From positions 4,340,001-4,404,000 of the forward strand of contig NZ_CP048405.1 of NCBI RefSeq assembly GCF_014084125.1: 64,000 bases of DNA. The letters run 5' to 3'. The stretch is from Streptacidiphilus sp. PB12-B1b (GTDB lineage Bacteria; Actinomycetota; Actinomycetes; Streptomycetales; Streptomycetaceae). The translations under genes were made by a program, and so were the position numbers. The notes beneath the pieces were generated by a model that was given only the letters and a program-made list of their open reading frames with translations, was not told where the DNA came from and did not search any database. Below are positions 1-64,000 of this stretch, piece after piece (the stretch's first letter is position 1; the number at the start of each line of letters is the position of its first letter).

Positions 1-809
1 GGGCGGCCGACCGGGTCGTAGCTGATCCGGCGCTCGGTGTCGGTCCTGGCGCCCTTGATCAGCCGGGCCGTCTCGTCGGCGTCGGCCGCCAGCGGGATGG
101 CGTTGCCCCGGCTCTTGCTCATCTTGCCGCCGTCGGTGCCCAGCAGCAGCGGCGCGGCCGACAGCAGCATCTCGGGCTCCGGGAACACCGGCTGCCCGGC
201 CGGGGCATAGCGCTCGTTGAAGCGCCGGGCGACGGTACGGGTGAGTTCCACATGCGGCTGCTGGTCGCGGCCGACGGGGACCAGGTTCGCCTTGCAGAAC
301 AGGATGTCCGCCGCCTGGTGGACGGGATAGGTGAACATGAGGCCGCTGACGGCCGACTGCCGGGAGTGTGCGATCTCGTCCTTGACCGTCGGGTTCCGGC
401 CCAGCTCGGCGGTGGACACCAGGCTCAGGAACGGCAGCATCAGCTGGTTGAGCGCCGGAACGGCGCTGTGCGCGAAGACCGTGGCGCGGTCCGGGGCCAC
501 CCCGGCGGCCAGGTAGTCCAGGACCAGCCCCTCGACGTGCTCGGTCAGCCGGTCGGCCACGTCCCGGTCGGTCAGGACCTGGTAGTCGGCGACGATCACG
601 AACAGGTCCACGCCCAGGTTCTGCAGCCGGACCCGGTTGTGCACGGTGCCGAAGTAGTGCCCCAGGTGCAGCGGCCCGGTCGGGCGGTCACCGGTGAGCA
701 TCCGGAAGCGCCCGGGGTCGAGCCGGACCCGCCGGTCCAGCTCGACGCTGCGCGCCTCGGCGGCAGCGTGGTCGGCGGCGTGGTGGTCGGTGGCGAGGGC
801 GGTGGTCAT
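1..809 (-). CDS. trpS: Tryptophanyl-tRNA synthetase (3' end of gene cut by window edge)
   Basis: Class I aminoacyl-tRNA synthetase that charges tRNA-Trp in the cytoplasm. Read on the minus strand from ATG at 809, the first ~269 codons are present and the C-terminus lies outside the window. The HIGH-type motif appears as GPLHLGHY near residue 45, and the KMSKS loop is exact (GGKMSKSRGN, near residue 235). The substrate pocket segments DLFVIVADYQVLTD and PVHQAADILF are typical of bacterial TrpRS. An AGGAGAAC ribosome site lies just upstream of the start. The gene is preceded by a leader peptide with adjacent Trp codons and a terminator hairpin. This is the arrangement known for the inducible, indolmycin-resistant TrpRS1 of Streptomyces coelicolor, so this is probably that regulated paralogue rather than the housekeeping one. 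Confidence 0.95.
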   Translation of the reverse strand, partial: MTTALATDHHAADHAAAEARSVELDRRVRLDPGRFRMLTGDRPTGPLHLGHYFGTVHNRVRLQNLGVDLFVIVADYQVLTDRDVADRLTEHVEGLVLDYLAAGVAPDRATVFAHSAVPALNQLMLPFLSLVSTAELGRNPTVKDEIAHSRQSAVSGLMFTYPVHQAADILFCKANLVPVGRDQQPHVELTRTVARRFNERYAPAGQPVFPEPEMLLSAAPLLLGTDGGKMSKSRGNAIPLAADADETARLIKGARTDTERRISYDPVGR

Positions 810-886
810 CGGGTTCTCCTGACGTGCGGACGGGGCGGGACGGCCGCCGGTCCGGGCAGAGCCCGTGCGATGCCAGGGAACGCACA

Positions 887-911
887 AGGGCCGTCCGGAA
901 CGAACGGCCCT
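887..911 (-). terminator. Attenuator hairpin of the trpS leader
   Basis: On the minus strand the arms AGGGCCGT and ACGGCCCT form an 8-bp perfect stem with a 9-nt loop, 77 nt upstream of the trpS start. No long U-run follows (TTGTGCG), as is common for actinomycete terminators. The 5' arm region GGCCGTTC (909-902) can instead pair with GAGCGGCC (936-929), which would abolish this hairpin. Confidence 0.75.
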
Positions 912-936
912 GGGGGTGCATGCGAGGTGGCCGCTC

Positions 937-978
937 CTACGAGGAGCGCCACCAGCTGAGACTGCATGCACGGTACAT
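937..978 (-). CDS. trpL: Trp leader peptide (attenuator ORF, 13 aa)
   Basis: A 13-codon ORF encodes MYRACSLSWWRSS, with tandem UGG Trp codons at positions 9 and 10 (954-949). Its ATG lies 6 nt after a TACACT -10 box (990-985), so the message is probably leaderless; no Shine-Dalgarno sequence is visible. The Trp codons form part of a hairpin: GGTGGCGCTCC (953-943) pairs with GGAGCGGCCACC (937-926), one base bulged. A ribosome stalled at the Trp codons would open this hairpin and free GAGCGGCC to form the antiterminator. This is the standard logic of ribosome-mediated attenuation, here controlling trpS by charged tRNA-Trp level. Confidence 0.85.
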   Translation of the reverse strand: MYRACSLSWWRSS

Positions 979-984
979 GCGGCC

Positions 985-990
985 AGTGTA
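985..990 (-). promoter_or_regulatory. -10 box of the trpS leader transcript
   Basis: TACACT on the minus strand, six bases before the ATG of the leader peptide, fits a sigma-HrdB-type -10 with transcription starting at or next to the ATG. No convincing -35 hexamer is seen 16-18 bp upstream. Confidence 0.5.
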
Positions 991-1194
991 GCGCCCGGCC
1001 ATCCGACCGGGCGGGACATCGGCGCTTCGCCGTGCGCTGCAGCGCGAAGCACCGGGATGCAGGCCGGGGTGCGCGCCAACGTCCGTGCCCGGGACGGTCG
1101 GTGCTGGGTCTCGGGGGTCGGGCAAGGTGCGCAGTCTCCCTGTTCGGCCGGCGTCCGCCGCAGCCTACCGAGGCGGCGGGCCGCGCCGACACGC

Positions 1195-1233
1195 GGGCGG
1201 GGCATCCGGGCGGGGCATCTGGGCGGGGCATCT
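1195..1233. repeat. 13-bp tandem repeat, three copies
   Basis: Three adjoining copies of GGGCGGGGCATCY (the first ends CC, the next two CT), followed by a partial fourth copy, sit in the gap between the trpS leader and the YoaK-like gene, ending about 35 bp before that gene's start. No function can be assigned. The rest of 991-1194 shows no gene. Confidence 0.85.
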
Positions 1234-1268
1234 GGGCGGCCCGGCCCGGGGGACGGAGAATCGTCCCC

Positions 1269-2006
1269 ATGACCGGACCCCTGCGCGACGCCTGGACCAC
1301 TCTCACCCCCCGCTCGGACAGCAGGCACGGCCCGCTGCCGCCGCTGCTGCTCGGCCTGACCGTGGTCACCGGGCTGGTGGACGCCTTCAGCTATCTGGTG
1401 CTGGGCCACGTCTTCGTCGCCAACATGACCGGCAATGTGGTCTTCATGGCCTTCGCGCTGGCGGGCGCCAAGGGCTTCTCGCTGGCCGCCTCGGCGGTGG
1501 CCCTGCTGGCCTTCGCCGTCGGGGCGGCGCTGGGCGGACGCCTGGCCAACCGTTTCCGCGAGCACCGGGGCAGGCTGTTGCTGGCGGTGGTGGTCGCCGA
1601 GGCACTGCTCGTCCTGGTGTCGTACGCCTGTGCCGCGACGGCCGCCGACCCCTCCCGGGGGTGGATGCGCTATCTGCTGATCGCGCTGCTGGGCCCGGCG
1701 ATGGGCGCGCAGAACGGCGTGGTGCGCCGACTGGGCGTCCCGGACCTGACCACCACGGTGCTGACCATGACCATCACCGGCGTCTTTGCCGACAGCGCGC
1801 TGGGCGGCGGCCAGGACAGCAAGTCCGGCAGGCGGGTGCTGTCGGCCGTGGCGATGTTCCTGGGCGGGTACGCCGGGGCGCTGCTCGCGCTGCACGTCTC
1901 GGCGGCGCTGCCGCTGCTGGCGTGCGGGGCGCTGCTGGCGCTGGAGGCGGCGTCGCTGGTCGGCCAGGTGCGCACGCAACCGGCCTGGGCCCACCCGACG
2001 GCCTGA
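1269..2006 (+). CDS. YoaK/DUF1275 family membrane protein
   Basis: A 245-residue integral membrane protein of the DUF1275 (YoaK) family, whose function is unknown. The N-terminal helix segment PPLLLGLTVVTGLVDAFSYL is followed by the family signature GHVFVANMTGNVVFM (about residues 44-58). Further hydrophobic segments follow, including LLALLGPAMGAQNGVVRRLG-like sequence and a threonine-rich VPDLTTTVLTMTITG stretch typical of the family. Six transmembrane helices are expected. ATG 1269 is the first start that gives the normal family N-terminus; the ribosome site is weak. It is transcribed away from trpS and is monocistronic. Confidence 0.85.
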   Translation: MTGPLRDAWTTLTPRSDSRHGPLPPLLLGLTVVTGLVDAFSYLVLGHVFVANMTGNVVFMAFALAGAKGFSLAASAVALLAFAVGAALGGRLANRFREHRGRLLLAVVVAEALLVLVSYACAATAADPSRGWMRYLLIALLGPAMGAQNGVVRRLGVPDLTTTVLTMTITGVFADSALGGGQDSKSGRRVLSAVAMFLGGYAGALLALHVSAALPLLACGALLALEAASLVGQVRTQPAWAHPTA

Positions 2007-2053
2007 TACGGCCGTCGGGAATGCGGGGAGGGGGGAGGTCGTTCACCGGTATA

Positions 2054-2067
2054 GTTGAACCTTCAAC
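2054..2067. promoter_or_regulatory. Inverted-repeat operator candidate upstream of the flavin monooxygenase pair
   Basis: GTTGAA and TTCAAC arms separated by CC form a short dyad 30 bp before the start of the monooxygenase gene, within the probable promoter (TTCACC at 2042, AACGAT at 2065). Its size and position resemble MarR- or TetR-type operators, but no such regulator gene lies next to it here. Confidence 0.4.
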
Positions 2068-2096
2068 GATAACGATATGGACCAGGAGGGCCTCCC

Positions 2097-3230
2097 ATGC
2101 AGTTCGGCATCTTCACCGTCGGCGACGTCACGCCCGACCCCACCACCGGCCGCACTCCGACCGAGCACGAGCGGATCAAGGCCATGACCACCATCGCGCT
2201 CAAGGCCGAGGAGGTCGGCCTGGACGTCTTCGCCACCGGCGAGCACCACAACCCGCCGTTCGTGCCCTCCTCCCCCACCACCATGCTCGGCTGGATCGCC
2301 GCCCGCACCGAGCACCTCGTCCTCTCCACCGCGACCACGCTGATCACCACCAACGACCCGGTGAAGATCGCCGAGGACTACGCGATGCTGCAGCACCTCG
2401 CCGACGGCCGGGTCGACCTGGTCATGGGGCGCGGCAACACCGGCCCGGTCTACCCGTGGTTCGGCAAGGACATCCGCCAGGGCATCCCGCTCGCCGTCGA
2501 GAACTACGCCCTGCTGCACGCGCTGTGGCGCAACGACAGCGTCGACTGGTCCGGGAGGTTCCGCACCCCACTGCAGTCCTTCACCGCCACCCCGCGCCCG
2601 CTCGACGGCGTCCCGCCGTTCGTCTGGCACGGCTCCATCCGCAGCCCCGAGATAGCCGAGCAGGCCGCCTACTACGGCGACGGCTTCTTCGCCAACAACA
2701 TCTTCTGGCCCAAGGAGCACTACCAGCGCCTCATCGGCCTCTACCGCGAGCGGTACGCCCACTACGGCCACGGCACCCCCGAGCAGGCCATCGTGGGCCT
2801 CGGCGGCCAGGCGTACATGGCCAGGAACTCCCAGGACGCGGTACGCGAGTTCCGCCCCTACTTCGACAACGCCCCGGTCTACGGCCACGGCCCCTCGCTG
2901 GAGGAGTTCACCGCCGAGACCCCGCTCACCGTCGGCAGCCCGCAGCAGGTCATCGAGCGCACCCTGGCCTTCCGCGACCACTACGGCGACTACCAGCGCC
3001 AGCTCTTCCTGATGGACCACGCCGGTCTGCCGCTGAAGACCGTCCTGGAGCAGCTGGACCTGCTCGGCGAGGAGGTCGTCCCGGTGCTGCGCAAGGAGTT
3101 CGCCATCGGCCGCCCGGCCGACGTCCCGGACGCCCCCACCCACGCCTCACTGCTCGCCCGCCGCAACGCCCAGGCCCAGGCCGACACCGACACCGACGCC
3201 GCCGAGGCGCCGACCGCCGCCGACGCCTGA
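2097..3230 (+). CDS. Luciferase-like flavin-dependent monooxygenase (CE1758-type)
   Basis: A 377-residue protein of the bacterial luciferase-like (LLM) superfamily, which uses reduced FMN and O2 to oxidise an organic substrate. The TIM-barrel start MQFGIFTVGDV and the following EHHNPPFVPSSPTTMLGWIAART segment are typical. DLVMGRGNTGPVYPWFG and PPFVWHGSIRSPEIAEQAAYYGDG mark the flavin-binding half. An AGGAGGG ribosome site is placed ideally before ATG 2097. The Ala/Asp/Thr-rich C-terminal tail (last ~20 residues) is low complexity. The gene is followed after 70 bp by an FMN reductase; the two are a recognised duo (CE1758/CE1759 families), the reductase supplying FMNH2. The substrate is unknown. 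Confidence 0.9.
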   Translation: MQFGIFTVGDVTPDPTTGRTPTEHERIKAMTTIALKAEEVGLDVFATGEHHNPPFVPSSPTTMLGWIAARTEHLVLSTATTLITTNDPVKIAEDYAMLQHLADGRVDLVMGRGNTGPVYPWFGKDIRQGIPLAVENYALLHALWRNDSVDWSGRFRTPLQSFTATPRPLDGVPPFVWHGSIRSPEIAEQAAYYGDGFFANNIFWPKEHYQRLIGLYRERYAHYGHGTPEQAIVGLGGQAYMARNSQDAVREFRPYFDNAPVYGHGPSLEEFTAETPLTVGSPQQVIERTLAFRDHYGDYQRQLFLMDHAGLPLKTVLEQLDLLGEEVVPVLRKEFAIGRPADVPDAPTHASLLARRNAQAQADTDTDAAEAPTAADA

Positions 3231-3300
3231 TCCGCGCGCCGCAGCGCCCCGCGCCGCGCCGTCCCGAAAACCGTCCCTGCGACACCCCCAGGAGGCCCCC

Positions 3301-3939
3301 GTGACCGCCGCCGCCCCCGTCGACCTCGCCGTCATCTCCGCCGGCCTCGGCCGGCCCTCGTCCACCCGCCTGCTCGCCGACCGCCTGGCCGAGGGCGTCC
3401 GGCAGAGCCTGCTCGGGCGCGGCCGGGAGGTCCGCACCCGCACCGTCGACCTGCGCGAGCTCGCCCGGCCGATCGCGGACAACCTGGTCACCGGCTTCGC
3501 GCCGGGCGCGCTGCGCGAAGCCGTCGAGGCGGTCACCGGCGCGGACGCCGTCATCGCCGTCACGCCCGTCTTCAGCGCCTCCTACAGCGGTCTGTTCAAG
3601 TCCTTCGTCGACGTCCTCGACAACACCGCGCTCACCGGTGTGCCGGTGCTGATCGCCGCGACCGGCGGCACCGCCCGCCACTCGCTGGTGCTCGACCACG
3701 CGCTGCGCCCGCTGTTCTCGTACCTGCGGGCGGTGGTCGTCCCCACCGGCGTCTACGCCGCGACCGAGGACTGGGGCGCCGACGGCGGCTCGGGCGAGGG
3801 CAGCCTGCCCGCCCGGATCGCCCGGGCCGCCGGCGAGCTGGCCGACCTGGTCGACGGCCGCCCCGCCCGCACCGCGCCCGCCGGGGAGGACTTCCTGCCC
3901 TTCGAGCAGCAGTTGGCCGCGCTGCGCCCCGGCGCATAG
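3301..3939 (+). CDS. NADPH-dependent FMN reductase (CE1759-type)
   Basis: A 212-residue flavodoxin-fold reductase that would supply reduced FMN to the upstream luciferase-like monooxygenase. The N-terminus [26 protein letters not shown] carries the phosphate-binding loop (GxGxPSST). [24 protein letters not shown] around residues 83-106 is the hallmark of NADPH-dependent FMN reductases, and [17 protein letters not shown] follows. The GTG start is preceded by AGGAGGCCCCC. Same direction and short spacing support a two-gene operon. Confidence 0.9.
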
Positions 3940-4027
3940 CCGTCCGGACGGACGACCGGCCCGGGTGCGCGGCCGCCCCCGGCGTTGCCGGTTGCCGTGG
4001 ACGATCATGCCGGTGGAGAGTGCATCC

Positions 4028-4810
4028 ATGACCGTATCGATCGCGCACCTCAGTGACCCGCACATCACCACCGGCCCGCTGGCGGGCGGCCCGGCCTCCG
4101 GCCTGAGCCGGGCACTGGGCCGGGTGCTGGCCCTGGAGCCGCAGCCGGACTGCGTGGTGATCACCGGCGACCTGGTAGAGCGGGGCCGACCTGAGGAGTA
4201 CGCGGCCCTGCGCGAGGTGCTCGGCCGGTTTCCCCTGCCGCTGTACCTGCTCCCGGGAAACCACGACCTGCCCGAGGAGCTGACCGCCGCCTTCGAGGGC
4301 ACCGGCTTCCTCGGCGGCGCGGACTCCACCCGCTACGTGGTGGACCACCCGGCCTTCACCGTGGTCGTGCTGGACTCCCAGGTGCCCGGCGCGCCCGGCG
4401 GCGAGCTGGGCCCGGCCCAGCTCGCCTGGCTGGACGAGATGCTCGCGCTGCGACCCGACGTCCCGGCCCTGGTCTGCCTGCACCACCCGCCCGTCCCGAT
4501 CGGCATCCCCTACCTGGACGGCATGCGGCTGGCCGACGGCGAGGCGCTGGCCGAGGTCGTCGCCCGGCACCCCAACGTCGTCCGCGTCCTGGCCGGACAC
4601 GTCCACCGGCCGATCACCGCGGCCTTCGCGGGCAGCACCCTGGCCATCGCGCCCAGCACCCATCTTCAGAGTGGCCTGGCCATGGACGGGGGCGCCCCCA
4701 ACTTCCTGCCGGAGCCCACCTCCTTCCTGCTGCACCTGCACACCGGCAGCTCCTGGGTCACCCACACCGTCCAGGTCAGCCACACCGCCGCGCCCGTCGC
4801 CGGGTTCTGA
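4028..4810 (+). CDS. Calcineurin-like metallophosphoesterase (CpdA-type phosphodiesterase)
   Basis: A 260-residue cytoplasmic phosphodiesterase of the calcineurin-like fold. All five metal motifs are intact and in order: SDPH (D-x-H, residues 9-12), [20 protein letters not shown] and GHVH. This pattern matches 3',5'-cyclic-nucleotide phosphodiesterase CpdA, so cAMP hydrolysis is a reasonable guess, but other phosphodiesters are possible. ATG 4028 was chosen because GGAG lies about 10 nt upstream. An in-frame ATG at 4007 would add seven residues without a ribosome site. It stands alone between the FMN reductase and a secreted protease. Confidence 0.88.
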
Positions 4811-5000
4811 AAGGCGGCGCCCGCAGGGCAGTTCCGCCCTCGGCGGCCCCGCGCCGCCCCACCCGGAACGGTGCGGACTCATGCGGCTCTCAGGGACCTC
4901 CCACCGACCTCTCAGCAGCAGCACCCACCATCGGTAGCGGTACGGACGTCACTCCTCACCCGGGAGGCGCCCGTGCCGCCACCGAACGGAGGAGCACTGC

Positions 5001-6041
5001 ATGGAGCCGACCGAGCCGGAGAGCCGCCCCCAGCACCAGCGCGCCACCCCTCGGAACCGGCGCAGAACCGCCGCGATAGCCCTGACCACCGGCCTGGTCC
5101 TGGCCGTCGGCGTGCTTGCCACCACCAGCAGCAGCGCCGACACCCGGCTGCTGCACATCCTGGACGTGGCCAAGGCCCAACCGATGGCTGCCCCGAACAC
5201 TCCGGCTCCCGCCGCCCCGCGGAGCGCCACGGCCGCTCCGCGCCCCTCGGCGAGTGCCTCCGCCACCACCTCCCGCGCCGCGCGGGCGGCTGCCGTGACG
5301 CCTGCCCCGAAGGCGTCCGCCGACGCCGCGCCCAGCCGCAGCGCGGCCCCGGCGCAGGCGCCGCCCACCACCGAGCCCGGCCGGTCACTGGTCCTGACCA
5401 AGGACCAACAGCCCAGCCAGGTCGGCGCGTTGTTCTCCAGCAGCGGCCTGTCCGGCAGCCACCACTGCACCGCCAGCGTGGTGGACAGCCCGGGCGGCGA
5501 CATCATCGTCACCGCAGCCCACTGCCTCACCACCGGCACCACCACCGGCGACGTCTTCGTGCCCGGCTACCGGGACGGCTCGGCGCCCTTCGGGGTGTGG
5601 CAGATCTCCAGCGTCGTCGAAGCCTCCGCCTGGACCGACGACGGGGACGTGGACGACGACGTCGCCTTCGCCGTGGTCAAGCCGCTGAACGGGCGCACCG
5701 TCGAATCCGTCGTCGGCTCCTACACCCTGGGCACGGGCGGGGCCAGTGACGACACCGTCCAGCTCACCGGCTACCCGGAGGCGACCGACGAACCCATCAC
5801 CTGCACCGGCAGCAGCAGCGCCTTCACCGCGACCCAGCTCCAGATCTACTGCACCGACTACACCGACGGCACCAGCGGCAGCGGCTGGATCGCGGACTAC
5901 GACCCGGACACCGGCAGCGGCACCCTGATCGGCGTCATCGGCGGCTACGAGACCGGCGGCGACACACCCGACGTCTCCTACAGCCCGCTGTTCGGCAGCG
6001 ACGTCAAGGCCCTGTACGACCAGGCCCTCACCCTCGCCTGA
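5001..6041 (+). CDS. Secreted trypsin-like serine protease
   Basis: A 346-residue exported serine peptidase of the chymotrypsin fold. An Arg-rich N-region followed by a hydrophobic stretch (TAAIALTTGLVLAVGVLA, about residues 28-45) is a signal peptide or anchor. Residues 50-130 are a Pro/Ala/Ser-rich linker. The triad can be read as His in VTAAHCL, Asp in DDDVAFAVVK and Ser in GTSGSGW. Cysteine placement (HHCTASVV, AAHCL, ITCTGS, IYCTDY) allows two disulfides. ATG 5001 follows GGAGGAGC. Secreted protein turnover is the likely role. A strong hairpin follows the gene. Confidence 0.88.
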   Translation: MEPTEPESRPQHQRATPRNRRRTAAIALTTGLVLAVGVLATTSSSADTRLLHILDVAKAQPMAAPNTPAPAAPRSATAAPRPSASASATTSRAARAAAVTPAPKASADAAPSRSAAPAQAPPTTEPGRSLVLTKDQQPSQVGALFSSSGLSGSHHCTASVVDSPGGDIIVTAAHCLTTGTTTGDVFVPGYRDGSAPFGVWQISSVVEASAWTDDGDVDDDVAFAVVKPLNGRTVESVVGSYTLGTGGASDDTVQLTGYPEATDEPITCTGSSSAFTATQLQIYCTDYTDGTSGSGWIADYDPDTGSGTLIGVIGGYETGGDTPDVSYSPLFGSDVKALYDQALTLA

Positions 6042-6071
6042 TCCCCCCCGGCACCCAGCGCCCCGGGACGA

Positions 6072-6107
6072 CGCAGCGCCCGCCGGATGATCCCGGCGGG
6101 CGCTGCG
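6072..6107. terminator. Bidirectional terminator between the protease gene and glnII
   Basis: Perfect 15-bp stem (CGCAGCGCCCGCCGG and its complement) with a 6-base loop, located between two convergent genes, 30 bp after the protease stop and 33 bp after the glnII stop. Confidence 0.88.
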
Positions 6108-6140
6108 GACGTCACGTCACGCGTCCTGATCGGACAACGG

Positions 6141-7163
6141 TCAGACCTGCTCGGCCTTCTCCAGCGCCGAGCAGCAGGTGTTGACCAGCAGGCGGGTCAC
6201 CACGTACGGGTCGACGTTGGCGTTGGGGCGACGGTCCTCGATGTAGCCCTTCTTGTCGACCTCGACCTGCCACGGGATGCGCACCGAGGCGCCGCGGTCG
6301 GACACGCCGTAGCTGTAGACGTCCCACGGGGCGGTCTCGTGCAGGCCGGTGAGGCGGTCCTGGATGCCGGAGCCGTACTGCTGGACGTGCTCCAGCACCT
6401 TCTCCTGGTCCGCGCCCAGCGACTCGCAGGCGGTGATGATGGCGTCGTAGCCCTCACGCATGGCCTTGGTCGAGAAGTTGGTGTGCGCGCCGGCGCCGTT
6501 CCAGTCGCCCTTCACCGGCTTGGCGTCCAGCGTCGCCGAGATGTCGAACTCCTCGGCGGTGCGGTAGAGCAGCCAACGGGCCACCCACAGGTGGTCGGAG
6601 ACGGTCAGCGCGTCGACCGGGCCGATCTGGAACTCCCACTGGCCGGGCATGACCTCGGCGTTGATGCCGCAGATGGCCAGACCGGCCTCCAGGCAGCGGT
6701 CCAGGTGCAGCTCGACGACGTCACGGCCGAACACCTCGTCCGCGCCGACACCGCAGTAGTAGCCGCCCTGCGCCGCGGGGAAGCCGCCGACCGGGAAGCC
6801 CAGCGGACGCTCGCCCTTGAAGAAGGTGTACTCCTGCTCGATCCCGAAGATGGCCTCCTGCGCCGCGAACCGCTCGGCGATGGGACGCAGCAGCGCACGA
6901 GTGTTGGTCTCGTGCGCCGTGCCGTCCGTGTTGAAGACCTCGCACAGCACGAGGACGTTGTCCCCGCCGCGGATCGGGTCCGGGCACGAGAAGACCGGCT
7001 TGAGCACGCGGTCGGACGCGTGGCCCTCGGCCTGGTTGGTGCTGGAGCCGTCAAAGCCCCAGGTGGGAAGCTCCGCGCCATCGGCCAGAACGCGGGTCTT
7101 CGAACGAAGCTTGGCGGTCGGCTCGGTGCCGTCGATCCAGATGTACTCAGCCTTGAAGCTCAC
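6141..7163 (-). CDS. glnII: Glutamine synthetase, type II (GlnII)
   Basis: A 340-residue eukaryote-like glutamine synthetase that makes glutamine from glutamate, ammonia and ATP. The start SFKAEYIWIDGTEPTAK, the Mg-binding FGIEQEYTF, the NAEVMPGQWEFQIGP motif and the ATP site DWNGAGAHTNFSTKAMR are diagnostic of GSII. The length fits the Streptomyces GlnII. GTG at 7163 was preferred because GAGGA lies 9 nt upstream; an ATG nine bases earlier would sit directly on that ribosome site. Streptomyces GlnII is a second glutamine synthetase beside the adenylylated GSI and is nitrogen-regulated through GlnR. The upstream region holds a GlnR-like site. Confidence 0.96.
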   Translation of the reverse strand: MSFKAEYIWIDGTEPTAKLRSKTRVLADGAELPTWGFDGSSTNQAEGHASDRVLKPVFSCPDPIRGGDNVLVLCEVFNTDGTAHETNTRALLRPIAERFAAQEAIFGIEQEYTFFKGERPLGFPVGGFPAAQGGYYCGVGADEVFGRDVVELHLDRCLEAGLAICGINAEVMPGQWEFQIGPVDALTVSDHLWVARWLLYRTAEEFDISATLDAKPVKGDWNGAGAHTNFSTKAMREGYDAIITACESLGADQEKVLEHVQQYGSGIQDRLTGLHETAPWDVYSYGVSDRGASVRIPWQVEVDKKGYIEDRRPNANVDPYVVTRLLVNTCCSALEKAEQV

Positions 7164-7293
7164 GGGCGGCATTCCTCGCGGTGGGGTGGGATCTGAGCGG
7201 TGACGTGGCGCGGTGCTCCGCGTCACTGGGGAGGTCCGCTGTCCTGATGGCCTCGAGGATCACAGCCCGCAATTTCCCACCTGTTGCCCATGT

Positions 7294-7310
7294 GTGAACG
7301 CGAGGTTAAC
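7294..7310. promoter_or_regulatory. Possible GlnR box upstream of glnII
   Basis: GTGAAC, five bases, GTTAAC lies about 130 bp before the glnII start. The half-site spacing of 11 bp resembles the gTnAc/GaAAc repeat recognised by GlnR in actinomycetes, but the match is loose and only one pair is clear. Confidence 0.35.
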
Positions 7311-7371
7311 CGACGTCATTCGTGCCACAGCTCACACGACCACACCTGTGCAGGTCAGCCCTGGGTGACGT

Positions 7372-8592
7372 TCAACTCCGGGTGAAGGCCAGGCTCACAT
7401 TGTGGCCGCCGAAGCCGAAGGAGTTGGCCACCGCCGCGCCCCAGGACCCCTCCCGCCGGGCCCCGGTGACCAGGTCCAGCTTCACCTCCGGATCCGGCCG
7501 GTCAAGGTTGCGGACCGCGGGCACCCGCCCGTCCCGCAGCGCCAGCACGGCCGCCACCGCACCGAGCGCGCCGGACGCGCCCAGCAGGTGCCCGGTCATC
7601 GACTTGGTCGCGGTGACGACGGGGTGCCTGCCGATCGCGGTGGCGATGGCCTGGGCCTCCACCACGTCCCCGGCGGGCGTGGAGGTCGCATGCGCGTGCA
7701 CATGGTCGATGTCCAGCGGCGACAGGCCGCTCTCGGCCAGGGCCTGCCGGATCGCGCGCACCTGGCCGGCGGCGTCCGAGCCGGTGATGTGGGCCGCGCT
7801 GGAGGTGATCCCGGCCCCGGCCAGCAGTGCGTGCACCCGCGCCGACCGCGCCCGCGCCAGGTCCGCGCGCTCCAGCACCAGCAGCGCGGCGCCCTCGCCC
7901 ATGACGAAGCCGTCCCGGTCCAGGTCGAACGGCCGCGAGGCGGCGTCGGGGTCGTCGTTGCGCGTCGACAGGGCCATCATCTGGCCGAACGCCGCCAGTG
8001 GCAGCGGCGCCACACATGCCTCCGTGCCGCCCGCGACCACGACGTCCGCACGCCCCAGGCGGATCAGGTCCAGCCCCATGGCGATCGCCTCCGCCCCCGA
8101 CGAACAGGCGCTGACCGGCGTCCGGGCCCCGCCCAGCGCGCCGAGCTCCATGCTGACCCACGCCGCCGGGCCGTTGGCCATCAGCATCGGCACGGTGTGC
8201 GGGGAGACCTTGCGCGGCCCGGACGCCTCCAGGTTGTCGTCCTGTTCCAGCAGGGAGCGCACCCCGCCGGTCCCGGTCCCGATGACCACCGCCAGCCGCT
8301 CCGGATCCACGTCCGGACGCCCGGCCTGGGCCCACGCCTCACGCGCGCAGACCAACGCCACCTGCTCGCAGCGGTCCAGTCGGCGGGCCTCCACCCGGGT
8401 GAGCACATCGGTGGGCTCGACCGCCAGCCGCGCGGCGATCCGCACCGGTAGCGGCTGGGCCCAGTCCTCGGCGAGGGCGGACACCCCCGAGCGGCCCGCG
8501 AGCATGCCCGCCCACGTGGCCGCCACATCACCCCCGAGCGGCGTGCTGGCACCCATTCCGGTCACTGCGACCTCGATCGTCCCGCCTGCCAT
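7372..8592 (-). CDS. Beta-ketoacyl-ACP synthase (FabF/KAS II-like)
   Basis: A 406-residue ketosynthase that condenses an acyl group with malonyl-ACP. The catalytic triad is intact: Cys in TPVSACSSGAEAIAMG, His in HVHAHATSTPAGDVVEA, and His in KSMTGHLLGASG. The C-terminal signature ANSFGFGGHNVSLAF is also present. The fold and length match FabF. It is not next to an acyl carrier protein, malonyltransferase or FabH, so it is probably a stand-alone paralogue rather than the housekeeping enzyme of the fab cluster. It could also serve polyketide or lipid tailoring. The start ATG 8592 gives the normal EVAVTGMGASTPLG N-terminus. Confidence 0.92.
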   Translation of the reverse strand: MAGGTIEVAVTGMGASTPLGGDVAATWAGMLAGRSGVSALAEDWAQPLPVRIAARLAVEPTDVLTRVEARRLDRCEQVALVCAREAWAQAGRPDVDPERLAVVIGTGTGGVRSLLEQDDNLEASGPRKVSPHTVPMLMANGPAAWVSMELGALGGARTPVSACSSGAEAIAMGLDLIRLGRADVVVAGGTEACVAPLPLAAFGQMMALSTRNDDPDAASRPFDLDRDGFVMGEGAALLVLERADLARARSARVHALLAGAGITSSAAHITGSDAAGQVRAIRQALAESGLSPLDIDHVHAHATSTPAGDVVEAQAIATAIGRHPVVTATKSMTGHLLGASGALGAVAAVLALRDGRVPAVRNLDRPDPEVKLDLVTGARREGSWGAAVANSFGFGGHNVSLAFTRS

Positions 8593-8773
8593 GCGTACGC
8601 TCCCGTGTCAGAGGATTCGAACGAACCCGGCCTTACGAGCCGGCATGACCAGCTCGGGCCATATCCGGCTCCTGCCAGCCTGACATGGGCGTTGGAACAG
8701 AGGCGATCGCCGCAGGCACCGAAGCAGACCCGGCAGCCTTGTGGGGTCTTCACAACACGACGATCGGGTCAGG

Positions 8774-9412
8774 TCAGCTGCCGGGAACGATGTCGACCCG
8801 GTCGCTGCCGCTGCGCTCGACCTCGGCGGATCCGGCGGTCACCGACGCCAGCCAGGCCCCGAAGGCAGCCACCGCGCTCTCGGGCACGCCCACGTCGAAG
8901 CACACGCCGTCGGCGCTGTACCGCACATCGCGGACCACATGACCGGCCGCCCGCAGATCGTTCTCCAGCCGTCCCGCCCGGGCATGGTCGGTGGTGACCG
9001 CGAACAGCGCCACCAGCTGGCGCTCCACGATCACGGCCTGGTCCAGCGCGGCGGACACTGCCCCGCCGTACGCCCGCACCAGGCCGCCGGCGCCGAGCAG
9101 TACACCGCCGAAGTAGCGGGTGACCACCGCGACGGTGTCGGTCAGCCCGCGTCGCCGGATCACCTCCAGCATCGGCGCCCCTGCGGTCCCGGCCGGCTCG
9201 GCGTCGTCATTGGACCGCTCACGCCGGGGCTGGTCACCGATGACATAGGCGGTGCAGTTGTGGCGCGCGTCCCAGTACCGCTTGCGTACCGAGGCGATGA
9301 ACGCCTGCGCCTCCGCCTCGTCCTCCACCCGACCGATCGAGCAGAGGAAACGGGACTTCTTCACTTCGATCTCGTGCCGGACCGGGCCTTTGACAGTCAG
9401 ATAGGGTTCCAT
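8774..9412 (-). CDS. YigZ/IMPACT family protein
   Basis: A 212-residue protein of the UPF0029/YigZ family (related to eukaryotic IMPACT). The biochemical role in bacteria is not settled. The N-terminal domain holds the signature HNCTAYVIGD, SNDDAEPAGTAGAPML and VVTRYFGGVLLGAGGLVRAY (about residues 50-125). The C-terminal ferredoxin-like part (about 130-205) binds nucleic acid in homologues. It is the last gene before the rRNA operon terminator, on the same strand, and is separated from the upstream-reading fabF-like gene by 181 bp without a recognisable gene. Confidence 0.9.
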   Translation of the reverse strand: MEPYLTVKGPVRHEIEVKKSRFLCSIGRVEDEAEAQAFIASVRKRYWDARHNCTAYVIGDQPRRERSNDDAEPAGTAGAPMLEVIRRRGLTDTVAVVTRYFGGVLLGAGGLVRAYGGAVSAALDQAVIVERQLVALFAVTTDHARAGRLENDLRAAGHVVRDVRYSADGVCFDVGVPESAVAAFGAWLASVTAGSAEVERSGSDRVDIVPGS

Positions 9413-9454
9413 GCGCTCCGTCCGCGACAGGACCGAAACGGGTCCGGGAATGCG

Positions 9455-9489
9455 GAAAGGCCCTCTGACTCGAGGTCAGAGGGCCTTTC
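9455..9489 (-). terminator. rRNA operon terminator
   Basis: Perfect 14-bp stem (GAAAGGCCCTCTGA and its complement) with a 7-base loop, 12 bp past the 3' end of 5S rRNA on the minus strand. The GGCCTTTC end gives a short U-rich tail. Confidence 0.95.
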
Positions 9490-9500
9490 ACGAAAGGTTG

Positions 9501-9617
9501 TTCGGCGGTGTCCTACTCTCCCACAAGGTCCCCTTGCAGTACCATCGGCGCTATGAGGCTTAGCTTCCGGGTTCGGAATGTAACCGGGCGTTTCCCTCAC
9601 GCTATGACCACCGTAAC
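9501..9617 (-). rRNA. rrf: 5S ribosomal RNA
   Basis: About 117 nt. On the minus strand it begins GTTACGGTGGTCATAGCGTG and ends with GGACACCGCC. The universal CCGAACCCGGAAGCTAAGCC-type core is present. It is the last gene of the 16S-23S-5S operon. Confidence 0.96.
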
Positions 9618-9708
9618 ACTATGAAGTTGACCCGCACTCCCCGGCATGACGCTCCCGGGGAGGGGTCGTTGCTTCAGAACAACACAGTGGACGCGTAGCA
9701 ACTATGGA

Positions 9709-14653
<4,945 letters not shown>

Positions 14654-14810
14654 TGTATTCCGGATATCCGGAGCACACCCGCGAAAGAGCGGCACGACAG
14701 TCAGCGGAACAGCCGACCTCGTGCACTGCGTCCTCGCTAGTGTTTTGTGCATCAAAGGAACCACGTCCAAAAACGGACGGGGTATCAACATATCTGGCGT
14801 TGACTTTTGG

Positions 14811-14830
14811 CACGCTGTTGAGTTCTCAAG
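14811..14830 (-). promoter_or_regulatory. Conserved rRNA leader element (antitermination or processing)
   Basis: CTTGAGAACTCAACAGCGTG on the minus strand, about 160 bp upstream of 16S. This element recurs in Streptomyces rRNA leaders and a variant lies before the 23S gene. A role in antitermination or processing is inferred from its position. Confidence 0.6.
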
Positions 14831-14896
14831 GAACGGACGCTTCCTTCAAGACCCTTTCACCGGTCTCTCCGGGCACTTCATTCTTCTTCGTTGTCC

Positions 14897-14923
14897 AGCC
14901 TAGCAGACTGTTTCCGCAGTCCA
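14897..14923 (-). promoter_or_regulatory. rRNA operon promoter candidate
   Basis: On the minus strand TGGACT (-35), a 15-bp spacer and TAGGCT (-10) lie about 250 bp before 16S. A second TAGGTT-like -10 further upstream (about 14970) may be another of the multiple rRNA promoters usual in Streptomyces. Confidence 0.5.
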
Positions 14924-15201
14924 TTTCGGCTGACTTTCGAAATCTGCCGTTCGCGGGCAGGAGCCACAACCTAGCGCAATTTTCACTGCGCTGGAAAATA
15001 GGGATCCGGCCGACGTGCCTCAACCGCTGCGGTTGTTGCGGGCAGATCTCCAACGTTACAGCTCGGCAGGGGCATGGGCAAATCCGCCGCGCCCGGCCCT
15101 GGTGAGCGCCCGGCGGCGCTGCGTCAGGACCGGTTGCAGTGAGCAGGTTTGGGGCGTTTTAGACTCATACTGGACCGGCACCCTCCCGGAGGAGACCGAG
15201 C

Positions 15202-15651
15202 ATGACCACAGTGACCTCCCCCCTGGCCGGACGCGTCGTCGGACTCGGCGGCGTTCCCGACCCCGTCTTCTCGGGGCGGATGGTGGGGCACGGCACCGCG
15301 ATCGATCCGGTGCGCGAGCCGGTTGCGGCGGTCTCCCCCGTGGACGGGGTGGTCGCGTCGATGCATCCGCATGCGTTTGTCGTGGTGGACGGCGAGGGGC
15401 ACGGCGTCCTCACCCATCTCGGCATCGACACCGTGCAGCTGAACGGCGCCGGGTTCGAGGTGCTGGTGCGCAAGGGCGACGCCGTGACCCGGGGCCAGCC
15501 GGTGGTGCGGTGGAACCCCGCCGAGGTGGAGGCCGCCGGGCGGTCGCCGATCTGCCCGGTGGTGGCCCTGGATGCGGGCGCGGAGGAGTTGGCGGAGATC
15601 CGGGAGGGCGGTGACGTCGGCGTCGGCGGCACCCTGTTCCTCTGGACGTGA
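15202..15651 (+). CDS. crr: PTS glucose-type IIA component (Crr)
   Basis: A 149-residue phosphocarrier of the phosphotransferase system that passes phosphate from HPr to IIB components. The motif THLGIDTVQL places the phosphorylated histidine at residue 72, and the second conserved histidine is at 57 (MHPHAFV). The N-terminal SPLAGRVVGL and PVDGVV segments are typical of IIA-Glc. GGAGGAGACC precedes ATG 15202. It lies 45 bp upstream of ptsI in one operon, as in Streptomyces coelicolor, where the system serves N-acetylglucosamine uptake. Confidence 0.95.
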   Translation: MTTVTSPLAGRVVGLGGVPDPVFSGRMVGHGTAIDPVREPVAAVSPVDGVVASMHPHAFVVVDGEGHGVLTHLGIDTVQLNGAGFEVLVRKGDAVTRGQPVVRWNPAEVEAAGRSPICPVVALDAGAEELAEIREGGDVGVGGTLFLWT

Positions 15652-15696
15652 CTATCAGGCGGTCCGGCCGCAGGCCGCGGCCCCGAGCGGAGACCG

Positions 15697-17373
15697 GTGA
15701 CGATGACAGAGACGCTGCGCGGCGTGGGTGTGAGCCACGGGGTGGCGATCGGCCAGGTACGGCACATGGGCACGGCGGTGCTGGAGCCCCCGGCGCGGCA
15801 GGCGCCGACCGAGGGCGCACCTCGGGAGCAGGCGCGGGCGCAGCAGGCGGTGGTGGCGGTCGCGGCCGACCTCCAGGCCCGGGGCAATCTGGCGGGCGGC
15901 GAGGCGCAGGCGGTGTTGGAGGCGCAGGCGCTGATGGCGCTGGACCCGGAGTTGACGGCGGACGTCGAGCGGCGGATCACCGTCGGCAGTACAGCCGAGC
16001 GCGCGGTGTACGACGCCTTCGCCTCCTACCGGGCGCTGCTGGCCAACGCGGGCGAGTACCTGGCCGGGCGGGTCGCGGACCTGGACGACGTGCGCAACCG
16101 GATCATCGCCCGGCTGATGGGCGTGCCCATGCCCGGCGTCCCGGACAGCGACGAGCCGTATGTGCTGGTCGCCCGGGATCTCGCGCCGGCGGACACGGCG
16201 CTGCTTGATCCGTCCCTGGTTCTCGGCTTCGTGACCGAGGAGGGCGGGCCGACCAGCCACAGCGCCATCCTGGCCCGGGCCCTGGGGGTGCCGGCGGTGG
16301 TGGCGCTCGCCGGGGCGAAGGCGTTGGCGGAGGGTGTGGTCGTCGCGGTGGACGGCAGCACCGGCGTGGTCACGGTGGACCCGTCCGAGGAGGCGCGGGC
16401 GGAGCTGCGGGTGATCGCCGCCGAGCGCCGGGCGGTGCTGGCGGCGTCCACCGGTCCGGGGCAGACCTCGGACGGGCACCGGGTGCCGCTGCTGGCCAAC
16501 ATCGGCGGCCCCGGGGACGTCCAGGCGGCGGTGGCGGCAGGTGCGGAGGGGGTGGGGCTGTTCCGCACCGAGCTGCTGTTCCTGGACGATTCGCGGCAGG
16601 CACCGTCCGAGGAATCCCAGGTGGCGGCGTACCGGGCGGTGCTGGAGGCGTTCCCGGAGGGCAGGGTCGTGGTGCGGGTGCTGGACGCGGGCGCGGACAA
16701 GCCGTTGGCCTTCCTCTCCCCCGGCGAGGAGCCGAACCCCGCGCTGGGGGTGCGTGGGCTGCGCGCCCTGCTGGACCATCCGGAGGTGCTGGGGGCGCAG
16801 TTGCGGGCGCTGGCCCGGGCGGCCGAGGGGCTGCCGGTGTACCTGGAGGTGATGGCGCCGATGGTGGCCGACCGGATCGATGCCCGGGCGTTCGCGGACG
16901 CCTGCCGGGCGGCCGGGCTGCGGGCGAAGTTCGGGGCCATGGTGGAGATCCCGTCGGCGGCGCTGCGGGCGCGCTCGATCCTGCAGGAGGTGGAGTTCCT
17001 GTCGCTGGGTACCAACGACCTGGCGCAGTACACCTTCGCGGCGGACCGGCAGGTCGGCGCGTTGGCGCGGCTGCAGGACCCGTGGCAGCCGGCCTTGCTG
17101 GACCTGGTGGCCGCGGCGGCGGAGGCGGCCCGGGCCACCGGCAAGAGCTGCGGCGTCTGCGGCGAGGCCGCGTCAGATCCGGCGCTGGCCTGTGTGCTGG
17201 CGGGCCTGGGGGTGACCAGCCTGTCCATGGGCGCGTCGTCTATCCCGTACGTCCGGGCGCGGCTGGCCAAGCACACGCTGGCGCAGTGCGAGCGGGCGGC
17301 GGCGGCCGCGCGGGCCGTAGACACCGCGGACGAGGCGCGCGCCGCCGCGCACCAGGTGCTCTCCGGGGAGTGA
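15697..17373 (+). CDS. ptsI: PTS enzyme I (phosphoenolpyruvate-protein phosphotransferase)
   Basis: A 558-residue enzyme I that takes phosphate from PEP and gives it to HPr. The swivelling domain carries the phospho-histidine in GGPTSHSAILAR (His about 188). The PEP-binding barrel has GVGLFRTELLFLD, MVEIPSAAL and SLGTNDLAQYTFAADR. The catalytic Cys lies in GKSCGVCGEAASDP. The start may be GTG 15697 or ATG 15703; both sit behind GCGGAGACC. Operon with crr. The HPr gene is not in this window. Confidence 0.96.
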   Translation: MTMTETLRGVGVSHGVAIGQVRHMGTAVLEPPARQAPTEGAPREQARAQQAVVAVAADLQARGNLAGGEAQAVLEAQALMALDPELTADVERRITVGSTAERAVYDAFASYRALLANAGEYLAGRVADLDDVRNRIIARLMGVPMPGVPDSDEPYVLVARDLAPADTALLDPSLVLGFVTEEGGPTSHSAILARALGVPAVVALAGAKALAEGVVVAVDGSTGVVTVDPSEEARAELRVIAAERRAVLAASTGPGQTSDGHRVPLLANIGGPGDVQAAVAAGAEGVGLFRTELLFLDDSRQAPSEESQVAAYRAVLEAFPEGRVVVRVLDAGADKPLAFLSPGEEPNPALGVRGLRALLDHPEVLGAQLRALARAAEGLPVYLEVMAPMVADRIDARAFADACRAAGLRAKFGAMVEIPSAALRARSILQEVEFLSLGTNDLAQYTFAADRQVGALARLQDPWQPALLDLVAAAAEAARATGKSCGVCGEAASDPALACVLAGLGVTSLSMGASSIPYVRARLAKHTLAQCERAAAAARAVDTADEARAAAHQVLSGE

Positions 17374-17384
17374 CCGCCCGGTGT

Positions 17385-17415
17385 CCGGCCCGCCGCCGTC
17401 GGGGCGGCGGGCCGG
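17385..17415. terminator. Bidirectional terminator between ptsI and aacS
   Basis: 13-bp perfect stem (CCGGCCCGCCGCC and complement) with loop GTCGG, between two convergent genes. Confidence 0.85.
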
Positions 17416-17458
17416 GGCGTGGCTCAGGCACGTGCGCGGGTCAGAGCCGGGGCGCGGC

Positions 17459-19453
17459 TCAGGTCCGGCGCCGGGCGGCGAGGTCGACGAAGGGGTCGAG
17501 CGCCGCGGGGTTGTCCAGCGAGCCGGGGTTGACGGCCTGGGCGAGCGGGGTGCCGGAGAGGATGCGCTTGACCGGGACCTCCAGCCGCTTGCCGGTGAGG
17601 GTGTGCGGCAGCGCGCGGACGGCGATGACCTCGTCGGGGACGTGCCGTGGCGAGAGCTGCTCGCGCAGGGCGGTGCGGATGGCCGCGAGCAGTGCGTCGT
17701 CCAGCTCGGCGCCGTCGGCGAGGACGACGAACAGCGGCATCCAGTAGCCGCCGTCCGGCTGTTCCAGGCCGATGACCAGGGATTCGCGGATCTGCGGCAG
17801 GCGTTCCACGACCTCGTAGATGTCGGCGGAGCCCATCCGGACGCCCTGGCGGTTCAGGGTGGAGTCGGAGCGGCCGTGGATGACGACCGTGCCGCGCGAG
17901 GTGATGGTGATCCAGTCGCCGTGCCGCCACACGCCCGGGTAGGTGTCGAAGTAGCTCTCGCGGTAGCGCGCGCCGTCGGGGTCGTTCCAAAAACCGAGCG
18001 GCATGGAGGGGATGGGCTTGGTGCAGACGAGTTCGCCGACCTGGTCGGTCAGCGGCTTGCCGTCCGGATCCCAGGACTGGACGTCCGCGCCCAGGCTGGG
18101 GGCCTGGATCTCGCCGAGGTGGACCGGCAGGGTGGGCACGCCGCCGACGAAGCAGCTGCACAGGTCGGTCCCGCCGCTCACCGAGGCGAGCCAGATGTTC
18201 GGGCTGATCTCGTCGTAGATCCAGTGGAAGCCGTCGGGCGGCAGCGGCGATCCGGTGGTGCCGACGGCGCGCAGCCGGGAGAGGTCGAGGTCGCGTCCGG
18301 GGTGGACCTCGGCCTTGGCACAAGCGCCGATGTAGGCAGCGGAGGTGCCGAAGACGGTAGCCCCGGCGCGTTCGGCGACGCGCCACTGGGCGTCGGTGGC
18401 GGGGTAGCCCGGGCTGCCGTCGTAGGTGACGATGCCGGCCCCGACCAGCAGGCCCGCCAGCAGGAAGTTCCACATCATCCAGCCGGTGGAGGTGTACCAG
18501 AAGAAGCGGTCCTCCGGGCCGAGGTCGAGCTGGAGTCCGGCCTGCTTCAGGTGTTCGACCACGATGCCGCCGTGGCCCTGGACGATGGCCTTGGGCAGGC
18601 CGGTGGTGCCGGAGGAGTACAGCACCCAGAGCGGGTGGTCGAACGGCACCTGTTCGAACTGCGGCTGCTCCTCGCCCGCGGTCAGCGCGTCCCAGGCCAG
18701 GGCGGATTCGGGGGCGGGGGTGCCGAGCAGCGGGATGTGGACGACGTGGCGCAGCGAGGGCAGTTCGCGGCGCAGCTCGGCGACGACGGCGCTGCGGTTG
18801 TGCTCCTTGCCGCCGTAGCGGTAGCCGTCGACGGCGAACAGCAGGACGGGTTCGAGCTGCTGGAACCGGTCGAGGACGCTGCGGGCGCCGAAGTCGGGGG
18901 CGCAGGAGGTCCAGACGGCGCCGACGGCGGCGGTGGCGAGCAGGGCGACGGCGGCCTGCGGGATGTTGGGCACGTAGGCGCTGACCCGGTCGCCGGGGCG
19001 GATGCCGAGGCGGCGCAGTGCGGCGGCGAGCGAGCCGACCTGGCGGCGCAGCTCGGCCCAGGTGAGGATCTGCGGTTCGGCGCCGGTCTCGTCCAGGTGC
19101 AGGACGGCGGGCAGCTCGGCGTGGTCGGGGTTCTCGCCGTGGCGCAGGGCGTGTTCGGCGTAGTTGAGGCGGGCGCCGGGGAACCAGACCGCGCCGGGCA
19201 TGGTGGCGTCGGCCAGGGCGGTGGTCGGCGGGGTGGAGAAGCGGACGTCGAACCACTGGGCGACGGCGTTCCAGAACCGGTCGAGGTCCTCGGTGGACCA
19301 CCGGTGCAGGGAGGCGTAGTCGCCGTCGGGGGCGCCGTGGTGCTCGACCGCCCAGCGCTGGAACCGGGCCAGCCGGGTGGCCTCGGCCCGGGCCGGGTCG
19401 GGCCGCCACAGGGGCGACGGCGGGGCGGCGGGCTGCTGGTCGGCGCTGCTCAT
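17459..19453 (-). CDS. aacS: Acetoacetyl-CoA synthetase
   Basis: A 664-residue adenylate-forming enzyme that activates acetoacetate to acetoacetyl-CoA. The ANL motifs are clear: the P-loop LYSSGTTGLPKAIVQGHGG, WYTSTGWMMWN, SVSGGTDLCSCFVGG, HGDWITITSRGTVVIHGRSDSTLNRQGVR split over the hinge, and the C-terminal lysine in LTGKRLEVPVK. Length and the N-terminal WFPGARLNYAEHAL segment match the AACS family (acetate-type N-extension) and not ordinary acetyl-CoA synthetase. ATG 19453 follows GGAG. It converges on ptsI; the Nudix regulator gene lies 79 bp upstream in the same direction. Confidence 0.93.
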   Translation of the reverse strand: MSSADQQPAAPPSPLWRPDPARAEATRLARFQRWAVEHHGAPDGDYASLHRWSTEDLDRFWNAVAQWFDVRFSTPPTTALADATMPGAVWFPGARLNYAEHALRHGENPDHAELPAVLHLDETGAEPQILTWAELRRQVGSLAAALRRLGIRPGDRVSAYVPNIPQAAVALLATAAVGAVWTSCAPDFGARSVLDRFQQLEPVLLFAVDGYRYGGKEHNRSAVVAELRRELPSLRHVVHIPLLGTPAPESALAWDALTAGEEQPQFEQVPFDHPLWVLYSSGTTGLPKAIVQGHGGIVVEHLKQAGLQLDLGPEDRFFWYTSTGWMMWNFLLAGLLVGAGIVTYDGSPGYPATDAQWRVAERAGATVFGTSAAYIGACAKAEVHPGRDLDLSRLRAVGTTGSPLPPDGFHWIYDEISPNIWLASVSGGTDLCSCFVGGVPTLPVHLGEIQAPSLGADVQSWDPDGKPLTDQVGELVCTKPIPSMPLGFWNDPDGARYRESYFDTYPGVWRHGDWITITSRGTVVIHGRSDSTLNRQGVRMGSADIYEVVERLPQIRESLVIGLEQPDGGYWMPLFVVLADGAELDDALLAAIRTALREQLSPRHVPDEVIAVRALPHTLTGKRLEVPVKRILSGTPLAQAVNPGSLDNPAALDPFVDLAARRRT

Positions 19454-19532
19454 CTGGGCTCCGATGGTGTCGGGTCGCGGCGCAGCGGGGTGGGCTGCGG
19501 TGCCGGACAGAAATCTGCCATGTGAACGGCGG

Positions 19533-20402
19533 TTAATCCAGGGGCGGCGGCTCGTCCGGCAGGTCGTCGGGGGTGCCGGGGCGGAGCAGAGCGGGGTGCA
19601 GGGTGCGTGCGGCGCCGGCGCGGTAGAGCCGGGCGCGGGGGCCGCCGCGGGGGCCGCCGCGGGTGGTGGTGCGTCCGGTGGCGACGACGAAGCCGGGGAC
19701 GGAGAGCACCTTGCGGTGGAAGTTGCCGGCGTGCAGCGGTTCGCCCCAGATCTCCTCGTAGACGGCGCGGAGTTCCGGGATGGTGAACTCGGGTTCGAGG
19801 AAGGCGGTGGCGAGGGGGGTGTACTCGACCTTGGCCCGGGCCCGGTCGAGGGCGTCCGCGAGGATCGCCGCATGGTCGAAGGCCAGGGCGTCGGGCAGCG
19901 CGCCGGGCGGGCTGCCGGGCAGGTGGAGCGGTGCCCGGTCGCCGGACCCACCCCCGCGAGGTCCGGCGACCGGAGTCCAGGCTGCCGAGGCAGCGTCGCC
20001 CCCGGCCCGCGGGTCGGGCAGGTCGGGCGCGAAGGCGAGGTAGGCGACGGAGACCACGTGCATCCGGGGGTCGCGCGCCGGTGACCCGTAGCTGCCGAGC
20101 TGTTCCAGGTGGACCCGGTGCAGCTCGGTCGGGTCCACGCCGGTCTCCTCGGCCAGCTCCCTGGCCGCGGCCTGGCCGAGGTCCTCCTCGCCGGCGCGGA
20201 CGAAGCCGCCGGGGAGGGCGGGCGAGCCGCGGTAGGGCGGCGCGGCCCGGTGGACCAGCAGGACGTGCAGCCTGCCGTGGCGCATGGTCAGGGCGACGAT
20301 GTCCACGCAGACGGCGATCGGCGGGTAGGCGCGGGGGTCGTAGGCCGCGAGCCAGTCCCGTTCGTCCGGGCGGACGGGCGGGGCGTCGGGCTGCGGTGCC
20401 AT
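19533..20402 (-). CDS. Nudix domain / winged-helix regulator (NrtR-like)
   Basis: A 289-residue protein with a Nudix domain (about residues 27-150) and a C-terminal winged-helix segment, FTIPELRAVYEEIWGEPLHA / GNFHRKVLS (about 208-240). This architecture is that of NrtR-type NAD-metabolism regulators. The Nudix box is complete (GGFVRAGEEDLGQAAARELA then EETGVD), so hydrolysis of ADP-ribose-like ligands may be retained; many true NrtR repressors have lost it. The stretch around residues 130-160 is Gly/Pro rich. Dyad sequences upstream of its own start suggest autoregulation. Its target genes are not evident; no nad gene is nearby. Confidence 0.82.
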   Translation of the reverse strand: MAPQPDAPPVRPDERDWLAAYDPRAYPPIAVCVDIVALTMRHGRLHVLLVHRAAPPYRGSPALPGGFVRAGEEDLGQAAARELAEETGVDPTELHRVHLEQLGSYGSPARDPRMHVVSVAYLAFAPDLPDPRAGGDAASAAWTPVAGPRGGGSGDRAPLHLPGSPPGALPDALAFDHAAILADALDRARAKVEYTPLATAFLEPEFTIPELRAVYEEIWGEPLHAGNFHRKVLSVPGFVVATGRTTTRGGPRGGPRARLYRAGAARTLHPALLRPGTPDDLPDEPPPLD

Positions 20403-20471
20403 GGATCCCCCGGCGTGCTGGTGGTGCTGGGTGGCTGGTGGTTCTGGGTGGGTGGTGCGCGGCGGATGCAG

Positions 20472-20509
20472 TTGTTCTCAGTCAGAGTCTTTCTCGCTCT
20501 GAGAAGAAC
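20472..20509. promoter_or_regulatory. Dyad operator candidate upstream of the Nudix regulator gene
   Basis: Arms GTTGTTCTCAG (from 20471) and CTGAGAAGAAC (to 20509) are inverted copies with one mismatch, 70 bp upstream of the Nudix gene start. The 13-mer CTCTGAGAAGAAC recurs with one change at 20707-20719. Confidence 0.5.
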
Positions 20510-20703
20510 GTAGCGCCTCGGGGCGTGTCGCGCCAGGGGTTTTCGGCGGCGGTCCGGCACGCTCGGCACGGGCGACCGCCGCAGCCACCCAGAGTCGCCC
20601 GTTCCGGAGCGGGCGGCGGGGCTGCTTCCGGGGCCCCACCAGCGGTCTGATGTGTACCTGCCCTGTGCTGCTCCCCCGATGGAGTAACAGCGCGTCACCT
20701 GGC

Positions 20704-20721
20704 AGACTCTGAGGAGAACAA
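20704..20721. promoter_or_regulatory. Second copy of the CTCTGAG-type element
   Basis: AGACTCTGAGGAGAACAA, nearly the reverse complement of 20472-20490, lies just upstream of the gylR operator region, about 200 bp from the first copy. Confidence 0.4.
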
Positions 20722-20744
20722 TTCGCGGTCGACATACGCATATG

Positions 20745-20764
20745 ATGTTCAGCATTGTCGACCG
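20745..20764. promoter_or_regulatory. GylR operator at gylR
   Basis: On the minus strand CGGTCGACAATGCTGAACAT. It matches the element at 21711-21730 in 18 of 20 positions. A further CGGTCGACAT at 20726-20735 makes an extended inverted repeat. It overlaps a TATGAT -10 candidate (20741-20746), fitting autorepression. Confidence 0.72.
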
Positions 20765-20786
20765 CACCCCCCGCGGAGGTGTGCCC

Positions 20787-21551
20787 ATGCCCGGCCCGAT
20801 CCAGTCGCTTGAGCGCGCGGCGGCCATCCTGCGGCTGCTCGCGGGCGGTGAGCGGCGCCTGGGCCTGTCGGAGGTCTCCGCCTCGCTCGGCCTGGCCAAG
20901 GGGACGACCCACGGCATCCTGCGCACCCTCCAGCAGGAGGGCTTCGTCGAGCAGGACCAGGAGAGCGGCAAGTACCAGCTCGGGGCGGAGCTGCTGCGGC
21001 TGGGCCAGAGCTACCTCGACGTGCACGAACTGCGGGCGCGCGCCCTGGTGTGGGCGGACGACCTGGCCCGGGCCAGCGGCGAGACGGTCTACCTGGGCGT
21101 GCTGCACCAGCACGGGGTGCTGATCGTCCACCACGTCTTCCGGCCCGACGACACCCGCCAGGTGCTGGAGGTCGGCAGCATGCACCCGCTGCACAGCACC
21201 GCGCTGGGCAAGGTGCTGCTGGCGCACGACCCGGTGGCCCGGGGCGAGTTGGACGAGAACCCGCCGGAGTCCTTCACCGCGCAGACGCTCACCGACCTCG
21301 CCGACATCGACGCCGAGTGCGCGCTGACCCGGGAGCGCGGTTGGAGCGCCGCGGTCGAGGAGACCTGGGAGGGGACGGCGTCGATCGGGGCGCTGATCCA
21401 GGACCGCCGGCGCAACCCGGTGGGCGCGGTCTGCGTCACCGGGCCGGTCGAGCGGGTGTGCGAGGCCGGCGTGGTCCGGCAGGACCTGGTGGTCTCGGTC
21501 CGCGAGGCCGCGCGGGCCATCTCCCGTGATCTGGGCGCCTCGCGCTACTGA
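20787..21551 (+). CDS. gylR: IclR-family regulator of the glycerol operon (GylR)
   Basis: A 254-residue IclR-type repressor. The N-terminal winged helix-turn-helix covers about residues 5-65 (LERAAAILRLLAGGERRLGL, SLGLAKGTTHGILRTLQQEGFVE split at the recognition helix). The effector-binding domain holds YLGVLHQHGVLIVHH, PLHSTALGKVLLA and TRERGWSAAVEE. In Streptomyces, gylR precedes gylCABX and represses it until glycerol-3-phosphate is present. The gene order here is the same. ATG 20787 was chosen because GGAGGT ends six bases upstream. Identical operators precede this gene and the downstream operon. Confidence 0.93.
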   Translation: MPGPIQSLERAAAILRLLAGGERRLGLSEVSASLGLAKGTTHGILRTLQQEGFVEQDQESGKYQLGAELLRLGQSYLDVHELRARALVWADDLARASGETVYLGVLHQHGVLIVHHVFRPDDTRQVLEVGSMHPLHSTALGKVLLAHDPVARGELDENPPESFTAQTLTDLADIDAECALTRERGWSAAVEETWEGTASIGALIQDRRRNPVGAVCVTGPVERVCEAGVVRQDLVVSVREAARAISRDLGASRY

Positions 21552-21671
21552 CGGAACGTCTCATGACGCGCCCATGGAAGACCGACATCTCCATGCATGG
21601 GTGATTTGTCAGCATTTCCAGCCTTATGCGGACTTCTGCAAACGTCCTTTTCTTTGCCCTTGTGACCGCTC

Positions 21672-21700
21672 TTGACGCAGGTGAGCACGACGGGGAACAC
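21672..21700 (+). promoter_or_regulatory. gylCABX promoter candidate
   Basis: TTGACG at 21672-21677, then a -10-like AACACT about 18 bp later. The operator at 21711-21730 would cover the transcription start. Confidence 0.55.
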
Positions 21701-21710
21701 TGCCGCATGG

Positions 21711-21730
21711 CGGTCGACAATGTCGAACAT
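21711..21730. promoter_or_regulatory. GylR operator at gylCABX
   Basis: CGGTCGACAATGTCGAACAT, an 18/20 match to the reverse-complement element in front of gylR. It lies just downstream of the predicted -10 and 74 bp before the glpF-type gene. Confidence 0.72.
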
Positions 21731-21803
21731 CGTTCATGGCAACGCCGCTCGGGGCCCCACACCCCACCCACCCATCCGACGGGGCAAGGACGAAGGAGTT
21801 GAT

Positions 21804-22514
21804 GTGTCGAACCTCCACATCTTCTTTGGCGAAGTACTGGGAACGGCACTGCTGATCCTGCTGGGCGGCGGCGTGTGCGCCGCCGTCACCCTCAAGAAGT
21901 CGAAGGCCTACGGCGCGGGCTGGACGGCCATCGCCTTCGGCTGGGGATTCGCCGTCATGATCGCGGCGTACGTGTCCAACTCCCTCTCCGGGGCGCAGCT
22001 CAACCCGGCGGTCACCGTCGCCGTGGCGGTCAAGACCGGCCACTGGGGGCATGTGCCGCTCTACTTCGCCGGGCAGATGCTCGGCGCCATGATCGGCGCC
22101 TTCCTGGTCTGGCTGACCTACCTGGGCCAGTTCCAGGCCAACGACGAGCCCACCCTCGGCATCTTCGCCACCGGCCCGGAGATCGACCACCCGGTGCAGA
22201 ACCTGGTCACCGAGATCATCGGCACCTTCGTGCTGTGCATCCTGATCCTGGCCAACGGGCTGAACGCGCAGCTGGCGCTCTCCGGCACGGGCATCCTGAT
22301 CGTCGCCTTCACCGTCGTCGGCATCGGCTACTCGCTCGGCGGACCGACCGGCTACGCCATCAACCCGGCCCGCGACCTGGGCCCGCGCATCGTCCACGCG
22401 CTGCTGCCGATACCCAACAAGGGCGGCTCCAACTGGCGCTACGCCTGGATCCCGGTGGTCGGCCCGCTGGTCGGCGCAGCCCTGGCCGGACTGCTCTACA
22501 AGGCTCTCTTCTAG
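21804..22514 (+). CDS. glpF: Glycerol uptake facilitator (aquaglyceroporin, GylC/GlpF)
   Basis: A 236-residue six-helix channel that lets glycerol cross the membrane by diffusion. Both NPA boxes are intact: [15 protein letters not shown] (near residue 68) and [12 protein letters not shown] (near residue 190). The GTG start at 21804 follows AAGGAGTTGAT. It is the first gene of the glycerol operon. Glycerol that enters is trapped by the kinase encoded next. The window's longer upstream reading frame has no ribosome site and overlaps the operator, so it was not used. Confidence 0.95.
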
Positions 22515-22623
22515 GACCCGGGCGCGCCTCGTACCAGGTCAGTCCGCTGCTGATCTGCTTTCGTGGACATAGCAGTCCCCATGCATCCCACCCCGTCCGC
22601 ACACACACCCGAGGACTTGAGTC

Positions 22624-24165
22624 GTGACCACCACACTGTCCAATGGCGGCCAGTACATCGCCGCGATCGACCAGGGCACCACCTCCAGCCGGTGCATCAT
22701 CTTCGGCGCCGACGGCCGCATCGTCGCCGTCGACCAGCAGGAGCACAGCCAGATCTTCCCCCAGCCCGGCTGGGTCGAGCACGACGGCGCCGAGATCTGG
22801 ACCCGGGTCCAGTCCGTCGTCGCCGGAGCGCTGGACAAGGCGAACCTCACCAAGGACGACATCCGCGCCATCGGCATCACCAACCAGCGCGAGACCACGA
22901 TCCTGTGGGACAAGAACACCGGCGAGCCGGTGCACAACGCCATCGTCTGGCAGGACACCCGCACCGAGGCGCTCTGCAAGGAGCTGGGCCGCAACGTCGG
23001 CCAGGACCGCTACCGCCGCGAGACCGGGCTGCCGCTGGCCAGCTACTTCGCCGGGCCGAAGATCCGCTGGCTGCTCGACAACGTCGAGGGGCTGCGGGCC
23101 CGCGCCGAGGCCGGGGACATCCTCTTCGGCACCATGGACAGCTGGGTCATCTGGAACCTGACCGGCGGCGTCAACGGCGGCCACCACGTCACCGACGTCA
23201 CCAACGCCTCGCGCACCATGCTGATGAACCTGCACACGCTGCAGTGGGATCCCAAGATCCTCGAGTCCATGCAGGTGCCGGCCGAGGTGCTGCCGGAGAT
23301 CAAGTCCTCCGCCGAGGTGTACGGGCACGCCGTCGGCGTGCTGGAGGGCGTGCCGGTGGCGTCCGCGCTGGGCGACCAGCAGGCGGCGCTGTTCGGCCAG
23401 ACCTGCTTCAACGTCGGCGAGGCCAAGAGCACCTACGGCACCGGCACCTTCCTGCTGCTCAACACCGGCGAGAAGGTCATCAACTCGTACCACGGGCTGG
23501 TCACCACCGTCGGCTACCGGATCGGCGACGAGAAGCCGGTCTACGCCCTGGAGGGTTCGATCGCGGTCACCGGCTCGCTGGTGCAGTGGCTGCGCGACCA
23601 GCTCGGCATCATCTCCACCGCGGCCGAGATCGAGACCCTGGCCTCGACCGTGGAGGACAACGGCGGCGCGTACATCGTCCCGGCGTTCTCCGGCCTGTTC
23701 GCCCCGTACTGGCGCTCCGACGCCCGCGGCGTGATCACCGGGCTCACCCGCTACGTGACCAAGGGCCACCTGGCCCGCGCCGTGCTGGAGGCCACCGCCT
23801 GGCAGACCCGCGAGGTCGTCGACGCCATGGCCAAGGACTCCGGCGTCACGCTCACCGCGCTCAAGGTCGACGGCGGCATGACCAGCAACAACCTGCTCAT
23901 GCAGTACATCGCGGACGCCCTCGACGCCCCGGTCGAGCGCCCGTTCGTCGCCGAGACCACCGCGCTGGGCGCGGCCTACGCGGCCGGCCTGGCCGTCGGC
24001 TTCTGGCCCGACCTGGAGACCCTGCGGGCCAACTGGCACCGCGCCGCCGAGTGGACCCCGCACATGGACGAGGCCACCCGCGCCCGCGAGTACAAGAACT
24101 GGCTCAAGGCCGTCGAGCGGACCATGGGCTGGATCGAGGAGGACGAGAAGGCCGTCACCGACTGA
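22624..24165 (+). CDS. glpK: Glycerol kinase (GylA/GlpK)
   Basis: A 513-residue FGGY-family kinase making glycerol-3-phosphate, the operon inducer. The ATPase-fold motifs [15 protein letters not shown] at the N-terminus, the glycerol-contacting [30 protein letters not shown], and the C-terminal [15 protein letters not shown] are all standard. The length is normal. GTG 22624 lies 110 bp after the facilitator gene; the ribosome site is weak (GAGGACTTGAGTC). A strong hairpin follows the stop. Confidence 0.96.
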
Positions 24166-24179
24166 CCCCGGGACCACGC

Positions 24180-24214
24180 GCGGGCGGGGCGCCCCACCGG
24201 AGCGCCCCGCCCGC
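24180..24214 (+). terminator. Intra-operon hairpin after glpK
   Basis: 13-bp perfect GC stem (GCGGGCGGGGCGC and complement) with a 9-base loop, 15 bp after the glpK stop and 79 bp before glpD. It may stop a fraction of transcripts, giving more facilitator and kinase than dehydrogenase, or protect the mRNA 3' end. Confidence 0.7.
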
Positions 24215-24292
24215 ACCCGACAGAGCACAACGGACACACCCCTGAGAGGAGTACGACCGGTCCGCGCGGACGCGGCCCGGCCGGACCATCAC

Positions 24293-25876
24293 ATGAACAC
24301 CATCCCGACCCTGGGCGCCAACCACACCGCGAGCCGCGCGCAGTCCCGGCAGCTGCTGAGCAGCGCCACCTACGACCTGCTGGTGATCGGCGGCGGCATC
24401 CTCGGTACCGCGGTCGCCTGGACCGCCGCCCAGTCCGGGCTGCGCGTCGCCATGGTCGACGCCGGGGACTTCGCCGGAGCGACCTCCAGCGCCTCGTCCA
24501 AGCTCGTCCACGGCGGGCTGCGCTACCTGCAGACCGGCGCGGTGAAGCTGGTCGCGGAGAACCACAAGGAGCGCCGGGCGCTGGCCACCGACGTCGCGCC
24601 GCACCTGGTGAACCCGCTGACCTTCTTCGTGCCCGTCTACAAGGGCGGCCCGCACGGCGCCACCAAGCTCGGCGCGGGAGTGTTCCTGTACTCGGCGCTG
24701 TCCGCCTTCCGCGACGGGATGGGCCGGGTGTCCACCGCCGCGCACGCCGCGCAGCAGGTGCCCGCGCTGCGCACCGAGGGCCTGCGCTCGGTCGCGGTCT
24801 ACGGCGACCACCAGATGAACGACTCGCGGGTCGCGGTGATGACCGTGCGCGCCGCGGTGGACTCGGGCGCGGTGGTGCTCAACCACGCCGAGGTCACCGG
24901 CCTGCGCTTCACCGGCAACCGGGTGACCGGCGCGGACCTGCGGGACCGGCTGGACGGGACGGAGTTCGGGGTGAACGCCCGACTGGTGCTGAACGCCACC
25001 GGCCCGTGGGTGGACCATCTGCGGCAGATGGAGGACCCGGGCGCGGCCCCGAGCATCCGGCTCTCCAAGGGCGCGCACGTCGTGCTCAAGCGCCGGGCGC
25101 CGTGGCGGGCCGCGCTGACCATCCCGATCGACAAGTACCGGGTTTCCTTCGCCATACCGTGGGAGGACCACGTCCTGTTCGGGACCACCGACGAGGAGTA
25201 CACCGGCGATCCGGCGGACGTCCGGGCGACCCCGGCCGACATCGACCAGATCCTCGGCGAGGCCGGCCACGCCGTGCGCGACGAGCACCTGGACCGGGAT
25301 CTGGTCACCTACTCCTTCGCGGGCCTGCGGGTGCTGCCCGGCGGCCCCGGCGAGACCGCGGCGGCCAAGCGCGAGACGGTGGTGACCGAGGGCCGGGGCG
25401 GGATGCTGTCGGTGGCCGGCGGCAAGTGGACGACCTACCGCCACATCGGCCGGGTGGTGCTGGAGAAGCTGGCCAACGTGCCCGGCACCGGGCTGGCCGA
25501 CGACATCTCGGTGATCCCGCGGACGGTGCCGCTGCCCGGCGTCGCCAGTCCCAACGCGGTGGCGCACCGGCTGCTGGTGGACCGCGAGCCGGGGGCCCGG
25601 ATGGACCCGCTGGTGGCCCGCAACCTGGCCACCCACTACGGCACGCTGTCCTTCGAGATCGCCCAGCTGATCGACGACAACCCCGACCTCGGCCGGCCGA
25701 TCCACAAGGACGGCCCGGACGTCTGGGCGCAGGTCGCCTACGCGGCCTCGCGGGAGTGGGCGCAGACTGCGGACGACGTGCTGCGGCGGCGTACCACCAT
25801 GGTGGTGCGCGGCCTGGACACCCCCGAGGTGCGCGCCGAGGTCGACTCCTACCTGGCGGCGCACCGGGAGGTGTGA
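24293..25876 (+). CDS. glpD: Glycerol-3-phosphate dehydrogenase (GylB/GlpD)
   Basis: A 527-residue FAD-dependent, membrane-associated enzyme that oxidises glycerol-3-phosphate to dihydroxyacetone phosphate and feeds electrons to quinone. The dinucleotide fold is DLLVIGGGILGTAVAWTAA (about residues 24-42), followed by ATSSASSKLVHGGLRYL, the KGAHVVLKRR segment and GTTDEEYTGDP. The C-terminal DAO_C domain ends in a helical region. ATG 24293 lacks an obvious ribosome site, so translation may depend on coupling or a weak site. Third gene of the glycerol operon. Confidence 0.94.
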   Translation: MNTIPTLGANHTASRAQSRQLLSSATYDLLVIGGGILGTAVAWTAAQSGLRVAMVDAGDFAGATSSASSKLVHGGLRYLQTGAVKLVAENHKERRALATDVAPHLVNPLTFFVPVYKGGPHGATKLGAGVFLYSALSAFRDGMGRVSTAAHAAQQVPALRTEGLRSVAVYGDHQMNDSRVAVMTVRAAVDSGAVVLNHAEVTGLRFTGNRVTGADLRDRLDGTEFGVNARLVLNATGPWVDHLRQMEDPGAAPSIRLSKGAHVVLKRRAPWRAALTIPIDKYRVSFAIPWEDHVLFGTTDEEYTGDPADVRATPADIDQILGEAGHAVRDEHLDRDLVTYSFAGLRVLPGGPGETAAAKRETVVTEGRGGMLSVAGGKWTTYRHIGRVVLEKLANVPGTGLADDISVIPRTVPLPGVASPNAVAHRLLVDREPGARMDPLVARNLATHYGTLSFEIAQLIDDNPDLGRPIHKDGPDVWAQVAYAASREWAQTADDVLRRRTTMVVRGLDTPEVRAEVDSYLAAHREV

Positions 25877-25937
25877 CCGGCCGGGGGCGCGGGCAGGGTC
25901 TGGGCGTCGGAACGCAGCGTCGAGACGGGGAGCTGCG

Positions 25938-26186
25938 ATGGCAAGGCGGGTGTCGGACCGGTCCCGGGTGGCGCGGACCAGGCTGCTGGTGAGCCTGGCG
26001 CTGACGCTGACGGCGCTGCTGTACACGGTGGTGTGCCAGTTGGCGCACACCATGTACACCGTGCTCGGGCTGACCGTGACCGGCGTGGGGATCTTCGCGT
26101 CCACCTGGTTCGTGCTGGACGCGTGCATCTGCTGGCAGGACGACCTCCAGCGGCGGCGGGCGCCGTCCGGGCGCGCGGTGCGCTGA
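25938..26186 (+). CDS. Small membrane protein at the gylX position
   Basis: An 82-residue protein with a basic N-terminus (MARRVSDRSRVARTR) and two hydrophobic segments, LLVSLALTLTALLYTVVCQL and YTVLGLTVTGVGIFASTWFV, then a charged tail. It probably spans the membrane twice. A GGGGAGCTGCG ribosome site precedes ATG 25938, 61 bp after glpD. In Streptomyces coelicolor the gyl operon ends with gylX, a small gene of unknown role. The position here suggests an equivalent, but I could not compare the sequences. Confidence 0.65.
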   Translation: MARRVSDRSRVARTRLLVSLALTLTALLYTVVCQLAHTMYTVLGLTVTGVGIFASTWFVLDACICWQDDLQRRRAPSGRAVR

Positions 26187-26248
26187 CAGCGGCAGAGCGG
26201 TGGTGGCCCCGGTCGGGACCGCCACCGCTCAGGTGTGCGCCGCGCCGG

Positions 26249-27046
26249 TCAGAGCGCGGCCTCGAACGCCGGCAGGTAGGCGTCGGCCTGGCCCTCGGCG
26301 GTGGGGTGGTAGGAGTCGTCGATCGGCCAGGTGACCGAGTTCAGCCAGGAGTCCGAGTCGCAGATCTCGTGGCCGCTGAAGTAGCCGCGGACGTCGGCGA
26401 AGGTGAAGCCGGAGTCCTTGGCGACGGCGGCCTTGATGACGCTGTCCAGGGTGTCCGCCGCGCCGTTGAGGGCGGTGCGGGACTTGGTCGACAGGCCGGA
26501 GCAGCCGCTGGACTGGGAGAGGTCGTACAGCTCCGGGTAGCCCATGACGACGACCTTGGCCTGGGGCGCGTCCTTGCGGATGTCGGCGTACAGGGTGGCC
26601 AGGGTGGCGGGCAGGGTGGTGGTGGCCTCGTTCTCGGCGCTGGAGATGTCGCTCAGGCAGGTGCTCTGCGAGTACAGGACGCAGTCCTCCATCACGCTGG
26701 AGAAGCCGACGTCGTCGCCGCCGTCGGTGAGGCTGACGACCGTGGTGCCGGAGTTCAGTGCCGAGAGCTGGCTGCTCTCGATGTCGGGGGCGGTGGCGCC
26801 GGTACATGCCTCGAAGCCGAACGAGCCGGGGGCCTCGGCCTGGTCGTACAGGGCCGGGTAGGCGGCGTCGCTCTGGTCGCAGTCGTTCAGGTAGTCGCTG
26901 GTGGAGCCGACTCCGGCCGAGTACGAGTCGCCGAGGGCGACGTAGCCGCCGGTGGCGGCGTCAGCGCCGGGGGCGAGGACCAGCAGGGAGCCGGCGGTCA
27001 TCGCCACCGCGACCGCTCCGGTCACCAGGGCAGGGAAAGCACGCAC
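26249..27046 (-). CDS. Secreted SGNH/GDSL-family lipase
   Basis: A 265-residue exported esterase or lipase. The signal peptide VRAFPALVTGAVAVAMTAGS runs on to a cleavage-like APGADAA. The nucleophile is in ALGDSYSAGVG and the catalytic Asp-x-x-His near the end in DDSYHPTAEGQ. Cysteines are paired as in Streptomyces rimosus-type lipases (NDCDQSD, FEACTGA, EDCVLYSQSTC, SGCSG, HEICDSD). Oddity: the oxyanion Asn of block III, normally GGND, is read as GGDD. The GTG start at 27046 was chosen for the GGAGG six bases upstream. Confidence 0.88.
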   Translation of the reverse strand: MRAFPALVTGAVAVAMTAGSLLVLAPGADAATGGYVALGDSYSAGVGSTSDYLNDCDQSDAAYPALYDQAEAPGSFGFEACTGATAPDIESSQLSALNSGTTVVSLTDGGDDVGFSSVMEDCVLYSQSTCLSDISSAENEATTTLPATLATLYADIRKDAPQAKVVVMGYPELYDLSQSSGCSGLSTKSRTALNGAADTLDSVIKAAVAKDSGFTFADVRGYFSGHEICDSDSWLNSVTWPIDDSYHPTAEGQADAYLPAFEAAL

Positions 27047-27287
27047 GGAAGCCTCCGCAAAGGTGGGGGGGTGAGGGTGGTGCACTCGCTCGACAGCGAT
27101 TGCTACTCACAAGTAGCAGCAGCGGAGCACCGGGAGAAAGAGGTGTGCACCGAAGTTCCGCTTCCCCGGCCCAGCATTCATCCGGCGTGCACATGACCAT
27201 CACCTCGGCCGCCCAACCGTTACCCCTGCGACACCTCCCGCACCATCGGCACCACCGGCCCCGACCACCCCGGCGGCGCCGCCCGGG

Positions 27288-30200
27288 TCAGCCCACCGGC
27301 CTCCGGTAGATCCGCGTGGAGGTCAGCTCGCCCTGGATGTCCGGTGCGTCCGGATCGGCCACCGGCAGGCCCGGACGCAGGTGCTCCTCGACCGAGATGA
27401 ACTTCTGCCCGGCCCGCAGGTCGGCGTCGTTGCGCAGCCGGATGATCAGCGGGAACTCGGCCAGGGCGTTGGCGTCCAGCAGTCCGGTGGTGTAGATCAG
27501 CTGCACGCCCAGGGCCGAGGCCACCGCCCGCTGCAGCTCGATCAGGTAGGTGGCGTTGGCCCGGCCGATCGGGTTGTCCAGGAACAGCGTCCCCGCGTGG
27601 GCCAGCCGGGCCTGCCCCTGGTCGTTGGAGCGCAGCGCGGCCATGGTGCAGTACAGCGCGATGGCGGCGGTGAGCAGCTGCCCGCCGGAGAAGACGTCCG
27701 ACATCTGGCTGACCGAGACCCGCTCGGCCCGCAGCACCGCGTCCGGCTTCAGGATCTCCACCGCGACGCCCTTGGGCTCCAGCGCCGCGTGCACCCCGCG
27801 CAGCAGCAGCGACATGCCGTCGCGGCGGCCCCAGTCGCTGCCCCCGCCCGCGCCCGCGGCCCCGCCGGTCCGGCGGACGGCGGCCCGGGTGGCCTCGTCG
27901 ATGACCTCGCCCAGGCGCTCCGTGAGCAGGGTGTGGTCCGGGTCCTCGAAGCGGATCCGGAGGAACTCCTGGCCGGACCACTCCCCCAGGCCCTCGGGCA
28001 GCCGGGAGAGCCGCTGGGCGGCGCGCAGGGTCGCCAGCGAGGTCTCCACCAGGCCGCGCAGCCGGTCGACGATGGAGTCCCGGTTGCGCTCCAGCTGCTC
28101 CAGCTCGTCGGTGAGCACCCGCAGCCGGGGCGCGAAGGCGGTGGCCCAGGCTGCCGCGTGGTCCGGCAGGGCGGCGGCGGGCAGCTCCCGGATCTGCTGC
28201 CGGGCGGGGGTGCGCACGGCCTCGTAGCGGGTGGCGTTGGCGTGCCGGACCAGCGCGTCGGAGGCGTCGCGGACGGCCAGGTCGGCGCCGGCCAGGTCGG
28301 CGGTGGCGGCGCGCAGGGTGCGCCGGGTCTCGGCGGCGGCCTGGCGGGCCTCGGCCAGGCTGCCCGGGTAGGCCGGCGCCTCCTCCTCGGCCTCGCCCGG
28401 GGCGGTGCCCGGTGCGGGCTCGCGCAGGCCGTCGCGCAGCTGCGCGGCGGCCTCGTCGAAGTCGGCGGCGGCCAGCTGCGCGGCCTCCAGGGTGCGCTGC
28501 AGCTCCGCGTGGGCGGCCCGGCCGGCCGCCAGCACGTCGGCGCGGCGGGCCAGCTCGGCGGTGGCGGTGCGCAGCAGCGCCTGGGCGTGCTCCGGGTCCT
28601 GCGGGACCAGCTCGTCGGGCAGCTCGGTGTGGGCGTCGCCGACCGCCGGGGCGCTGCGCTCGGCCTCGCCGCGCAGCCGACCCAGGTGCTCGCTGGCGGC
28701 CGAGGCGCGGGACTCGATGGTCTGCACCAGCTCCTCGGCGCGGGCGGCGGCGGCCTGCCGGGCCGGGCCGTCGGCGCCGTCAGGGGTGGTCAGCAGCTCC
28801 TCGGCGCGGCTGCGGACCTTGTTGGTGAGCCGGTCCAGCTCGCTGCGGGCGGCGGTCTCGTCGCCCTCGGCCCGGGCCTGCTCGGCGCGCAGGTCAGCGC
28901 CCACGCCGACCTGCTCGTACAGCTGGGAGGCGGCGCGGTGGGCCTCGCGCAGCGCGGGCAGCGAGGCGCTCGGCCGGTCGGGCTCGGCCGCCCCGGCCGG
29001 ATCCGGGTCGGGCAGGTCGGAGCCGGGCAGCTCGGCGCGTTCGGCGCGCAGAGCGCGGACGGTGCGGCGGGCGTCGTCGGCGGCGCGCTGGGCGGCCCGG
29101 CGGTCCTCGTCGGCGGCCTGGGCGCGGTCGGTGCACAGCAGTTGGCGCTGCTCGGCCTCGGCGGCCTCGTCGGCGAGCTCCCGCAGCCGTCCGGCCCAGC
29201 GGCTGCGCTCCCGCAGCCGGAAGGCCAGGCCGGTGAGGGCGTCGGCGCGGCGGCGGGCCTGCTGGGCGGCCTCGGCGCGGTCGTCCCGCAGCCGCAGGGT
29301 CTCGCTCTGCTCGGCCTCGGCCTCGGCCAGCTCGGCCCGGGCGGCGGCCAGCTCGCCGGTGGCCGCCTCCAGCGCCTCCTCGGCGGCCCGGACGTCGGCG
29401 GCGAGCGCGGCCAGGTGCCCGGCCGGGCAGCGGGCGCGCCAGGAGGTGAGCCGGCCGGCCAGCAGCCGGTCCGCGCCGAGCCGGGCGGCCAGCTCGCGGA
29501 TGTGCTCGTCGCGGGCGGCGGCCCGGTCCCGCAGCTGGCGGCGCTCCTCGTCGGCGGCGTTCTCGTCGTGCATGGCCGGGTTCGGCGGGACCAGGAAGAG
29601 GTCCTCCCCCGCCGCCCCGGGGTCGGTGACCGGGGCGAGCAGCGCGGCGGCGGTGCCGACCGCGACGGCCGAGCGCGGCAGCAGCGCCGCCTCGGCGAGG
29701 ATCTCCCGGGCCCGCCGCAGCGCCTGCGGGTCGGTGACGATGACGCCGTCGACCAGCTGCGGCCGGGCGTCCAGGATCCGGTCGTGGTCGACCGGGTCGA
29801 CCGACTGGGCCAGGTAGCGCCAGCCGGGCAGCGCCGGGACGCCGTGCTCGCCCAGGTACTCGACGGTCGCCAGCACGTCCGGACCGGGCGGCAGCAGCCC
29901 GCCGTCGCCGAGGGCGGCCAGCACCCGGGAGTCGGCGGCGGCCGCGGTGCGCAGGTCGAACAGGGTGCGCTCGGCCGAGGCCACGGAGTTGTCCAGCAGC
30001 TCGCGCAGCGAGTCCGCCGAGCGGTCGAAGGCGTCCGCGGACGCCTGCTGCGGGTCGTCGGCGGCCAGGCCCAGCAGGTCGGCGGCGCGCGGCTCGGCGG
30101 CGAGCCGGGCGGCGGTGTCCTGCTCGGTGTCCAGCACGGTACGGGCGGCGGCCAGCGCGTCGCTGGCGCGGGCGGCCGCCAGCTCGGAGCGGTTGGCCCG

Positions 30201-31985
30201 GGCGGCGGCCTCCCTCGTGCGGGCGGTGGCCCGGTCGGCGGCGGCCCTGGCCTGCTCCCAGGCGGCGGTGGCCTGCTGCTCGGCCCCGGCGGCGTCCAGC
30301 GCGGCCCGGGCCGGATCGACCGCCTCGAACTCGCCGGTGGCGCCGTCGATCCAGCCGGAGCGGACCGCGGCCTGGGTCTCCTGCTCGACCTCGGCCAGCC
30401 GCTGGCGCAGGTGCTCCGACTCGCTGCGGGCCTTCTGCCCGGCGGTGGCGGCGGCGGTGGCGTCCCGGCGGGCCGCCTCACCCTCGGCCTGCAGCGCACC
30501 GGCCCGCTGCTCCTCCTGGTCGGCCTGGGCCTCGGCGGCGCCGGCCGCCGTCTCCAGGGCGCGGACCAGCGCCAGGGCGGCGCGGGTGCGGGCGGCCAGC
30601 GCCGGGGCGGCGTCCCGCTCGGCCTCGCGGATGGCGGCGGAGACCTGCGCCGAGCGGTCGGCGGCGGCGCGTCGGCGCAGCACGATCTCGGCCGCCTGCC
30701 AGGCGGAGTGCAGGGTACGGGCGTCCAGGAGCTCCCGGCGCAGCCCGGCGGCGGCGCCGGTGGCGGCGGCCAGCGCCAGGCTGGCGTGCCGGTGCGTCAG
30801 CTCGGCGGTGACCAGGGACTGCCGGGTGCGGGCGTCGTCCGCGTCGGCGACGACGGTGGCGGCCTCGGCGACCTGCTCGGCCAGCTCCCGGCAGCGGTCC
30901 CGCTCGGACGAGGCGCGGACGGCCAGGGTGCGGGCCAGGCGGCGGGTGCGGCGCTCGGCGGAGCGGTGGGTCTCGCGGACGCTCTCGCGGGCGACAGCGG
31001 CCTCGGCGATGCGGCGCAGCAGGTCCAGCGAGCCCGCCGTGAAGTCGCGTTCGGCGGTCAGCTCGGCGCGGCGGCCCAGCTTGGCGGCGAAGCCGTGGAC
31101 CAGGTCGGCCAGGCCGTCGGTGTCGCGGGTGTCGGTGACGGCGCGCAGCAGCAGGTCGGTGAAGTCGGCGTCGTTGCGGACCGCGAACAGCCCGGCCGCC
31201 TCGCCCTCGTCGGCGTTCATCTCGCGCTGGTAGCGGAAAAGCTCCGGGTCCAGGCCGAGGCCGCCGAGGTGCTCGATCCAGCGGTCGTGGCCCTCCTCCC
31301 AGGTGAGGTCGAGGTCGGGGTAGGTCTTCCCGGCCTCGGTGAGGGCGTCCCGGAACCCCTTCATGGTGCGGCGCCGGCCGCGGGCCGAGAAGCGCCGGCG
31401 GACGGCGTCCCCGGCCGGTCCGCCGTCGGCGGGCGCGGGCCGTTCCAGTTGCTCGGGCCGGGGCTCCTGGCCGGGGGCCGGCAACAGCACGGCGTGCTCG
31501 GCGACGGGCAGCGACTCCAGGCCGAGGCCGGGGCCGGGCCGGAACGAGTACCACGCCTCGGCGAACTTGCGCGGGTCGGCCGAGACCTGGCGTCCGCGCC
31601 ACTCGCTGACCTTGCCGACCACGACCGTCTCGCCGGTGACGGTGTGCTGCCACTCCAGGGCGACGTGGCCGCAGTCGTCGGCGAGCAGGAACTTGCGCAG
31701 CACGCCGGAGCTGGCGCCGCCGAGGGTGTTGCGGTGGCCCGGCAGCATCACCGAGAAGATCAGCTTGAGCAGCACCGACTTGCCGCCGCCGTTCTCCAGG
31801 AACAGCACCCCGGCGGGCGCGGGGCGGCGCACCGGACCGGTGGCCTCCTCGTCGAAGAAGCCGGGCTGGCGCGGCGCGGGCTCGGGCACCGGATCGCCGA
31901 CATCGCTCAGGTCGAGCACGGTGTCGGCGTACCGCGCACCGGCGGGGCCGATGGAGTACAGGCGGACCCGGTTCAGCTCGTACAT
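27288..31985 (-). CDS. jetC: SMC-like ATPase of a Wadjet/Mks-type complex (JetC/MksB)
   Basis: A 1,565-residue MukB/JetC-like SMC ATPase. The N-terminal head has Walker A ENGGGKS at about residues 64-70. The middle (about 320-1,330) is Ala/Arg/Glu-rich with long coiled-coil character and a hinge-like, less charged region around 650-800. The C-terminal head has the ABC signature FSGGQLLTAAIAL (about 1,432-1,444) and a Walker B strand GTLFLDNP (about 1,464-1,471). The residue after the Walker B Asp is Asn, not the usual Glu. It follows jetA- and jetB-like genes on the same strand with 74 bp spacing. Related complexes extrude DNA loops and restrict plasmids (Wadjet) or help segregate chromosomes (MksBEF). 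No nuclease subunit gene is adjacent. Confidence 0.82.
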   Translation of the reverse strand: MYELNRVRLYSIGPAGARYADTVLDLSDVGDPVPEPAPRQPGFFDEEATGPVRRPAPAGVLFLENGGGKSVLLKLIFSVMLPGHRNTLGGASSGVLRKFLLADDCGHVALEWQHTVTGETVVVGKVSEWRGRQVSADPRKFAEAWYSFRPGPGLGLESLPVAEHAVLLPAPGQEPRPEQLERPAPADGGPAGDAVRRRFSARGRRRTMKGFRDALTEAGKTYPDLDLTWEEGHDRWIEHLGGLGLDPELFRYQREMNADEGEAAGLFAVRNDADFTDLLLRAVTDTRDTDGLADLVHGFAAKLGRRAELTAERDFTAGSLDLLRRIAEAAVARESVRETHRSAERRTRRLARTLAVRASSERDRCRELAEQVAEAATVVADADDARTRQSLVTAELTHRHASLALAAATGAAAGLRRELLDARTLHSAWQAAEIVLRRRAAADRSAQVSAAIREAERDAAPALAARTRAALALVRALETAAGAAEAQADQEEQRAGALQAEGEAARRDATAAATAGQKARSESEHLRQRLAEVEQETQAAVRSGWIDGATGEFEAVDPARAALDAAGAEQQATAAWEQARAAADRATARTREAAARANRSELAAARASDALAAARTVLDTEQDTAARLAAEPRAADLLGLAADDPQQASADAFDRSADSLRELLDNSVASAERTLFDLRTAAAADSRVLAALGDGGLLPPGPDVLATVEYLGEHGVPALPGWRYLAQSVDPVDHDRILDARPQLVDGVIVTDPQALRRAREILAEAALLPRSAVAVGTAAALLAPVTDPGAAGEDLFLVPPNPAMHDENAADEERRQLRDRAAARDEHIRELAARLGADRLLAGRLTSWRARCPAGHLAALAADVRAAEEALEAATGELAAARAELAEAEAEQSETLRLRDDRAEAAQQARRRADALTGLAFRLRERSRWAGRLRELADEAAEAEQRQLLCTDRAQAADEDRRAAQRAADDARRTVRALRAERAELPGSDLPDPDPAGAAEPDRPSASLPALREAHRAASQLYEQVGVGADLRAEQARAEGDETAARSELDRLTNKVRSRAEELLTTPDGADGPARQAAAARAEELVQTIESRASAASEHLGRLRGEAERSAPAVGDAHTELPDELVPQDPEHAQALLRTATAELARRADVLAAGRAAHAELQRTLEAAQLAAADFDEAAAQLRDGLREPAPGTAPGEAEEEAPAYPGSLAEARQAAAETRRTLRAATADLAGADLAVRDASDALVRHANATRYEAVRTPARQQIRELPAAALPDHAAAWATAFAPRLRVLTDELEQLERNRDSIVDRLRGLVETSLATLRAAQRLSRLPEGLGEWSGQEFLRIRFEDPDHTLLTERLGEVIDEATRAAVRRTGGAAGAGGGSDWGRRDGMSLLLRGVHAALEPKGVAVEILKPDAVLRAERVSVSQMSDVFSGGQLLTAAIALYCTMAALRSNDQGQARLAHAGTLFLDNPIGRANATYLIELQRAVASALGVQLIYTTGLLDANALAEFPLIIRLRNDADLRAGQKFISVEEHLRPGLPVADPDAPDIQGELTSTRIYRRPVG

Positions 31986-32059
31986 GGGGTGTCGGTTCTC
32001 CGTGCTCGTGAGGGCTTGTGCGGGGCGGTCGGGCGGGGTGCGGTCCGGGCGCGGTGCGG

Positions 32060-33035
32060 TCAGGCGGAGTGGAACGGCAGTCCGGCGTCGGCGACCAGGT
32101 CCTCGGTGGCGTCCGGCGGCAGCAGGCTGGCGCTGCCGTCGCTGACCGGGACGACGCCCAGGGCCAGCAGCTCGGCCATGGCGGCGCTGCCCGCGAGGTC
32201 CCGGACCTGGAGCTGGTAGCGGGCGGTGGTGCGGAAGGTGCCGCCGGAGTCGTCGGAGGTCTTCTGCAGGAAGCCGGAGTCCACCAGGAAGGCGGTGGCC
32301 TTGGAGACGATGCCGATGGTGGAGCCGGACAGGCGGCGGGCGTCCTTGGTGGCGCCGGTGGCGCTGCGCCGGGCGTAGACCCGCCAGGCGGCCTCCAGTC
32401 CGGGGGCGTCGCTGGCCGGGTCGGTGTTGGCGCCCTCGGTGTCGGCCTGCTCCTCCATCCGGCGGCAGACCTGGCGGACGAAGGTGTCCACGCCGTTGAC
32501 GGTGATCCGGCCGAGGTAGCCGTCGTCGGCGAGGTCCTCCGGGCGGGGGAAGGCCAGCGCGGCGACGGCGAGGTGGGCCAGCCCGTGCAGGAAGCGGTCG
32601 GAGGACTCGGACGCGGCCCGGCGGGAGTACTCGCCCAGCCGCACCGCGAAGACCGAGTCCTCGTCGGCGGCGACGGCCATCCCGGCGCGCGCGGAGACCT
32701 CCAGCACCACCAGGCCGAGGCCGGTGGCGACGGCGTCGGCCAGGCGGGCGAAGCCGGGGTCGTCGCGGTAGCGGCGGATCAGCTCGGCGTACTCGGCGTC
32801 GCGGGCGGGCAGCAGCTTCGGCTGGAGCCCGAAGGAGACCAGCCGGGAGGCGTCGGCGACGTCGGCCGGGGTGATCGAGGCCGGGGCGTGGCGCGGGTCG
32901 GCGGCGGAGGCCGCGGCGGGCGCTGCGGCGGCGGTGGTCGGGGCGTCGGCGGGGTGGTCACGGGCGGGGCTCCAGGCGGTGCGGTGCGGGGCGTACGGCG
33001 GCGCGGGCTGCGGCGGGCGGGGCGCTGGGGGTCAC
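32060..33035 (-). CDS. jetB: MukE/JetB-like subunit (DUF4194), 5' end out of frame
   Basis: The small winged-helix subunit of the SMC complex, DUF4194/MukE-like. The body is open from the jetA stop down to 32060 and includes ITPADVADASRLVSFGLQPK, GLVVLEVSARAGMAV, SSDRFLHGLAHLAVAALAFP and GVVPVSDGSASLLPPD. No ATG, GTG or TTG lies in that frame before GTG 32710, which would lose the conserved N-terminal third. The expected start is GTG 33035: it overlaps the jetA stop as GTGA, has GGAGG just upstream, but is in another frame that stops at 32958. Dropping one C from the five-C run (33031-33027) would join it to the body. Sequence error or real frameshift; the former seems likelier. Confidence 0.72.
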
Positions 33036-34546
33036 GTGGCCTCCGCGCGTTCGGCGGCCATGCCGGCCGCGTCCAGCAGGGCGCTGCCGACGATGAGGTC
33101 GGCGCCGCCGAACTCCGGGTCGTCCAGCCGGGTGCCGTCGTCCACGGCGAACAGCAGCCGCTCCTCGCCCTGGCGGTAGGCGGTGCCGACCGGCGGGCTG
33201 GCCGCGTGCACGGCCAGCAAAGCGACCAGGTAAGGGAGTTCGGGGTCGCGGCGGCGGGCCTCGGCGAGCAGGCCGGACAGCCGCCGGGGGGCGTCCGGCG
33301 CCAGGTCCAGCAGCTCTTGGGCGGCGTCCAGCTGGGCCTCGGAGAAGCGGCTGTCGTCGGGGGTGTCGACCAGGTCGGGCTCCTGCAGCTCCGCGCCCAG
33401 GTGCTCGCGCTCGACCGGCGGGGTGAGCAGGACCTCGATCAGGTCGTTGACGCGGACCGCGGCGCGGGTGCGCAGCCCTATGCCGTGGCTGAAGAAGGCG
33501 TCGGTGACCTGCCCGGCCTGCTCCACCGGCAGCCGCAGCAGCGGGGCCAGCAGCTGCCCGTACAGGTCCAGGCCGGTGCGGGCGGTGGGCGCGGCGAACG
33601 CCTGCCGGTCCTGCTCGGCGCGGAACAGCGGGCCCGCCTCCAGCAGCCGGGTCTGCAGCTGGGTGTGGCGGCGGATGCAGTCCTTGACGATGTCGACCAG
33701 CTCCGCGGCGCGGCGCTTGTGCTCGGCGCCCTCGGGGCTGTTGGGCTCGGCCTCGTCGCGGGCGCGGCGGATGTTGGTGAGGATGGCGTTCTCGTGCCGG
33801 TAGCGGTCGGAGATGTGCTCCAGCGCCTCGGCGATGAGGTCGGGGACGGTCTCCATCCAGTCGACGGCGCGGACGTTGCGGCGGGTGGCCTCCAGGGCGC
33901 GGCGCAGCGTCTCGGCGAACTGCACGGTGCGGTAGCGGGCCTGCTCGGCGGCGAGCTGGGCGTCGGCCAGCCGGCCCCGGCGGATCAGCACCTCCAGCTT
34001 GACCTCGGCGGCGATCTGGGCGCTGGTGACGTCCGTGTCCAGGGCCCCGACCAGGACGTTGACGGCCTCGTCGGTGGTGCGCAGGTAGACCCCGCCGTCG
34101 GGGCCGGGGACCTCTTCGATGAGCTTGAAGTCGTAGTCGCGGCGGACGTACTCGCCGCCGGAGGTGAAGGTACCGTAGACGGCGCGGAAGCCGCGGTCCA
34201 CGCTGCCGACGTTGATCAGCGACTCCAGCACCCAGCGGGCCACCCGCTCGTGCTCGCGCCAGGGCCGCTCCGGGGCCTGGGCGGCGACCCGGGGGTGCAG
34301 CCGGGCCAGGACCTGGTCGCGGTCGGCGCCGGTGTCGAAGTCCATCTGCAGGGTGACCAGGTCGATGGCGGCCAGGGCGACCTCGGCCATGCCGTAGACG
34401 GCGTACTCGCCGGCCAGGTTGGCCTTGCGGCTGTCGAGGTCGTGCAGCGGCGCGGTGCAGGCCAGCGCGCGCAAACGCCTGGCCAGCCCCTCGTCGGCGG
34501 CGGGGCCGAGCGCGGGGCGGCTGCTGGGTTCGGCGGTGGTGGTCAC
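33032..34546 (-). CDS. jetA: Kleisin-like subunit of the SMC complex (JetA/MksF)
   Basis: A roughly 504-residue, mainly helical, charged protein without membrane segments. It occupies the kleisin (MukF/JetA) position directly upstream of the MukE- and MukB-like genes. The N-terminal half contains RTTDEAVNVLVGALDTDVTS and a long helical stretch (AEVKLEVLIRRGRLADAQLA). The assignment rests mainly on gene order; the sequence itself has no short diagnostic motif. GTG 34546 was chosen over TTG 34555 because it lies 8 bp after TAATCT (34560-34555), suggesting a leaderless message. The stop overlaps the predicted jetB start by 4 bp. Confidence 0.72.
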   Translation of the reverse strand: MTTTAEPSSRPALGPAADEGLARRLRALACTAPLHDLDSRKANLAGEYAVYGMAEVALAAIDLVTLQMDFDTGADRDQVLARLHPRVAAQAPERPWREHERVARWVLESLINVGSVDRGFRAVYGTFTSGGEYVRRDYDFKLIEEVPGPDGGVYLRTTDEAVNVLVGALDTDVTSAQIAAEVKLEVLIRRGRLADAQLAAEQARYRTVQFAETLRRALEATRRNVRAVDWMETVPDLIAEALEHISDRYRHENAILTNIRRARDEAEPNSPEGAEHKRRAAELVDIVKDCIRRHTQLQTRLLEAGPLFRAEQDRQAFAAPTARTGLDLYGQLLAPLLRLPVEQAGQVTDAFFSHGIGLRTRAAVRVNDLIEVLLTPPVEREHLGAELQEPDLVDTPDDSRFSEAQLDAAQELLDLAPDAPRRLSGLLAEARRRDPELPYLVALLAVHAASPPVGTAYRQGEERLLFAVDDGTRLDDPEFGGADLIVGSALLDAAGMAAERAEAT

Positions 34547-34554
34547 GATCAGCA

Positions 34555-34560
34555 AGATTA
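34555..34560 (-). promoter_or_regulatory. -10 box of the jetABC operon
   Basis: TAATCT on the minus strand, 8 bases before GTG 34546. The -35 region is poor. No Shine-Dalgarno sequence is seen, consistent with leaderless translation of jetA. Confidence 0.45.
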
Positions 34561-34715
34561 GAGGCTGACACCGACAAGGTCCGAAACGCCACGTATCGCG
34601 GCGACTTGTGCGATCGCGCTGTGCGATGGCCGGTAACGGCGCGTGACCGCGCGGCCGGGGGGCGTCCCGGTCCGCGCGGTCACGGTCTTGGGGGTGGTGC
34701 GGGGTGCGGCGGTGC

Positions 34716-36344
34716 TCAGCCGAGTTCGTCGGAGAGGAAGTTGCCGCCGTTGTAGGAGCCCCAGCCGGTCACCTTGTCGTAGCCGGTGCCCGCCTTGTAG
34801 GCGCCGTTGCTGCCGCTGGTGACGTCGTGGAAGGCGCTCTTGTAGTTGGACGACTGGGCCAGCGCGTAGATGCTGGCGTTGGCGAAGCCGAGCGAGGACT
34901 TGCCCTTGGCCTTGGCCTCGTCGTTGTAGATCGCGGTGAAGGCGGCCCAGTTGGGCGCGGCGGCGCTGGTGCCGCCGAACTCCTGCCAGGAGCCCTCGGT
35001 GTAGATCGCCCAGCCGGTGCTCGGGTCGGCGTCGGCCGCGACGTCCGGAACGGCGCGGTAGGTGCCGCTGTTGACCGGGGTCTGGAAGCTCGGGGTGGTG
35101 AAGTAGGAGGAGACGCCGCCGCCGCTGTCGGACCACGCCTTCTCGGAGCTCCACCCGTTGGAGGAGGTGATCTTGAGGGTGGTGCCGCCCGCGCCGGTGA
35201 CGTACGGGTCGGACGCCGGGAAGTCGACGGAGGTGCCGCCGTCGCCCGCGTCGTCGGAGCCGCTGTCGCCGGAGGCCGCGTAGATGGACTGGCCCTGCGC
35301 GGCGGCCTCCTGGAAGTCGGTGTTCAGGGCGGTGCGGTTGCTGGCGGTCTCCGCGGCCTCGTCCTGGCCCCAGCTGGTGGAGATGTCCGGGACGTCGTCG
35401 CTGACCAGCTGCGCGTAGACGGCGGCCTCGCCGGCGTCGCTGTTGGGCGCCTCGTAGACCTTGATGGTGGCGCCGGGGGCGAGCGCCTGGACGACCTCGA
35501 TGTCCAGCTCGACCTCGTCCTCACCGGACGTGTCGGTGGTGCCGCCGTCCGACTTGACGACCACCGGGGTGGACGGCGTCAGCGAGAACTTCTTGTCGTA
35601 GGTGGTGACGTCGGACTGGGTGAAGGCGGAGAACTCCTCCAGCGCGACGGTCTGGCCCGCGCCGGTGTAGCCGGCGCTGATCGAGGAGGTGAGGTTGTAG
35701 GCGCCGCGGACCTGGGTCGGGGTGTACCCCTGGACGCTGGCCTTGGAGGTCTGCGGGGCCTTGGCGATGTTCCGGTGCGAGACCGCGTAGTTGGACAGGC
35801 CCGAGACGTCGGTGACGGCGGCGGCGATCCCGGCCGGCAGGACCGGCGCGGCGGCGTTGGCGTAGAAGGTCCGGCCGGAGCCGTCCCGGTAGGTGGCGAT
35901 GGTGGTGCCGAACGCCTTCTGGACCTGGGCGGCGCTGCCGCTGGCCGACAGCGTCAGGCCGTTGGCGGTGACCTTGCCGACAGTCAGGCCGTGGGACTTC
36001 AGGTACGCGCTGACCTGGGCGACGGTGGCCGGGGCCGCGCCGAAGCGGTCCGCGAACTGCTTGACCGTCAGGTAGTGCTTGTACTGCGCGGAAGCGGGGT
36101 CCGCGACCTCCTTGAGGAAGGTCTGCAGGCCGGCCTGGTCGCGCTGGGCGAGGCTGACCGTGACCTGTATCGACGTGCTCGCGGCCAGCGTGCCGACGCG
36201 GGCGGCCTGGGACACGGCCGGCACCACGTCGCCGCGCAGGGCGAGGGTGCCCGGCTGGGCGGCCTGGGCCGGGACGACGGCGACAGCGAGGATCGGCAGG
36301 GGTGCTGCGAGCAGTCCGATGGCGTACCGGAGAGGCAACTTCAC
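34716..36344 (-). CDS. Secreted S53 peptidase (sedolisin / pro-kumamolisin type)
   Basis: A 542-residue secreted acid serine-carboxyl protease. A signal peptide (LPLRYAIGLLAAPLPILAVA, then PAQAAQ) is followed by a pro-domain of about 150 residues (FLKEVADPASAQYKHYLTVKQ split, QFADRFGAAPATV). The catalytic domain starts near residue 205. The S53 triad is seen as Glu/Asp in EDEVELDIEVVQALAPGA and Ser in GGTSAAAPNWAAF; ASGDSGSDDAGDG is the oxyanion Asp region and a C-terminal Ca-binding end is present. GTG 36344 follows GGAGG. A LuxR-type regulator gene lies directly upstream on the same strand. Confidence 0.93.
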   Translation of the reverse strand: MKLPLRYAIGLLAAPLPILAVAVVPAQAAQPGTLALRGDVVPAVSQAARVGTLAASTSIQVTVSLAQRDQAGLQTFLKEVADPASAQYKHYLTVKQFADRFGAAPATVAQVSAYLKSHGLTVGKVTANGLTLSASGSAAQVQKAFGTTIATYRDGSGRTFYANAAAPVLPAGIAAAVTDVSGLSNYAVSHRNIAKAPQTSKASVQGYTPTQVRGAYNLTSSISAGYTGAGQTVALEEFSAFTQSDVTTYDKKFSLTPSTPVVVKSDGGTTDTSGEDEVELDIEVVQALAPGATIKVYEAPNSDAGEAAVYAQLVSDDVPDISTSWGQDEAAETASNRTALNTDFQEAAAQGQSIYAASGDSGSDDAGDGGTSVDFPASDPYVTGAGGTTLKITSSNGWSSEKAWSDSGGGVSSYFTTPSFQTPVNSGTYRAVPDVAADADPSTGWAIYTEGSWQEFGGTSAAAPNWAAFTAIYNDEAKAKGKSSLGFANASIYALAQSSNYKSAFHDVTSGSNGAYKAGTGYDKVTGWGSYNGGNFLSDELG

Positions 36345-36433
36345 GGGAGTCCTCCAGGGACAGGGTGCGCGCACGCCTTCCTCGGCCCGGCGGGGCCGAG
36401 GATCGGGATGCGCCCGAAGTGGTCGTGTCCACG

Positions 36434-39400
36434 CTAGAAAGAACGGGAGCCCTCGATAAGCGGGGTAACCCTTGCCACCGATGTGAACCCACTGTGTCCG
36501 TGCGTGTCCGCACGTACCAGGCCGGTCCGCGAGCGCACCCCGAGCTTGCGGTACACCCGGGAGAGCGTGCCCTCCACGGTCTTGACGCTGACGCAGAGCA
36601 CCGCCGCCACCTCGCGGTTGGTGGCGCCGCCCGCGACCAGCTCCGCCACTCGGCGCTCACTGGGCGTCAGTTCCGTTGTCCCGCCCACGCGTTCGCCGGG
36701 ATCGACGCGATCGCGCTCCTGCCGGACGCGGGCCAGCAGCGGGTACGCCTCCTGGGCCAGGCACAGCTGCTCGGCCTCGGCCAGCACCGAGCGGGCCACC
36801 GACCGGCGCCGGGCCCGGCGTTCGACCGCGGCCCAACTGACCAGGGTGCGGGCCAGGTCCAGCGGCAGCGCGACCGTACGCAGCCGCTCGGCGGAGCCGC
36901 GCAGCGACTCCACCGCCGCTTCGGTGCGGCCCAGGGCGGCCAGCAGCAGCCCGGCGGAGCGGTCGAGGGCGGCCAGCGCGCCCTCGCCCCAGGCGCGCGG
37001 CCACACGGCGGTGATGCCGGCCGCCTCCGCCAGCACCCGCTGGGCCTCGCCGTGGTCGCCGAGCAGCACCAGCGCCTCGGCCAGGTCGGCCAGCCGGCGG
37101 ACGGTGTCCGGGTCGGCGAGCTCCATGGCCGCGCCCAGTTCGCGGGCGCGCTGGAGCGCCTCGGCGGCCTCGACCGCGCCGTGCACCTCGCCGGTCAGCA
37201 GGTGCGCGCCGCCGAGGACGCCCAGGGCGCGGATCTCGAACAGCCGGTCGCCGTCGGCCGCGCAGCCGTCCACGGCGGTCCGGGCCAGCGCCACCGCGTG
37301 CGGGACGCTGCCGCCGACGGTCTCCGCCAGCGCCGCCGCGTAGTGGGCCAGCGGCGAGGGCATGCCCGCCCCGTCGAGCAGCCGGGTGCAGCGGTCGGCG
37401 GTGGCGACGGCCCGGGCGCAGTCCCCCGCCCGGGCCTGGATCCGGACCTGGGCGACCAGGGTGGCCAGCGACTCCTGGATGGCGCCGGTGGCGACGCCGC
37501 GGTCGGCGAGGGCGGCGATCCGGCGCCGGGCCTCGGCCACCCGGTCGGCGTCCAGGTCGGCCAGGGCCCGGCGGCGCAGCAGCGAGGCGCTGGCGGCGGG
37601 CCCGGCCAGCCGCAGCGCCGCGGCCAGGGCGCCGTCGGCGGCGTTGGGGCGTCCGCGCATGGACTGGACGGTGGCCAGCAGGCCCAGGGCGTCCACCCGG
37701 GTCAGCTCGGCGGGCTGGTCGGCGGGCGGCCCGCCGGGCCGGGCCGCGGTGCCCGGGGCGGGCGCGGAGGCCGCCTGCTCGGCCAGCGCCACGGCCCGGC
37801 TGGCCTCGGCGGCGGCCCCGGCGGTGCGCCCGCCGAGGAGTTCCCTGACGGCCGACCAGAAGTGCAGCCGGGCCTGGAGCGCGGGGTCGCCCTGGGCGTC
37901 GGCGAAGCCGCCCTCGATCAGCGTGCCGCTGTCGTCCAGGGCCTGCCCGGCCGTCTCCAGCAGCGCCAGCCGGGCGCGGACGCGGCTGGCGGCGTCGGGG
38001 GTCTCGGCGAGGACCCGGTCGGCGGCGCGGCGGGCGTCGTCGTGCCGGCCGGCGTCGGCGGCGTGGGCGGCGGCGGCCAGCAGCCGCTGGTGGCGGTCCT
38101 CGGAGTCGGCCGCCGGGGTGCGGGCGACGGCGAGCACGGCCAGCCGGTAGGCGGTGTCGGCGGAGCCGTGCCTGCGGGCCGCGGCCGCGGCCTCGGCCAG
38201 CGCCCCGGCCACCCGCTGGTCCTCGTACGGGTGGGCGAGCGCCAGGTGACGGGCCCGCTCGACCGGCTCGGTGACGGCCCGGGCGAGGTCGGCGTGCGCG
38301 GCCAGCCGCTCGCCGGCCCGGGCGTCCGCGCGCAGGGCTGCGGCCAGGAGCGGGTGGTCCAGCCGCAGTCCGCCGTCGGCGGCGATCCGGACCAGGCCGC
38401 GCCGCTCGGCCTCGGCCAGGTCGGCCACCGGCTCGACGACACCCGCGGCGAGCAGCAGTCCGAGGCTGGGCCGGGCGGCGGTCGCGGTCAGCAGCAGGGC
38501 TCTGCGGGCGGCCGGGGGCAGGTCGGCGGCCGAACGCAGCAGCCGGGCGCGCAGGCCGGGCGGCAGCGGCAGGTCGTCCGGGTCGGCGGCGTCGGGGGGC
38601 TCGAGGCGGTCGGCGCCGTGGTCGGCGGGCGCGGGCTCCGGCCGGCCGGTGTGGCGGGCGGCGGCGCGGGTGGACTCCCGGGCCGACTCCCTTGCCAGTT
38701 CGCGGGCCAGTTCCCGGGCGTAGCCGGGGTTCCCGGCGGCGAGCCGGAGCAGCCGCCGCAGCGCGGCGGGTTCCGGGGGGTGGCCGCCGTCGGCGAGCAG
38801 GGCGGCGACGGCCTCGTCGGGCAGGGCGGGCACGACCAGCTCGACCGCCCCGGGCGGCAGCGGGTCGGGCGCGGCGTCCGGTCCGGCATCCGGTCCGGAG
38901 TCCGCACCCGGGCCGGTGCGTCTGGCTGCGGCCAGCGCGACGCCCAGGTCGGGCGCATGGCGGGCGACATGGGCGAGGACGTCGGCGCTGGCCCGGTCGA
39001 GGTGCTCGATCCCGTCCAGGACGAGCAGCACCGGGCCGGTGGTGGCGGTCCGTTCGAGGGTGGCCGCGACCGCGAGCCGCAGGGCCAGCCGGTCCAGGCC
39101 GTCCCCCGGGCGGCTGCCGCGCAGCAGGGCCGAGCGCAGCGCCTCGTGCTGGTACTCCGGCAGGTGGGCGTGGGCGCCGTCGGGGAGCGGGCCGAGCAGG
39201 TCGATCAGGGCCGCGTGCGGCAGGGCGGCGTCGTCCGGTCCGGGGGCGCAGCGCAGGATCCGGCTGCCGTCGGCGGCGGCCTCCCGGGCGAGGGCGTCGA
39301 GCAGCGCGGTTCTGCCGATGCCGTCCGGGCCGGTGAACAGGAGCCCGGCCGAGGGGTGCAGCGCGGTCCTGGCAGCGGCGAGCAGCTCGTCCCGGCCGTA

Positions 39401-39517
39401 CAGGGTGGGTGCGCCGGCCCGGGCGGGGGCCTGGAGCCGCAGGGTGCGCGGGGTGGAGTCCGGTAGGCGGCTACCGTGGTGCGCGGGCGCGCTGATTTCT
39501 GTCACTGCTGCCTGCAT
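36434..39517 (-). CDS. LuxR-family regulator with N-terminal ATPase (LAL type)
   Basis: A regulator of about 1,027 residues. It has an N-terminal STAND-type ATPase (residues 40-330), a long TPR-like helical region rich in Ala, and a C-terminal LuxR helix-turn-helix (ELTPSERRVAELVAGGATNR, then EVAAVLCVSVKTVEGTLSRV). The P-loop reads GPDGIGRTAL, with Arg where the Walker A Lys belongs, and Walker B is VLLVLDGIEHLD. ATP binding may therefore be weak. ATG 39517 was preferred, with AGGACGG about 9 nt upstream; two in-frame ATGs lie further up. It may control the S53 protease gene 89 bp downstream. Signal unknown. Confidence 0.88.
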   Translation of the reverse strand: MQAAVTEISAPAHHGSRLPDSTPRTLRLQAPARAGAPTLYGRDELLAAARTALHPSAGLLFTGPDGIGRTALLDALAREAAADGSRILRCAPGPDDAALPHAALIDLLGPLPDGAHAHLPEYQHEALRSALLRGSRPGDGLDRLALRLAVAATLERTATTGPVLLVLDGIEHLDRASADVLAHVARHAPDLGVALAAARRTGPGADSGPDAGPDAAPDPLPPGAVELVVPALPDEAVAALLADGGHPPEPAALRRLLRLAAGNPGYARELARELARESARESTRAAARHTGRPEPAPADHGADRLEPPDAADPDDLPLPPGLRARLLRSAADLPPAARRALLLTATAARPSLGLLLAAGVVEPVADLAEAERRGLVRIAADGGLRLDHPLLAAALRADARAGERLAAHADLARAVTEPVERARHLALAHPYEDQRVAGALAEAAAAARRHGSADTAYRLAVLAVARTPAADSEDRHQRLLAAAAHAADAGRHDDARRAADRVLAETPDAASRVRARLALLETAGQALDDSGTLIEGGFADAQGDPALQARLHFWSAVRELLGGRTAGAAAEASRAVALAEQAASAPAPGTAARPGGPPADQPAELTRVDALGLLATVQSMRGRPNAADGALAAALRLAGPAASASLLRRRALADLDADRVAEARRRIAALADRGVATGAIQESLATLVAQVRIQARAGDCARAVATADRCTRLLDGAGMPSPLAHYAAALAETVGGSVPHAVALARTAVDGCAADGDRLFEIRALGVLGGAHLLTGEVHGAVEAAEALQRARELGAAMELADPDTVRRLADLAEALVLLGDHGEAQRVLAEAAGITAVWPRAWGEGALAALDRSAGLLLAALGRTEAAVESLRGSAERLRTVALPLDLARTLVSWAAVERRARRRSVARSVLAEAEQLCLAQEAYPLLARVRQERDRVDPGERVGGTTELTPSERRVAELVAGGATNREVAAVLCVSVKTVEGTLSRVYRKLGVRSRTGLVRADTHGHSGFTSVARVTPLIEGSRSF

Positions 39518-39711
39518 GGGTTCGTCCGTCCTGTCGTGACTGCATGTCATAGCTGGGCATGTCATGCACCTGACACTCGGGGCCGCACTGCGGGACGTCT
39601 ACTGCGGAGATCATCTCGCCATCCCAGCGTGCCGCCCGCACCCGCGTCAAGACCGGCGCAGTGTGACGCCGCCCGTACGATCACCCTCAACGGAGCGAAC
39701 GAGGGGCAGTC

Positions 39712-40488
39712 GTGGAACACGGACCAGTCGATCTCAACGCGGATCTGGGCGAGGGCTTCGGCCGGTGGCAGCTCACCGACGACCAGGCCCTGCTCTCCGT
39801 CGTCACCAGCGCCAACGTGGCCTGCGGCTTCCACGCGGGCGACCCCTCGACCATGCGGCGGGTGTGCGAGCTGGCCGTGGAGCGCGGGGTCCGGATCGGC
39901 GCGCAGGTCTCCTACCGGGACCTGGCGGGGTTCGGCCGGCGCGCCATGGACGTCCCGCGCGCCGAGCTGGCCGACGAGATCGCCTACCAGCTGGGCGCGT
40001 TGGACCTGTTCGCCCGGGCGGCCGGGGGGCGGGTCGCGTACCTCAAGCCGCACGGCGCGCTGTACAACCGGGTGGTCTCCGACGAGCAGCAGGCCGGCGC
40101 GGTCGTGGACGCGCTGCTGGCCTACGCCCGGGCCGACGGCCGGTCGCTGCCGGTGCTCGGCCTGCCCGGCTCGGCGCTGCTGCGGGCCGCCGCCGCGGCC
40201 GGACTGCCGGTGGTCGGCGAGGCGTTCGCCGACCGCGGCTACACCCCGGTCGGGACGCTGGTGCCGCGCACCGAGCCGGGCGCGGTGCTGCACGAGCCGC
40301 AGACCGTGGTCGACCGCGCGGTGGGCATGGCCAGGGACGGCGCGGTGACGGCCGCCGACGGCAGCCGGATCGCGGTACGCGCACGGTCGCTGTGCCTGCA
40401 CGGCGACACCCCGGGCGCGGCCGCACTGGCGGGCCGGGTGCGCGCGGCGCTGGAGCAGGCCGGGGTACGGGTGGAGGCGTTCGCATGA
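39712..40488 (+). CDS. pxpA: 5-oxoprolinase subunit PxpA
   Basis: A 258-residue LamB/YcsF-family protein. It is the PxpA subunit of ATP-dependent 5-oxoprolinase, which opens pyroglutamate to glutamate. The start VDLNADLGEGFGRW, SANVACGFHAGDPSTM, YLKPHGALYNR and SLCLHGDTPGA are family signatures. GTG 39712 is the start that gives the standard N-terminus. Its stop overlaps the pxpB start as ATGA, so the three subunits are translationally coupled. Confidence 0.96.
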   Translation: MEHGPVDLNADLGEGFGRWQLTDDQALLSVVTSANVACGFHAGDPSTMRRVCELAVERGVRIGAQVSYRDLAGFGRRAMDVPRAELADEIAYQLGALDLFARAAGGRVAYLKPHGALYNRVVSDEQQAGAVVDALLAYARADGRSLPVLGLPGSALLRAAAAAGLPVVGEAFADRGYTPVGTLVPRTEPGAVLHEPQTVVDRAVGMARDGAVTAADGSRIAVRARSLCLHGDTPGAAALAGRVRAALEQAGVRVEAFA

Positions 40489-41099
40489 AAGCCCACCGGG
40501 TCGGCCGCTCCGCACTGCTGCTGGAGCTCGCCGACGACAGTGAAGTCGCCTCCCTGCTGGACGAGTTGACTCGGCGTCAAGAAGCAGGTGAGCTGGGCGC
40601 GGTGCAGGAGGTGGTCCCGGCCGCGCGCACCGTACTGCTGGACGGCGTGAGTGAACCGGACTCCCTGCTGCGGCAATTGGCCGACTGGCGACCCACCGCC
40701 GCACCGGCCGCCGACGGCCCGCTGGTGCAGGTGCCGACCGTGTACGACGGCGCGGACCTGGCCGAGGTCGCCGCCCGCTGGGGGGTGGACAGCGCCGAGG
40801 CTGCGCGCCTCCATTCCGGCTTCGAGTACCGGGTCGCCTTCTGCGGCTTCGCGCCGGGCTTCGCCTACCTGACCGGGCTGCCCGAGCGCCTGTCCGTCCC
40901 CCGCCGGTCCACCCCGCGCACCCGGGTTCCGGCCGGATCGGTGGCCCTGGCCGGGGCGTACACCGGCGTCTACCCGGGCGAATCCCCCGGCGGCTGGCAG
41001 CTGCTGGGCCGCACCGAGCTGCCGCTGTGGGATCCCGGGCGTGATCCGGCCGCGCTGCTCACCCCCGGCACCCGGGTGCGTTTCACGGAGGCGGCGTGA
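40485..41099 (+). CDS. pxpB: 5-oxoprolinase subunit PxpB
   Basis: A 204-residue KipI/PxpB-type subunit. The C-terminal two thirds hold HSGFEYRVAFCGFAPGFAYL and the family motif PRRSTPRTRVPAGSVALAG, then GVYPGESPGGWQLLGRT. It works with PxpA and PxpC on 5-oxoproline. ATG 40485 overlaps the pxpA stop and its own stop overlaps pxpC by 4 bp. Confidence 0.96.
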   Translation: MKAHRVGRSALLLELADDSEVASLLDELTRRQEAGELGAVQEVVPAARTVLLDGVSEPDSLLRQLADWRPTAAPAADGPLVQVPTVYDGADLAEVAARWGVDSAEAARLHSGFEYRVAFCGFAPGFAYLTGLPERLSVPRRSTPRTRVPAGSVALAGAYTGVYPGESPGGWQLLGRTELPLWDPGRDPAALLTPGTRVRFTEAA

Positions 41100-41992
41100 A
41101 CCGGACGGCGGCCGGGGGCCGGGCAGCGCGGGTGCTCCGGTCCGGGCCGCTGACGACCGTTCAGGACGGCGGCCGCACCGGCGTCGCCGCGCTCGGCGTG
41201 CCCCGGGCCGGGGCCCTGGACCGGCCCGCCCACGCGCTGGCCAACCGGCTGGTCGGCAACGCGCCGGACGCCGCCGCGCTGGAGACCACCCTCGGCGGGG
41301 TCGCCCTGCGCGCCCTCGCGCCGCTGGTGGCGGCGGTCACCGGCGCGCCCTCGCCGGTACGGGTGGACGGCAGGCCGGCGGCCTGGGGCGCGCCGGTACG
41401 GCTGGCGGCGGGCTCGGTCCTCGAGGTGGGCGCGGCCACCGACGGCGTACGCGCCTATGTGGCTCTGGACGGCGGGGTGGCCGTCCGGCCGGTCCTGGGC
41501 AGCCGCTCGGCCGACCTGCTCTCCGGCCTCGGGCCGCCGCCGCTGGCGCAGGGGGACGTCCTGCCGCTGGGCGAGCCTGCCGGACCGCCCGTCCGGATCG
41601 AGCCGCTGCCGCTGCCCGCGCCGCCGCGCGAACTGGTGCTGCGGCTGGACCCGGGCCCGCGCGACGACTGGTTCTCCCCGGGGTCGCTGCGGCTACTGGC
41701 GGCGTCCGGCTACACGGTCGCGGCCGCCAGCAACCGGATCGGGCTGCGGCTCCAGGGGCCGCCGCTGCGGCGCGCACCCGGGCGGGGCGAACTGCCCAGC
41801 GAGGGCATGGTGCTGGGCGCTGTGCAGGTGCCGCCGGACGGACTGCCGGTGGTCTTCCTCGCCGACCATCCGACCACCGGCGGCTACCCGGTGATCGGGG
41901 TGGTCCCGGCCGCCGACCTGGCCGCAGCCGCACAGGCCGCCCCCGGCATCTCCGTCCGCTTCGCGGTCACCGAGCAGCAGCGCCGCCGCTGA
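41096..41992 (+). CDS. pxpC: 5-oxoprolinase subunit PxpC
   Basis: A 298-residue KipA/PxpC-type subunit, often annotated as biotin-dependent carboxyltransferase. The start RSGPLTTVQDGGRTGVAALG, then GVPRAGALDRPAHALANRLV, and the late ADHPTTGGYPVIGVV are typical. GTG 41096. Together the pxpABC operon recycles pyroglutamate that arises from glutamine or glutathione-like breakdown. It is preceded by a 194-bp gap shared with the divergent LuxR-type gene. Confidence 0.95.
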   Translation: MNRTAAGGRAARVLRSGPLTTVQDGGRTGVAALGVPRAGALDRPAHALANRLVGNAPDAAALETTLGGVALRALAPLVAAVTGAPSPVRVDGRPAAWGAPVRLAAGSVLEVGAATDGVRAYVALDGGVAVRPVLGSRSADLLSGLGPPPLAQGDVLPLGEPAGPPVRIEPLPLPAPPRELVLRLDPGPRDDWFSPGSLRLLAASGYTVAAASNRIGLRLQGPPLRRAPGRGELPSEGMVLGAVQVPPDGLPVVFLADHPTTGGYPVIGVVPAADLAAAAQAAPGISVRFAVTEQQRRR

Positions 41993-42086
41993 CCCGCGCG
42001 GACCGGGCCCGTCCGAGACGGCCCAGCCCGCCGCCGCAGGACGGCCGCCCTGCCGGACCGGGACCTGCCGGGCCGCTGCCCCGGGG

Positions 42087-42108
42087 CCCGGGCGGGTGCC
42101 CCGCCGGG
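42087..42108. terminator. Weak hairpin between pxpC and the glycosyltransferase gene
   Basis: CCCGGGCGGG and CCCGCCGGG pair with one bulged base around a short loop, just before the stop of the convergent glycosyltransferase gene. Confidence 0.4.
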
Positions 42109-42110
42109 CG

Positions 42111-43294
42111 TCAGCCGACGGCCCGCAGGGCGGGCGCGGGCACGCCGTGCTCGGCGCGGGCCTGCGCCCGCTCGGCCAGGATCTCCCGGTAGTGGTCGAG
42201 CAGCTGATCGCCGACCGACTCCCAGGTGCGTCCGACCACCTCGGCCCGCGCCGCCGCGCCGTAGGACGCCCGGGTGGCCGGGTCGGCGGCCAGGCCGGTC
42301 ACGGCGCGGGCCAGCGCGGCCGGGTCGCAGGGCGGGACCAGCAGCCCGGTGCGGTGGTGGTCGATCAGGTCCAGCGGCCCGCCGATCGCGGGCCCGATCA
42401 CGGCGACGCCGCTGGCCATGGCCTCCTGGACGGTCTGGCAGAAGGTCTCCATCGGGCCGGTGTGCACGAACATGTCCAGCGACGCGTACAGCGCGGCCAG
42501 TTCGTCGCCGGAGCGCGCACCGAGGAACAGCGCGTCCGGCAGGGCCTCCCGCAGCGCGGGCGCGCTGGGGCCGTCGCCGACCACGACCAGGGTCACCCCG
42601 ACCTCCCGGCCGACCCGGGCCAGCAGGTCCACCCGCTTCTCCGGGGCGAGCCGGCCGACGTAGCCGACCAGGACGCCCCGGTCGGGGTCGCCGCCCCCGG
42701 CGGCGATGAGGCTGCGGCGCAGCTCCTCGTCCCGGTGGCAGGGGTCGAAGCGGACCGAGTCGACGCCGCGCCGCCAGATCCGCACCCGGGGTACGCCGTG
42801 GGCGGTGAGGTCCTGCGCGGCGGGTGTCGAGGGGGCCAGCGTGCGGTCGGCGGCGCGGTGGACGGTGCGGATCCGCCGCCAGGCCGCCGCCTCGCCGATG
42901 GTGCTGCCCGCCCGGTAGGCGCGGGCGTACCCGGCCAGGTCGGTCTGGTAGACGGCGACGGCGGGCAGGCCGAGCCGCTCGGCGGCGGCCATGGCCCGGG
43001 CTCCCAGGACGAAGGGGCTGGCCAGGTGCACCAGGTCGGGGCGGTGGTCGGCCAACAGCTGTTCGAGTCGGCGGCTGGGGAGGGCGAGCCGTACCTGCGG
43101 GTAGCCCGGCAGCGGGAGCGCGGGCACCCGGACGACCGGGCAGGGGTCGGCGGCTGCGGGGGCACGGCCGGGCTGGGCGCGATCACGAGCGGTTCGTGGC
43201 CGCGCCGCACCAGGTGCTCGGCGGTGCGCAGGACGGAGTGGGCGACGCCGTTGACATCCGGCGGGAAGGATTCGGTGACGATGACGACACGCAT
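42111..43294 (-). CDS. GT4-family glycosyltransferase, 5' part out of frame
   Basis: A GT-B glycosyltransferase resembling actinobacterial GDP-mannose-dependent alpha-mannosyltransferases. The first ~47 codons from ATG 43294 ([40 protein letters not shown]) are in one frame. The rest ([20 protein letters not shown] onward, including [16 protein letters not shown] and the donor-site [20 protein letters not shown] with its Glu-x7-Glu) is in another. Adding one C to the five-C run at 43162-43158 restores a single 394-residue frame. The remaining sequence shows no other damage. The acceptor is unknown; lipid-linked mannan or glycolipid synthesis is possible. Confidence 0.8.
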
Positions 43295-43515
43295 GTCTGC
43301 GTTGTTCCGATGCGCGGGGTGCACCCGGCCACCGGAATCTGTCGAACTGACGAACGTCGGCCCAACCCTCACCGCACCGCCCGGGGAGGGCTCCGCGCGG
43401 GCGCTCCGAGCGGGTGGTCCGGGTGGCGGAACGGGCGTGTCAGGGGCTGCGCCCGGGACCGGTGTGATCAGCTGCGAGGGCTGGGCCCGATCACGGGTGT
43501 CACGGAAGGGGTCGT

Positions 43516-44367
43516 ATGCGCGTCGCCGCCTCCTGGAGAGTCCCGCTGCCGGCCGTGGCGGTGCTGCCCGTGCTCCCGGCCCTGCTCGCCCTCTCCCTCG
43601 CCGCCGGGCAGCCGACCCACTCCGGGGCCGCCCGTCCGGTCGGCGCGCCTGCGGCCGCCGCCGGGACACTTCCGCTGGCAGGCCGGACGGTGGTGCTGGA
43701 CCCGGGGCACAATCCGGGCAATGCCGACCATCGGCGGCAGATCGCCGCGCTGGTCGACGTCGGCAACGCCCGCAAGCCCTGCAACACCACCGGGACGGCC
43801 ACCGACAGCGGCTACCCGGAGGCCCTGTTCAACCTGGACGTGGCGCGCCGGGCCCGGGTGCTGTTGCAGGACCTGGGCGCGCGGGTGGTGCTCACCCAGG
43901 ACGGCGACCGCCCCTGGGGGCCCTGCGTGGACGAGCGGGCGGCGATCGCCAACCGGGCGCACGCCGACGCGACCGTCGCCATCCACGGCGATGGCGCCCC
44001 GGCCTCGGGCTACGGCTTCCAGGTGATCCTGCCCGCGCCGGTGGTGGCCGGGATCGCCGACAACGCGGCGATCGTCGCCCCGTCCCGGCGGCTGGGCCTG
44101 GCGCTGCAGTCGGCGTTCCGCTCGGCCACCGGCGAGCCCTTCTCGACCTACCTGGGCGGCGGCACCGGCTTCACCGTCCGCAGCGACCTCGGCGGGCTGA
44201 ACCTGGCCCGGGTGCCCGCGGTCTTCATCGAGTGCGGCAACATGCGCAACCCCGGGGATGCGCAGCGGATGATCACCACGTCCTGGCGGGAGGCGGCGGC
44301 GCGGGGTGTCGCGGACGGCATCGCTGCGTTCCTGGAGCAGCCCGGCCCGGCTGCGGCGCGCGGCTGA
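43516..44367 (+). CDS. Secreted N-acetylmuramoyl-L-alanine amidase
   Basis: A 283-residue Amidase_3 enzyme that cuts the bond between MurNAc and the stem peptide in the cell wall. The signal peptide covers about residues 1-32 ([20 protein letters not shown]). The zinc ligands are His in VLDPGHNPG, Glu in [11 protein letters not shown] and His in AIHGDG; the catalytic Glu is in [10 protein letters not shown]. The length is normal for a single-domain enzyme without cell-wall-binding repeats. ATG 43516 is preceded by GGAAGGGG. It is divergent from the glycosyltransferase gene and convergent with the HEAT-repeat gene. Confidence 0.92.
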
Positions 44368-44406
44368 CCGCCGTTCTCAACCGGCGGTCTCAAGCGGCGG
44401 TCTCAA
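44368..44406. repeat. 13-bp tandem repeat, three copies
   Basis: Three consecutive imperfect copies of CCGGCGGTCTCAA fill the gap between the convergent amidase and HEAT-repeat genes and run into the last codons of the latter. Confidence 0.8.
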
Positions 44407-45815
44407 CCGGCGCTCAGCCGGCCCCGGACGGCGGCGTGGACCTCGGCCTCCTCGCCGGGGTCGGCGGCCAGCCTGCGCAGCCGGTCCAGCACCCGGACGT
44501 CGCCCTTGGTGAGCACATGGCGGGCGGCCAGCTCGCGGGTGGACTCCTCGCAGTCCCAGAGGCACTCGACGGCCGCACCGGTCGGGAAGCACGCGTCGGT
44601 GGCGGCGAGGCTGCGGGCGGCCGCGCCGCGCAGCTGTGAGCTGCTGGTCTCGGCGTAGATGTGGCGCAGCACGGTGACCCCGGCGACGGCCGCCAGCCGT
44701 CCGACGCCCTCGACCAGGACGGTCAGCCCCTCGCCGTCGACACCGTCGGCGAAGATGCCCCGGCGCAGCGCGGCCACCACCAGCGGGCCGTCCTCCGGCG
44801 AGCCGCAGGCCGCCAGCAGCCGGGCGGCGGCGTCGGCCAGCGGGCCGCCGTCCGGGTCGGCCGCCCACAGCCGGGCGCGTTCGGTGATCCGCGCGCCGCG
44901 CATCCGGGCCAGCGTGCCCAGGGCGAAGGCGGCGATGCGGTGCGAGGCGTCCACGGCGGCCCGTTCGACCAGGTCGGGGGCGTCCTCGTGGTCGTGGTCG
45001 GTGAGGTGGCGCAGCGCGGCGCAGCGGGCGCCCTCACGGGCCGACCCGGCGGATTCCAGCAGCAGCGGCTGGTCGTCCGGCCCGGCGACGGCGGCCAGGC
45101 AGCGGGCGGCGGCGGCGACCCGGCGCTCGAAGACGTCCTGCGGCGCCTGCGGCTGCTCGTCGGCCCAGGCCAGGACGGCTTCGGTGCTCCAGGCGGGGGC
45201 CGCGCCGGAGCGGTCCAGTTGGCGCTGCCACAGGTCGAAGGGGGCCTGCTCGGTGGCGGCGGCCACCCGGGCGTGGGTCTGCGCCCACAGGTGCCAGGGG
45301 CGGGGCTCGTAGGCCTCGCGGACGGCCGCGCGCAGGGCGGCGTCACCCTCGGGGCCGTGCGCGAAGCGGTTCAGTACGGGCTCGGCGAGGTCGAGCAGGG
45401 CCCGGTCGTCGTCCCACAGGGCCAGCTCGTCGAGGGCCCAGGCCCAGTTGCTGCCGACGGCGGCGTAGCGACGCAGCAGCAGCAGGGCGTCGCGGCGGCC
45501 GTAACCGGCCAGCCGCCCGAGGACGGCCAGGGCCAGGCCGGTGCGGGACTCGTGCTCGTCCAGCAGGTCGTCGACGTGGAAGAGGTGCTCCTCCAGGCCC
45601 TGGAGCGGGGCTTCCAGCTCCATGTAGAGGCGGGCGTAGTACAGGGACCGGTTCTCCACCTGCCAGTCCCGCCTGGGGTCGCGGGTGACGCACTGCTCCA
45701 GAGCGGCGAGAGCATCGGCGCGCTCTGCCGCCAGAGCGTGCAGGGTGCCGTCCCCCCGGCCCCGCTGGAGCAGGCCGAGAAGGGAGGCGCTGGGCGCTAT
45801 CGCGGGCTCGAACAT
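44403..45815 (-). CDS. HEAT-repeat protein of unknown function
   Basis: A 470-residue soluble, mostly helical protein. The N-terminal half contains NRSLYYARLYMELEAPLQGL and EEHLFHVDDLLDEHESRTGL, which suggest a conserved fold seen across Streptomyces. The second half has repeated helical pairs with a HEAT/PBS-lyase pattern (GARCAALRHLTDHDHEDAPD, ASHRIAAFALGTLARMRGA, ESTRELAARHVLTKGDVRVL). Such repeats mediate protein binding. No catalytic motif is seen. ATG 45815 is the first methionine of the conserved part; the ribosome site is weak. No operon partner. Confidence 0.72.
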   Translation of the reverse strand: MFEPAIAPSASLLGLLQRGRGDGTLHALAAERADALAALEQCVTRDPRRDWQVENRSLYYARLYMELEAPLQGLEEHLFHVDDLLDEHESRTGLALAVLGRLAGYGRRDALLLLRRYAAVGSNWAWALDELALWDDDRALLDLAEPVLNRFAHGPEGDAALRAAVREAYEPRPWHLWAQTHARVAAATEQAPFDLWQRQLDRSGAAPAWSTEAVLAWADEQPQAPQDVFERRVAAAARCLAAVAGPDDQPLLLESAGSAREGARCAALRHLTDHDHEDAPDLVERAAVDASHRIAAFALGTLARMRGARITERARLWAADPDGGPLADAAARLLAACGSPEDGPLVVAALRRGIFADGVDGEGLTVLVEGVGRLAAVAGVTVLRHIYAETSSSQLRGAAARSLAATDACFPTGAAVECLWDCEESTRELAARHVLTKGDVRVLDRLRRLAADPGEEAEVHAAVRGRLSAG

Positions 45816-46048
45816 GAGGTCAGCATCCGTTGCGGCGGTCCTGGTGGCAAAGGGATTTCCGTGCAGCCGGTCCGGCGGGGCCTCCCGATGGGGCTGCCGT
45901 CGCCGACTGGCGGAGTCCGCGACGGTGGCCGCGAACGGATTGTGGCACCGGCCGACGGTCGCCCGCCAGCCGGAAGCACGGAATCGTACCGTCCGCACGC
46001 GCGGACGTGCACCTTTGACGCCGGACGCGACACCGGGTGACCGGCGGG

Positions 46049-47542
46049 TCACACCAGCCGCGGTGCGGCGGGCTTGGGCATCGCCTTGCGGATCTCCGCC
46101 CGCAGCTCCTTCACCTCGCTCAGCTGTTCGTAGCGCCCGGCGAGCCGGTACATCTCCCGCAGCCGGTCCCAGGTGCGGTGCGAGGACATCTCGCTGGTCG
46201 AGCTGAGGGCCATCCGGGCGAAGCGGTCGGCCTCGTCCGGTCGGTTGGCCAGGTAGCAGGCCGAGGCCATGGAGAGGTAGTCGAACAACTTGGACCGGTC
46301 GTGGCCCTCCCCGCGCAGGTCGATGGCCTGCTGGGCGTGGAACTGGGCCAGCGGTGCGGCGGAGGCGTCGTGCTCGGCCAGGGTGCGGTAGGTCAGCGCC
46401 TCCATGCCGTGCAGGTCGGCCCGGTCGAAGAACTGCAGCCAGCTGGGCCCGGCCTCGCCGGTGTCCTGGGCGAAGAGGTCCTCCGCCTCGCCGAGGGTCC
46501 GCCGGGTGGCCTGGGAGCGGCCCATGGAGGCGTACGCCCAGGCTTCGACGGTGCGCAGCATGGCGCTGGTGCGCGGCAGGGTCGGCTCGCCGCTGCCGCT
46601 CTCGGCGACCCGCATCAGGTCCAGCGCGTCGACCGGGCGGCCGAGGTGCACCATCTGCCGGGCGGCCCGGGAGAGCGCCTCCCCGGCGCGGGGCTTGTCG
46701 TCGGCCTGCCGGGCGGCGTGCACGGCCATCACGAAGTACCGCTGCGCGGTGGGCTCCAACCCCACGTCGTGCGACATCCACCCGGCCAGCACGGCCAGGT
46801 TGGCTGCGACCCCCCACAACCGCCGTGCCAGCGCCTCGGGGTGGTGGTACGTCAGCATCCCTCCGACCTCGTTGAGTTGGCCGACCACGGCCTTGCGCTG
46901 CAGCCCGCCGCCGCGGCGGGCGTCCCAGGCGCGGAAGACGTCCACCGACGCCTCCAGCGACTCGACCTCGTCCAGGCCGACCGGCCCCGCGTCGTAGAAG
47001 TCGCCGACGGCCAGCGCGGCAGCGCCCGGTCGGCGCACCTCGGCGGCGGAGCCGACGCCGGAGTACCCGGCGCCCCACTCCTTGCCGGTCATCCAGTCGT
47101 GCAGGGGTCCGGCGATGGCGGAGCCCGCCGCCAGGGCGGTGCTCGCCCCTATCAGTCCGCGTCTGTTGAGCATGAGGTCCATTCCCGTGAACTCGGTGAG
47201 GGCCTCCGCGGCGCGCTGCGGCTCCAGGGGCGGATCGTCCGAGGCGGGATCCCCGCTCCGTACTCGTCCCGAACCTGTCTGCCGGTGTCGCTGGAACCCG
47301 AGGTCCTCAGTGGTGACAACACGGCCGAGCCGCTCGGTGAACAGGGCGGCCAGCACCCTCGGCACGGGATCGCGCGGCGTCTCACCGCGGTCGATCCAGC
47401 GACGGACCCGTGAGGTGTCGGTCGACAGCTGCTGCTGTCCGGCTGCGGCACCCCGCCGGTTGACCAGTCGCGCCAGCTCGCCCTTGGACCAGCCCGTAAG
47501 GGCGAAGAGGTCGGCGAACTGGGTGTTTGGTCCTCTGCTCAC
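46049..47542 (-). CDS. NsdA-like regulator (negative regulator of development type)
   Basis: A 497-residue protein closely resembling NsdA of Streptomyces coelicolor, which holds back sporulation and antibiotic production. The N-terminal segment FALTGWSKGELARLVNRRG, DTSRVRRWIDRGETPRDPVP and AALFTERLGRVVTTEDLGF looks like an atypical helix-turn-helix. A hydrophobic run, NRRGLIGASTALAAGSAIAG, resembles a Tat-like or anchor segment. The rest is TPR-like, with long conserved blocks such as QRKAVVGQLNEVGGML, NLAVLAGWMSHDVGLEPTAQ and GEALSRAARQMVHLGRP. Several paralogues exist in Streptomyces, so I do not assign the exact gene. GTG 47542 follows GGGGGC. Confidence 0.85.
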   Translation of the reverse strand: MSRGPNTQFADLFALTGWSKGELARLVNRRGAAAGQQQLSTDTSRVRRWIDRGETPRDPVPRVLAALFTERLGRVVTTEDLGFQRHRQTGSGRVRSGDPASDDPPLEPQRAAEALTEFTGMDLMLNRRGLIGASTALAAGSAIAGPLHDWMTGKEWGAGYSGVGSAAEVRRPGAAALAVGDFYDAGPVGLDEVESLEASVDVFRAWDARRGGGLQRKAVVGQLNEVGGMLTYHHPEALARRLWGVAANLAVLAGWMSHDVGLEPTAQRYFVMAVHAARQADDKPRAGEALSRAARQMVHLGRPVDALDLMRVAESGSGEPTLPRTSAMLRTVEAWAYASMGRSQATRRTLGEAEDLFAQDTGEAGPSWLQFFDRADLHGMEALTYRTLAEHDASAAPLAQFHAQQAIDLRGEGHDRSKLFDYLSMASACYLANRPDEADRFARMALSSTSEMSSHRTWDRLREMYRLAGRYEQLSEVKELRAEIRKAMPKPAAPRLV

Positions 47543-47910
47543 GTCAAGCCCCCAGGTTCCTCGGCTGATCCGAGGCTAGCCAAGCGGCATGTGCCAGGCG
47601 AGCATTCGCCATGCTTCGCCAGGGTCCGCCAGCTGATGCGCCATGAACGTTCTGGTGTCAGGTAGGAAAGCGCCACCCCGCCCCTGGTGAGCCGGGAGTT
47701 CCCGGACCGCCGAGGGGGTGTGGCGCAAGGGGTGGCGCGGCATTGGCGGGACGCCAGTGACCGGCCCGGCCTACGCACTCCCCAGGGTGCGCCGACCGGG
47801 GCGGACCGGGCCGAACGGCGCCGACCGGCGCCCGCGCCACCCCGGCACCATCGCGGCGGGCCACCCGGCCCAGCCGGCGGCAGCCCGCCAGGAAGGGATC
47901 AGGAACCCCC
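47543..47910. other. Divergent control region with phased CGCCA repeats
   Basis: 368 bp between the divergent NsdA-like and phosphotransferase genes. Four CGCCA pentamers begin at 47607, 47617, 47627 and 47639. TAGCCT on the minus strand (47579-47574) is a -10 candidate for the NsdA-like gene. No small gene was recognised. Confidence 0.6.
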
Positions 47911-49085
47911 ATGTACTCTCCCTCGCTCTCCCCCGTGTCTCCGTCGGCCGTCCGGGTGTCCCCGCCACGCCACCGCCCGCGGCCGGGGCCGATCCGCGCA
48001 GCGACCCGCGCGGCGAGGGGCGGCCCGACGCCCGCCCGGAGATCCGGCCGCGCGAGGCCCACGGCCAGCCGCAGCTGCGCGGGGTGCCGGCCCGGGTGGG
48101 CGTGCCGGGCGCGCCGCGGCGGATGGCCATGCCGCAGCCGCCCGCAGCCGCGCCCGGGCTCGACGGTCCGGCCGAGAGGTCCCCGGCACTGCGGGCGGCG
48201 CTGGCCAACATCGTCCGGATATGTCCCGCGTTCACGCCGCGGGCGCTGCTGCTGGAGGACGAGCGGCACATCCTGGTCGCCGGGACGGCCGGGCGCACGC
48301 CGGTGGTGGCCAAGTGCCTGTCCGCGCACGGCTCGCCGGCCCGGCAGGTGACCCGCAGCGCGCTGGAGACCGCCGAGCTGTTCCGGCGGGAGGTCGCGGC
48401 CTACCGCGCCTTCGTCCGGCACCGCCCGCCGGCCCGGCTGCCGAAGCTGGTGGCCGCCGACACCGAGCGCTGCGTGCTGCTGCTGGAGCGGATCCCCGGG
48501 CGCCCCGCCTCCCGGGAGCGACACCCCGTCAACACCCCGGCGCCCGGCGAGGTGCGGGCGATCCTCGGGGCCGTCCGGGCGCTGAACCTGTGGCGGCCGC
48601 CGATGGGGACCTTCACCGCCCCGCTGGACTACACCCGGGAGGTGGCCCGGTACCACGCCCTGGGCCTGCTGACCGACCGGGACGCCGGCGACCTGCAGCA
48701 ACTGCTGCACGGACTGGCGCACACCGCCCGGCAGTTCTGCCACGGCGACGCGCTGCTCAGCAATGTGGTGCTGGCACCGTCCGGGCCGGTGCTGGTCGAC
48801 TGGGAGCAGGCCGGCTGGTACCTGCCCGGCTACGACCTGGCCACGCTGTGGACGGTGCTCTCCGGCGACACCGCCGCCCGGCGGCAGATCAGCCAGGCCG
48901 CGCAGGCGTCCGGGACGCTCCCCCGGGACGCCTTCCTGGTCAACCTGATCCTGGTGCTGATGCGGGAGCTGCGCAGGCACGACCTCCCGGGCGCGGGCGA
49001 GGAGCAGCGGATACTGGTACGGCGGCTGCACGAGGACGCCGCGCTGGCCCGGCGCGCGGTCCGGGCGGCGGTGGGCACCCGGTAG
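47911..49085 (+). CDS. Aminoglycoside-phosphotransferase-fold protein, 5' end out of frame
   Basis: A protein-kinase-like phosphotransferase of the APH family. The body (from about 48000) reads [32 protein letters not shown] (nucleotide-binding Lys), [14 protein letters not shown] (hinge), the catalytic [13 protein letters not shown] and [20 protein letters not shown]. The best start, ATG 47911 behind AGGAAC (MYSPSLSP), lies in another frame. Adding one C to the five-C run at 47930-47934 fuses it to the body and gives about 391 residues. The only in-frame start near the domain, ATG 48123, lacks a good ribosome site. The substrate is unknown; antibiotic resistance should not be assumed. Confidence 0.75.
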
Positions 49086-49154
49086 GGCCCGGGCCGTCAG
49101 GCGCGGGCCCGGCCCGGGGGTTGACCCCCCGGGCGGCCGGCCCCGGTGCGCTGC

Positions 49155-49649
49155 TCAGGTGCGGAACATGTCCGCGGGCAGCGGCTTCAACAGCTGGTAC
49201 AGGTCGTCCGTGATGGGCCGGTCCCAGGTGGTGACGGTCACCTGGATGTCGTCGCTGCTGCCGAACTGGACGCAGGCCACCCGGCTCTCCGACAGCTTGA
49301 CCTTCTTCACGATCAGCAGGTCGTCCCCGAGCATGACCGGGAAGTCCTCGGTGTCCACCACTCCCACGGGCTCGTCGTTGCCGATCGCGGCGAGCAGCTG
49401 GCGGACCTCGAACGGCACGCCGTCCTCGGGCTCGCGCGCCGGGGAGCCGGCCCGCAGATTGCCGATCAGCATGGACGGGCCGCGCCCGCCGAGGAGGTCG
49501 TAGCGCAGGAAGATGCCCTGGCAGCTGCCGTCCTCCGGGTCGGCCAGCAGGGCCGCCCCGAAGTCGCCGGGCCAGTCGCCCGGGTCCATCGCAAGTACGT
49601 CGAAGTCCGGACCTGTGGGTGTGCCGGAGCGGCGGCGGAGAAAGGCCAT
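49155..49649 (-). CDS. Conserved hypothetical protein
   Basis: A 164-residue acidic soluble protein that I do not assign to a function. It begins MAFLRRRSGTPTGPDFDVLA and contains DPGDWPGDFGAALLADPEDG, GIFLRYDLLGGRGPSMLIGN and DDIQVTVTTWDRPITDDLYQ. The mixed beta/alpha pattern resembles small Streptomyces proteins near cell-physiology genes. The initiation codon ATG 49649 was chosen because the upstream extension is Arg/Ala-rich and unlike the rest. No operon partner. Confidence 0.65.
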   Translation of the reverse strand: MAFLRRRSGTPTGPDFDVLAMDPGDWPGDFGAALLADPEDGSCQGIFLRYDLLGGRGPSMLIGNLRAGSPAREPEDGVPFEVRQLLAAIGNDEPVGVVDTEDFPVMLGDDLLIVKKVKLSESRVACVQFGSSDDIQVTVTTWDRPITDDLYQLLKPLPADMFRT

Positions 49650-49745
49650 GCGCCCATCGTACGTGGCTGCCCGGGCCCGCTCCTCCCGGTCCCGCCGAGC
49701 GGCGTTCGTACCCGGACCGATGTGTCCATGCTGCGAGACGCCGAG

Positions 49746-49775
49746 TTGACGCACACATCACGTTCCGAATACGGT
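49746..49775 (+). promoter_or_regulatory. Promoter of the orphan leader ORF
   Basis: TTGACG at 49746-49751, an 18-bp spacer and TACGGT at 49770-49775, seven bases before ATG 49783. This is a close match to a HrdB-type promoter driving a leaderless message. Confidence 0.72.
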
Positions 49776-49782
49776 CGGCGAC

Positions 49783-49857
49783 ATGGAGAGATCAACGCGG
49801 CTCACCAACAGGGGGCACATCGACCTCCTGCGTGTGGCGTCCGCAGCCTGTCGCTGA
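49783..49857 (+). CDS. Orphan leader-type peptide, 24 aa
   Basis: A 24-codon ORF, beginning MERSTRLTNRG and ending HIDLLRVASAACR. The C-terminal HIDL-x-R-V-x-SA-x-CR pattern recurs in short actinobacterial peptides annotated as putative leader peptides, often ahead of sulfur-metabolism genes, where Cys codons may sense charged tRNA-Cys. Here a TGT Cys codon is the second from the end. The ATG lies seven bases after a -10 box, with no ribosome site. No gene on the same strand follows within 5 kb. A 15-bp hairpin lies 155 bp downstream. Confidence 0.68.
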   Translation: MERSTRLTNRGHIDLLRVASAACR

Positions 49858-50012
49858 CATCCACAGCGCGTTGCCGTGTACTGCTCCGGCGCGCATCCTT
49901 CCCCCTTTATTGTTTTTCCCAAGAGCACGTCTGCGGGGCCATTGCTGGACGGCCCCGTGGGCGGGCCTGTTCACCCCGCCGCGTGGGGGCGTGTGGGGTG
50001 CGGGCCACAGGT

Positions 50013-50052
50013 GGCGCCGCGTCGACCCCGTGGGGGTGGTCGACGCGGCGCC
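50013..50052 (+). terminator. Strong hairpin after the orphan leader ORF
   Basis: Perfect 15-bp stem (GGCGCCGCGTCGACC and complement) with a 10-base loop. The region between it and the leader ORF (49858-50012) holds an unusually T-rich stretch for this genome and no gene. Confidence 0.75.
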
Positions 50053-50125
50053 CGCCACCATGCGCGCCACCGCCCGCAGTCGGCCGAGCGGGCCGCCGCC
50101 GACCCGCGAGTGCCTCCAGGGCATG

Positions 50126-50162
50126 CCGCAGGGCCGCCACCGGTCGGGTGACGGCCCTGCGG
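50126..50162. terminator. Terminator hairpin after the DUF397 gene
   Basis: 11-bp perfect stem (CCGCAGGGCCG and complement) with a 15-base loop, 14 bp beyond the DUF397 stop on the minus strand. Confidence 0.7.
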
Positions 50163-50176
50163 TGCGTGCGGGTGGG

Positions 50177-50461
50177 TCAGGTCAGGTCGAACTCGCCGTC
50201 ACGCGCGCCGAGGACGAACGCGCGCCACTCGGCCGGGGTGAAGATCAGCGCCGGGCCGTCCGGGCTGCGCCCGTCCCGCATGGCGATGTAGCCCTCAACG
50301 AAGGCGATCTGCACGTCACCCACACCCTGGCTGCTGGACAGCCACTCGGCCCCGCTGAGGTCCAGCTTCGGCTTCTTGCCGTCGAACCCCTCGTCGTGCG
50401 GACCGCGCTGGGTGAGAACCCCGCCTGCCGCCTTGTCACCGAAGAATGAGTCACTTGCCAC
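50177..50461 (-). CDS. DUF397 domain protein
   Basis: A 94-residue small protein of the DUF397 family, abundant in Streptomyces. The domain pattern is partly visible: LDLSGAEWLSSSQGVGDVQI, VEGYIAMRDGRSPDGPALIF, TPAEWRAFVLGARDGEFDL. Many family members sit beside an XRE-type regulator and act as its small partner (WhiJ/AbaA-type systems). No such regulator is adjacent here. The GTG start at 50461 has GGGAGGAGC seven bases upstream. Confidence 0.9.
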   Translation of the reverse strand: MASDSFFGDKAAGGVLTQRGPHDEGFDGKKPKLDLSGAEWLSSSQGVGDVQIAFVEGYIAMRDGRSPDGPALIFTPAEWRAFVLGARDGEFDLT

Positions 50462-50554
50462 GTCTGATGCTCCTCCCGTCCTGTGATCCGACTGTAACGT
50501 CCCGGATGGGGCCGGGAGGAGTGCTTTCACACGATCCGGTCGCACTGGTCCCCT

Positions 50555-51745
50555 TCAGCTGGACGGCCGGTCGGCTCCGACCAGCCACATCGAGAAGAAC
50601 TGCGCGCCGCCGCCGTAGGCGTGACCCAGGGCCAGCCGCGCCCCCTGCACCTGGTGCTCCCCGGCCCGGCCGCGCACCTGCAGGGCCGCCTCCGCGAAGC
50701 GGATCATGCCGGAGGCCCCGATCGGATTGCTGGAGAGCACCCCGCCGGAGGGGTTCACCGGCAGCGCGCCGTCCATCTCGGTGACGCCGGACTCGACCAG
50801 CTTCCAGCCCTCGCCCTCGGCGGCGAAGCCCAGGTTCTCCAGCCACATCGGCTCGTACCAGGAGAACGGCACGTACACCTCGGCCACGTCGATCTGCCGG
50901 CGCGGGTCCACCACCCCGGCCTGCCGGTAGACGTCGGCGGCGCAGTCCTTCCCGGCCTGCGGGCTGACGTAGTCCTTTCCGGCGAAGATGGTCGGCTCGC
51001 TGCGCATGGCGCCGCCGTGCACCCAGGCCGGGGGGTGCGGCGCGCGGGCCGCACCGGCCTCGCCGGTCAGCACCATGGCGCAGGCGCCGTCGGAGGAGGG
51101 GCAGGTCTCCGAGTAGCGGATCGGATCCCACAGCATGGGCGCGGAGCGCACCTTCTCCAGCGTCAGGCCGTGCTCGTGCAGGTGCGCGTACGGGTTCCGC
51201 AGCGCGTTGCGGCGGTCCTTGAAGGCGACCAGGGAGCCGATGTGGTCGGGGGCCCCGGTGCGGCGCATGTAGGCGCGCACATGGGGCGCGAAGAAGCCGC
51301 CCGCCCCGGCCGTGAGCGGCGCCTGGAACGGTACCGGCAGCGACAGCCCCCACATGGCGTTGGACTCCGACTGCTTCTCGAAGGCGACGGTCAGCACCGT
51401 GCCGTGGACCCCGGCCGCCACCAGGTTGGCGGCGACCAGCGCCGTCGAGCCGCCCACCGAGCCGGCGGTGTGCACCCGCAGCATGGGCTTGCCGACCGCG
51501 CCCAGCGCCTCCGCCAGGTACAGCTCGGGCATCATCACCCCCTCGAAGAAGTCCGGGGCCTTGCCGATGACCACCGCGTCCACCTCCGCCCAGGTCAGCT
51601 CGGCGTCCTCCAGGGCGCGTACCGCGGCCTCGCGGACCAGTCCGGCGATGGAGACGTCCTGTCGGGCGGCGACGTGCCGGGTCTGGCCGACGCCGACGAC
51701 TGCGACCGGCCGCCGGGCGGGGCCCGCTGCGAGGCTGGGGCTCAT
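50555..51745 (-). CDS. Thiolase-like lipid-transfer protein (Ltp3-type aldolase candidate)
   Basis: A 396-residue thiolase-fold protein close to mycobacterial Ltp3 (Rv3523): PVAVVGVGQTRHVAARQDVS, VVIGKAPDFFEGVMMPELYL, RVHTAGSVGGSTALVAANLV, SETCPSSDGACAMVL and NPSGGVLSSNPIGASGMIRF. The two thiolase cysteine positions are not Cys: the first site is in TAGSVGGS, and the CxGGG site reads AYGGGAQ with Tyr. Ltp-type aldolases that cut steroid side-chain CoA esters share this loss. A retro-aldol role is therefore more likely than thiolysis. ATG 51745 overlaps the upstream gene by 4 bp. Confidence 0.85.
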   Translation of the reverse strand: MSPSLAAGPARRPVAVVGVGQTRHVAARQDVSIAGLVREAAVRALEDAELTWAEVDAVVIGKAPDFFEGVMMPELYLAEALGAVGKPMLRVHTAGSVGGSTALVAANLVAAGVHGTVLTVAFEKQSESNAMWGLSLPVPFQAPLTAGAGGFFAPHVRAYMRRTGAPDHIGSLVAFKDRRNALRNPYAHLHEHGLTLEKVRSAPMLWDPIRYSETCPSSDGACAMVLTGEAGAARAPHPPAWVHGGAMRSEPTIFAGKDYVSPQAGKDCAADVYRQAGVVDPRRQIDVAEVYVPFSWYEPMWLENLGFAAEGEGWKLVESGVTEMDGALPVNPSGGVLSSNPIGASGMIRFAEAALQVRGRAGEHQVQGARLALGHAYGGGAQFFSMWLVGADRPSS

Positions 51746-52821
51746 CGCTCCTCCTCCGCTTCCAGGACGGCCACCAGGTTCTGCTGCAGGCAGGGCCCGG
51801 AGGTGGCGTGGGCGAGCACCCGGCGGGAGTCGCCCCGGTGGATCCGGGCGGCGGCCTCGCCGATGCGGATCAGCCCGGCCGCCATCACCGGGTTGGCGGC
51901 CAGCGCCCCGCCGGAGGGGTTCACCAGGGCCGCGTCGTCCAACTCCAGCGCGCGGCGCAGCACCACCTCCTGCGCGGTGAACGGCGCGTGCAGTTCGGCG
52001 GCGTCCAGCGGCGCGTCGAAGGCCCCGGCGCGGTCGGCCGCGAGCCGGGTGGAGGGCGAGTCGGTGAGGTCGCGGCTGCCGGGCTGGTGCGCCTCGATCC
52101 GGTGGTCGATGCCCCGGATCCAGGCCGGCCGGGGGTGCAGCGCCCGGGCGGCGTCCCCGGCGGCCAGGACCACGGCGGCGGCGCCGTCGCTGACCGGCGG
52201 GCAGTCGTGGCGGCGCAGCGGCCGCACCTCGTAGCGGCGGCCGAGCAGCGTCTCGGGGTCGGCGCTGCCGCGCAGTTGGGCGTGCGGGTTGTCCTCGGCG
52301 GCGCGGCGGCTGCGGGCGGCGATCGCGGCCAGGGCCGGTTCGTCGGTGAGGCCGGCGTCGATCAGGCTCTGCGCCTGCAGGGCGGCCAGGGCGACGGCGT
52401 CGGGCCACAGCGGCGCCAGGGTGTACGGGTCGAGCTGGCGGGTGAGCACGTCGCGGACGCTGCCGGGCGAGGACTTGCCGTAGGAGTAGACCAGGGCGGT
52501 CTCGGCCTGCCCGGTGCGGAGCTTGACCCATGCCTCGTACAGGGCCCAGGCGCCGTCCATCTCCACATGCGATTCGGAGATCGGCGGCCAGGCGCCGACG
52601 CCGTCCAGGGCCATGGTGAAGGAGAAGGCGCGCCCGGCGAGGTAGTCGCTGCTGCCGGAGCAGGTGAAGCCGATCCGGTCGGTTGTCAGTCCGGTCTGCT
52701 TGAGTACCTCCTGGAGCACCGGGAGCACCAGCTCGACCTCGGACAGCTGGTCGGTGCTGCGCCGGTGGACGGTCTGGGCGAAGGCGACGACGGCGATCTC
52801 GGGGGGCGCGTCGGCGGTCAC
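51742..52821 (-). CDS. Thiolase-like lipid-transfer protein (Ltp4-type)
   Basis: A 359-residue thiolase-fold protein like Rv3522 (Ltp4). Seen: IAVVAFAQTVHRRSTDQLSE, RIGFTCSGSSDYLAGRAFSF, PISESHVEMDGAWALYEAWV, NPSGGALAANPVMAAGLIRI and RVLAHATSGPCLQQNLVAVL. The first cysteine region is CSGSSDYL, while the CxGGG motif is replaced by ATSGPCLQQ, so classical thiolase chemistry is doubtful. It probably pairs with the neighbouring Ltp3-like and DUF35 proteins. The GTG 52821 start sits behind GGAGGTG and overlaps the DUF35 gene stop. Confidence 0.82.
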   Translation of the reverse strand: MTADAPPEIAVVAFAQTVHRRSTDQLSEVELVLPVLQEVLKQTGLTTDRIGFTCSGSSDYLAGRAFSFTMALDGVGAWPPISESHVEMDGAWALYEAWVKLRTGQAETALVYSYGKSSPGSVRDVLTRQLDPYTLAPLWPDAVALAALQAQSLIDAGLTDEPALAAIAARSRRAAEDNPHAQLRGSADPETLLGRRYEVRPLRRHDCPPVSDGAAAVVLAAGDAARALHPRPAWIRGIDHRIEAHQPGSRDLTDSPSTRLAADRAGAFDAPLDAAELHAPFTAQEVVLRRALELDDAALVNPSGGALAANPVMAAGLIRIGEAAARIHRGDSRRVLAHATSGPCLQQNLVAVLEAEEER

Positions 52822-53366
52822 ATCCACCTCCGGTAGGTCTCGGGGTCGGCGTCGGGTTCGCCGGTGGGCGCGAAATGGCTGATGGCGGCGAGGCTGGGAT
52901 TGGGCGTCCCGGCATGCTGCCGGTCGTCCCGCCATACCGCCCGCACCCGCTGGCCGACATGGACCCGGTCGTGCGGCACCCCGCCGATCCGGGCGTGCAG
53001 GCCCACGTGCGCGCCGTCCAGCAGGACGTAGGCGTAGCAGTAGGGGACCTCCACATCCAGGCCGCGGGCGGCGATGTTGACGATGCAGAAGGTGGTGACG
53101 GTGCCGGTGTGCGGGAGTTCCAGCTGGTCGGTGGTGGCCCGGCCGCAGGTGGGGCAGACGCCTCTGGGCGGGATGTACACCCGGGTGCATCCGGGGCAGC
53201 GCTCGGCCAGCAGCCGCCGTTCGGCCAGGGCGGTCAGGAAGCGGGACTGGGCCGCGCCGGGGGTGTGCACGTACTCCAGCCGGGCGGGCAGGGTGACCCG
53301 GGTGACGGGCTCGACGCCCGCGAGCGCGGGTACGGCGGCGGCGAGCAGCTCCGCGGCGGTCCTCAC
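52818..53366 (-). CDS. DUF35 zinc-ribbon/OB-fold protein (second of two)
   Basis: A 182-residue acyl-CoA-associated protein. A rubredoxin-like zinc ribbon (CPGCTRVYIPPRGVCPTCGR, about residues 56-75) is followed by an OB-fold (TGTVTTFCIVNIAARGLDV, YCYAYVLLDGAHVGLHARIG, VGQRVRAVW). DUF35 proteins bind and support Ltp-type aldolases and acyl-CoA hydratases in steroid side-chain breakdown (as in ChsH2-Ltp2). GTG 53366 with GAGGAGG six bases upstream; 4-bp overlaps at both ends show tight translational coupling. Confidence 0.88.
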   Translation of the reverse strand: MRTAAELLAAAVPALAGVEPVTRVTLPARLEYVHTPGAAQSRFLTALAERRLLAERCPGCTRVYIPPRGVCPTCGRATTDQLELPHTGTVTTFCIVNIAARGLDVEVPYCYAYVLLDGAHVGLHARIGGVPHDRVHVGQRVRAVWRDDRQHAGTPNPSLAAISHFAPTGEPDADPETYRRWM

Positions 53367-53893
53367 GGCTGCGCCTCCTCGGTGGGAAGCCCGGCGGCGG
53401 GGGCCTCGGCGGCGGGAAGCCCGGCGGCGGCGGATGCGGCGGGGGCCTCGGCCGGGACGAAGCAGGCGATGTCGGTGACGGCTCCGGTGCGCTGCTCGGC
53501 CCAGCGGACGGCCACCCGCAGGCCGGTGCGGACGGCCCCCGGGTCGCCGGAGCCGGGCGGGGGCGCGTCCAGCACGTGCAGCAGGGAGGTGTCGGCGCCG
53601 TCGAGCCGGACCAGGACCCAGGCGAACGGGGCGGGCAGCGGGTACTGCGGGCGCGGGCGCTCGTTCCAGGCCCAGGCGGTGACGGTGCCGGTGTCGGCGA
53701 GCCGGACCAGCTGGTCCAGTTCGGCGGCGGTGACCGGGTCGTACTCGGCGGGCGGGCACAGCACCCGGCCGTCGCTGCCGCGCACGCCGAGGACGACGCG
53801 TTCGCGCAGCCCGGTGAGGAAGGCCCCGATGACCGGGCCGGTGGAGCGGGTGAAGGGGAACTCGACGATCAGCGGGGCGCTGAGCACGGGCAT
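53363..53893 (-). CDS. DUF35 OB-fold protein, zinc ribbon lost (first of two)
   Basis: A 176-residue protein similar in layout to DUF35 proteins. It begins VLSAPLIVEFPFTRSTGPVI and keeps an OB-like segment (TGTVTAWAWNERPRPQYPLP, FAWVLVRLDGADTSLLHVLD). The Cys-x2-Cys pairs of the zinc ribbon are absent (VLCPPAEYDP). The tail is Ala/Glu/Pro rich. Mycobacterium has one longer protein (Rv3521) at this place; here the function may be split over two genes. ATG 53893 follows AGGAGGCCCC. Confidence 0.75.
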   Translation of the reverse strand: MPVLSAPLIVEFPFTRSTGPVIGAFLTGLRERVVLGVRGSDGRVLCPPAEYDPVTAAELDQLVRLADTGTVTAWAWNERPRPQYPLPAPFAWVLVRLDGADTSLLHVLDAPPPGSGDPGAVRTGLRVAVRWAEQRTGAVTDIACFVPAEAPAASAAAGLPAAEAPAAGLPTEEAQP

Positions 53894-53901
53894 GGGGCCT
53901 C

Positions 53902-54711
53902 CTAGTGGCGGCGGTAGACGGGGGCCCGGTGCTCGGCGAACGCGCGCGGGCCCTCCTTGGCGTCCTCGGTGGCGAAGACCGGCCAGCCGATCTCCAGCTC
54001 CCGGGCGAGCCCCTCGCTCTCGGCCAGCTCGGCGCACTCGTACACCGAGCGCTTCACCGCCTCCACGGCCAGCGGGGCGGCCGAGTTGACGGCCTCGGCG
54101 AGTTCCAGGGCGCGCTTGAGCGCGCCGCCGTCCGGGACGACGCTGCCGACCAGCCCCATGTCACGGGCCTCGGCGGCGGTGCAGCGGCGGCCGGTGAGCA
54201 GCATCTCCAGGGCGTGGGTGCGCGGGATCTGCCGGGGCAGCCGCACGGTGGAGCCGCCGATCGGGAACAGTCCGCGGCGCACCTCGAACAGCCCGAAGCT
54301 GGCGGACTCGGCGGCCACCCGGATGTCGGTGCCCTGGAGCATCTCGGTGCCCCCGGCGACGCAGACGCCCTCGACGGCGGCGATCACCGGTTTGCGCGGC
54401 CGGTGGTGCCGCAGCATGGCCTTCCAGTGCAGGTCAGGGTCGGCGGCGAGCCTGGCCCGGTGGCGGTCGGCCTCGGGGCCGGTGAATCCGCCGCCGGCGA
54501 GGGCTTTCAGGTCCATTCCGGCGCAGAAGGCACCGCCCGCCCCGGTGAGCACAAGGGAGCGGACCGAGTCGTCGGCATCGGCTTCGAGCCAGGCGTCATG
54601 GAGCCCTACCAGCATAGGAATCGAGAACGCGTTCTTTGCCTCTGGCCGATTGAGGGTGAGGACCAGCGTCGCCCCGTACCGCTCGGTGATGAGGTGTTCG
54701 GTGCCGCCCAT
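53902..54711 (-). CDS. Enoyl-CoA hydratase/isomerase (EchA19-like)
   Basis: A 269-residue crotonase-fold enzyme that hydrates a 2-enoyl-CoA in side-chain beta-oxidation. It has the crotonase pattern: NRPEAKNAFSIPML, LTGAGGAFCAGMDLKAL (oxyanion hole), KPVIAAVEGVCVAGGTEMLQ, RRGLFPIGGSTVRLPRQIP. One catalytic Glu is visible in the GGTEMLQ loop. It is the first gene of the minus-strand operon and lies divergent from the acyl-CoA synthetase gene. ATG 54711 is preceded by AGAAGGGAACC. Confidence 0.88.
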   Translation of the reverse strand: MGGTEHLITERYGATLVLTLNRPEAKNAFSIPMLVGLHDAWLEADADDSVRSLVLTGAGGAFCAGMDLKALAGGGFTGPEADRHRARLAADPDLHWKAMLRHHRPRKPVIAAVEGVCVAGGTEMLQGTDIRVAAESASFGLFEVRRGLFPIGGSTVRLPRQIPRTHALEMLLTGRRCTAAEARDMGLVGSVVPDGGALKRALELAEAVNSAAPLAVEAVKRSVYECAELAESEGLARELEIGWPVFATEDAKEGPRAFAEHRAPVYRRH

Positions 54712-54755
54712 CCGGGGTTCCCTTCTGCGGACCAGGGGAATGCATGGCTCAGATC

Positions 54756-54769
54756 TAGAACAGGTTGCA
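54756..54769. promoter_or_regulatory. KstR-type operator between the divergent sterol-type arms
   Basis: TAGAACAGGTTGCA fits the KstR dyad TNNAACNNGTTNNA at every fixed position. It lies 45 bp from the crotonase start and 94 bp from the acyl-CoA synthetase start, and can control both. Confidence 0.7.
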
Positions 54770-54862
54770 GTCTTGCGGACGGGTTTACAAGGGCGACTCC
54801 ACGAACAATTTCCGGCGATCCGGACTATGGAGTTCTCCGGTTCCCCCTCCTACTCTCCGGCC

Positions 54863-56473
54863 ATGGAATTCAACCTGGCCGACCTGTTCGAGCATGCGGT
54901 TGACCTCTTTCCGGAGCGGGAGGCCGTCAGCTGCGCCCGCGCCGACGACCCGGCCGTGCAGCGACGGACCTTCGCCGAACTGGACGAGCGCGCCAACCGG
55001 TTGGCGCACCACCTCGCGCAGGCCGGGGTCGGCCCGGGCGACCGGGTCGGGGTGTACGCGCTGAACTGCGCGGAGTGGGTGGAGTCGCTGCTGGCGGTGT
55101 GCAAGCTGCGCGCGGTCTGTGTCAACGTCAACTACCGCTACGTGACCGACGAACTGGCCTACCTGCTGGGCATGGCGGAGCCGGTGGCGCTGATCTACCA
55201 GCAGCACTGGGCGGCACGGGTGGCCGAGGTGGCGCCCGGCCTGCCCGGGTTACGGCACCTGATCGTGGTGGAGGACGGCTCCGAGGCCGCCGCCGGCCCG
55301 GCAGCCGCCCGCTACGAAGAGGCGTTGGCCTCCGGCAGCCCGGCGCGGGACTTCGCGCCGCGCTCCCCCGACGACCACTACCTGCTGTTCACCGGCGGCA
55401 CCACCGGGCTGCCCAAGGGGGTGGTCTGGCGTCAGGAGGACGTCTTCTTCGCCCTCGGCGGCGGCATCGACGTCACCAACGGGCACCGCATGGCCACCCC
55501 GGAGGAGATCGCCGGCACCGGCCACGGCCACCCGCTGACCTTCTTCCCGATCGCCCCGCTGATGCACGGGGCGACCCAGTGGGGCCTGATGCAGCAGCTG
55601 TTCAAGGGCAACCGGGCGGTGCTGCTGGACCGCTTCGACTCCCGCCGGATCTGGGAGCTGGTGGCCGCCGAGCAGGTCAACATCGTGATGATCACCGGCG
55701 ACGCCATGGGCCGCCCCCTGGTCGAGGCCCTGGACGAGCCCGGCGCCGACTACCGGCTGGGCTCGCTCCTGGGCCTGGTGAGCAGCGCCGCGCTGTTCTC
55801 GGCCCCGGTCAAACGGCGCTTCCTGGAGCGCTTTCCCGGCCTGTACCTCAGCGACGCCATCGGCTCCTCCGAGGGCGGTGCCGGCGGCATCAGCCAGGGC
55901 GGGGCCGGGACCGACGGCGGCGGGGTGACCACCACCGCGATCGGCGACTCCGACGTGGTGGACGAGGACCTCCGTCCGCTGCCGCCCGGGGTGGTCGGCC
56001 GGCTGGCCCGGCGCGGCAACGTGCCGCTGTGCTACCTGGGCGATCCGGACCGCAGCGCCGAGGTGTTCCGCACAGGTCCGGACGGGCGGCGCTACGCCGT
56101 GCCCGGTGACTGGGCCCGGCGCGAGCCGGACGGCCGGATCACGCTGTTGGGCCGGGGCTCGTCCTGCATCAACTCCGGCGGGGAGAAGGTCTTCCCGGAG
56201 GAGGTGGAGTCGGCGATCAAGGCCCATCCGGGGGTGTACGACACGGTGGTGGTGGGCGCGGCCGACGAGCGCTGGGGGGAGACGGTGGTGGCCGTGGTGC
56301 AGCCGCGGGCGGGCCACGAGGGCCTGACCCTGCGGCAGATACAGGACCACTGCCGGGAGCGGATCGCCGGGTACAAGGTGCCGCGGCGGCTGCACCTGGT
56401 CGCGGAGGTCCAGCGCACGCCGACCGGCAAGCCGGACATGCGCTGGGCCCGGCAGGTCGCCGGCTCCGGCTGA
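54863..56473 (+). CDS. Acyl-CoA synthetase (FadD19-like)
   Basis: A 536-residue adenylate-forming ligase that activates a fatty or steroid side-chain acid with CoA. Motifs: the P-loop LLFTGGTTGLPKGVVWRQED, SDAIGSSEGGAGGISQGG, the hinge VPGDWARREPDGRITLLGRG and the lysine near RTPTGKPDMRW. FFPIAPLMHGATQWGLMQQL also fits. ATG 54863 gives the standard EFNLADLFEHAVDLFPERE N-terminus; an ATG at 54827 would add 12 residues. No clear ribosome site is present at either. It is divergently paired with echA19-like and ltp-like genes, as in mycobacterial fadD19-echA19. Confidence 0.88.
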   Translation: MEFNLADLFEHAVDLFPEREAVSCARADDPAVQRRTFAELDERANRLAHHLAQAGVGPGDRVGVYALNCAEWVESLLAVCKLRAVCVNVNYRYVTDELAYLLGMAEPVALIYQQHWAARVAEVAPGLPGLRHLIVVEDGSEAAAGPAAARYEEALASGSPARDFAPRSPDDHYLLFTGGTTGLPKGVVWRQEDVFFALGGGIDVTNGHRMATPEEIAGTGHGHPLTFFPIAPLMHGATQWGLMQQLFKGNRAVLLDRFDSRRIWELVAAEQVNIVMITGDAMGRPLVEALDEPGADYRLGSLLGLVSSAALFSAPVKRRFLERFPGLYLSDAIGSSEGGAGGISQGGAGTDGGGVTTTAIGDSDVVDEDLRPLPPGVVGRLARRGNVPLCYLGDPDRSAEVFRTGPDGRRYAVPGDWARREPDGRITLLGRGSSCINSGGEKVFPEEVESAIKAHPGVYDTVVVGAADERWGETVVAVVQPRAGHEGLTLRQIQDHCRERIAGYKVPRRLHLVAEVQRTPTGKPDMRWARQVAGSG

Positions 56474-56496
56474 CCCCCGCGCCCGCGCGGCGGCGG

Positions 56497-57603
56497 CTAC
56501 GGGCGCGGGGGCGCGACCGCGGTGGCCGGGAGTCCGTGCGGAGGGGCGTCGGCCAGCGTCACCCGCTCGCCGCCGGGGCCGCGGCGCACCGTGAGCCGGA
56601 AGCCGAAGCCCTGCGGGCCGACCCGCTCCGGCTCGAAGGCGATGTGCGCGAACGCCGCGTCCGGGGTGCTCGCGGCGGCCAGCCGGTCGATCTCGACCTC
56701 CACCCGGGCCCACTCCTGCGCCGGGACGTACTGCCGCATGATGGAGTGCCAGACCACGGTGAGGGTGCCGGGCTCCAGCCGGACCCCGGCCAGGAAGTCG
56801 GCCGCGCCGACCCGGTCCACCCGCGCCGGGATCCGGGCGGCGAGTGCCAGCGCCCCGGCCAGGCGGGCGTGCCGGGCGGTCTGGTCGGGCCAGACGTAGG
56901 CGCGCAGGGCCAGCGCCCCCGACTCCGACAGCGGGTCGATCGGCGCCGGGTCGCAGCCGCGCCGCTCGACCACGTCCAGCCGGGGCAGGTCGGCGGCGGC
57001 CGTGGACAGCCAGCCGGGCGCGCCGTCCGTCCAGGCGTCGGCCAGCACGACCGGGGAGTCCTCGGGGCCCCAGGCGTAGCCGTCGGCGGCGGTGCAGCGG
57101 AAGTGGTCGGCGCGCAGGTTCAGCCCGGCGCTGGAGCCGAGCTCGAACAACCGGACCGGCGCCCGCTCCGGGCCGGAGGCGTACAGCAGCCCGGCCAGCA
57201 GCAGATTGGACCGGCCGACCTCGTTGGTCTGCGGCGGCCGGGTCATCCAGTCGCGGACCCACGGCAGTTCGGCGGCCACCGCCGCCCGGAACGCCGACCA
57301 GCAGGCGTCGGCCCGGCTCGGGTCGTAGCGGCCCCCGGCGCTGGGGTAGTGGACGGCCAGCTCGGGCGCCCGGCCGCTGAGGACCAGCGCGTGCACCCCG
57401 CCGGCCAGGCGCAGCGCGATGGCGTCGGGGCCGGGCGCGTCCTCGTACCCGGCGACGGCCTCGGCGCACGGGCCTCCGGAACGGACGTCGGCGGCGGCCC
57501 GGGTCAGCAGGTCCGCGTACAGCCGCGAGCCCAGGTCCGCGCAGGCGCGGGCCTGCCACTCGACCATGGCTGCGGCGCGTTCACGGGATTCTTCGGCGGT
57601 CAT
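56497..57603 (-). CDS. DUF2332 domain protein
   Basis: A 368-residue soluble protein of the DUF2332 family, whose function is unknown. Signature parts: LYADLLTRAAADVRSGGPCA, VHYPSAGGRYDP, TNEVGRSNLLLAGLLYASGP, RLFELGSSAGLNLRADHFRC and TLTVVWHSIMRQYVP. The GSSAGLNLR stretch followed by VVWHS has a methyltransferase-like flavour but no proven activity. ATG 57603 has GAGG seven bases upstream, better placed than a GTG six bases earlier. It is convergent with the acyl-CoA synthetase gene and appears unrelated to it. Confidence 0.9.
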   Translation of the reverse strand: MTAEESRERAAAMVEWQARACADLGSRLYADLLTRAAADVRSGGPCAEAVAGYEDAPGPDAIALRLAGGVHALVLSGRAPELAVHYPSAGGRYDPSRADACWSAFRAAVAAELPWVRDWMTRPPQTNEVGRSNLLLAGLLYASGPERAPVRLFELGSSAGLNLRADHFRCTAADGYAWGPEDSPVVLADAWTDGAPGWLSTAAADLPRLDVVERRGCDPAPIDPLSESGALALRAYVWPDQTARHARLAGALALAARIPARVDRVGAADFLAGVRLEPGTLTVVWHSIMRQYVPAQEWARVEVEIDRLAAASTPDAAFAHIAFEPERVGPQGFGFRLTVRRGPGGERVTLADAPPHGLPATAVAPPRP

Positions 57604-57712
57604 CGGCACTCCTCGGCGGACTGCTGATGATCATGCCCGGTGCCCGTCGCCGCCGCACCCCGGATTCCCGTGAGCTGGGTCACGGGGGCGGGCGCGGCGG
57701 CCGGTGAAGCGG

Positions 57713-58186
57713 TCAGCCGTTGGCGAAGGGGCCGAAGGCGAACAGGCCCACGCCGAGCCCGCTCAGCCCGACCGCCAGCCCGACCGCCACGAAGCAGGAG
57801 CAGAAGACCAGGCCGAACACGGTGCCCACGGCCGTGCCCGCCACGCTGCCGCCGACCTGGACGGCCTGCTGCGGCCGCTCCGGCAGGTAGCGCACCTGGA
57901 CGAAGTCACCGGCGACGATCGGGCCGCGCGGAGTCTCCTCGATCCGGATCTGCTGCCCGTCCACCGTGGTGAAGCCGAGGATCACCCGGCGCCTGGAGGA
58001 GCCGTCGGAGCTGCGGGTCACATACGCCTCCAGGCAGCGCGCCTCGGCGGTGAGGCCGTGGCTGAGCGCCCGGCCGCGCCCCACCGCGCGGCGCAGCAGG
58101 GTCACGGCCATCACCACGCCGAGGACCGCGAACAGGAATCCGACCAGGCTGAAGACAGCGCCCATGGCGCCGATGCCGTCACTCAT
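57713..58186 (-). CDS. DUF3592-like membrane protein
   Basis: A 157-residue membrane protein with an N-terminal helix (VFSLVGFLFAVLGVVMAVTL), a soluble beta-rich part of about 80 residues and a C-terminal hydrophobic stretch (VAGTAVGTVFGLVFCSCFVA, then VGLAVGLSGLGVGLFAFGPF). The middle segment RRVILGFTTVDGQQIRIEET / FVQVRYLPERPQQAVQ matches the DUF3592 pattern. Function unknown. It is separated by 172 bp from a divergent regulator-like gene. Confidence 0.78.
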   Translation of the reverse strand: MSDGIGAMGAVFSLVGFLFAVLGVVMAVTLLRRAVGRGRALSHGLTAEARCLEAYVTRSSDGSSRRRVILGFTTVDGQQIRIEETPRGPIVAGDFVQVRYLPERPQQAVQVGGSVAGTAVGTVFGLVFCSCFVAVGLAVGLSGLGVGLFAFGPFANG

Positions 58187-58358
58187 GACATCCCCCGTGT
58201 CTCGGCCGCCCGGGCAGATGCGGGCGGCGTCCGGACTGAATGATGCCGCACCGGTGGCCGTGGTTCCCGCCCGGCCCCGGACGCCCGGAATCCCCTTGCA
58301 GCGGCCCGCGCCGGACGCCTACCGTGGCGGCGTCGCGCCGTCGTCGAAAGGGACCGCC

Positions 58359-58949
58359 ATGTCACCCCGGCTCACCGCCGTCGCCCCGCTGGCCTCGGCT
58401 CTCGCCGACCCGGAGCGGCTGCGGCTGTTCTCCCGACTGGTCCTCGCCGGGCCGGACGGCCTGGACCCGGCCGAGCTGCGCGCCGAGGGCGCGGCGGCCG
58501 TCCGGCAGGTGCAGCGGCTGGCGCAGGCCGGGCTGGCCGACCTCGGGCCGGACGGCCGGGCCACCGCCCGGCCGGATGCCTTCGCCACGGCTCTGGGCAG
58601 CGCCGACCGGCAGCCCGGGGACGAGGTCGCCCAGCTGTTCCGGGACGGCCGGCTGACCGCCGTGCCGGTCCGCCCGGCGCTGCGGCGCGCCCTGCTGGAG
58701 CACCTGGCCGAGCGGGTCTTCGAGCCCGGCACCGGTTACACCGAGCCCGAGGTCAACATCGCCCTGCGGCAGTACTGGGACGACTTCCCGGCGCTGCGCC
58801 GCTACCTGGTCGAGGGCGGCCTGCTGGAGCGCTCCGCCGACGGCCGCCGCTACCGGCTCGCCGCCCGGCCCGGCACCGGAACGGGCAGCAGCGCCGACAC
58901 GGCCAGCGGCAGCGCCACGGTCGGCGGGCCGGTCACTCCGGCGGCATGA
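58359..58949 (+). CDS. DUF2087 domain protein with helix-turn-helix-like N-terminus
   Basis: A 196-residue protein. The N-terminal part (LASALADPERLRLFSRLVLA, AVRQVQRLAQAGLADLGPDG) resembles an ArsR-type winged helix. The C-terminal part, RRALLEHLAERVFEPGTGYTE and EVNIALRQYWDDFPALRRYL / VEGGLLERSADG, is DUF2087. A transcription-regulator role is likely; no target is visible. ATG 58359 follows AAAGGGACC. Its last 17 bp overlap the 3' end of the convergent reductase gene. Confidence 0.82.
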   Translation: MSPRLTAVAPLASALADPERLRLFSRLVLAGPDGLDPAELRAEGAAAVRQVQRLAQAGLADLGPDGRATARPDAFATALGSADRQPGDEVAQLFRDGRLTAVPVRPALRRALLEHLAERVFEPGTGYTEPEVNIALRQYWDDFPALRRYLVEGGLLERSADGRRYRLAARPGTGTGSSADTASGSATVGGPVTPAA

Positions 58950-59940
58950 GCGCCAGCAGCTCATGCGCGGTCATGCTGCCGGGGGCGCGCCCCTCGCGGG
59001 CGAAGCCCACGGCCAACCGCTGCAACAGGTCGTTGACCGGCGTCCCGAGCCCCGACTGCCGCCCGAGCAGCGCGATCTCGCCGTTGAGGTAGTCCGATTC
59101 GGTGGTCCGCGCGCCGCGCGCCAGGCTCTGCCAGGTGGAGCCGCCCCGGCGTTCCGCCCCCGCGATCGGCTGGACGCGCATCCGGTCCCCCAGCACCTCG
59201 GCCCGTTCGGCCGGGTCGCTGAAGGCGATCCCCGCGGCGGTCAGCACCGCCTCGCCCTCGGCCCTGGCCCGCCGGCACAGCTCCTGGACGTCCCGCTGCC
59301 CGCTGCCCTCCCGACCGACGACCGCTTCAACGGCGTTGGCGAGGTTGCTCAGCAGCTTGCCGTACTTCCAGCGCATCACGTCGGGCACGGCGGGGGCGTG
59401 GAAGCAGCTCGCGGAGAGGTCCTCGGCGATCTGCTCGATGGTGCGGTCGACGCCGCCGGGGTAGCGGCCGACGGTCAGGATGCCGCTGAGCGGCGCGCAG
59501 TGCGCGACCACCTCGCCGGGGTCGAGGTGGGTCGCGGGCAGCCAGACGCACATGCCGTACACCCGGCGGAACAGCCGCAGCGCGACCCGCTCGTTCTCGA
59601 CCGCGTTCTGGGCGCAGACCACGGGCAGCAGGTCGGCCGCGAGGCCGCCGCCCTCGACCGGGCGGGCGCCCCACTCCGCCAGCACGGCGGCCGTGTCCTG
59701 CGACTTCACCGCGAGGACCAGCACGTCGTCCGGCCGCAGCGGCAGCGCCTGCGGTCCGTCGACGGCGGGTACGGACAGGGTGCGCGTGCCCTCCTGGGGA
59801 GTGGTCAGCCGCAGGCCGCCGTCGCGCAGGGCGCGGTAGTGCGCGCCCCGGGCAACCAGCACGGTCTCCCGGCCGCTCTCGAAGAGCCGTCCGCCGATGG
59901 TTCCGCCGACGGCCCCGGCGCCGATGATGACGTATCGCAT
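58933..59940 (-). CDS. Ketopantoate reductase family protein (ApbA/PanE-like)
   Basis: A 335-residue NADPH-dependent oxidoreductase. The dinucleotide-binding motif is RYVIIGAGAVGGTIGGRLFE (residues 2-21), with a following VLVLAVKSQDTAAVL. The C-terminal helical domain includes the family helix MRWKYGKLLSNLANAVEAVV and a TWQSLARG-type motif near the end. It may reduce 2-dehydropantoate in pantothenate synthesis, though many family members act on other keto acids; no other pan gene is near. ATG 59940 is the only suitable start. Confidence 0.85.
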   Translation of the reverse strand: MRYVIIGAGAVGGTIGGRLFESGRETVLVARGAHYRALRDGGLRLTTPQEGTRTLSVPAVDGPQALPLRPDDVLVLAVKSQDTAAVLAEWGARPVEGGGLAADLLPVVCAQNAVENERVALRLFRRVYGMCVWLPATHLDPGEVVAHCAPLSGILTVGRYPGGVDRTIEQIAEDLSASCFHAPAVPDVMRWKYGKLLSNLANAVEAVVGREGSGQRDVQELCRRARAEGEAVLTAAGIAFSDPAERAEVLGDRMRVQPIAGAERRGGSTWQSLARGARTTESDYLNGEIALLGRQSGLGTPVNDLLQRLAVGFAREGRAPGSMTAHELLALMPPE

Positions 59941-60138
59941 GGCCTGAGCCTGCCAGTCGGACGGCCCCGGCCCAAGCCCGCCGCCCCGTTCGACCGGTCG
60001 CCCACCGGGCTGGGCAGATCTGCGACGGTGGTGACATAACGGTGCGAACACGTTTTGCTGGGAAGTATGAAGGAGTTGTGTTCGTCAGGGCCATGCTCAA
60101 CTAGCTTGATGCCCCGCATAGTTGGGATAGGGGGCCTC

Positions 60139-60465
60139 GTGAGCGGTCTTTCACGGCTGACGGTGCTCGTCCTCGACGGACGAAGCACCGCTCAGATCCT
60201 GCTCGCCGGTGAACTCGACCAGGCCACAGCAGTGGACCTGGACACCGCCGTCAGTCTCGTTCTGGCCGATCCGCAGGTCCAGCACATCGAGGTGGACGTG
60301 GCGCTGGTCGAGTTCTGCGACACCGGCGGGCTGAGCGCGCTCATGGCGGCCGCCCTGCGCGCGGCCGACGAGCACGTCCTGCTGAACCTCGTCCAGATCC
60401 GCTTACCCCTGCAACGGGTGCTGGACGCCGCCAAGCTCGGCGGCCTGCTCTGCCCGCCGGACTGA
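60139..60465 (+). CDS. STAS-domain anti-sigma factor antagonist
   Basis: A 108-residue SpoIIAA/RsbV-like protein that binds anti-sigma kinases. The core strand/helix VEFCDTGGLSALMAAALRAA is in the place of the phosphorylatable DSSGL of SpoIIAA; here the acceptor would be a Thr (CDTGG). The N-terminal beta strands read LTVLVLDGRSTAQILLAGEL. GTG 60139 was chosen because GGGGGCCTC precedes it. An in-frame ATG at 60067 would add a Cys/Ser-rich tail with no similarity to STAS proteins. No anti-sigma partner is adjacent. Confidence 0.82.
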   Translation: MSGLSRLTVLVLDGRSTAQILLAGELDQATAVDLDTAVSLVLADPQVQHIEVDVALVEFCDTGGLSALMAAALRAADEHVLLNLVQIRLPLQRVLDAAKLGGLLCPPD

Positions 60466-60558
60466 CCGGGGCGCAGGACGGCCCGGACGCCCCGGAACCG
60501 GCCGGTCCGGTCCGGGGCGTCCGGGCTGTGCCGACCGCCGCGCGGCGCGGACCGCCGG

Positions 60559-62685
60559 TCAGGCGGCCGGTGTGCGCAGCTCCCCGCCGATCCGGGCCAG
60601 GTCGCGGCCGTACTCGCCCTGGACCCGGACCCCGCCGACGGTGACCGCGGGAGTGACCGCCGAGCCGAGGAAGGCGTTGGCCCCGGTGACCAGGAAGTCG
60701 TCCAGCGCGCCGTCGACCAGGCGCAGCACGGCGGCCCCGCCACGCGCGCTGTCCACCGTCACCGCCAGGCCCCGGCCGTCGAAGGCCCCAGCCCCGGCGA
60801 TCTCCACCCGGACCGGACCGTCGTGGTCGCTCTGCACCAGGACGGTCAGATAGCCGGTGCCGGAGGGCGCGGCGCGCCAGTAGGCGTCGGCGCTGCCGCC
60901 GACCACCCGCACCGCCGGGGCGTCATCGACCGCGCTGTCGGTTCCGGCGGCTGCGGGCCGGGCGGCGAGGGCGTCGGCCAGCAACGTGCAGGGCCGCAGC
61001 CGCTCGTCCACCCGCGGCACCGGGCCCAGCAGGTCGACCCGCAGCCCGGCCGCGATCTGCCCGGCCAGCAGCCGCTGTGTGTCGGCGTCCATGAAGGCGC
61101 CGCCGTGCAGCACCAGGTGCGGATGGCCGGCCAGCCGCTCGGGGGTGGCGCTCTCCAGGTCCACGATGCGGTAGTCCCGGCCCTCGGCGCGCATCCGCTC
61201 GTGGAAGGCCCGCAGCTCCCGACCGCAGACCGGCAGCGCTTCGGTCTCGGCACCGGGCGCGACAGGGGCGTCGGCCTCGGTCCAGGCGGCCACCGCCGCG
61301 TAGGGGGCGTACAGCCCCCAGCTCGGTCCGGTCGCGGGCGTCGCGCCGAGGAACTCCCCGCCGTGGGCGGCGAAGAAGTCCGCGAGCATCCGCACCGTCC
61401 CGGCCTTGCCGGTGGCGTTGCCGTGCTGGTCGATCGGCGGGCAGTCGGGGTAGGGCGGGGTGTGCTTGGCGTCCAGGTCGTCGCCCCAGCCGGAGGTGGC
61501 GACGCCGGTGTAGACGTTGAAGCCGGTGGCGCCGGCCGCGAGCGCCAGCAGGCTCTGGTGGAAGCTGGTGGCCCCGGCGGCGTAGGCCCGGTCGTACAGT
61601 TCGGAGAAGCCCCAGTTCTCCTCCAGGTTGGGACCGGGCGCGCGCTTGGCGGCGACCACGTAGCGGGCGTGCGAGCCGTGGTCGGTGGAGACCACGCCCA
61701 TCCAGTTGGTGAAGCCGTAGCCGATGCCGTTCCAGCGCTCCGGGCGGACCCGGCTGAGCCAGGCGTCCAGCGCGTGCTCCTCCCCGGCGGGCGGGTTGAG
61801 GTTGACCACCACCGGGACGTCCGGCGCCAGCGCCCCGGTCCAGCTGTGGTAGGCCTCGGCGAGCAGGTCGGACTGGTAGCGGCCCCAGTCGGCGCAGGCC
61901 AGCTGCCGGCGCAGCTCCAGGCTGCCGCCGGGGTGCCGCTCGCGCGGCGGCCGGACGGCGCTCCAGTCGGCGTGGGCGGTGCCGTGGACGGCGTTGTAGC
62001 CGTCGAGGTCGCCGTAGCGCTCGCGCAGGCCGCTGCGGAAGAGGTCCAGTCCGGGGGCGCTGTAGTCGTACGCCCACAGCGGCAGCGCGCCGTCGGTGAA
62101 CAGGCCCTCGTTGGCGATCTGGACCAGGACGACCGGGCCGTCCGGGCCGGTCGCGGGCTGCAGCACCTCCTTGCCGACCGCGCGCAGCCACTCGCCGACC
62201 CGGGTGGCGAAGTGCCCGCCCAGCGGCGCGGGCAGCGGCCAGCGGCCGACCTCGCCGTCGGCGTCCCGGTGCGCGCCGATCCAGTCGACGGTGTTGCCCC
62301 GGGCGTCCAACTGCGGTTCCACCTGCGGGTTGTGCAGCGGGCAGATCCAGTCGGGCAGCCCGCCGTAGTTGGTCTCGGCGTGGATGAACGGCCCGGGTTT
62401 GGCGATCACGCCCAGCCCCAGCTCCGCGCAGATCCGCAGGAAGCCGAGGACGTCGCGGTCGGCGCGGGTGGCGCCGGTGAAGTCCGGGGGCGTGTCCGGA
62501 TCGGGCTGGTGGTGCCGCCAGGGGAGGTAGCTGCTGACGATCCGGATGCCGGTGGCGTCGCGCAGGGTCGTCAGCCGGTCGCGCCACACCGTCGGATCGT
62601 CCCGGTAGTAGGGGTAGTCGGCGGTGGCGAGCAGGCCGGGGACGCCGTCGGTGTGGAGTACGCCGTCACGCAGCTCGATACGCAC
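60559..62685 (-). CDS. Glycoside hydrolase, GH35-like (beta-galactosidase type)
   Basis: A 708-residue intracellular glycosidase; no signal peptide. The GH35-type barrel starts TADYPYYRDDPTVWRDRLTT and includes AKPGPFIHAETNYGGLPDWI (substrate entry) and VVLVQIANEG (acid/base Glu). A second Glu in LEENWGFSELYD is a candidate nucleophile. Residues past about 420 form a GATase-like and beta-sandwich region. The family normally releases galactose from beta-galactosides. GTG 62685 has GAGAGGAAC seven bases upstream. The GH1 gene lies 92 bp upstream in the same direction, so the two may form a sugar-degradation operon. Confidence 0.82.
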   Translation of the reverse strand: MRIELRDGVLHTDGVPGLLATADYPYYRDDPTVWRDRLTTLRDATGIRIVSSYLPWRHHQPDPDTPPDFTGATRADRDVLGFLRICAELGLGVIAKPGPFIHAETNYGGLPDWICPLHNPQVEPQLDARGNTVDWIGAHRDADGEVGRWPLPAPLGGHFATRVGEWLRAVGKEVLQPATGPDGPVVLVQIANEGLFTDGALPLWAYDYSAPGLDLFRSGLRERYGDLDGYNAVHGTAHADWSAVRPPRERHPGGSLELRRQLACADWGRYQSDLLAEAYHSWTGALAPDVPVVVNLNPPAGEEHALDAWLSRVRPERWNGIGYGFTNWMGVVSTDHGSHARYVVAAKRAPGPNLEENWGFSELYDRAYAAGATSFHQSLLALAAGATGFNVYTGVATSGWGDDLDAKHTPPYPDCPPIDQHGNATGKAGTVRMLADFFAAHGGEFLGATPATGPSWGLYAPYAAVAAWTEADAPVAPGAETEALPVCGRELRAFHERMRAEGRDYRIVDLESATPERLAGHPHLVLHGGAFMDADTQRLLAGQIAAGLRVDLLGPVPRVDERLRPCTLLADALAARPAAAGTDSAVDDAPAVRVVGGSADAYWRAAPSGTGYLTVLVQSDHDGPVRVEIAGAGAFDGRGLAVTVDSARGGAAVLRLVDGALDDFLVTGANAFLGSAVTPAVTVGGVRVQGEYGRDLARIGGELRTPAA

Positions 62686-62777
62686 AGGGGTTCCTCTCGG
62701 GAAGGGGCAGGGTGCCGGGGTGTGTCGGATGCGGGCGGTGACCGGGCCGCCGGGTGCCCGGGCGGTCCCGGCGGGGC

Positions 62778-64000
<1,223 letters not shown>

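What the first reader, a model, noticed from the sequence alone, without database searches (positions are those of the whole stretch)
27288..34546. SMC-type jetA-jetB-jetC trio without the jetD nuclease gene
Three coupled minus-strand genes encode a kleisin-like, a DUF4194/MukE-like and a 1,565-residue MukB-like protein in the order of Wadjet and MksFEB systems. Defence-type Wadjet needs a fourth subunit (JetD/MksG, a TOPRIM-like nuclease). Neither flank holds one: a lipase gene is on one side and an S53 protease gene on the other. This could be a chromosome-organising condensin, a plasmid-restriction complex with a nuclease encoded elsewhere, or an undescribed variant.
Basis: partly seen in the sequence, partly recalled or inferred. 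Interest (0 to 1): 0.72.

Follow-up and report, generated by a model that had tools for sequence, protein, structure and literature searches.

The report
Nuclease-less Wadjet in DNA-damage regulon
Nearly all Streptomyces-family bacteria sampled carry a DNA-loop motor closely related to an anti-plasmid weapon, but without the weapon's cutting subunit and behind a switch that elsewhere turns on DNA-repair genes, which suggests a defence machine turned into a genome-care machine.

Summary
In detail: three minus-strand genes encode JetA (MukF-like kleisin), JetB (MukE-like KITE) and JetC (SMC ATPase) of Wadjet type III; three models find no JetD in the complete genome. (1) The trio is a core gene set: JetA is in 149 of 150 sampled Streptomycetaceae genomes (148 of the close type), type III JetD in 14 of 150. 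Many Frankiaceae have a similar JetD-less trio. With a JetD-bearing root, both JetD-less groups lie inside a JetD-bearing radiation, so JetD was probably lost, once or twice. ATPase motifs are intact; the genes are under purifying selection. (2) jetA has a conserved, probably leaderless promoter resembling the PafBC (LexA-independent DNA-damage) consensus, within one mismatch in 87 of 93 core loci. The motif has 28 sites in this genome (reversed control 2); 10 precede replication or repair genes, including recA, uvrB and ligA. Best reading: a Wadjet that lost its nuclease and became a damage-induced SMC complex acting on the cell's own DNA. Damage induction and repair function are inferred, not shown. 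New variant of a known kind; precedent, Pseudomonas MksBEF.

The parts
34555..34577 (-). PafBC/RecA-NDp-type promoter TTGTCGGTG-N8-TAATCT; start codon 8 nt after the -10 box, so the mRNA is probably leaderless
   Evidence: consensus tTGTCRgtg-8nt-TannnT from a passage of PMC5656591
33032..34546 (-). jetA (type III), MukF-like kleisin, 504 aa from GTG 34546
   Evidence: PADLOC PDLC00567, 613 bits; model residues 172-327 closest to MukF chains, Z 12.9-14.0 over 138-154 residues for the compact matches
32060..32875 (-). jetB, MukE/KITE-like, conserved part (271 aa); the frame is interrupted between the relatives' start (GTG 32961) and 32875 in this assembly
   Evidence: model closest to JetB 8dk1_E (Z 8.1) and MukE (Z 7.5-6.8)
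27288..31985 (-). jetC (type III), SMC ATPase, 1565 aa
   Evidence: PADLOC PDLC00588, 1335 bits; Walker A ENGGGKS, signature FSGGQ and Walker B LFLDN present
31776..31796 (-). JetC Walker A motif ENGGGKS (residues 64-70)

Best explanation
This is the motor of a type III Wadjet (JetABC) that lost its nuclease JetD and was kept as a core SMC complex of Streptomycetaceae, next to the ordinary Smc. It is transcribed from a probably leaderless promoter of the PafBC (RecA-NDp, LexA-independent) DNA-damage type. Most likely, single-stranded DNA produced by damage activates PafBC, which lets the housekeeping RNA polymerase use this promoter together with those of recA, uvrB, ligA and others. JetA-JetB-JetC then assemble a MukBEF-like dimer that loads on the cell's own chromosomes and extrudes or tethers loops, keeping broken or replicating DNA together during repair, without cutting because JetD is absent. 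Shown here: the homology, the absence of JetD, core status, intact ATPase motifs, purifying selection, the conserved promoter and its company of repair genes. Supported but dependent on the root of the tree: the JetD-bearing ancestry. Inferred: PafBC binding, damage induction, loop extrusion and the repair role.
For: JetA in 149 of 150 Streptomycetaceae genomes, 17 of 17 genera; one of these (G010) has only a 28%-identical copy in a JetD-bearing locus, so 148 of 150 have the close type. Type III JetD in 14 of 150 at E 0.001, one of them weak (G069); any PF09983 JetD in 19 of 150; none in this genome. JetD absent in 64 of 64 named loci with at least 8.5 kb after jetA. Both JetD-less clades nested among JetD-bearing rows, branches 100/99 and 100/100 with the root set on JetD-bearing rows. 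Walker A, FSGGQ and Walker B in 22 of 22 Streptomycetaceae and 13 of 13 Frankiaceae loci given. dN/dS 0.11-0.28 for jetA, 0.17-0.30 for jetB, 0.26-0.43 for jetC, five pairs each. Promoter within one mismatch of TTGTCRG-N10-TAnnnT in 87 of 93 core loci, against 0.1% of mononucleotide shuffles. 28 exact sites in the genome against 2 for the reversed control; by Pfam, 10 of the 28 precede replication or repair genes. PafB- and PafC-like genes are in this genome. Canonical Smc present elsewhere in it.
Against: No expression, binding or mutant data were available. The full nine-base box TTGTCRGTG-N8-TAnnnT is in only 26 of 93 core loci; the shorter TTGTCRG is in 57. The motif is absent or poor in Frankiaceae (1 of 15 within one mismatch; 0 of 22 by the looser pattern), so damage control is not a property of all JetD-less trios. 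Six of 14 JetD-bearing loci have it within one mismatch (L071, L073, L074, L075, L078, L132), so it does not by itself mark a non-defence role. A passage of PMC9380542 says an initial search suggested that the M. smegmatis PafBC motif is not conserved in S. venezuelae. No enrichment test of repair genes among the 28 sites was run; 15 of 28 have mixed or unassigned genes after them. jetB's frame is interrupted in this very assembly. Two of 150 genomes lack the core type (G010, and G074, a 670-contig assembly).
Confidence: 0.6

Rival explanations
1. A constitutive chromosome-organising condensin (arm alignment, sporulation compaction), like P. aeruginosa MksBEF, with the PafBC-type promoter only modulating it.
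For: Core and intact; architecture MukBEF-like. A passage of PMC10586767 states that P. [quoted passage not shown] Streptomyces is linear and multigenomic (recalled), where an extra condensin could help.
Against: The one conserved upstream element noticed is the damage-type promoter, in company with recA, uvrB and ligA; nothing found ties the trio to sporulation, though no search for sporulation regulator sites was made.
Confidence: 0.19
2. Still an anti-plasmid or anti-phage system: it finds small circular DNA by extrusion and silences, compacts or sequesters it without cutting, or uses an unrelated host nuclease.
For: [quoted passage not shown] Six JetD-bearing loci share the promoter within one mismatch, so damage-type control is compatible with defence.
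Against: Near-universal and partly syntenic rather than patchy; no other conserved nuclease neighbour seen among clustered neighbours of 75 long loci.
Confidence: 0.13
3. JetABC works with a JetD supplied in trans by accessory type III Wadjets.
For: Some genomes have both the core trio and a full accessory jetABCD (for example G042, G052, G065).
Against: Type III JetD is in only 14 of 150 genomes while the core trio is in 148; accessory loci carry their own JetABC.
Confidence: 0.03
4. A decaying remnant of a Wadjet locus.
For: No JetD; the jetB frame is interrupted in this assembly; jetB and jetC are about 5 kb apart in L054.
Against: Kept in 148 of 150 genomes with intact motifs where checked and dN/dS well below 1, and a conserved promoter.
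Confidence: 0.03

Closest known systems
Wadjet type III (JetABCD)
   Same: JetA3 and JetC3 HMM hits, gene order A-B-C, LDN Walker B shared with JetD-bearing copies
   Different: No JetD; core and partly syntenic instead of patchy; not expected to cut DNA
MksBEF of Pseudomonas aeruginosa (JetD-less, chromosome-acting)
   Different: Type III lineage here, another bacterial group, a PafBC-type promoter; no functional data yet
MukBEF
   Same: Predicted folds of JetA and JetB are closest to MukF and to JetB/MukE
   Different: No significant sequence match to Pfam families; a canonical Smc is also present in this genome
PafBC / RecA-NDp regulon of mycobacteria
   Same: Same promoter consensus, same kind of companions (recA, uvr genes), PafBC-like genes encoded
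   Different: An SMC complex as a member; whether Streptomyces has this response was left open in a passage of PMC9380542
Smc5/6
   Same: Works-like comparison only: an SMC-kleisin-KITE complex linked to genome stability; Nse1/Nse3-type chains appear among JetB fold matches at Z 6.5 and 6.2
   Different: No membership claimed

Membership tests
Wadjet type III | JetA3 and JetC3 sequence families | tested here: met
   PDLC00567 613 bits, PDLC00588 1335 bits
Wadjet type III | JetB (KITE) subunit | tested here: met
   No HMM hit, but the JetB of the JetD-bearing locus L072 has none either; 42-54% identical to nine JetBs of JetD-bearing loci and 29-32% to two distant ones; fold closest to JetB/MukE, though winged-helix proteins follow within 1.5 Z
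Wadjet type III | JetD nuclease in the operon or genome | tested here: not met
   0 hits in own genome by three models; 0 of 64 long named loci
Wadjet type III | Patchy, mobile defence-type distribution | tested here: not met
   148 of 150 genomes with the close type
Wadjet type III | Restriction of circular plasmids | not testable with these tools
   needs experiment
MukBEF/MksBEF | Matches a Pfam or NCBIfam family by sequence | tested here: not met
   JetA, JetB and JetC have no significant Pfam hit and no significant NCBIfam hit (JetB there as the short ORF)
MukBEF/MksBEF | SMC + MukF-like kleisin + MukE-like KITE, no nuclease | tested here: met
   JetD absence as above. The MukF match covers JetA residues 172-327 only
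MukBEF/MksBEF | Acts on the chromosome | not testable with these tools
   needs Hi-C or imaging of a mutant
Canonical Smc / RecN / SbcC | Match to SMC_prok_B or to SMC-like Pfam models | tested here: not met
   The TIGR02168 search of the own genome lists six matches, none at jetC; no Pfam hit
PafBC regulon | tTGTCRgtg-N8-TAnnnT promoter upstream | tested here: met
   exact in the window; across core loci, full box in 26 of 93, TTGTCRG-N10-TAnnnT exact in 57 and within one mismatch in 87
PafBC regulon | PafB and PafC encoded | tested here: met
   a WYL protein next to a WYL + HTH_PafC protein, in the Pup-ligase region
PafBC regulon | PafBC-dependent induction by DNA damage | not testable with these tools
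   needs RNA-seq with a pafBC mutant

The most novel reading that the evidence does not exclude
Streptomycetaceae turned an anti-plasmid SMC nuclease into a damage-inducible SMC repair complex by dropping the nuclease subunit while keeping a damage-responsive promoter shared with JetD-bearing relatives: a bacterial functional counterpart of Smc5/6, present in nearly every Streptomyces-family genome sampled, beside the canonical Smc (the latter checked in this genome only), and not seen described in the papers searched.
Probability: 0.44. Interest if true: 0.87.

Novelty: new variant of a known kind. Interest (0 to 1): 0.74.

Why it matters
It would give the best-studied antibiotic producers a second, overlooked SMC complex; the passages read of a 2026 paper on Streptomyces chromosome organisation (PMC13121528) speak of SMC for these bacteria and mention MksB only through a mycobacterial reference. 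It offers a second case, after P. aeruginosa MksBEF, of a defence SMC losing its nuclease and turning to the host's own DNA, with JetD-bearing relatives in the same family for direct comparison. It also suggests that a PafBC-type regulon exists in Streptomycetaceae, a question left open in a passage of PMC9380542. All of this is testable in laboratory strains.

Tried and rejected
JetD elsewhere in the genome: three models, no hit. A hidden fourth gene: neighbours clustered in 21 family loci plus the window and then in 75 long loci, with a home-made GC3-based gene caller; the recurrent ones look like PxpA/5-oxoprolinase-type genes, a GntR-like regulator, a transporter, a small protein and a conservon-type sensor kinase (labels recalled from the sequences, no HMM run on them); I saw no nuclease among them. 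Canonical SMC-type proteins: not matched. PDB by sequence: nothing useful for JetA or JetC. One loss of JetD versus two: not resolved; holding the Streptomycetaceae and Frankiaceae JetD-less groups together is not rejected (AU p 0.47), while the promoter is shared with a JetD-bearing clade and hardly with Frankiaceae, which would favour two losses. Chromosome place: of 19 genomes that I picked among those with the trio on one large contig, 14 have it within the outer 20% on either side and 4 within the outer 10%; the window's own is at 43%. S. coelicolor gene numbers: a guess (SCO1631-1633) was searched in papers and gave no support, so no number is claimed. Foldseek E-values for JetA and JetB are weak (best 3.4e-3 and 2.6e-3); CorA helical bundles follow MukF closely (12.6 after 12.9) and winged-helix proteins follow JetB/MukE (6.6 after 6.8), so the fold matches support the family assignment rather than prove it. 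Papers searched: Wadjet/type III/JetD, Wadjet/Streptomyces, Streptomyces/MksB/condensin, MksBEF/MksG/Wadjet, Wadjet/JetABC/lacking JetD, Streptomyces/MukB/chromosome (20 of 41 papers listed), SCO numbers, Wadjet/Streptomyces/core genome/JetC, PafBC/TTGTC/DNA damage/Streptomyces (20 of 4,724 listed), PafBC/Streptomyces/mitomycin. No title or abstract start in these listings describes a JetD-less core trio in Streptomyces; only listings and the passages named were read, so this is no proof of absence from print.
Full report
What is there. On the minus strand, 34546 down to 27288, lie three genes in the order jetA-jetB-jetC. PADLOC assigns the first and last to Wadjet type III: JetA3 (PDLC00567, 613 bits) and JetC3 (PDLC00588, 1335 bits). 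JetB matches no model, but neither does the JetB of a full jetABCD locus (L072). It is 42-54% identical to nine JetBs of JetD-bearing loci and 29-32% to two distant ones. Its predicted fold (pLDDT 76) is closest to MukE in Foldseek (the 13 best rows, none at E 0.001 or better) and to JetB 8dk1_E (Z 8.1, 170 residues, 4.3 A) and MukE (Z 7.5-6.8) in VIA-align, with winged-helix proteins next at 6.6. JetA's model (pLDDT 76) is closest over residues 172-327 to MukF chains (compact matches Z 12.9-14.0 over 138-154 residues), with CorA helices next at 12.6. JetC has Walker A ENGGGKS, signature FSGGQ and Walker B LFLDN. The N after the Walker B aspartate is also in the 11 of 15 JetD-bearing loci where the motif was found, so it looks like a family trait.

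No JetD. The window lies in a one-contig genome of 7.67 Mb, rated 100% complete. PF09983, a profile from eight type III JetDs (alignment A2) and PADLOC PDLC00594 find nothing in it. A canonical Smc is present elsewhere (C1:6401851-6405534, 880 bits).

It is a core gene set. JetA was found in 149 of 150 family genomes, all 17 genera. One of the 149 (G010, E 4.9e-18) has only a distant copy; the G010 locus fetched is 28% identical and JetD-bearing. G074, a 670-contig assembly, has none. So 148 of 150 have the close type, at 76-97% identity in the rows listed (own genome apart). Type III JetD is in 14 of 150 (eight of the rows behind the profile come from these genomes, and G069 is a weak 47-position match) and any PF09983 protein in 19 of 150. 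In f16, 18 of 29 genomes have JetA and 6 of 29 have JetD3; of the f16 loci fetched, L125, L130 and L132 carry JetD and the others do not, some of them being cut short by contig ends. A scan of named genomes kept the best 80 of 521 candidates: 78 with JetB, 76 with JetC, 64 with at least 8.5 kb after jetA, and JetD in none. Being the best matches to a core-type query, they lean to the core type. Accessory jetABCD loci exist in the same family (L071-L075, L079, L080, L082; in L081 jetA is interrupted; G099's is split over two contigs, L077 and L078).

Neighbourhood. Over 75 long family loci the flanks are partly syntenic (a PxpA-like gene in 44, a conservon-type kinase in 45, a GntR-like regulator in 36; labels recalled), which fits vertical descent; I saw no recurrent nuclease. 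In the window a PxpA-like gene lies further off (39712), beyond a LuxR-type AAA gene and the pro-kumamolisin-domain gene, and a lipase gene and glycerol-metabolism-like genes (glp labels recalled) lie on the jetC side.

Origin. In a careful tree of JetA+JetB (30 rows chosen from those at hand), Streptomycetaceae (99/100) and Frankiaceae (100/100) JetD-less copies each form a clade, and both lie within JetD-bearing rows (100/99, 100/100). The root was placed by me on the JetD-bearing rows L079/L080. A quick 44-row tree rooted on two distant, long-branched JetD-bearing rows also keeps both groups inside, with weak support at the root and with the two JetD-less groups on one side of a branch of support 10. 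Since JetD also belongs to Wadjet types I and II (recalled), loss is more likely than late gain; one loss or two is open (AU p 0.47 for one clade).

Selection. Pairwise dN/dS between the window and five relatives: jetA 0.11-0.28, jetB 0.17-0.30, jetC 0.26-0.43. Synonymous sites in such GC-rich genes may be biased, so the values are rough.

The promoter. Sequence upstream of jetA is conserved and fits the PafBC/RecA-NDp consensus tTGTCRgtg-8nt-TannnT given in a passage of PMC5656591. The window has TTGTCGGTG-N8-TAATCT at 34577-34555, 8 nt before GTG 34546. Of 93 core loci with enough sequence (94 tried), the full nine-base box is in 26; TTGTCRG-N10-TAnnnT is exact in 57, with one mismatch in 30, two in 4 and three in 2; mononucleotide shuffles give 0.05% exact and 0.05% one mismatch. 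The 93 are related, so they are not independent. The start codon is 6-8 nt after the -10 box in the 87 good cases, so the message is probably leaderless. Allowing A or T first, 82 matches occur in the whole of 94 loci on both strands, and 79 loci have one at jetA. In the whole genome the exact pattern has 28 sites against 2 for the reversed control. Downstream genes were picked by a script; Pfam was run on 27 (all but jetA). Ten of the 28 are replication or repair genes: dnaX, holB, xseB, a UvrD helicase, recD2, an exonuclease III-type gene, mgsA/rarA, uvrB, recA and ligA (gene names mine, from the families). Three more are a Pup-ligase-family gene, rpsF and jetA itself; the remaining 15 are mixed or unassigned. 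No enrichment test was run. PafB- and PafC-like genes lie in the Pup-ligase region. Against a simple story: Frankiaceae lack the motif (1 of 15 within one mismatch; 0 of 22 by the looser pattern), and 6 of 14 JetD-bearing loci have it within one mismatch (L071, L073, L074, L075, L078, L132).

Interpretation. The best-supported reading is a type III Wadjet motor, without nuclease, fixed in Streptomycetaceae and run under the PafBC DNA-damage programme, acting on the cell's own DNA. Passages of PMC10586767 give the precedent (P. aeruginosa MksBEF, thought to come from JetABCD by JetD loss) and the view that JetABC is the sensor and JetD the effector. Passages of PMC11804915 and PMC8223512 give the PafBC mechanism in mycobacteria. 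PMC9380542 (passage) says the motif seemed not conserved in S. venezuelae and leaves the question open; the genome-wide count here points the other way for this relative. PMC10482375 (passages and two sections) reports Wadjet as enriched in Actinobacteria and towards Streptomyces chromosome ends but nowhere names JetD, so I cannot tell whether its counts include this trio. A core, JetD-less complex in Streptomyces was not seen in the listings of the ten paper searches.

Noticed in passing
G000 whole genome, 28 sites (L218-L245): A PafBC-type promoter motif is over-represented (28 against 2 for the reversed control) and precedes recA, uvrB, ligA, dnaX, holB, recD2, rarA and xseB, suggesting a PafBC regulon in Streptomycetaceae.
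   Followed up: partly
window 32875-32961 (-): jetB's reading frame is interrupted between the relatives' start codon and the conserved part, in an Ala/Pro-rich stretch; assembly error or a real change cannot be told.
   Followed up: partly
L054 (G037) 6070-11327: About 5 kb with other genes lies between jetB and jetC in this relative, so the operon is split there.
   Followed up: no
L081 (G103) 4899-6121: In an accessory jetABCD locus jetA is interrupted by two genes that also cluster with genes in L076, looking like an inserted mobile element.
   Followed up: no
L133 (G010) and G074: The two sampled family genomes without the close-type trio: G010 has instead a distant jetABCD, G074 (670 contigs) no JetA match.
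   Followed up: no
window 34716-36374 (-): The 'S53 protease' gene shows only the pro-kumamolisin activation domain convincingly in Pfam; no peptidase domain reached E 1.
   Followed up: no
JetC Walker B, all groups: The residue after the Walker B aspartate is N, not the usual catalytic E, in all 112 of 131 loci where the pattern was found (81 of 94 core, 20 of 22 Frankiaceae, 11 of 15 JetD-bearing; the misses were not inspected); a type III trait worth an enzymology look.
   Followed up: partly
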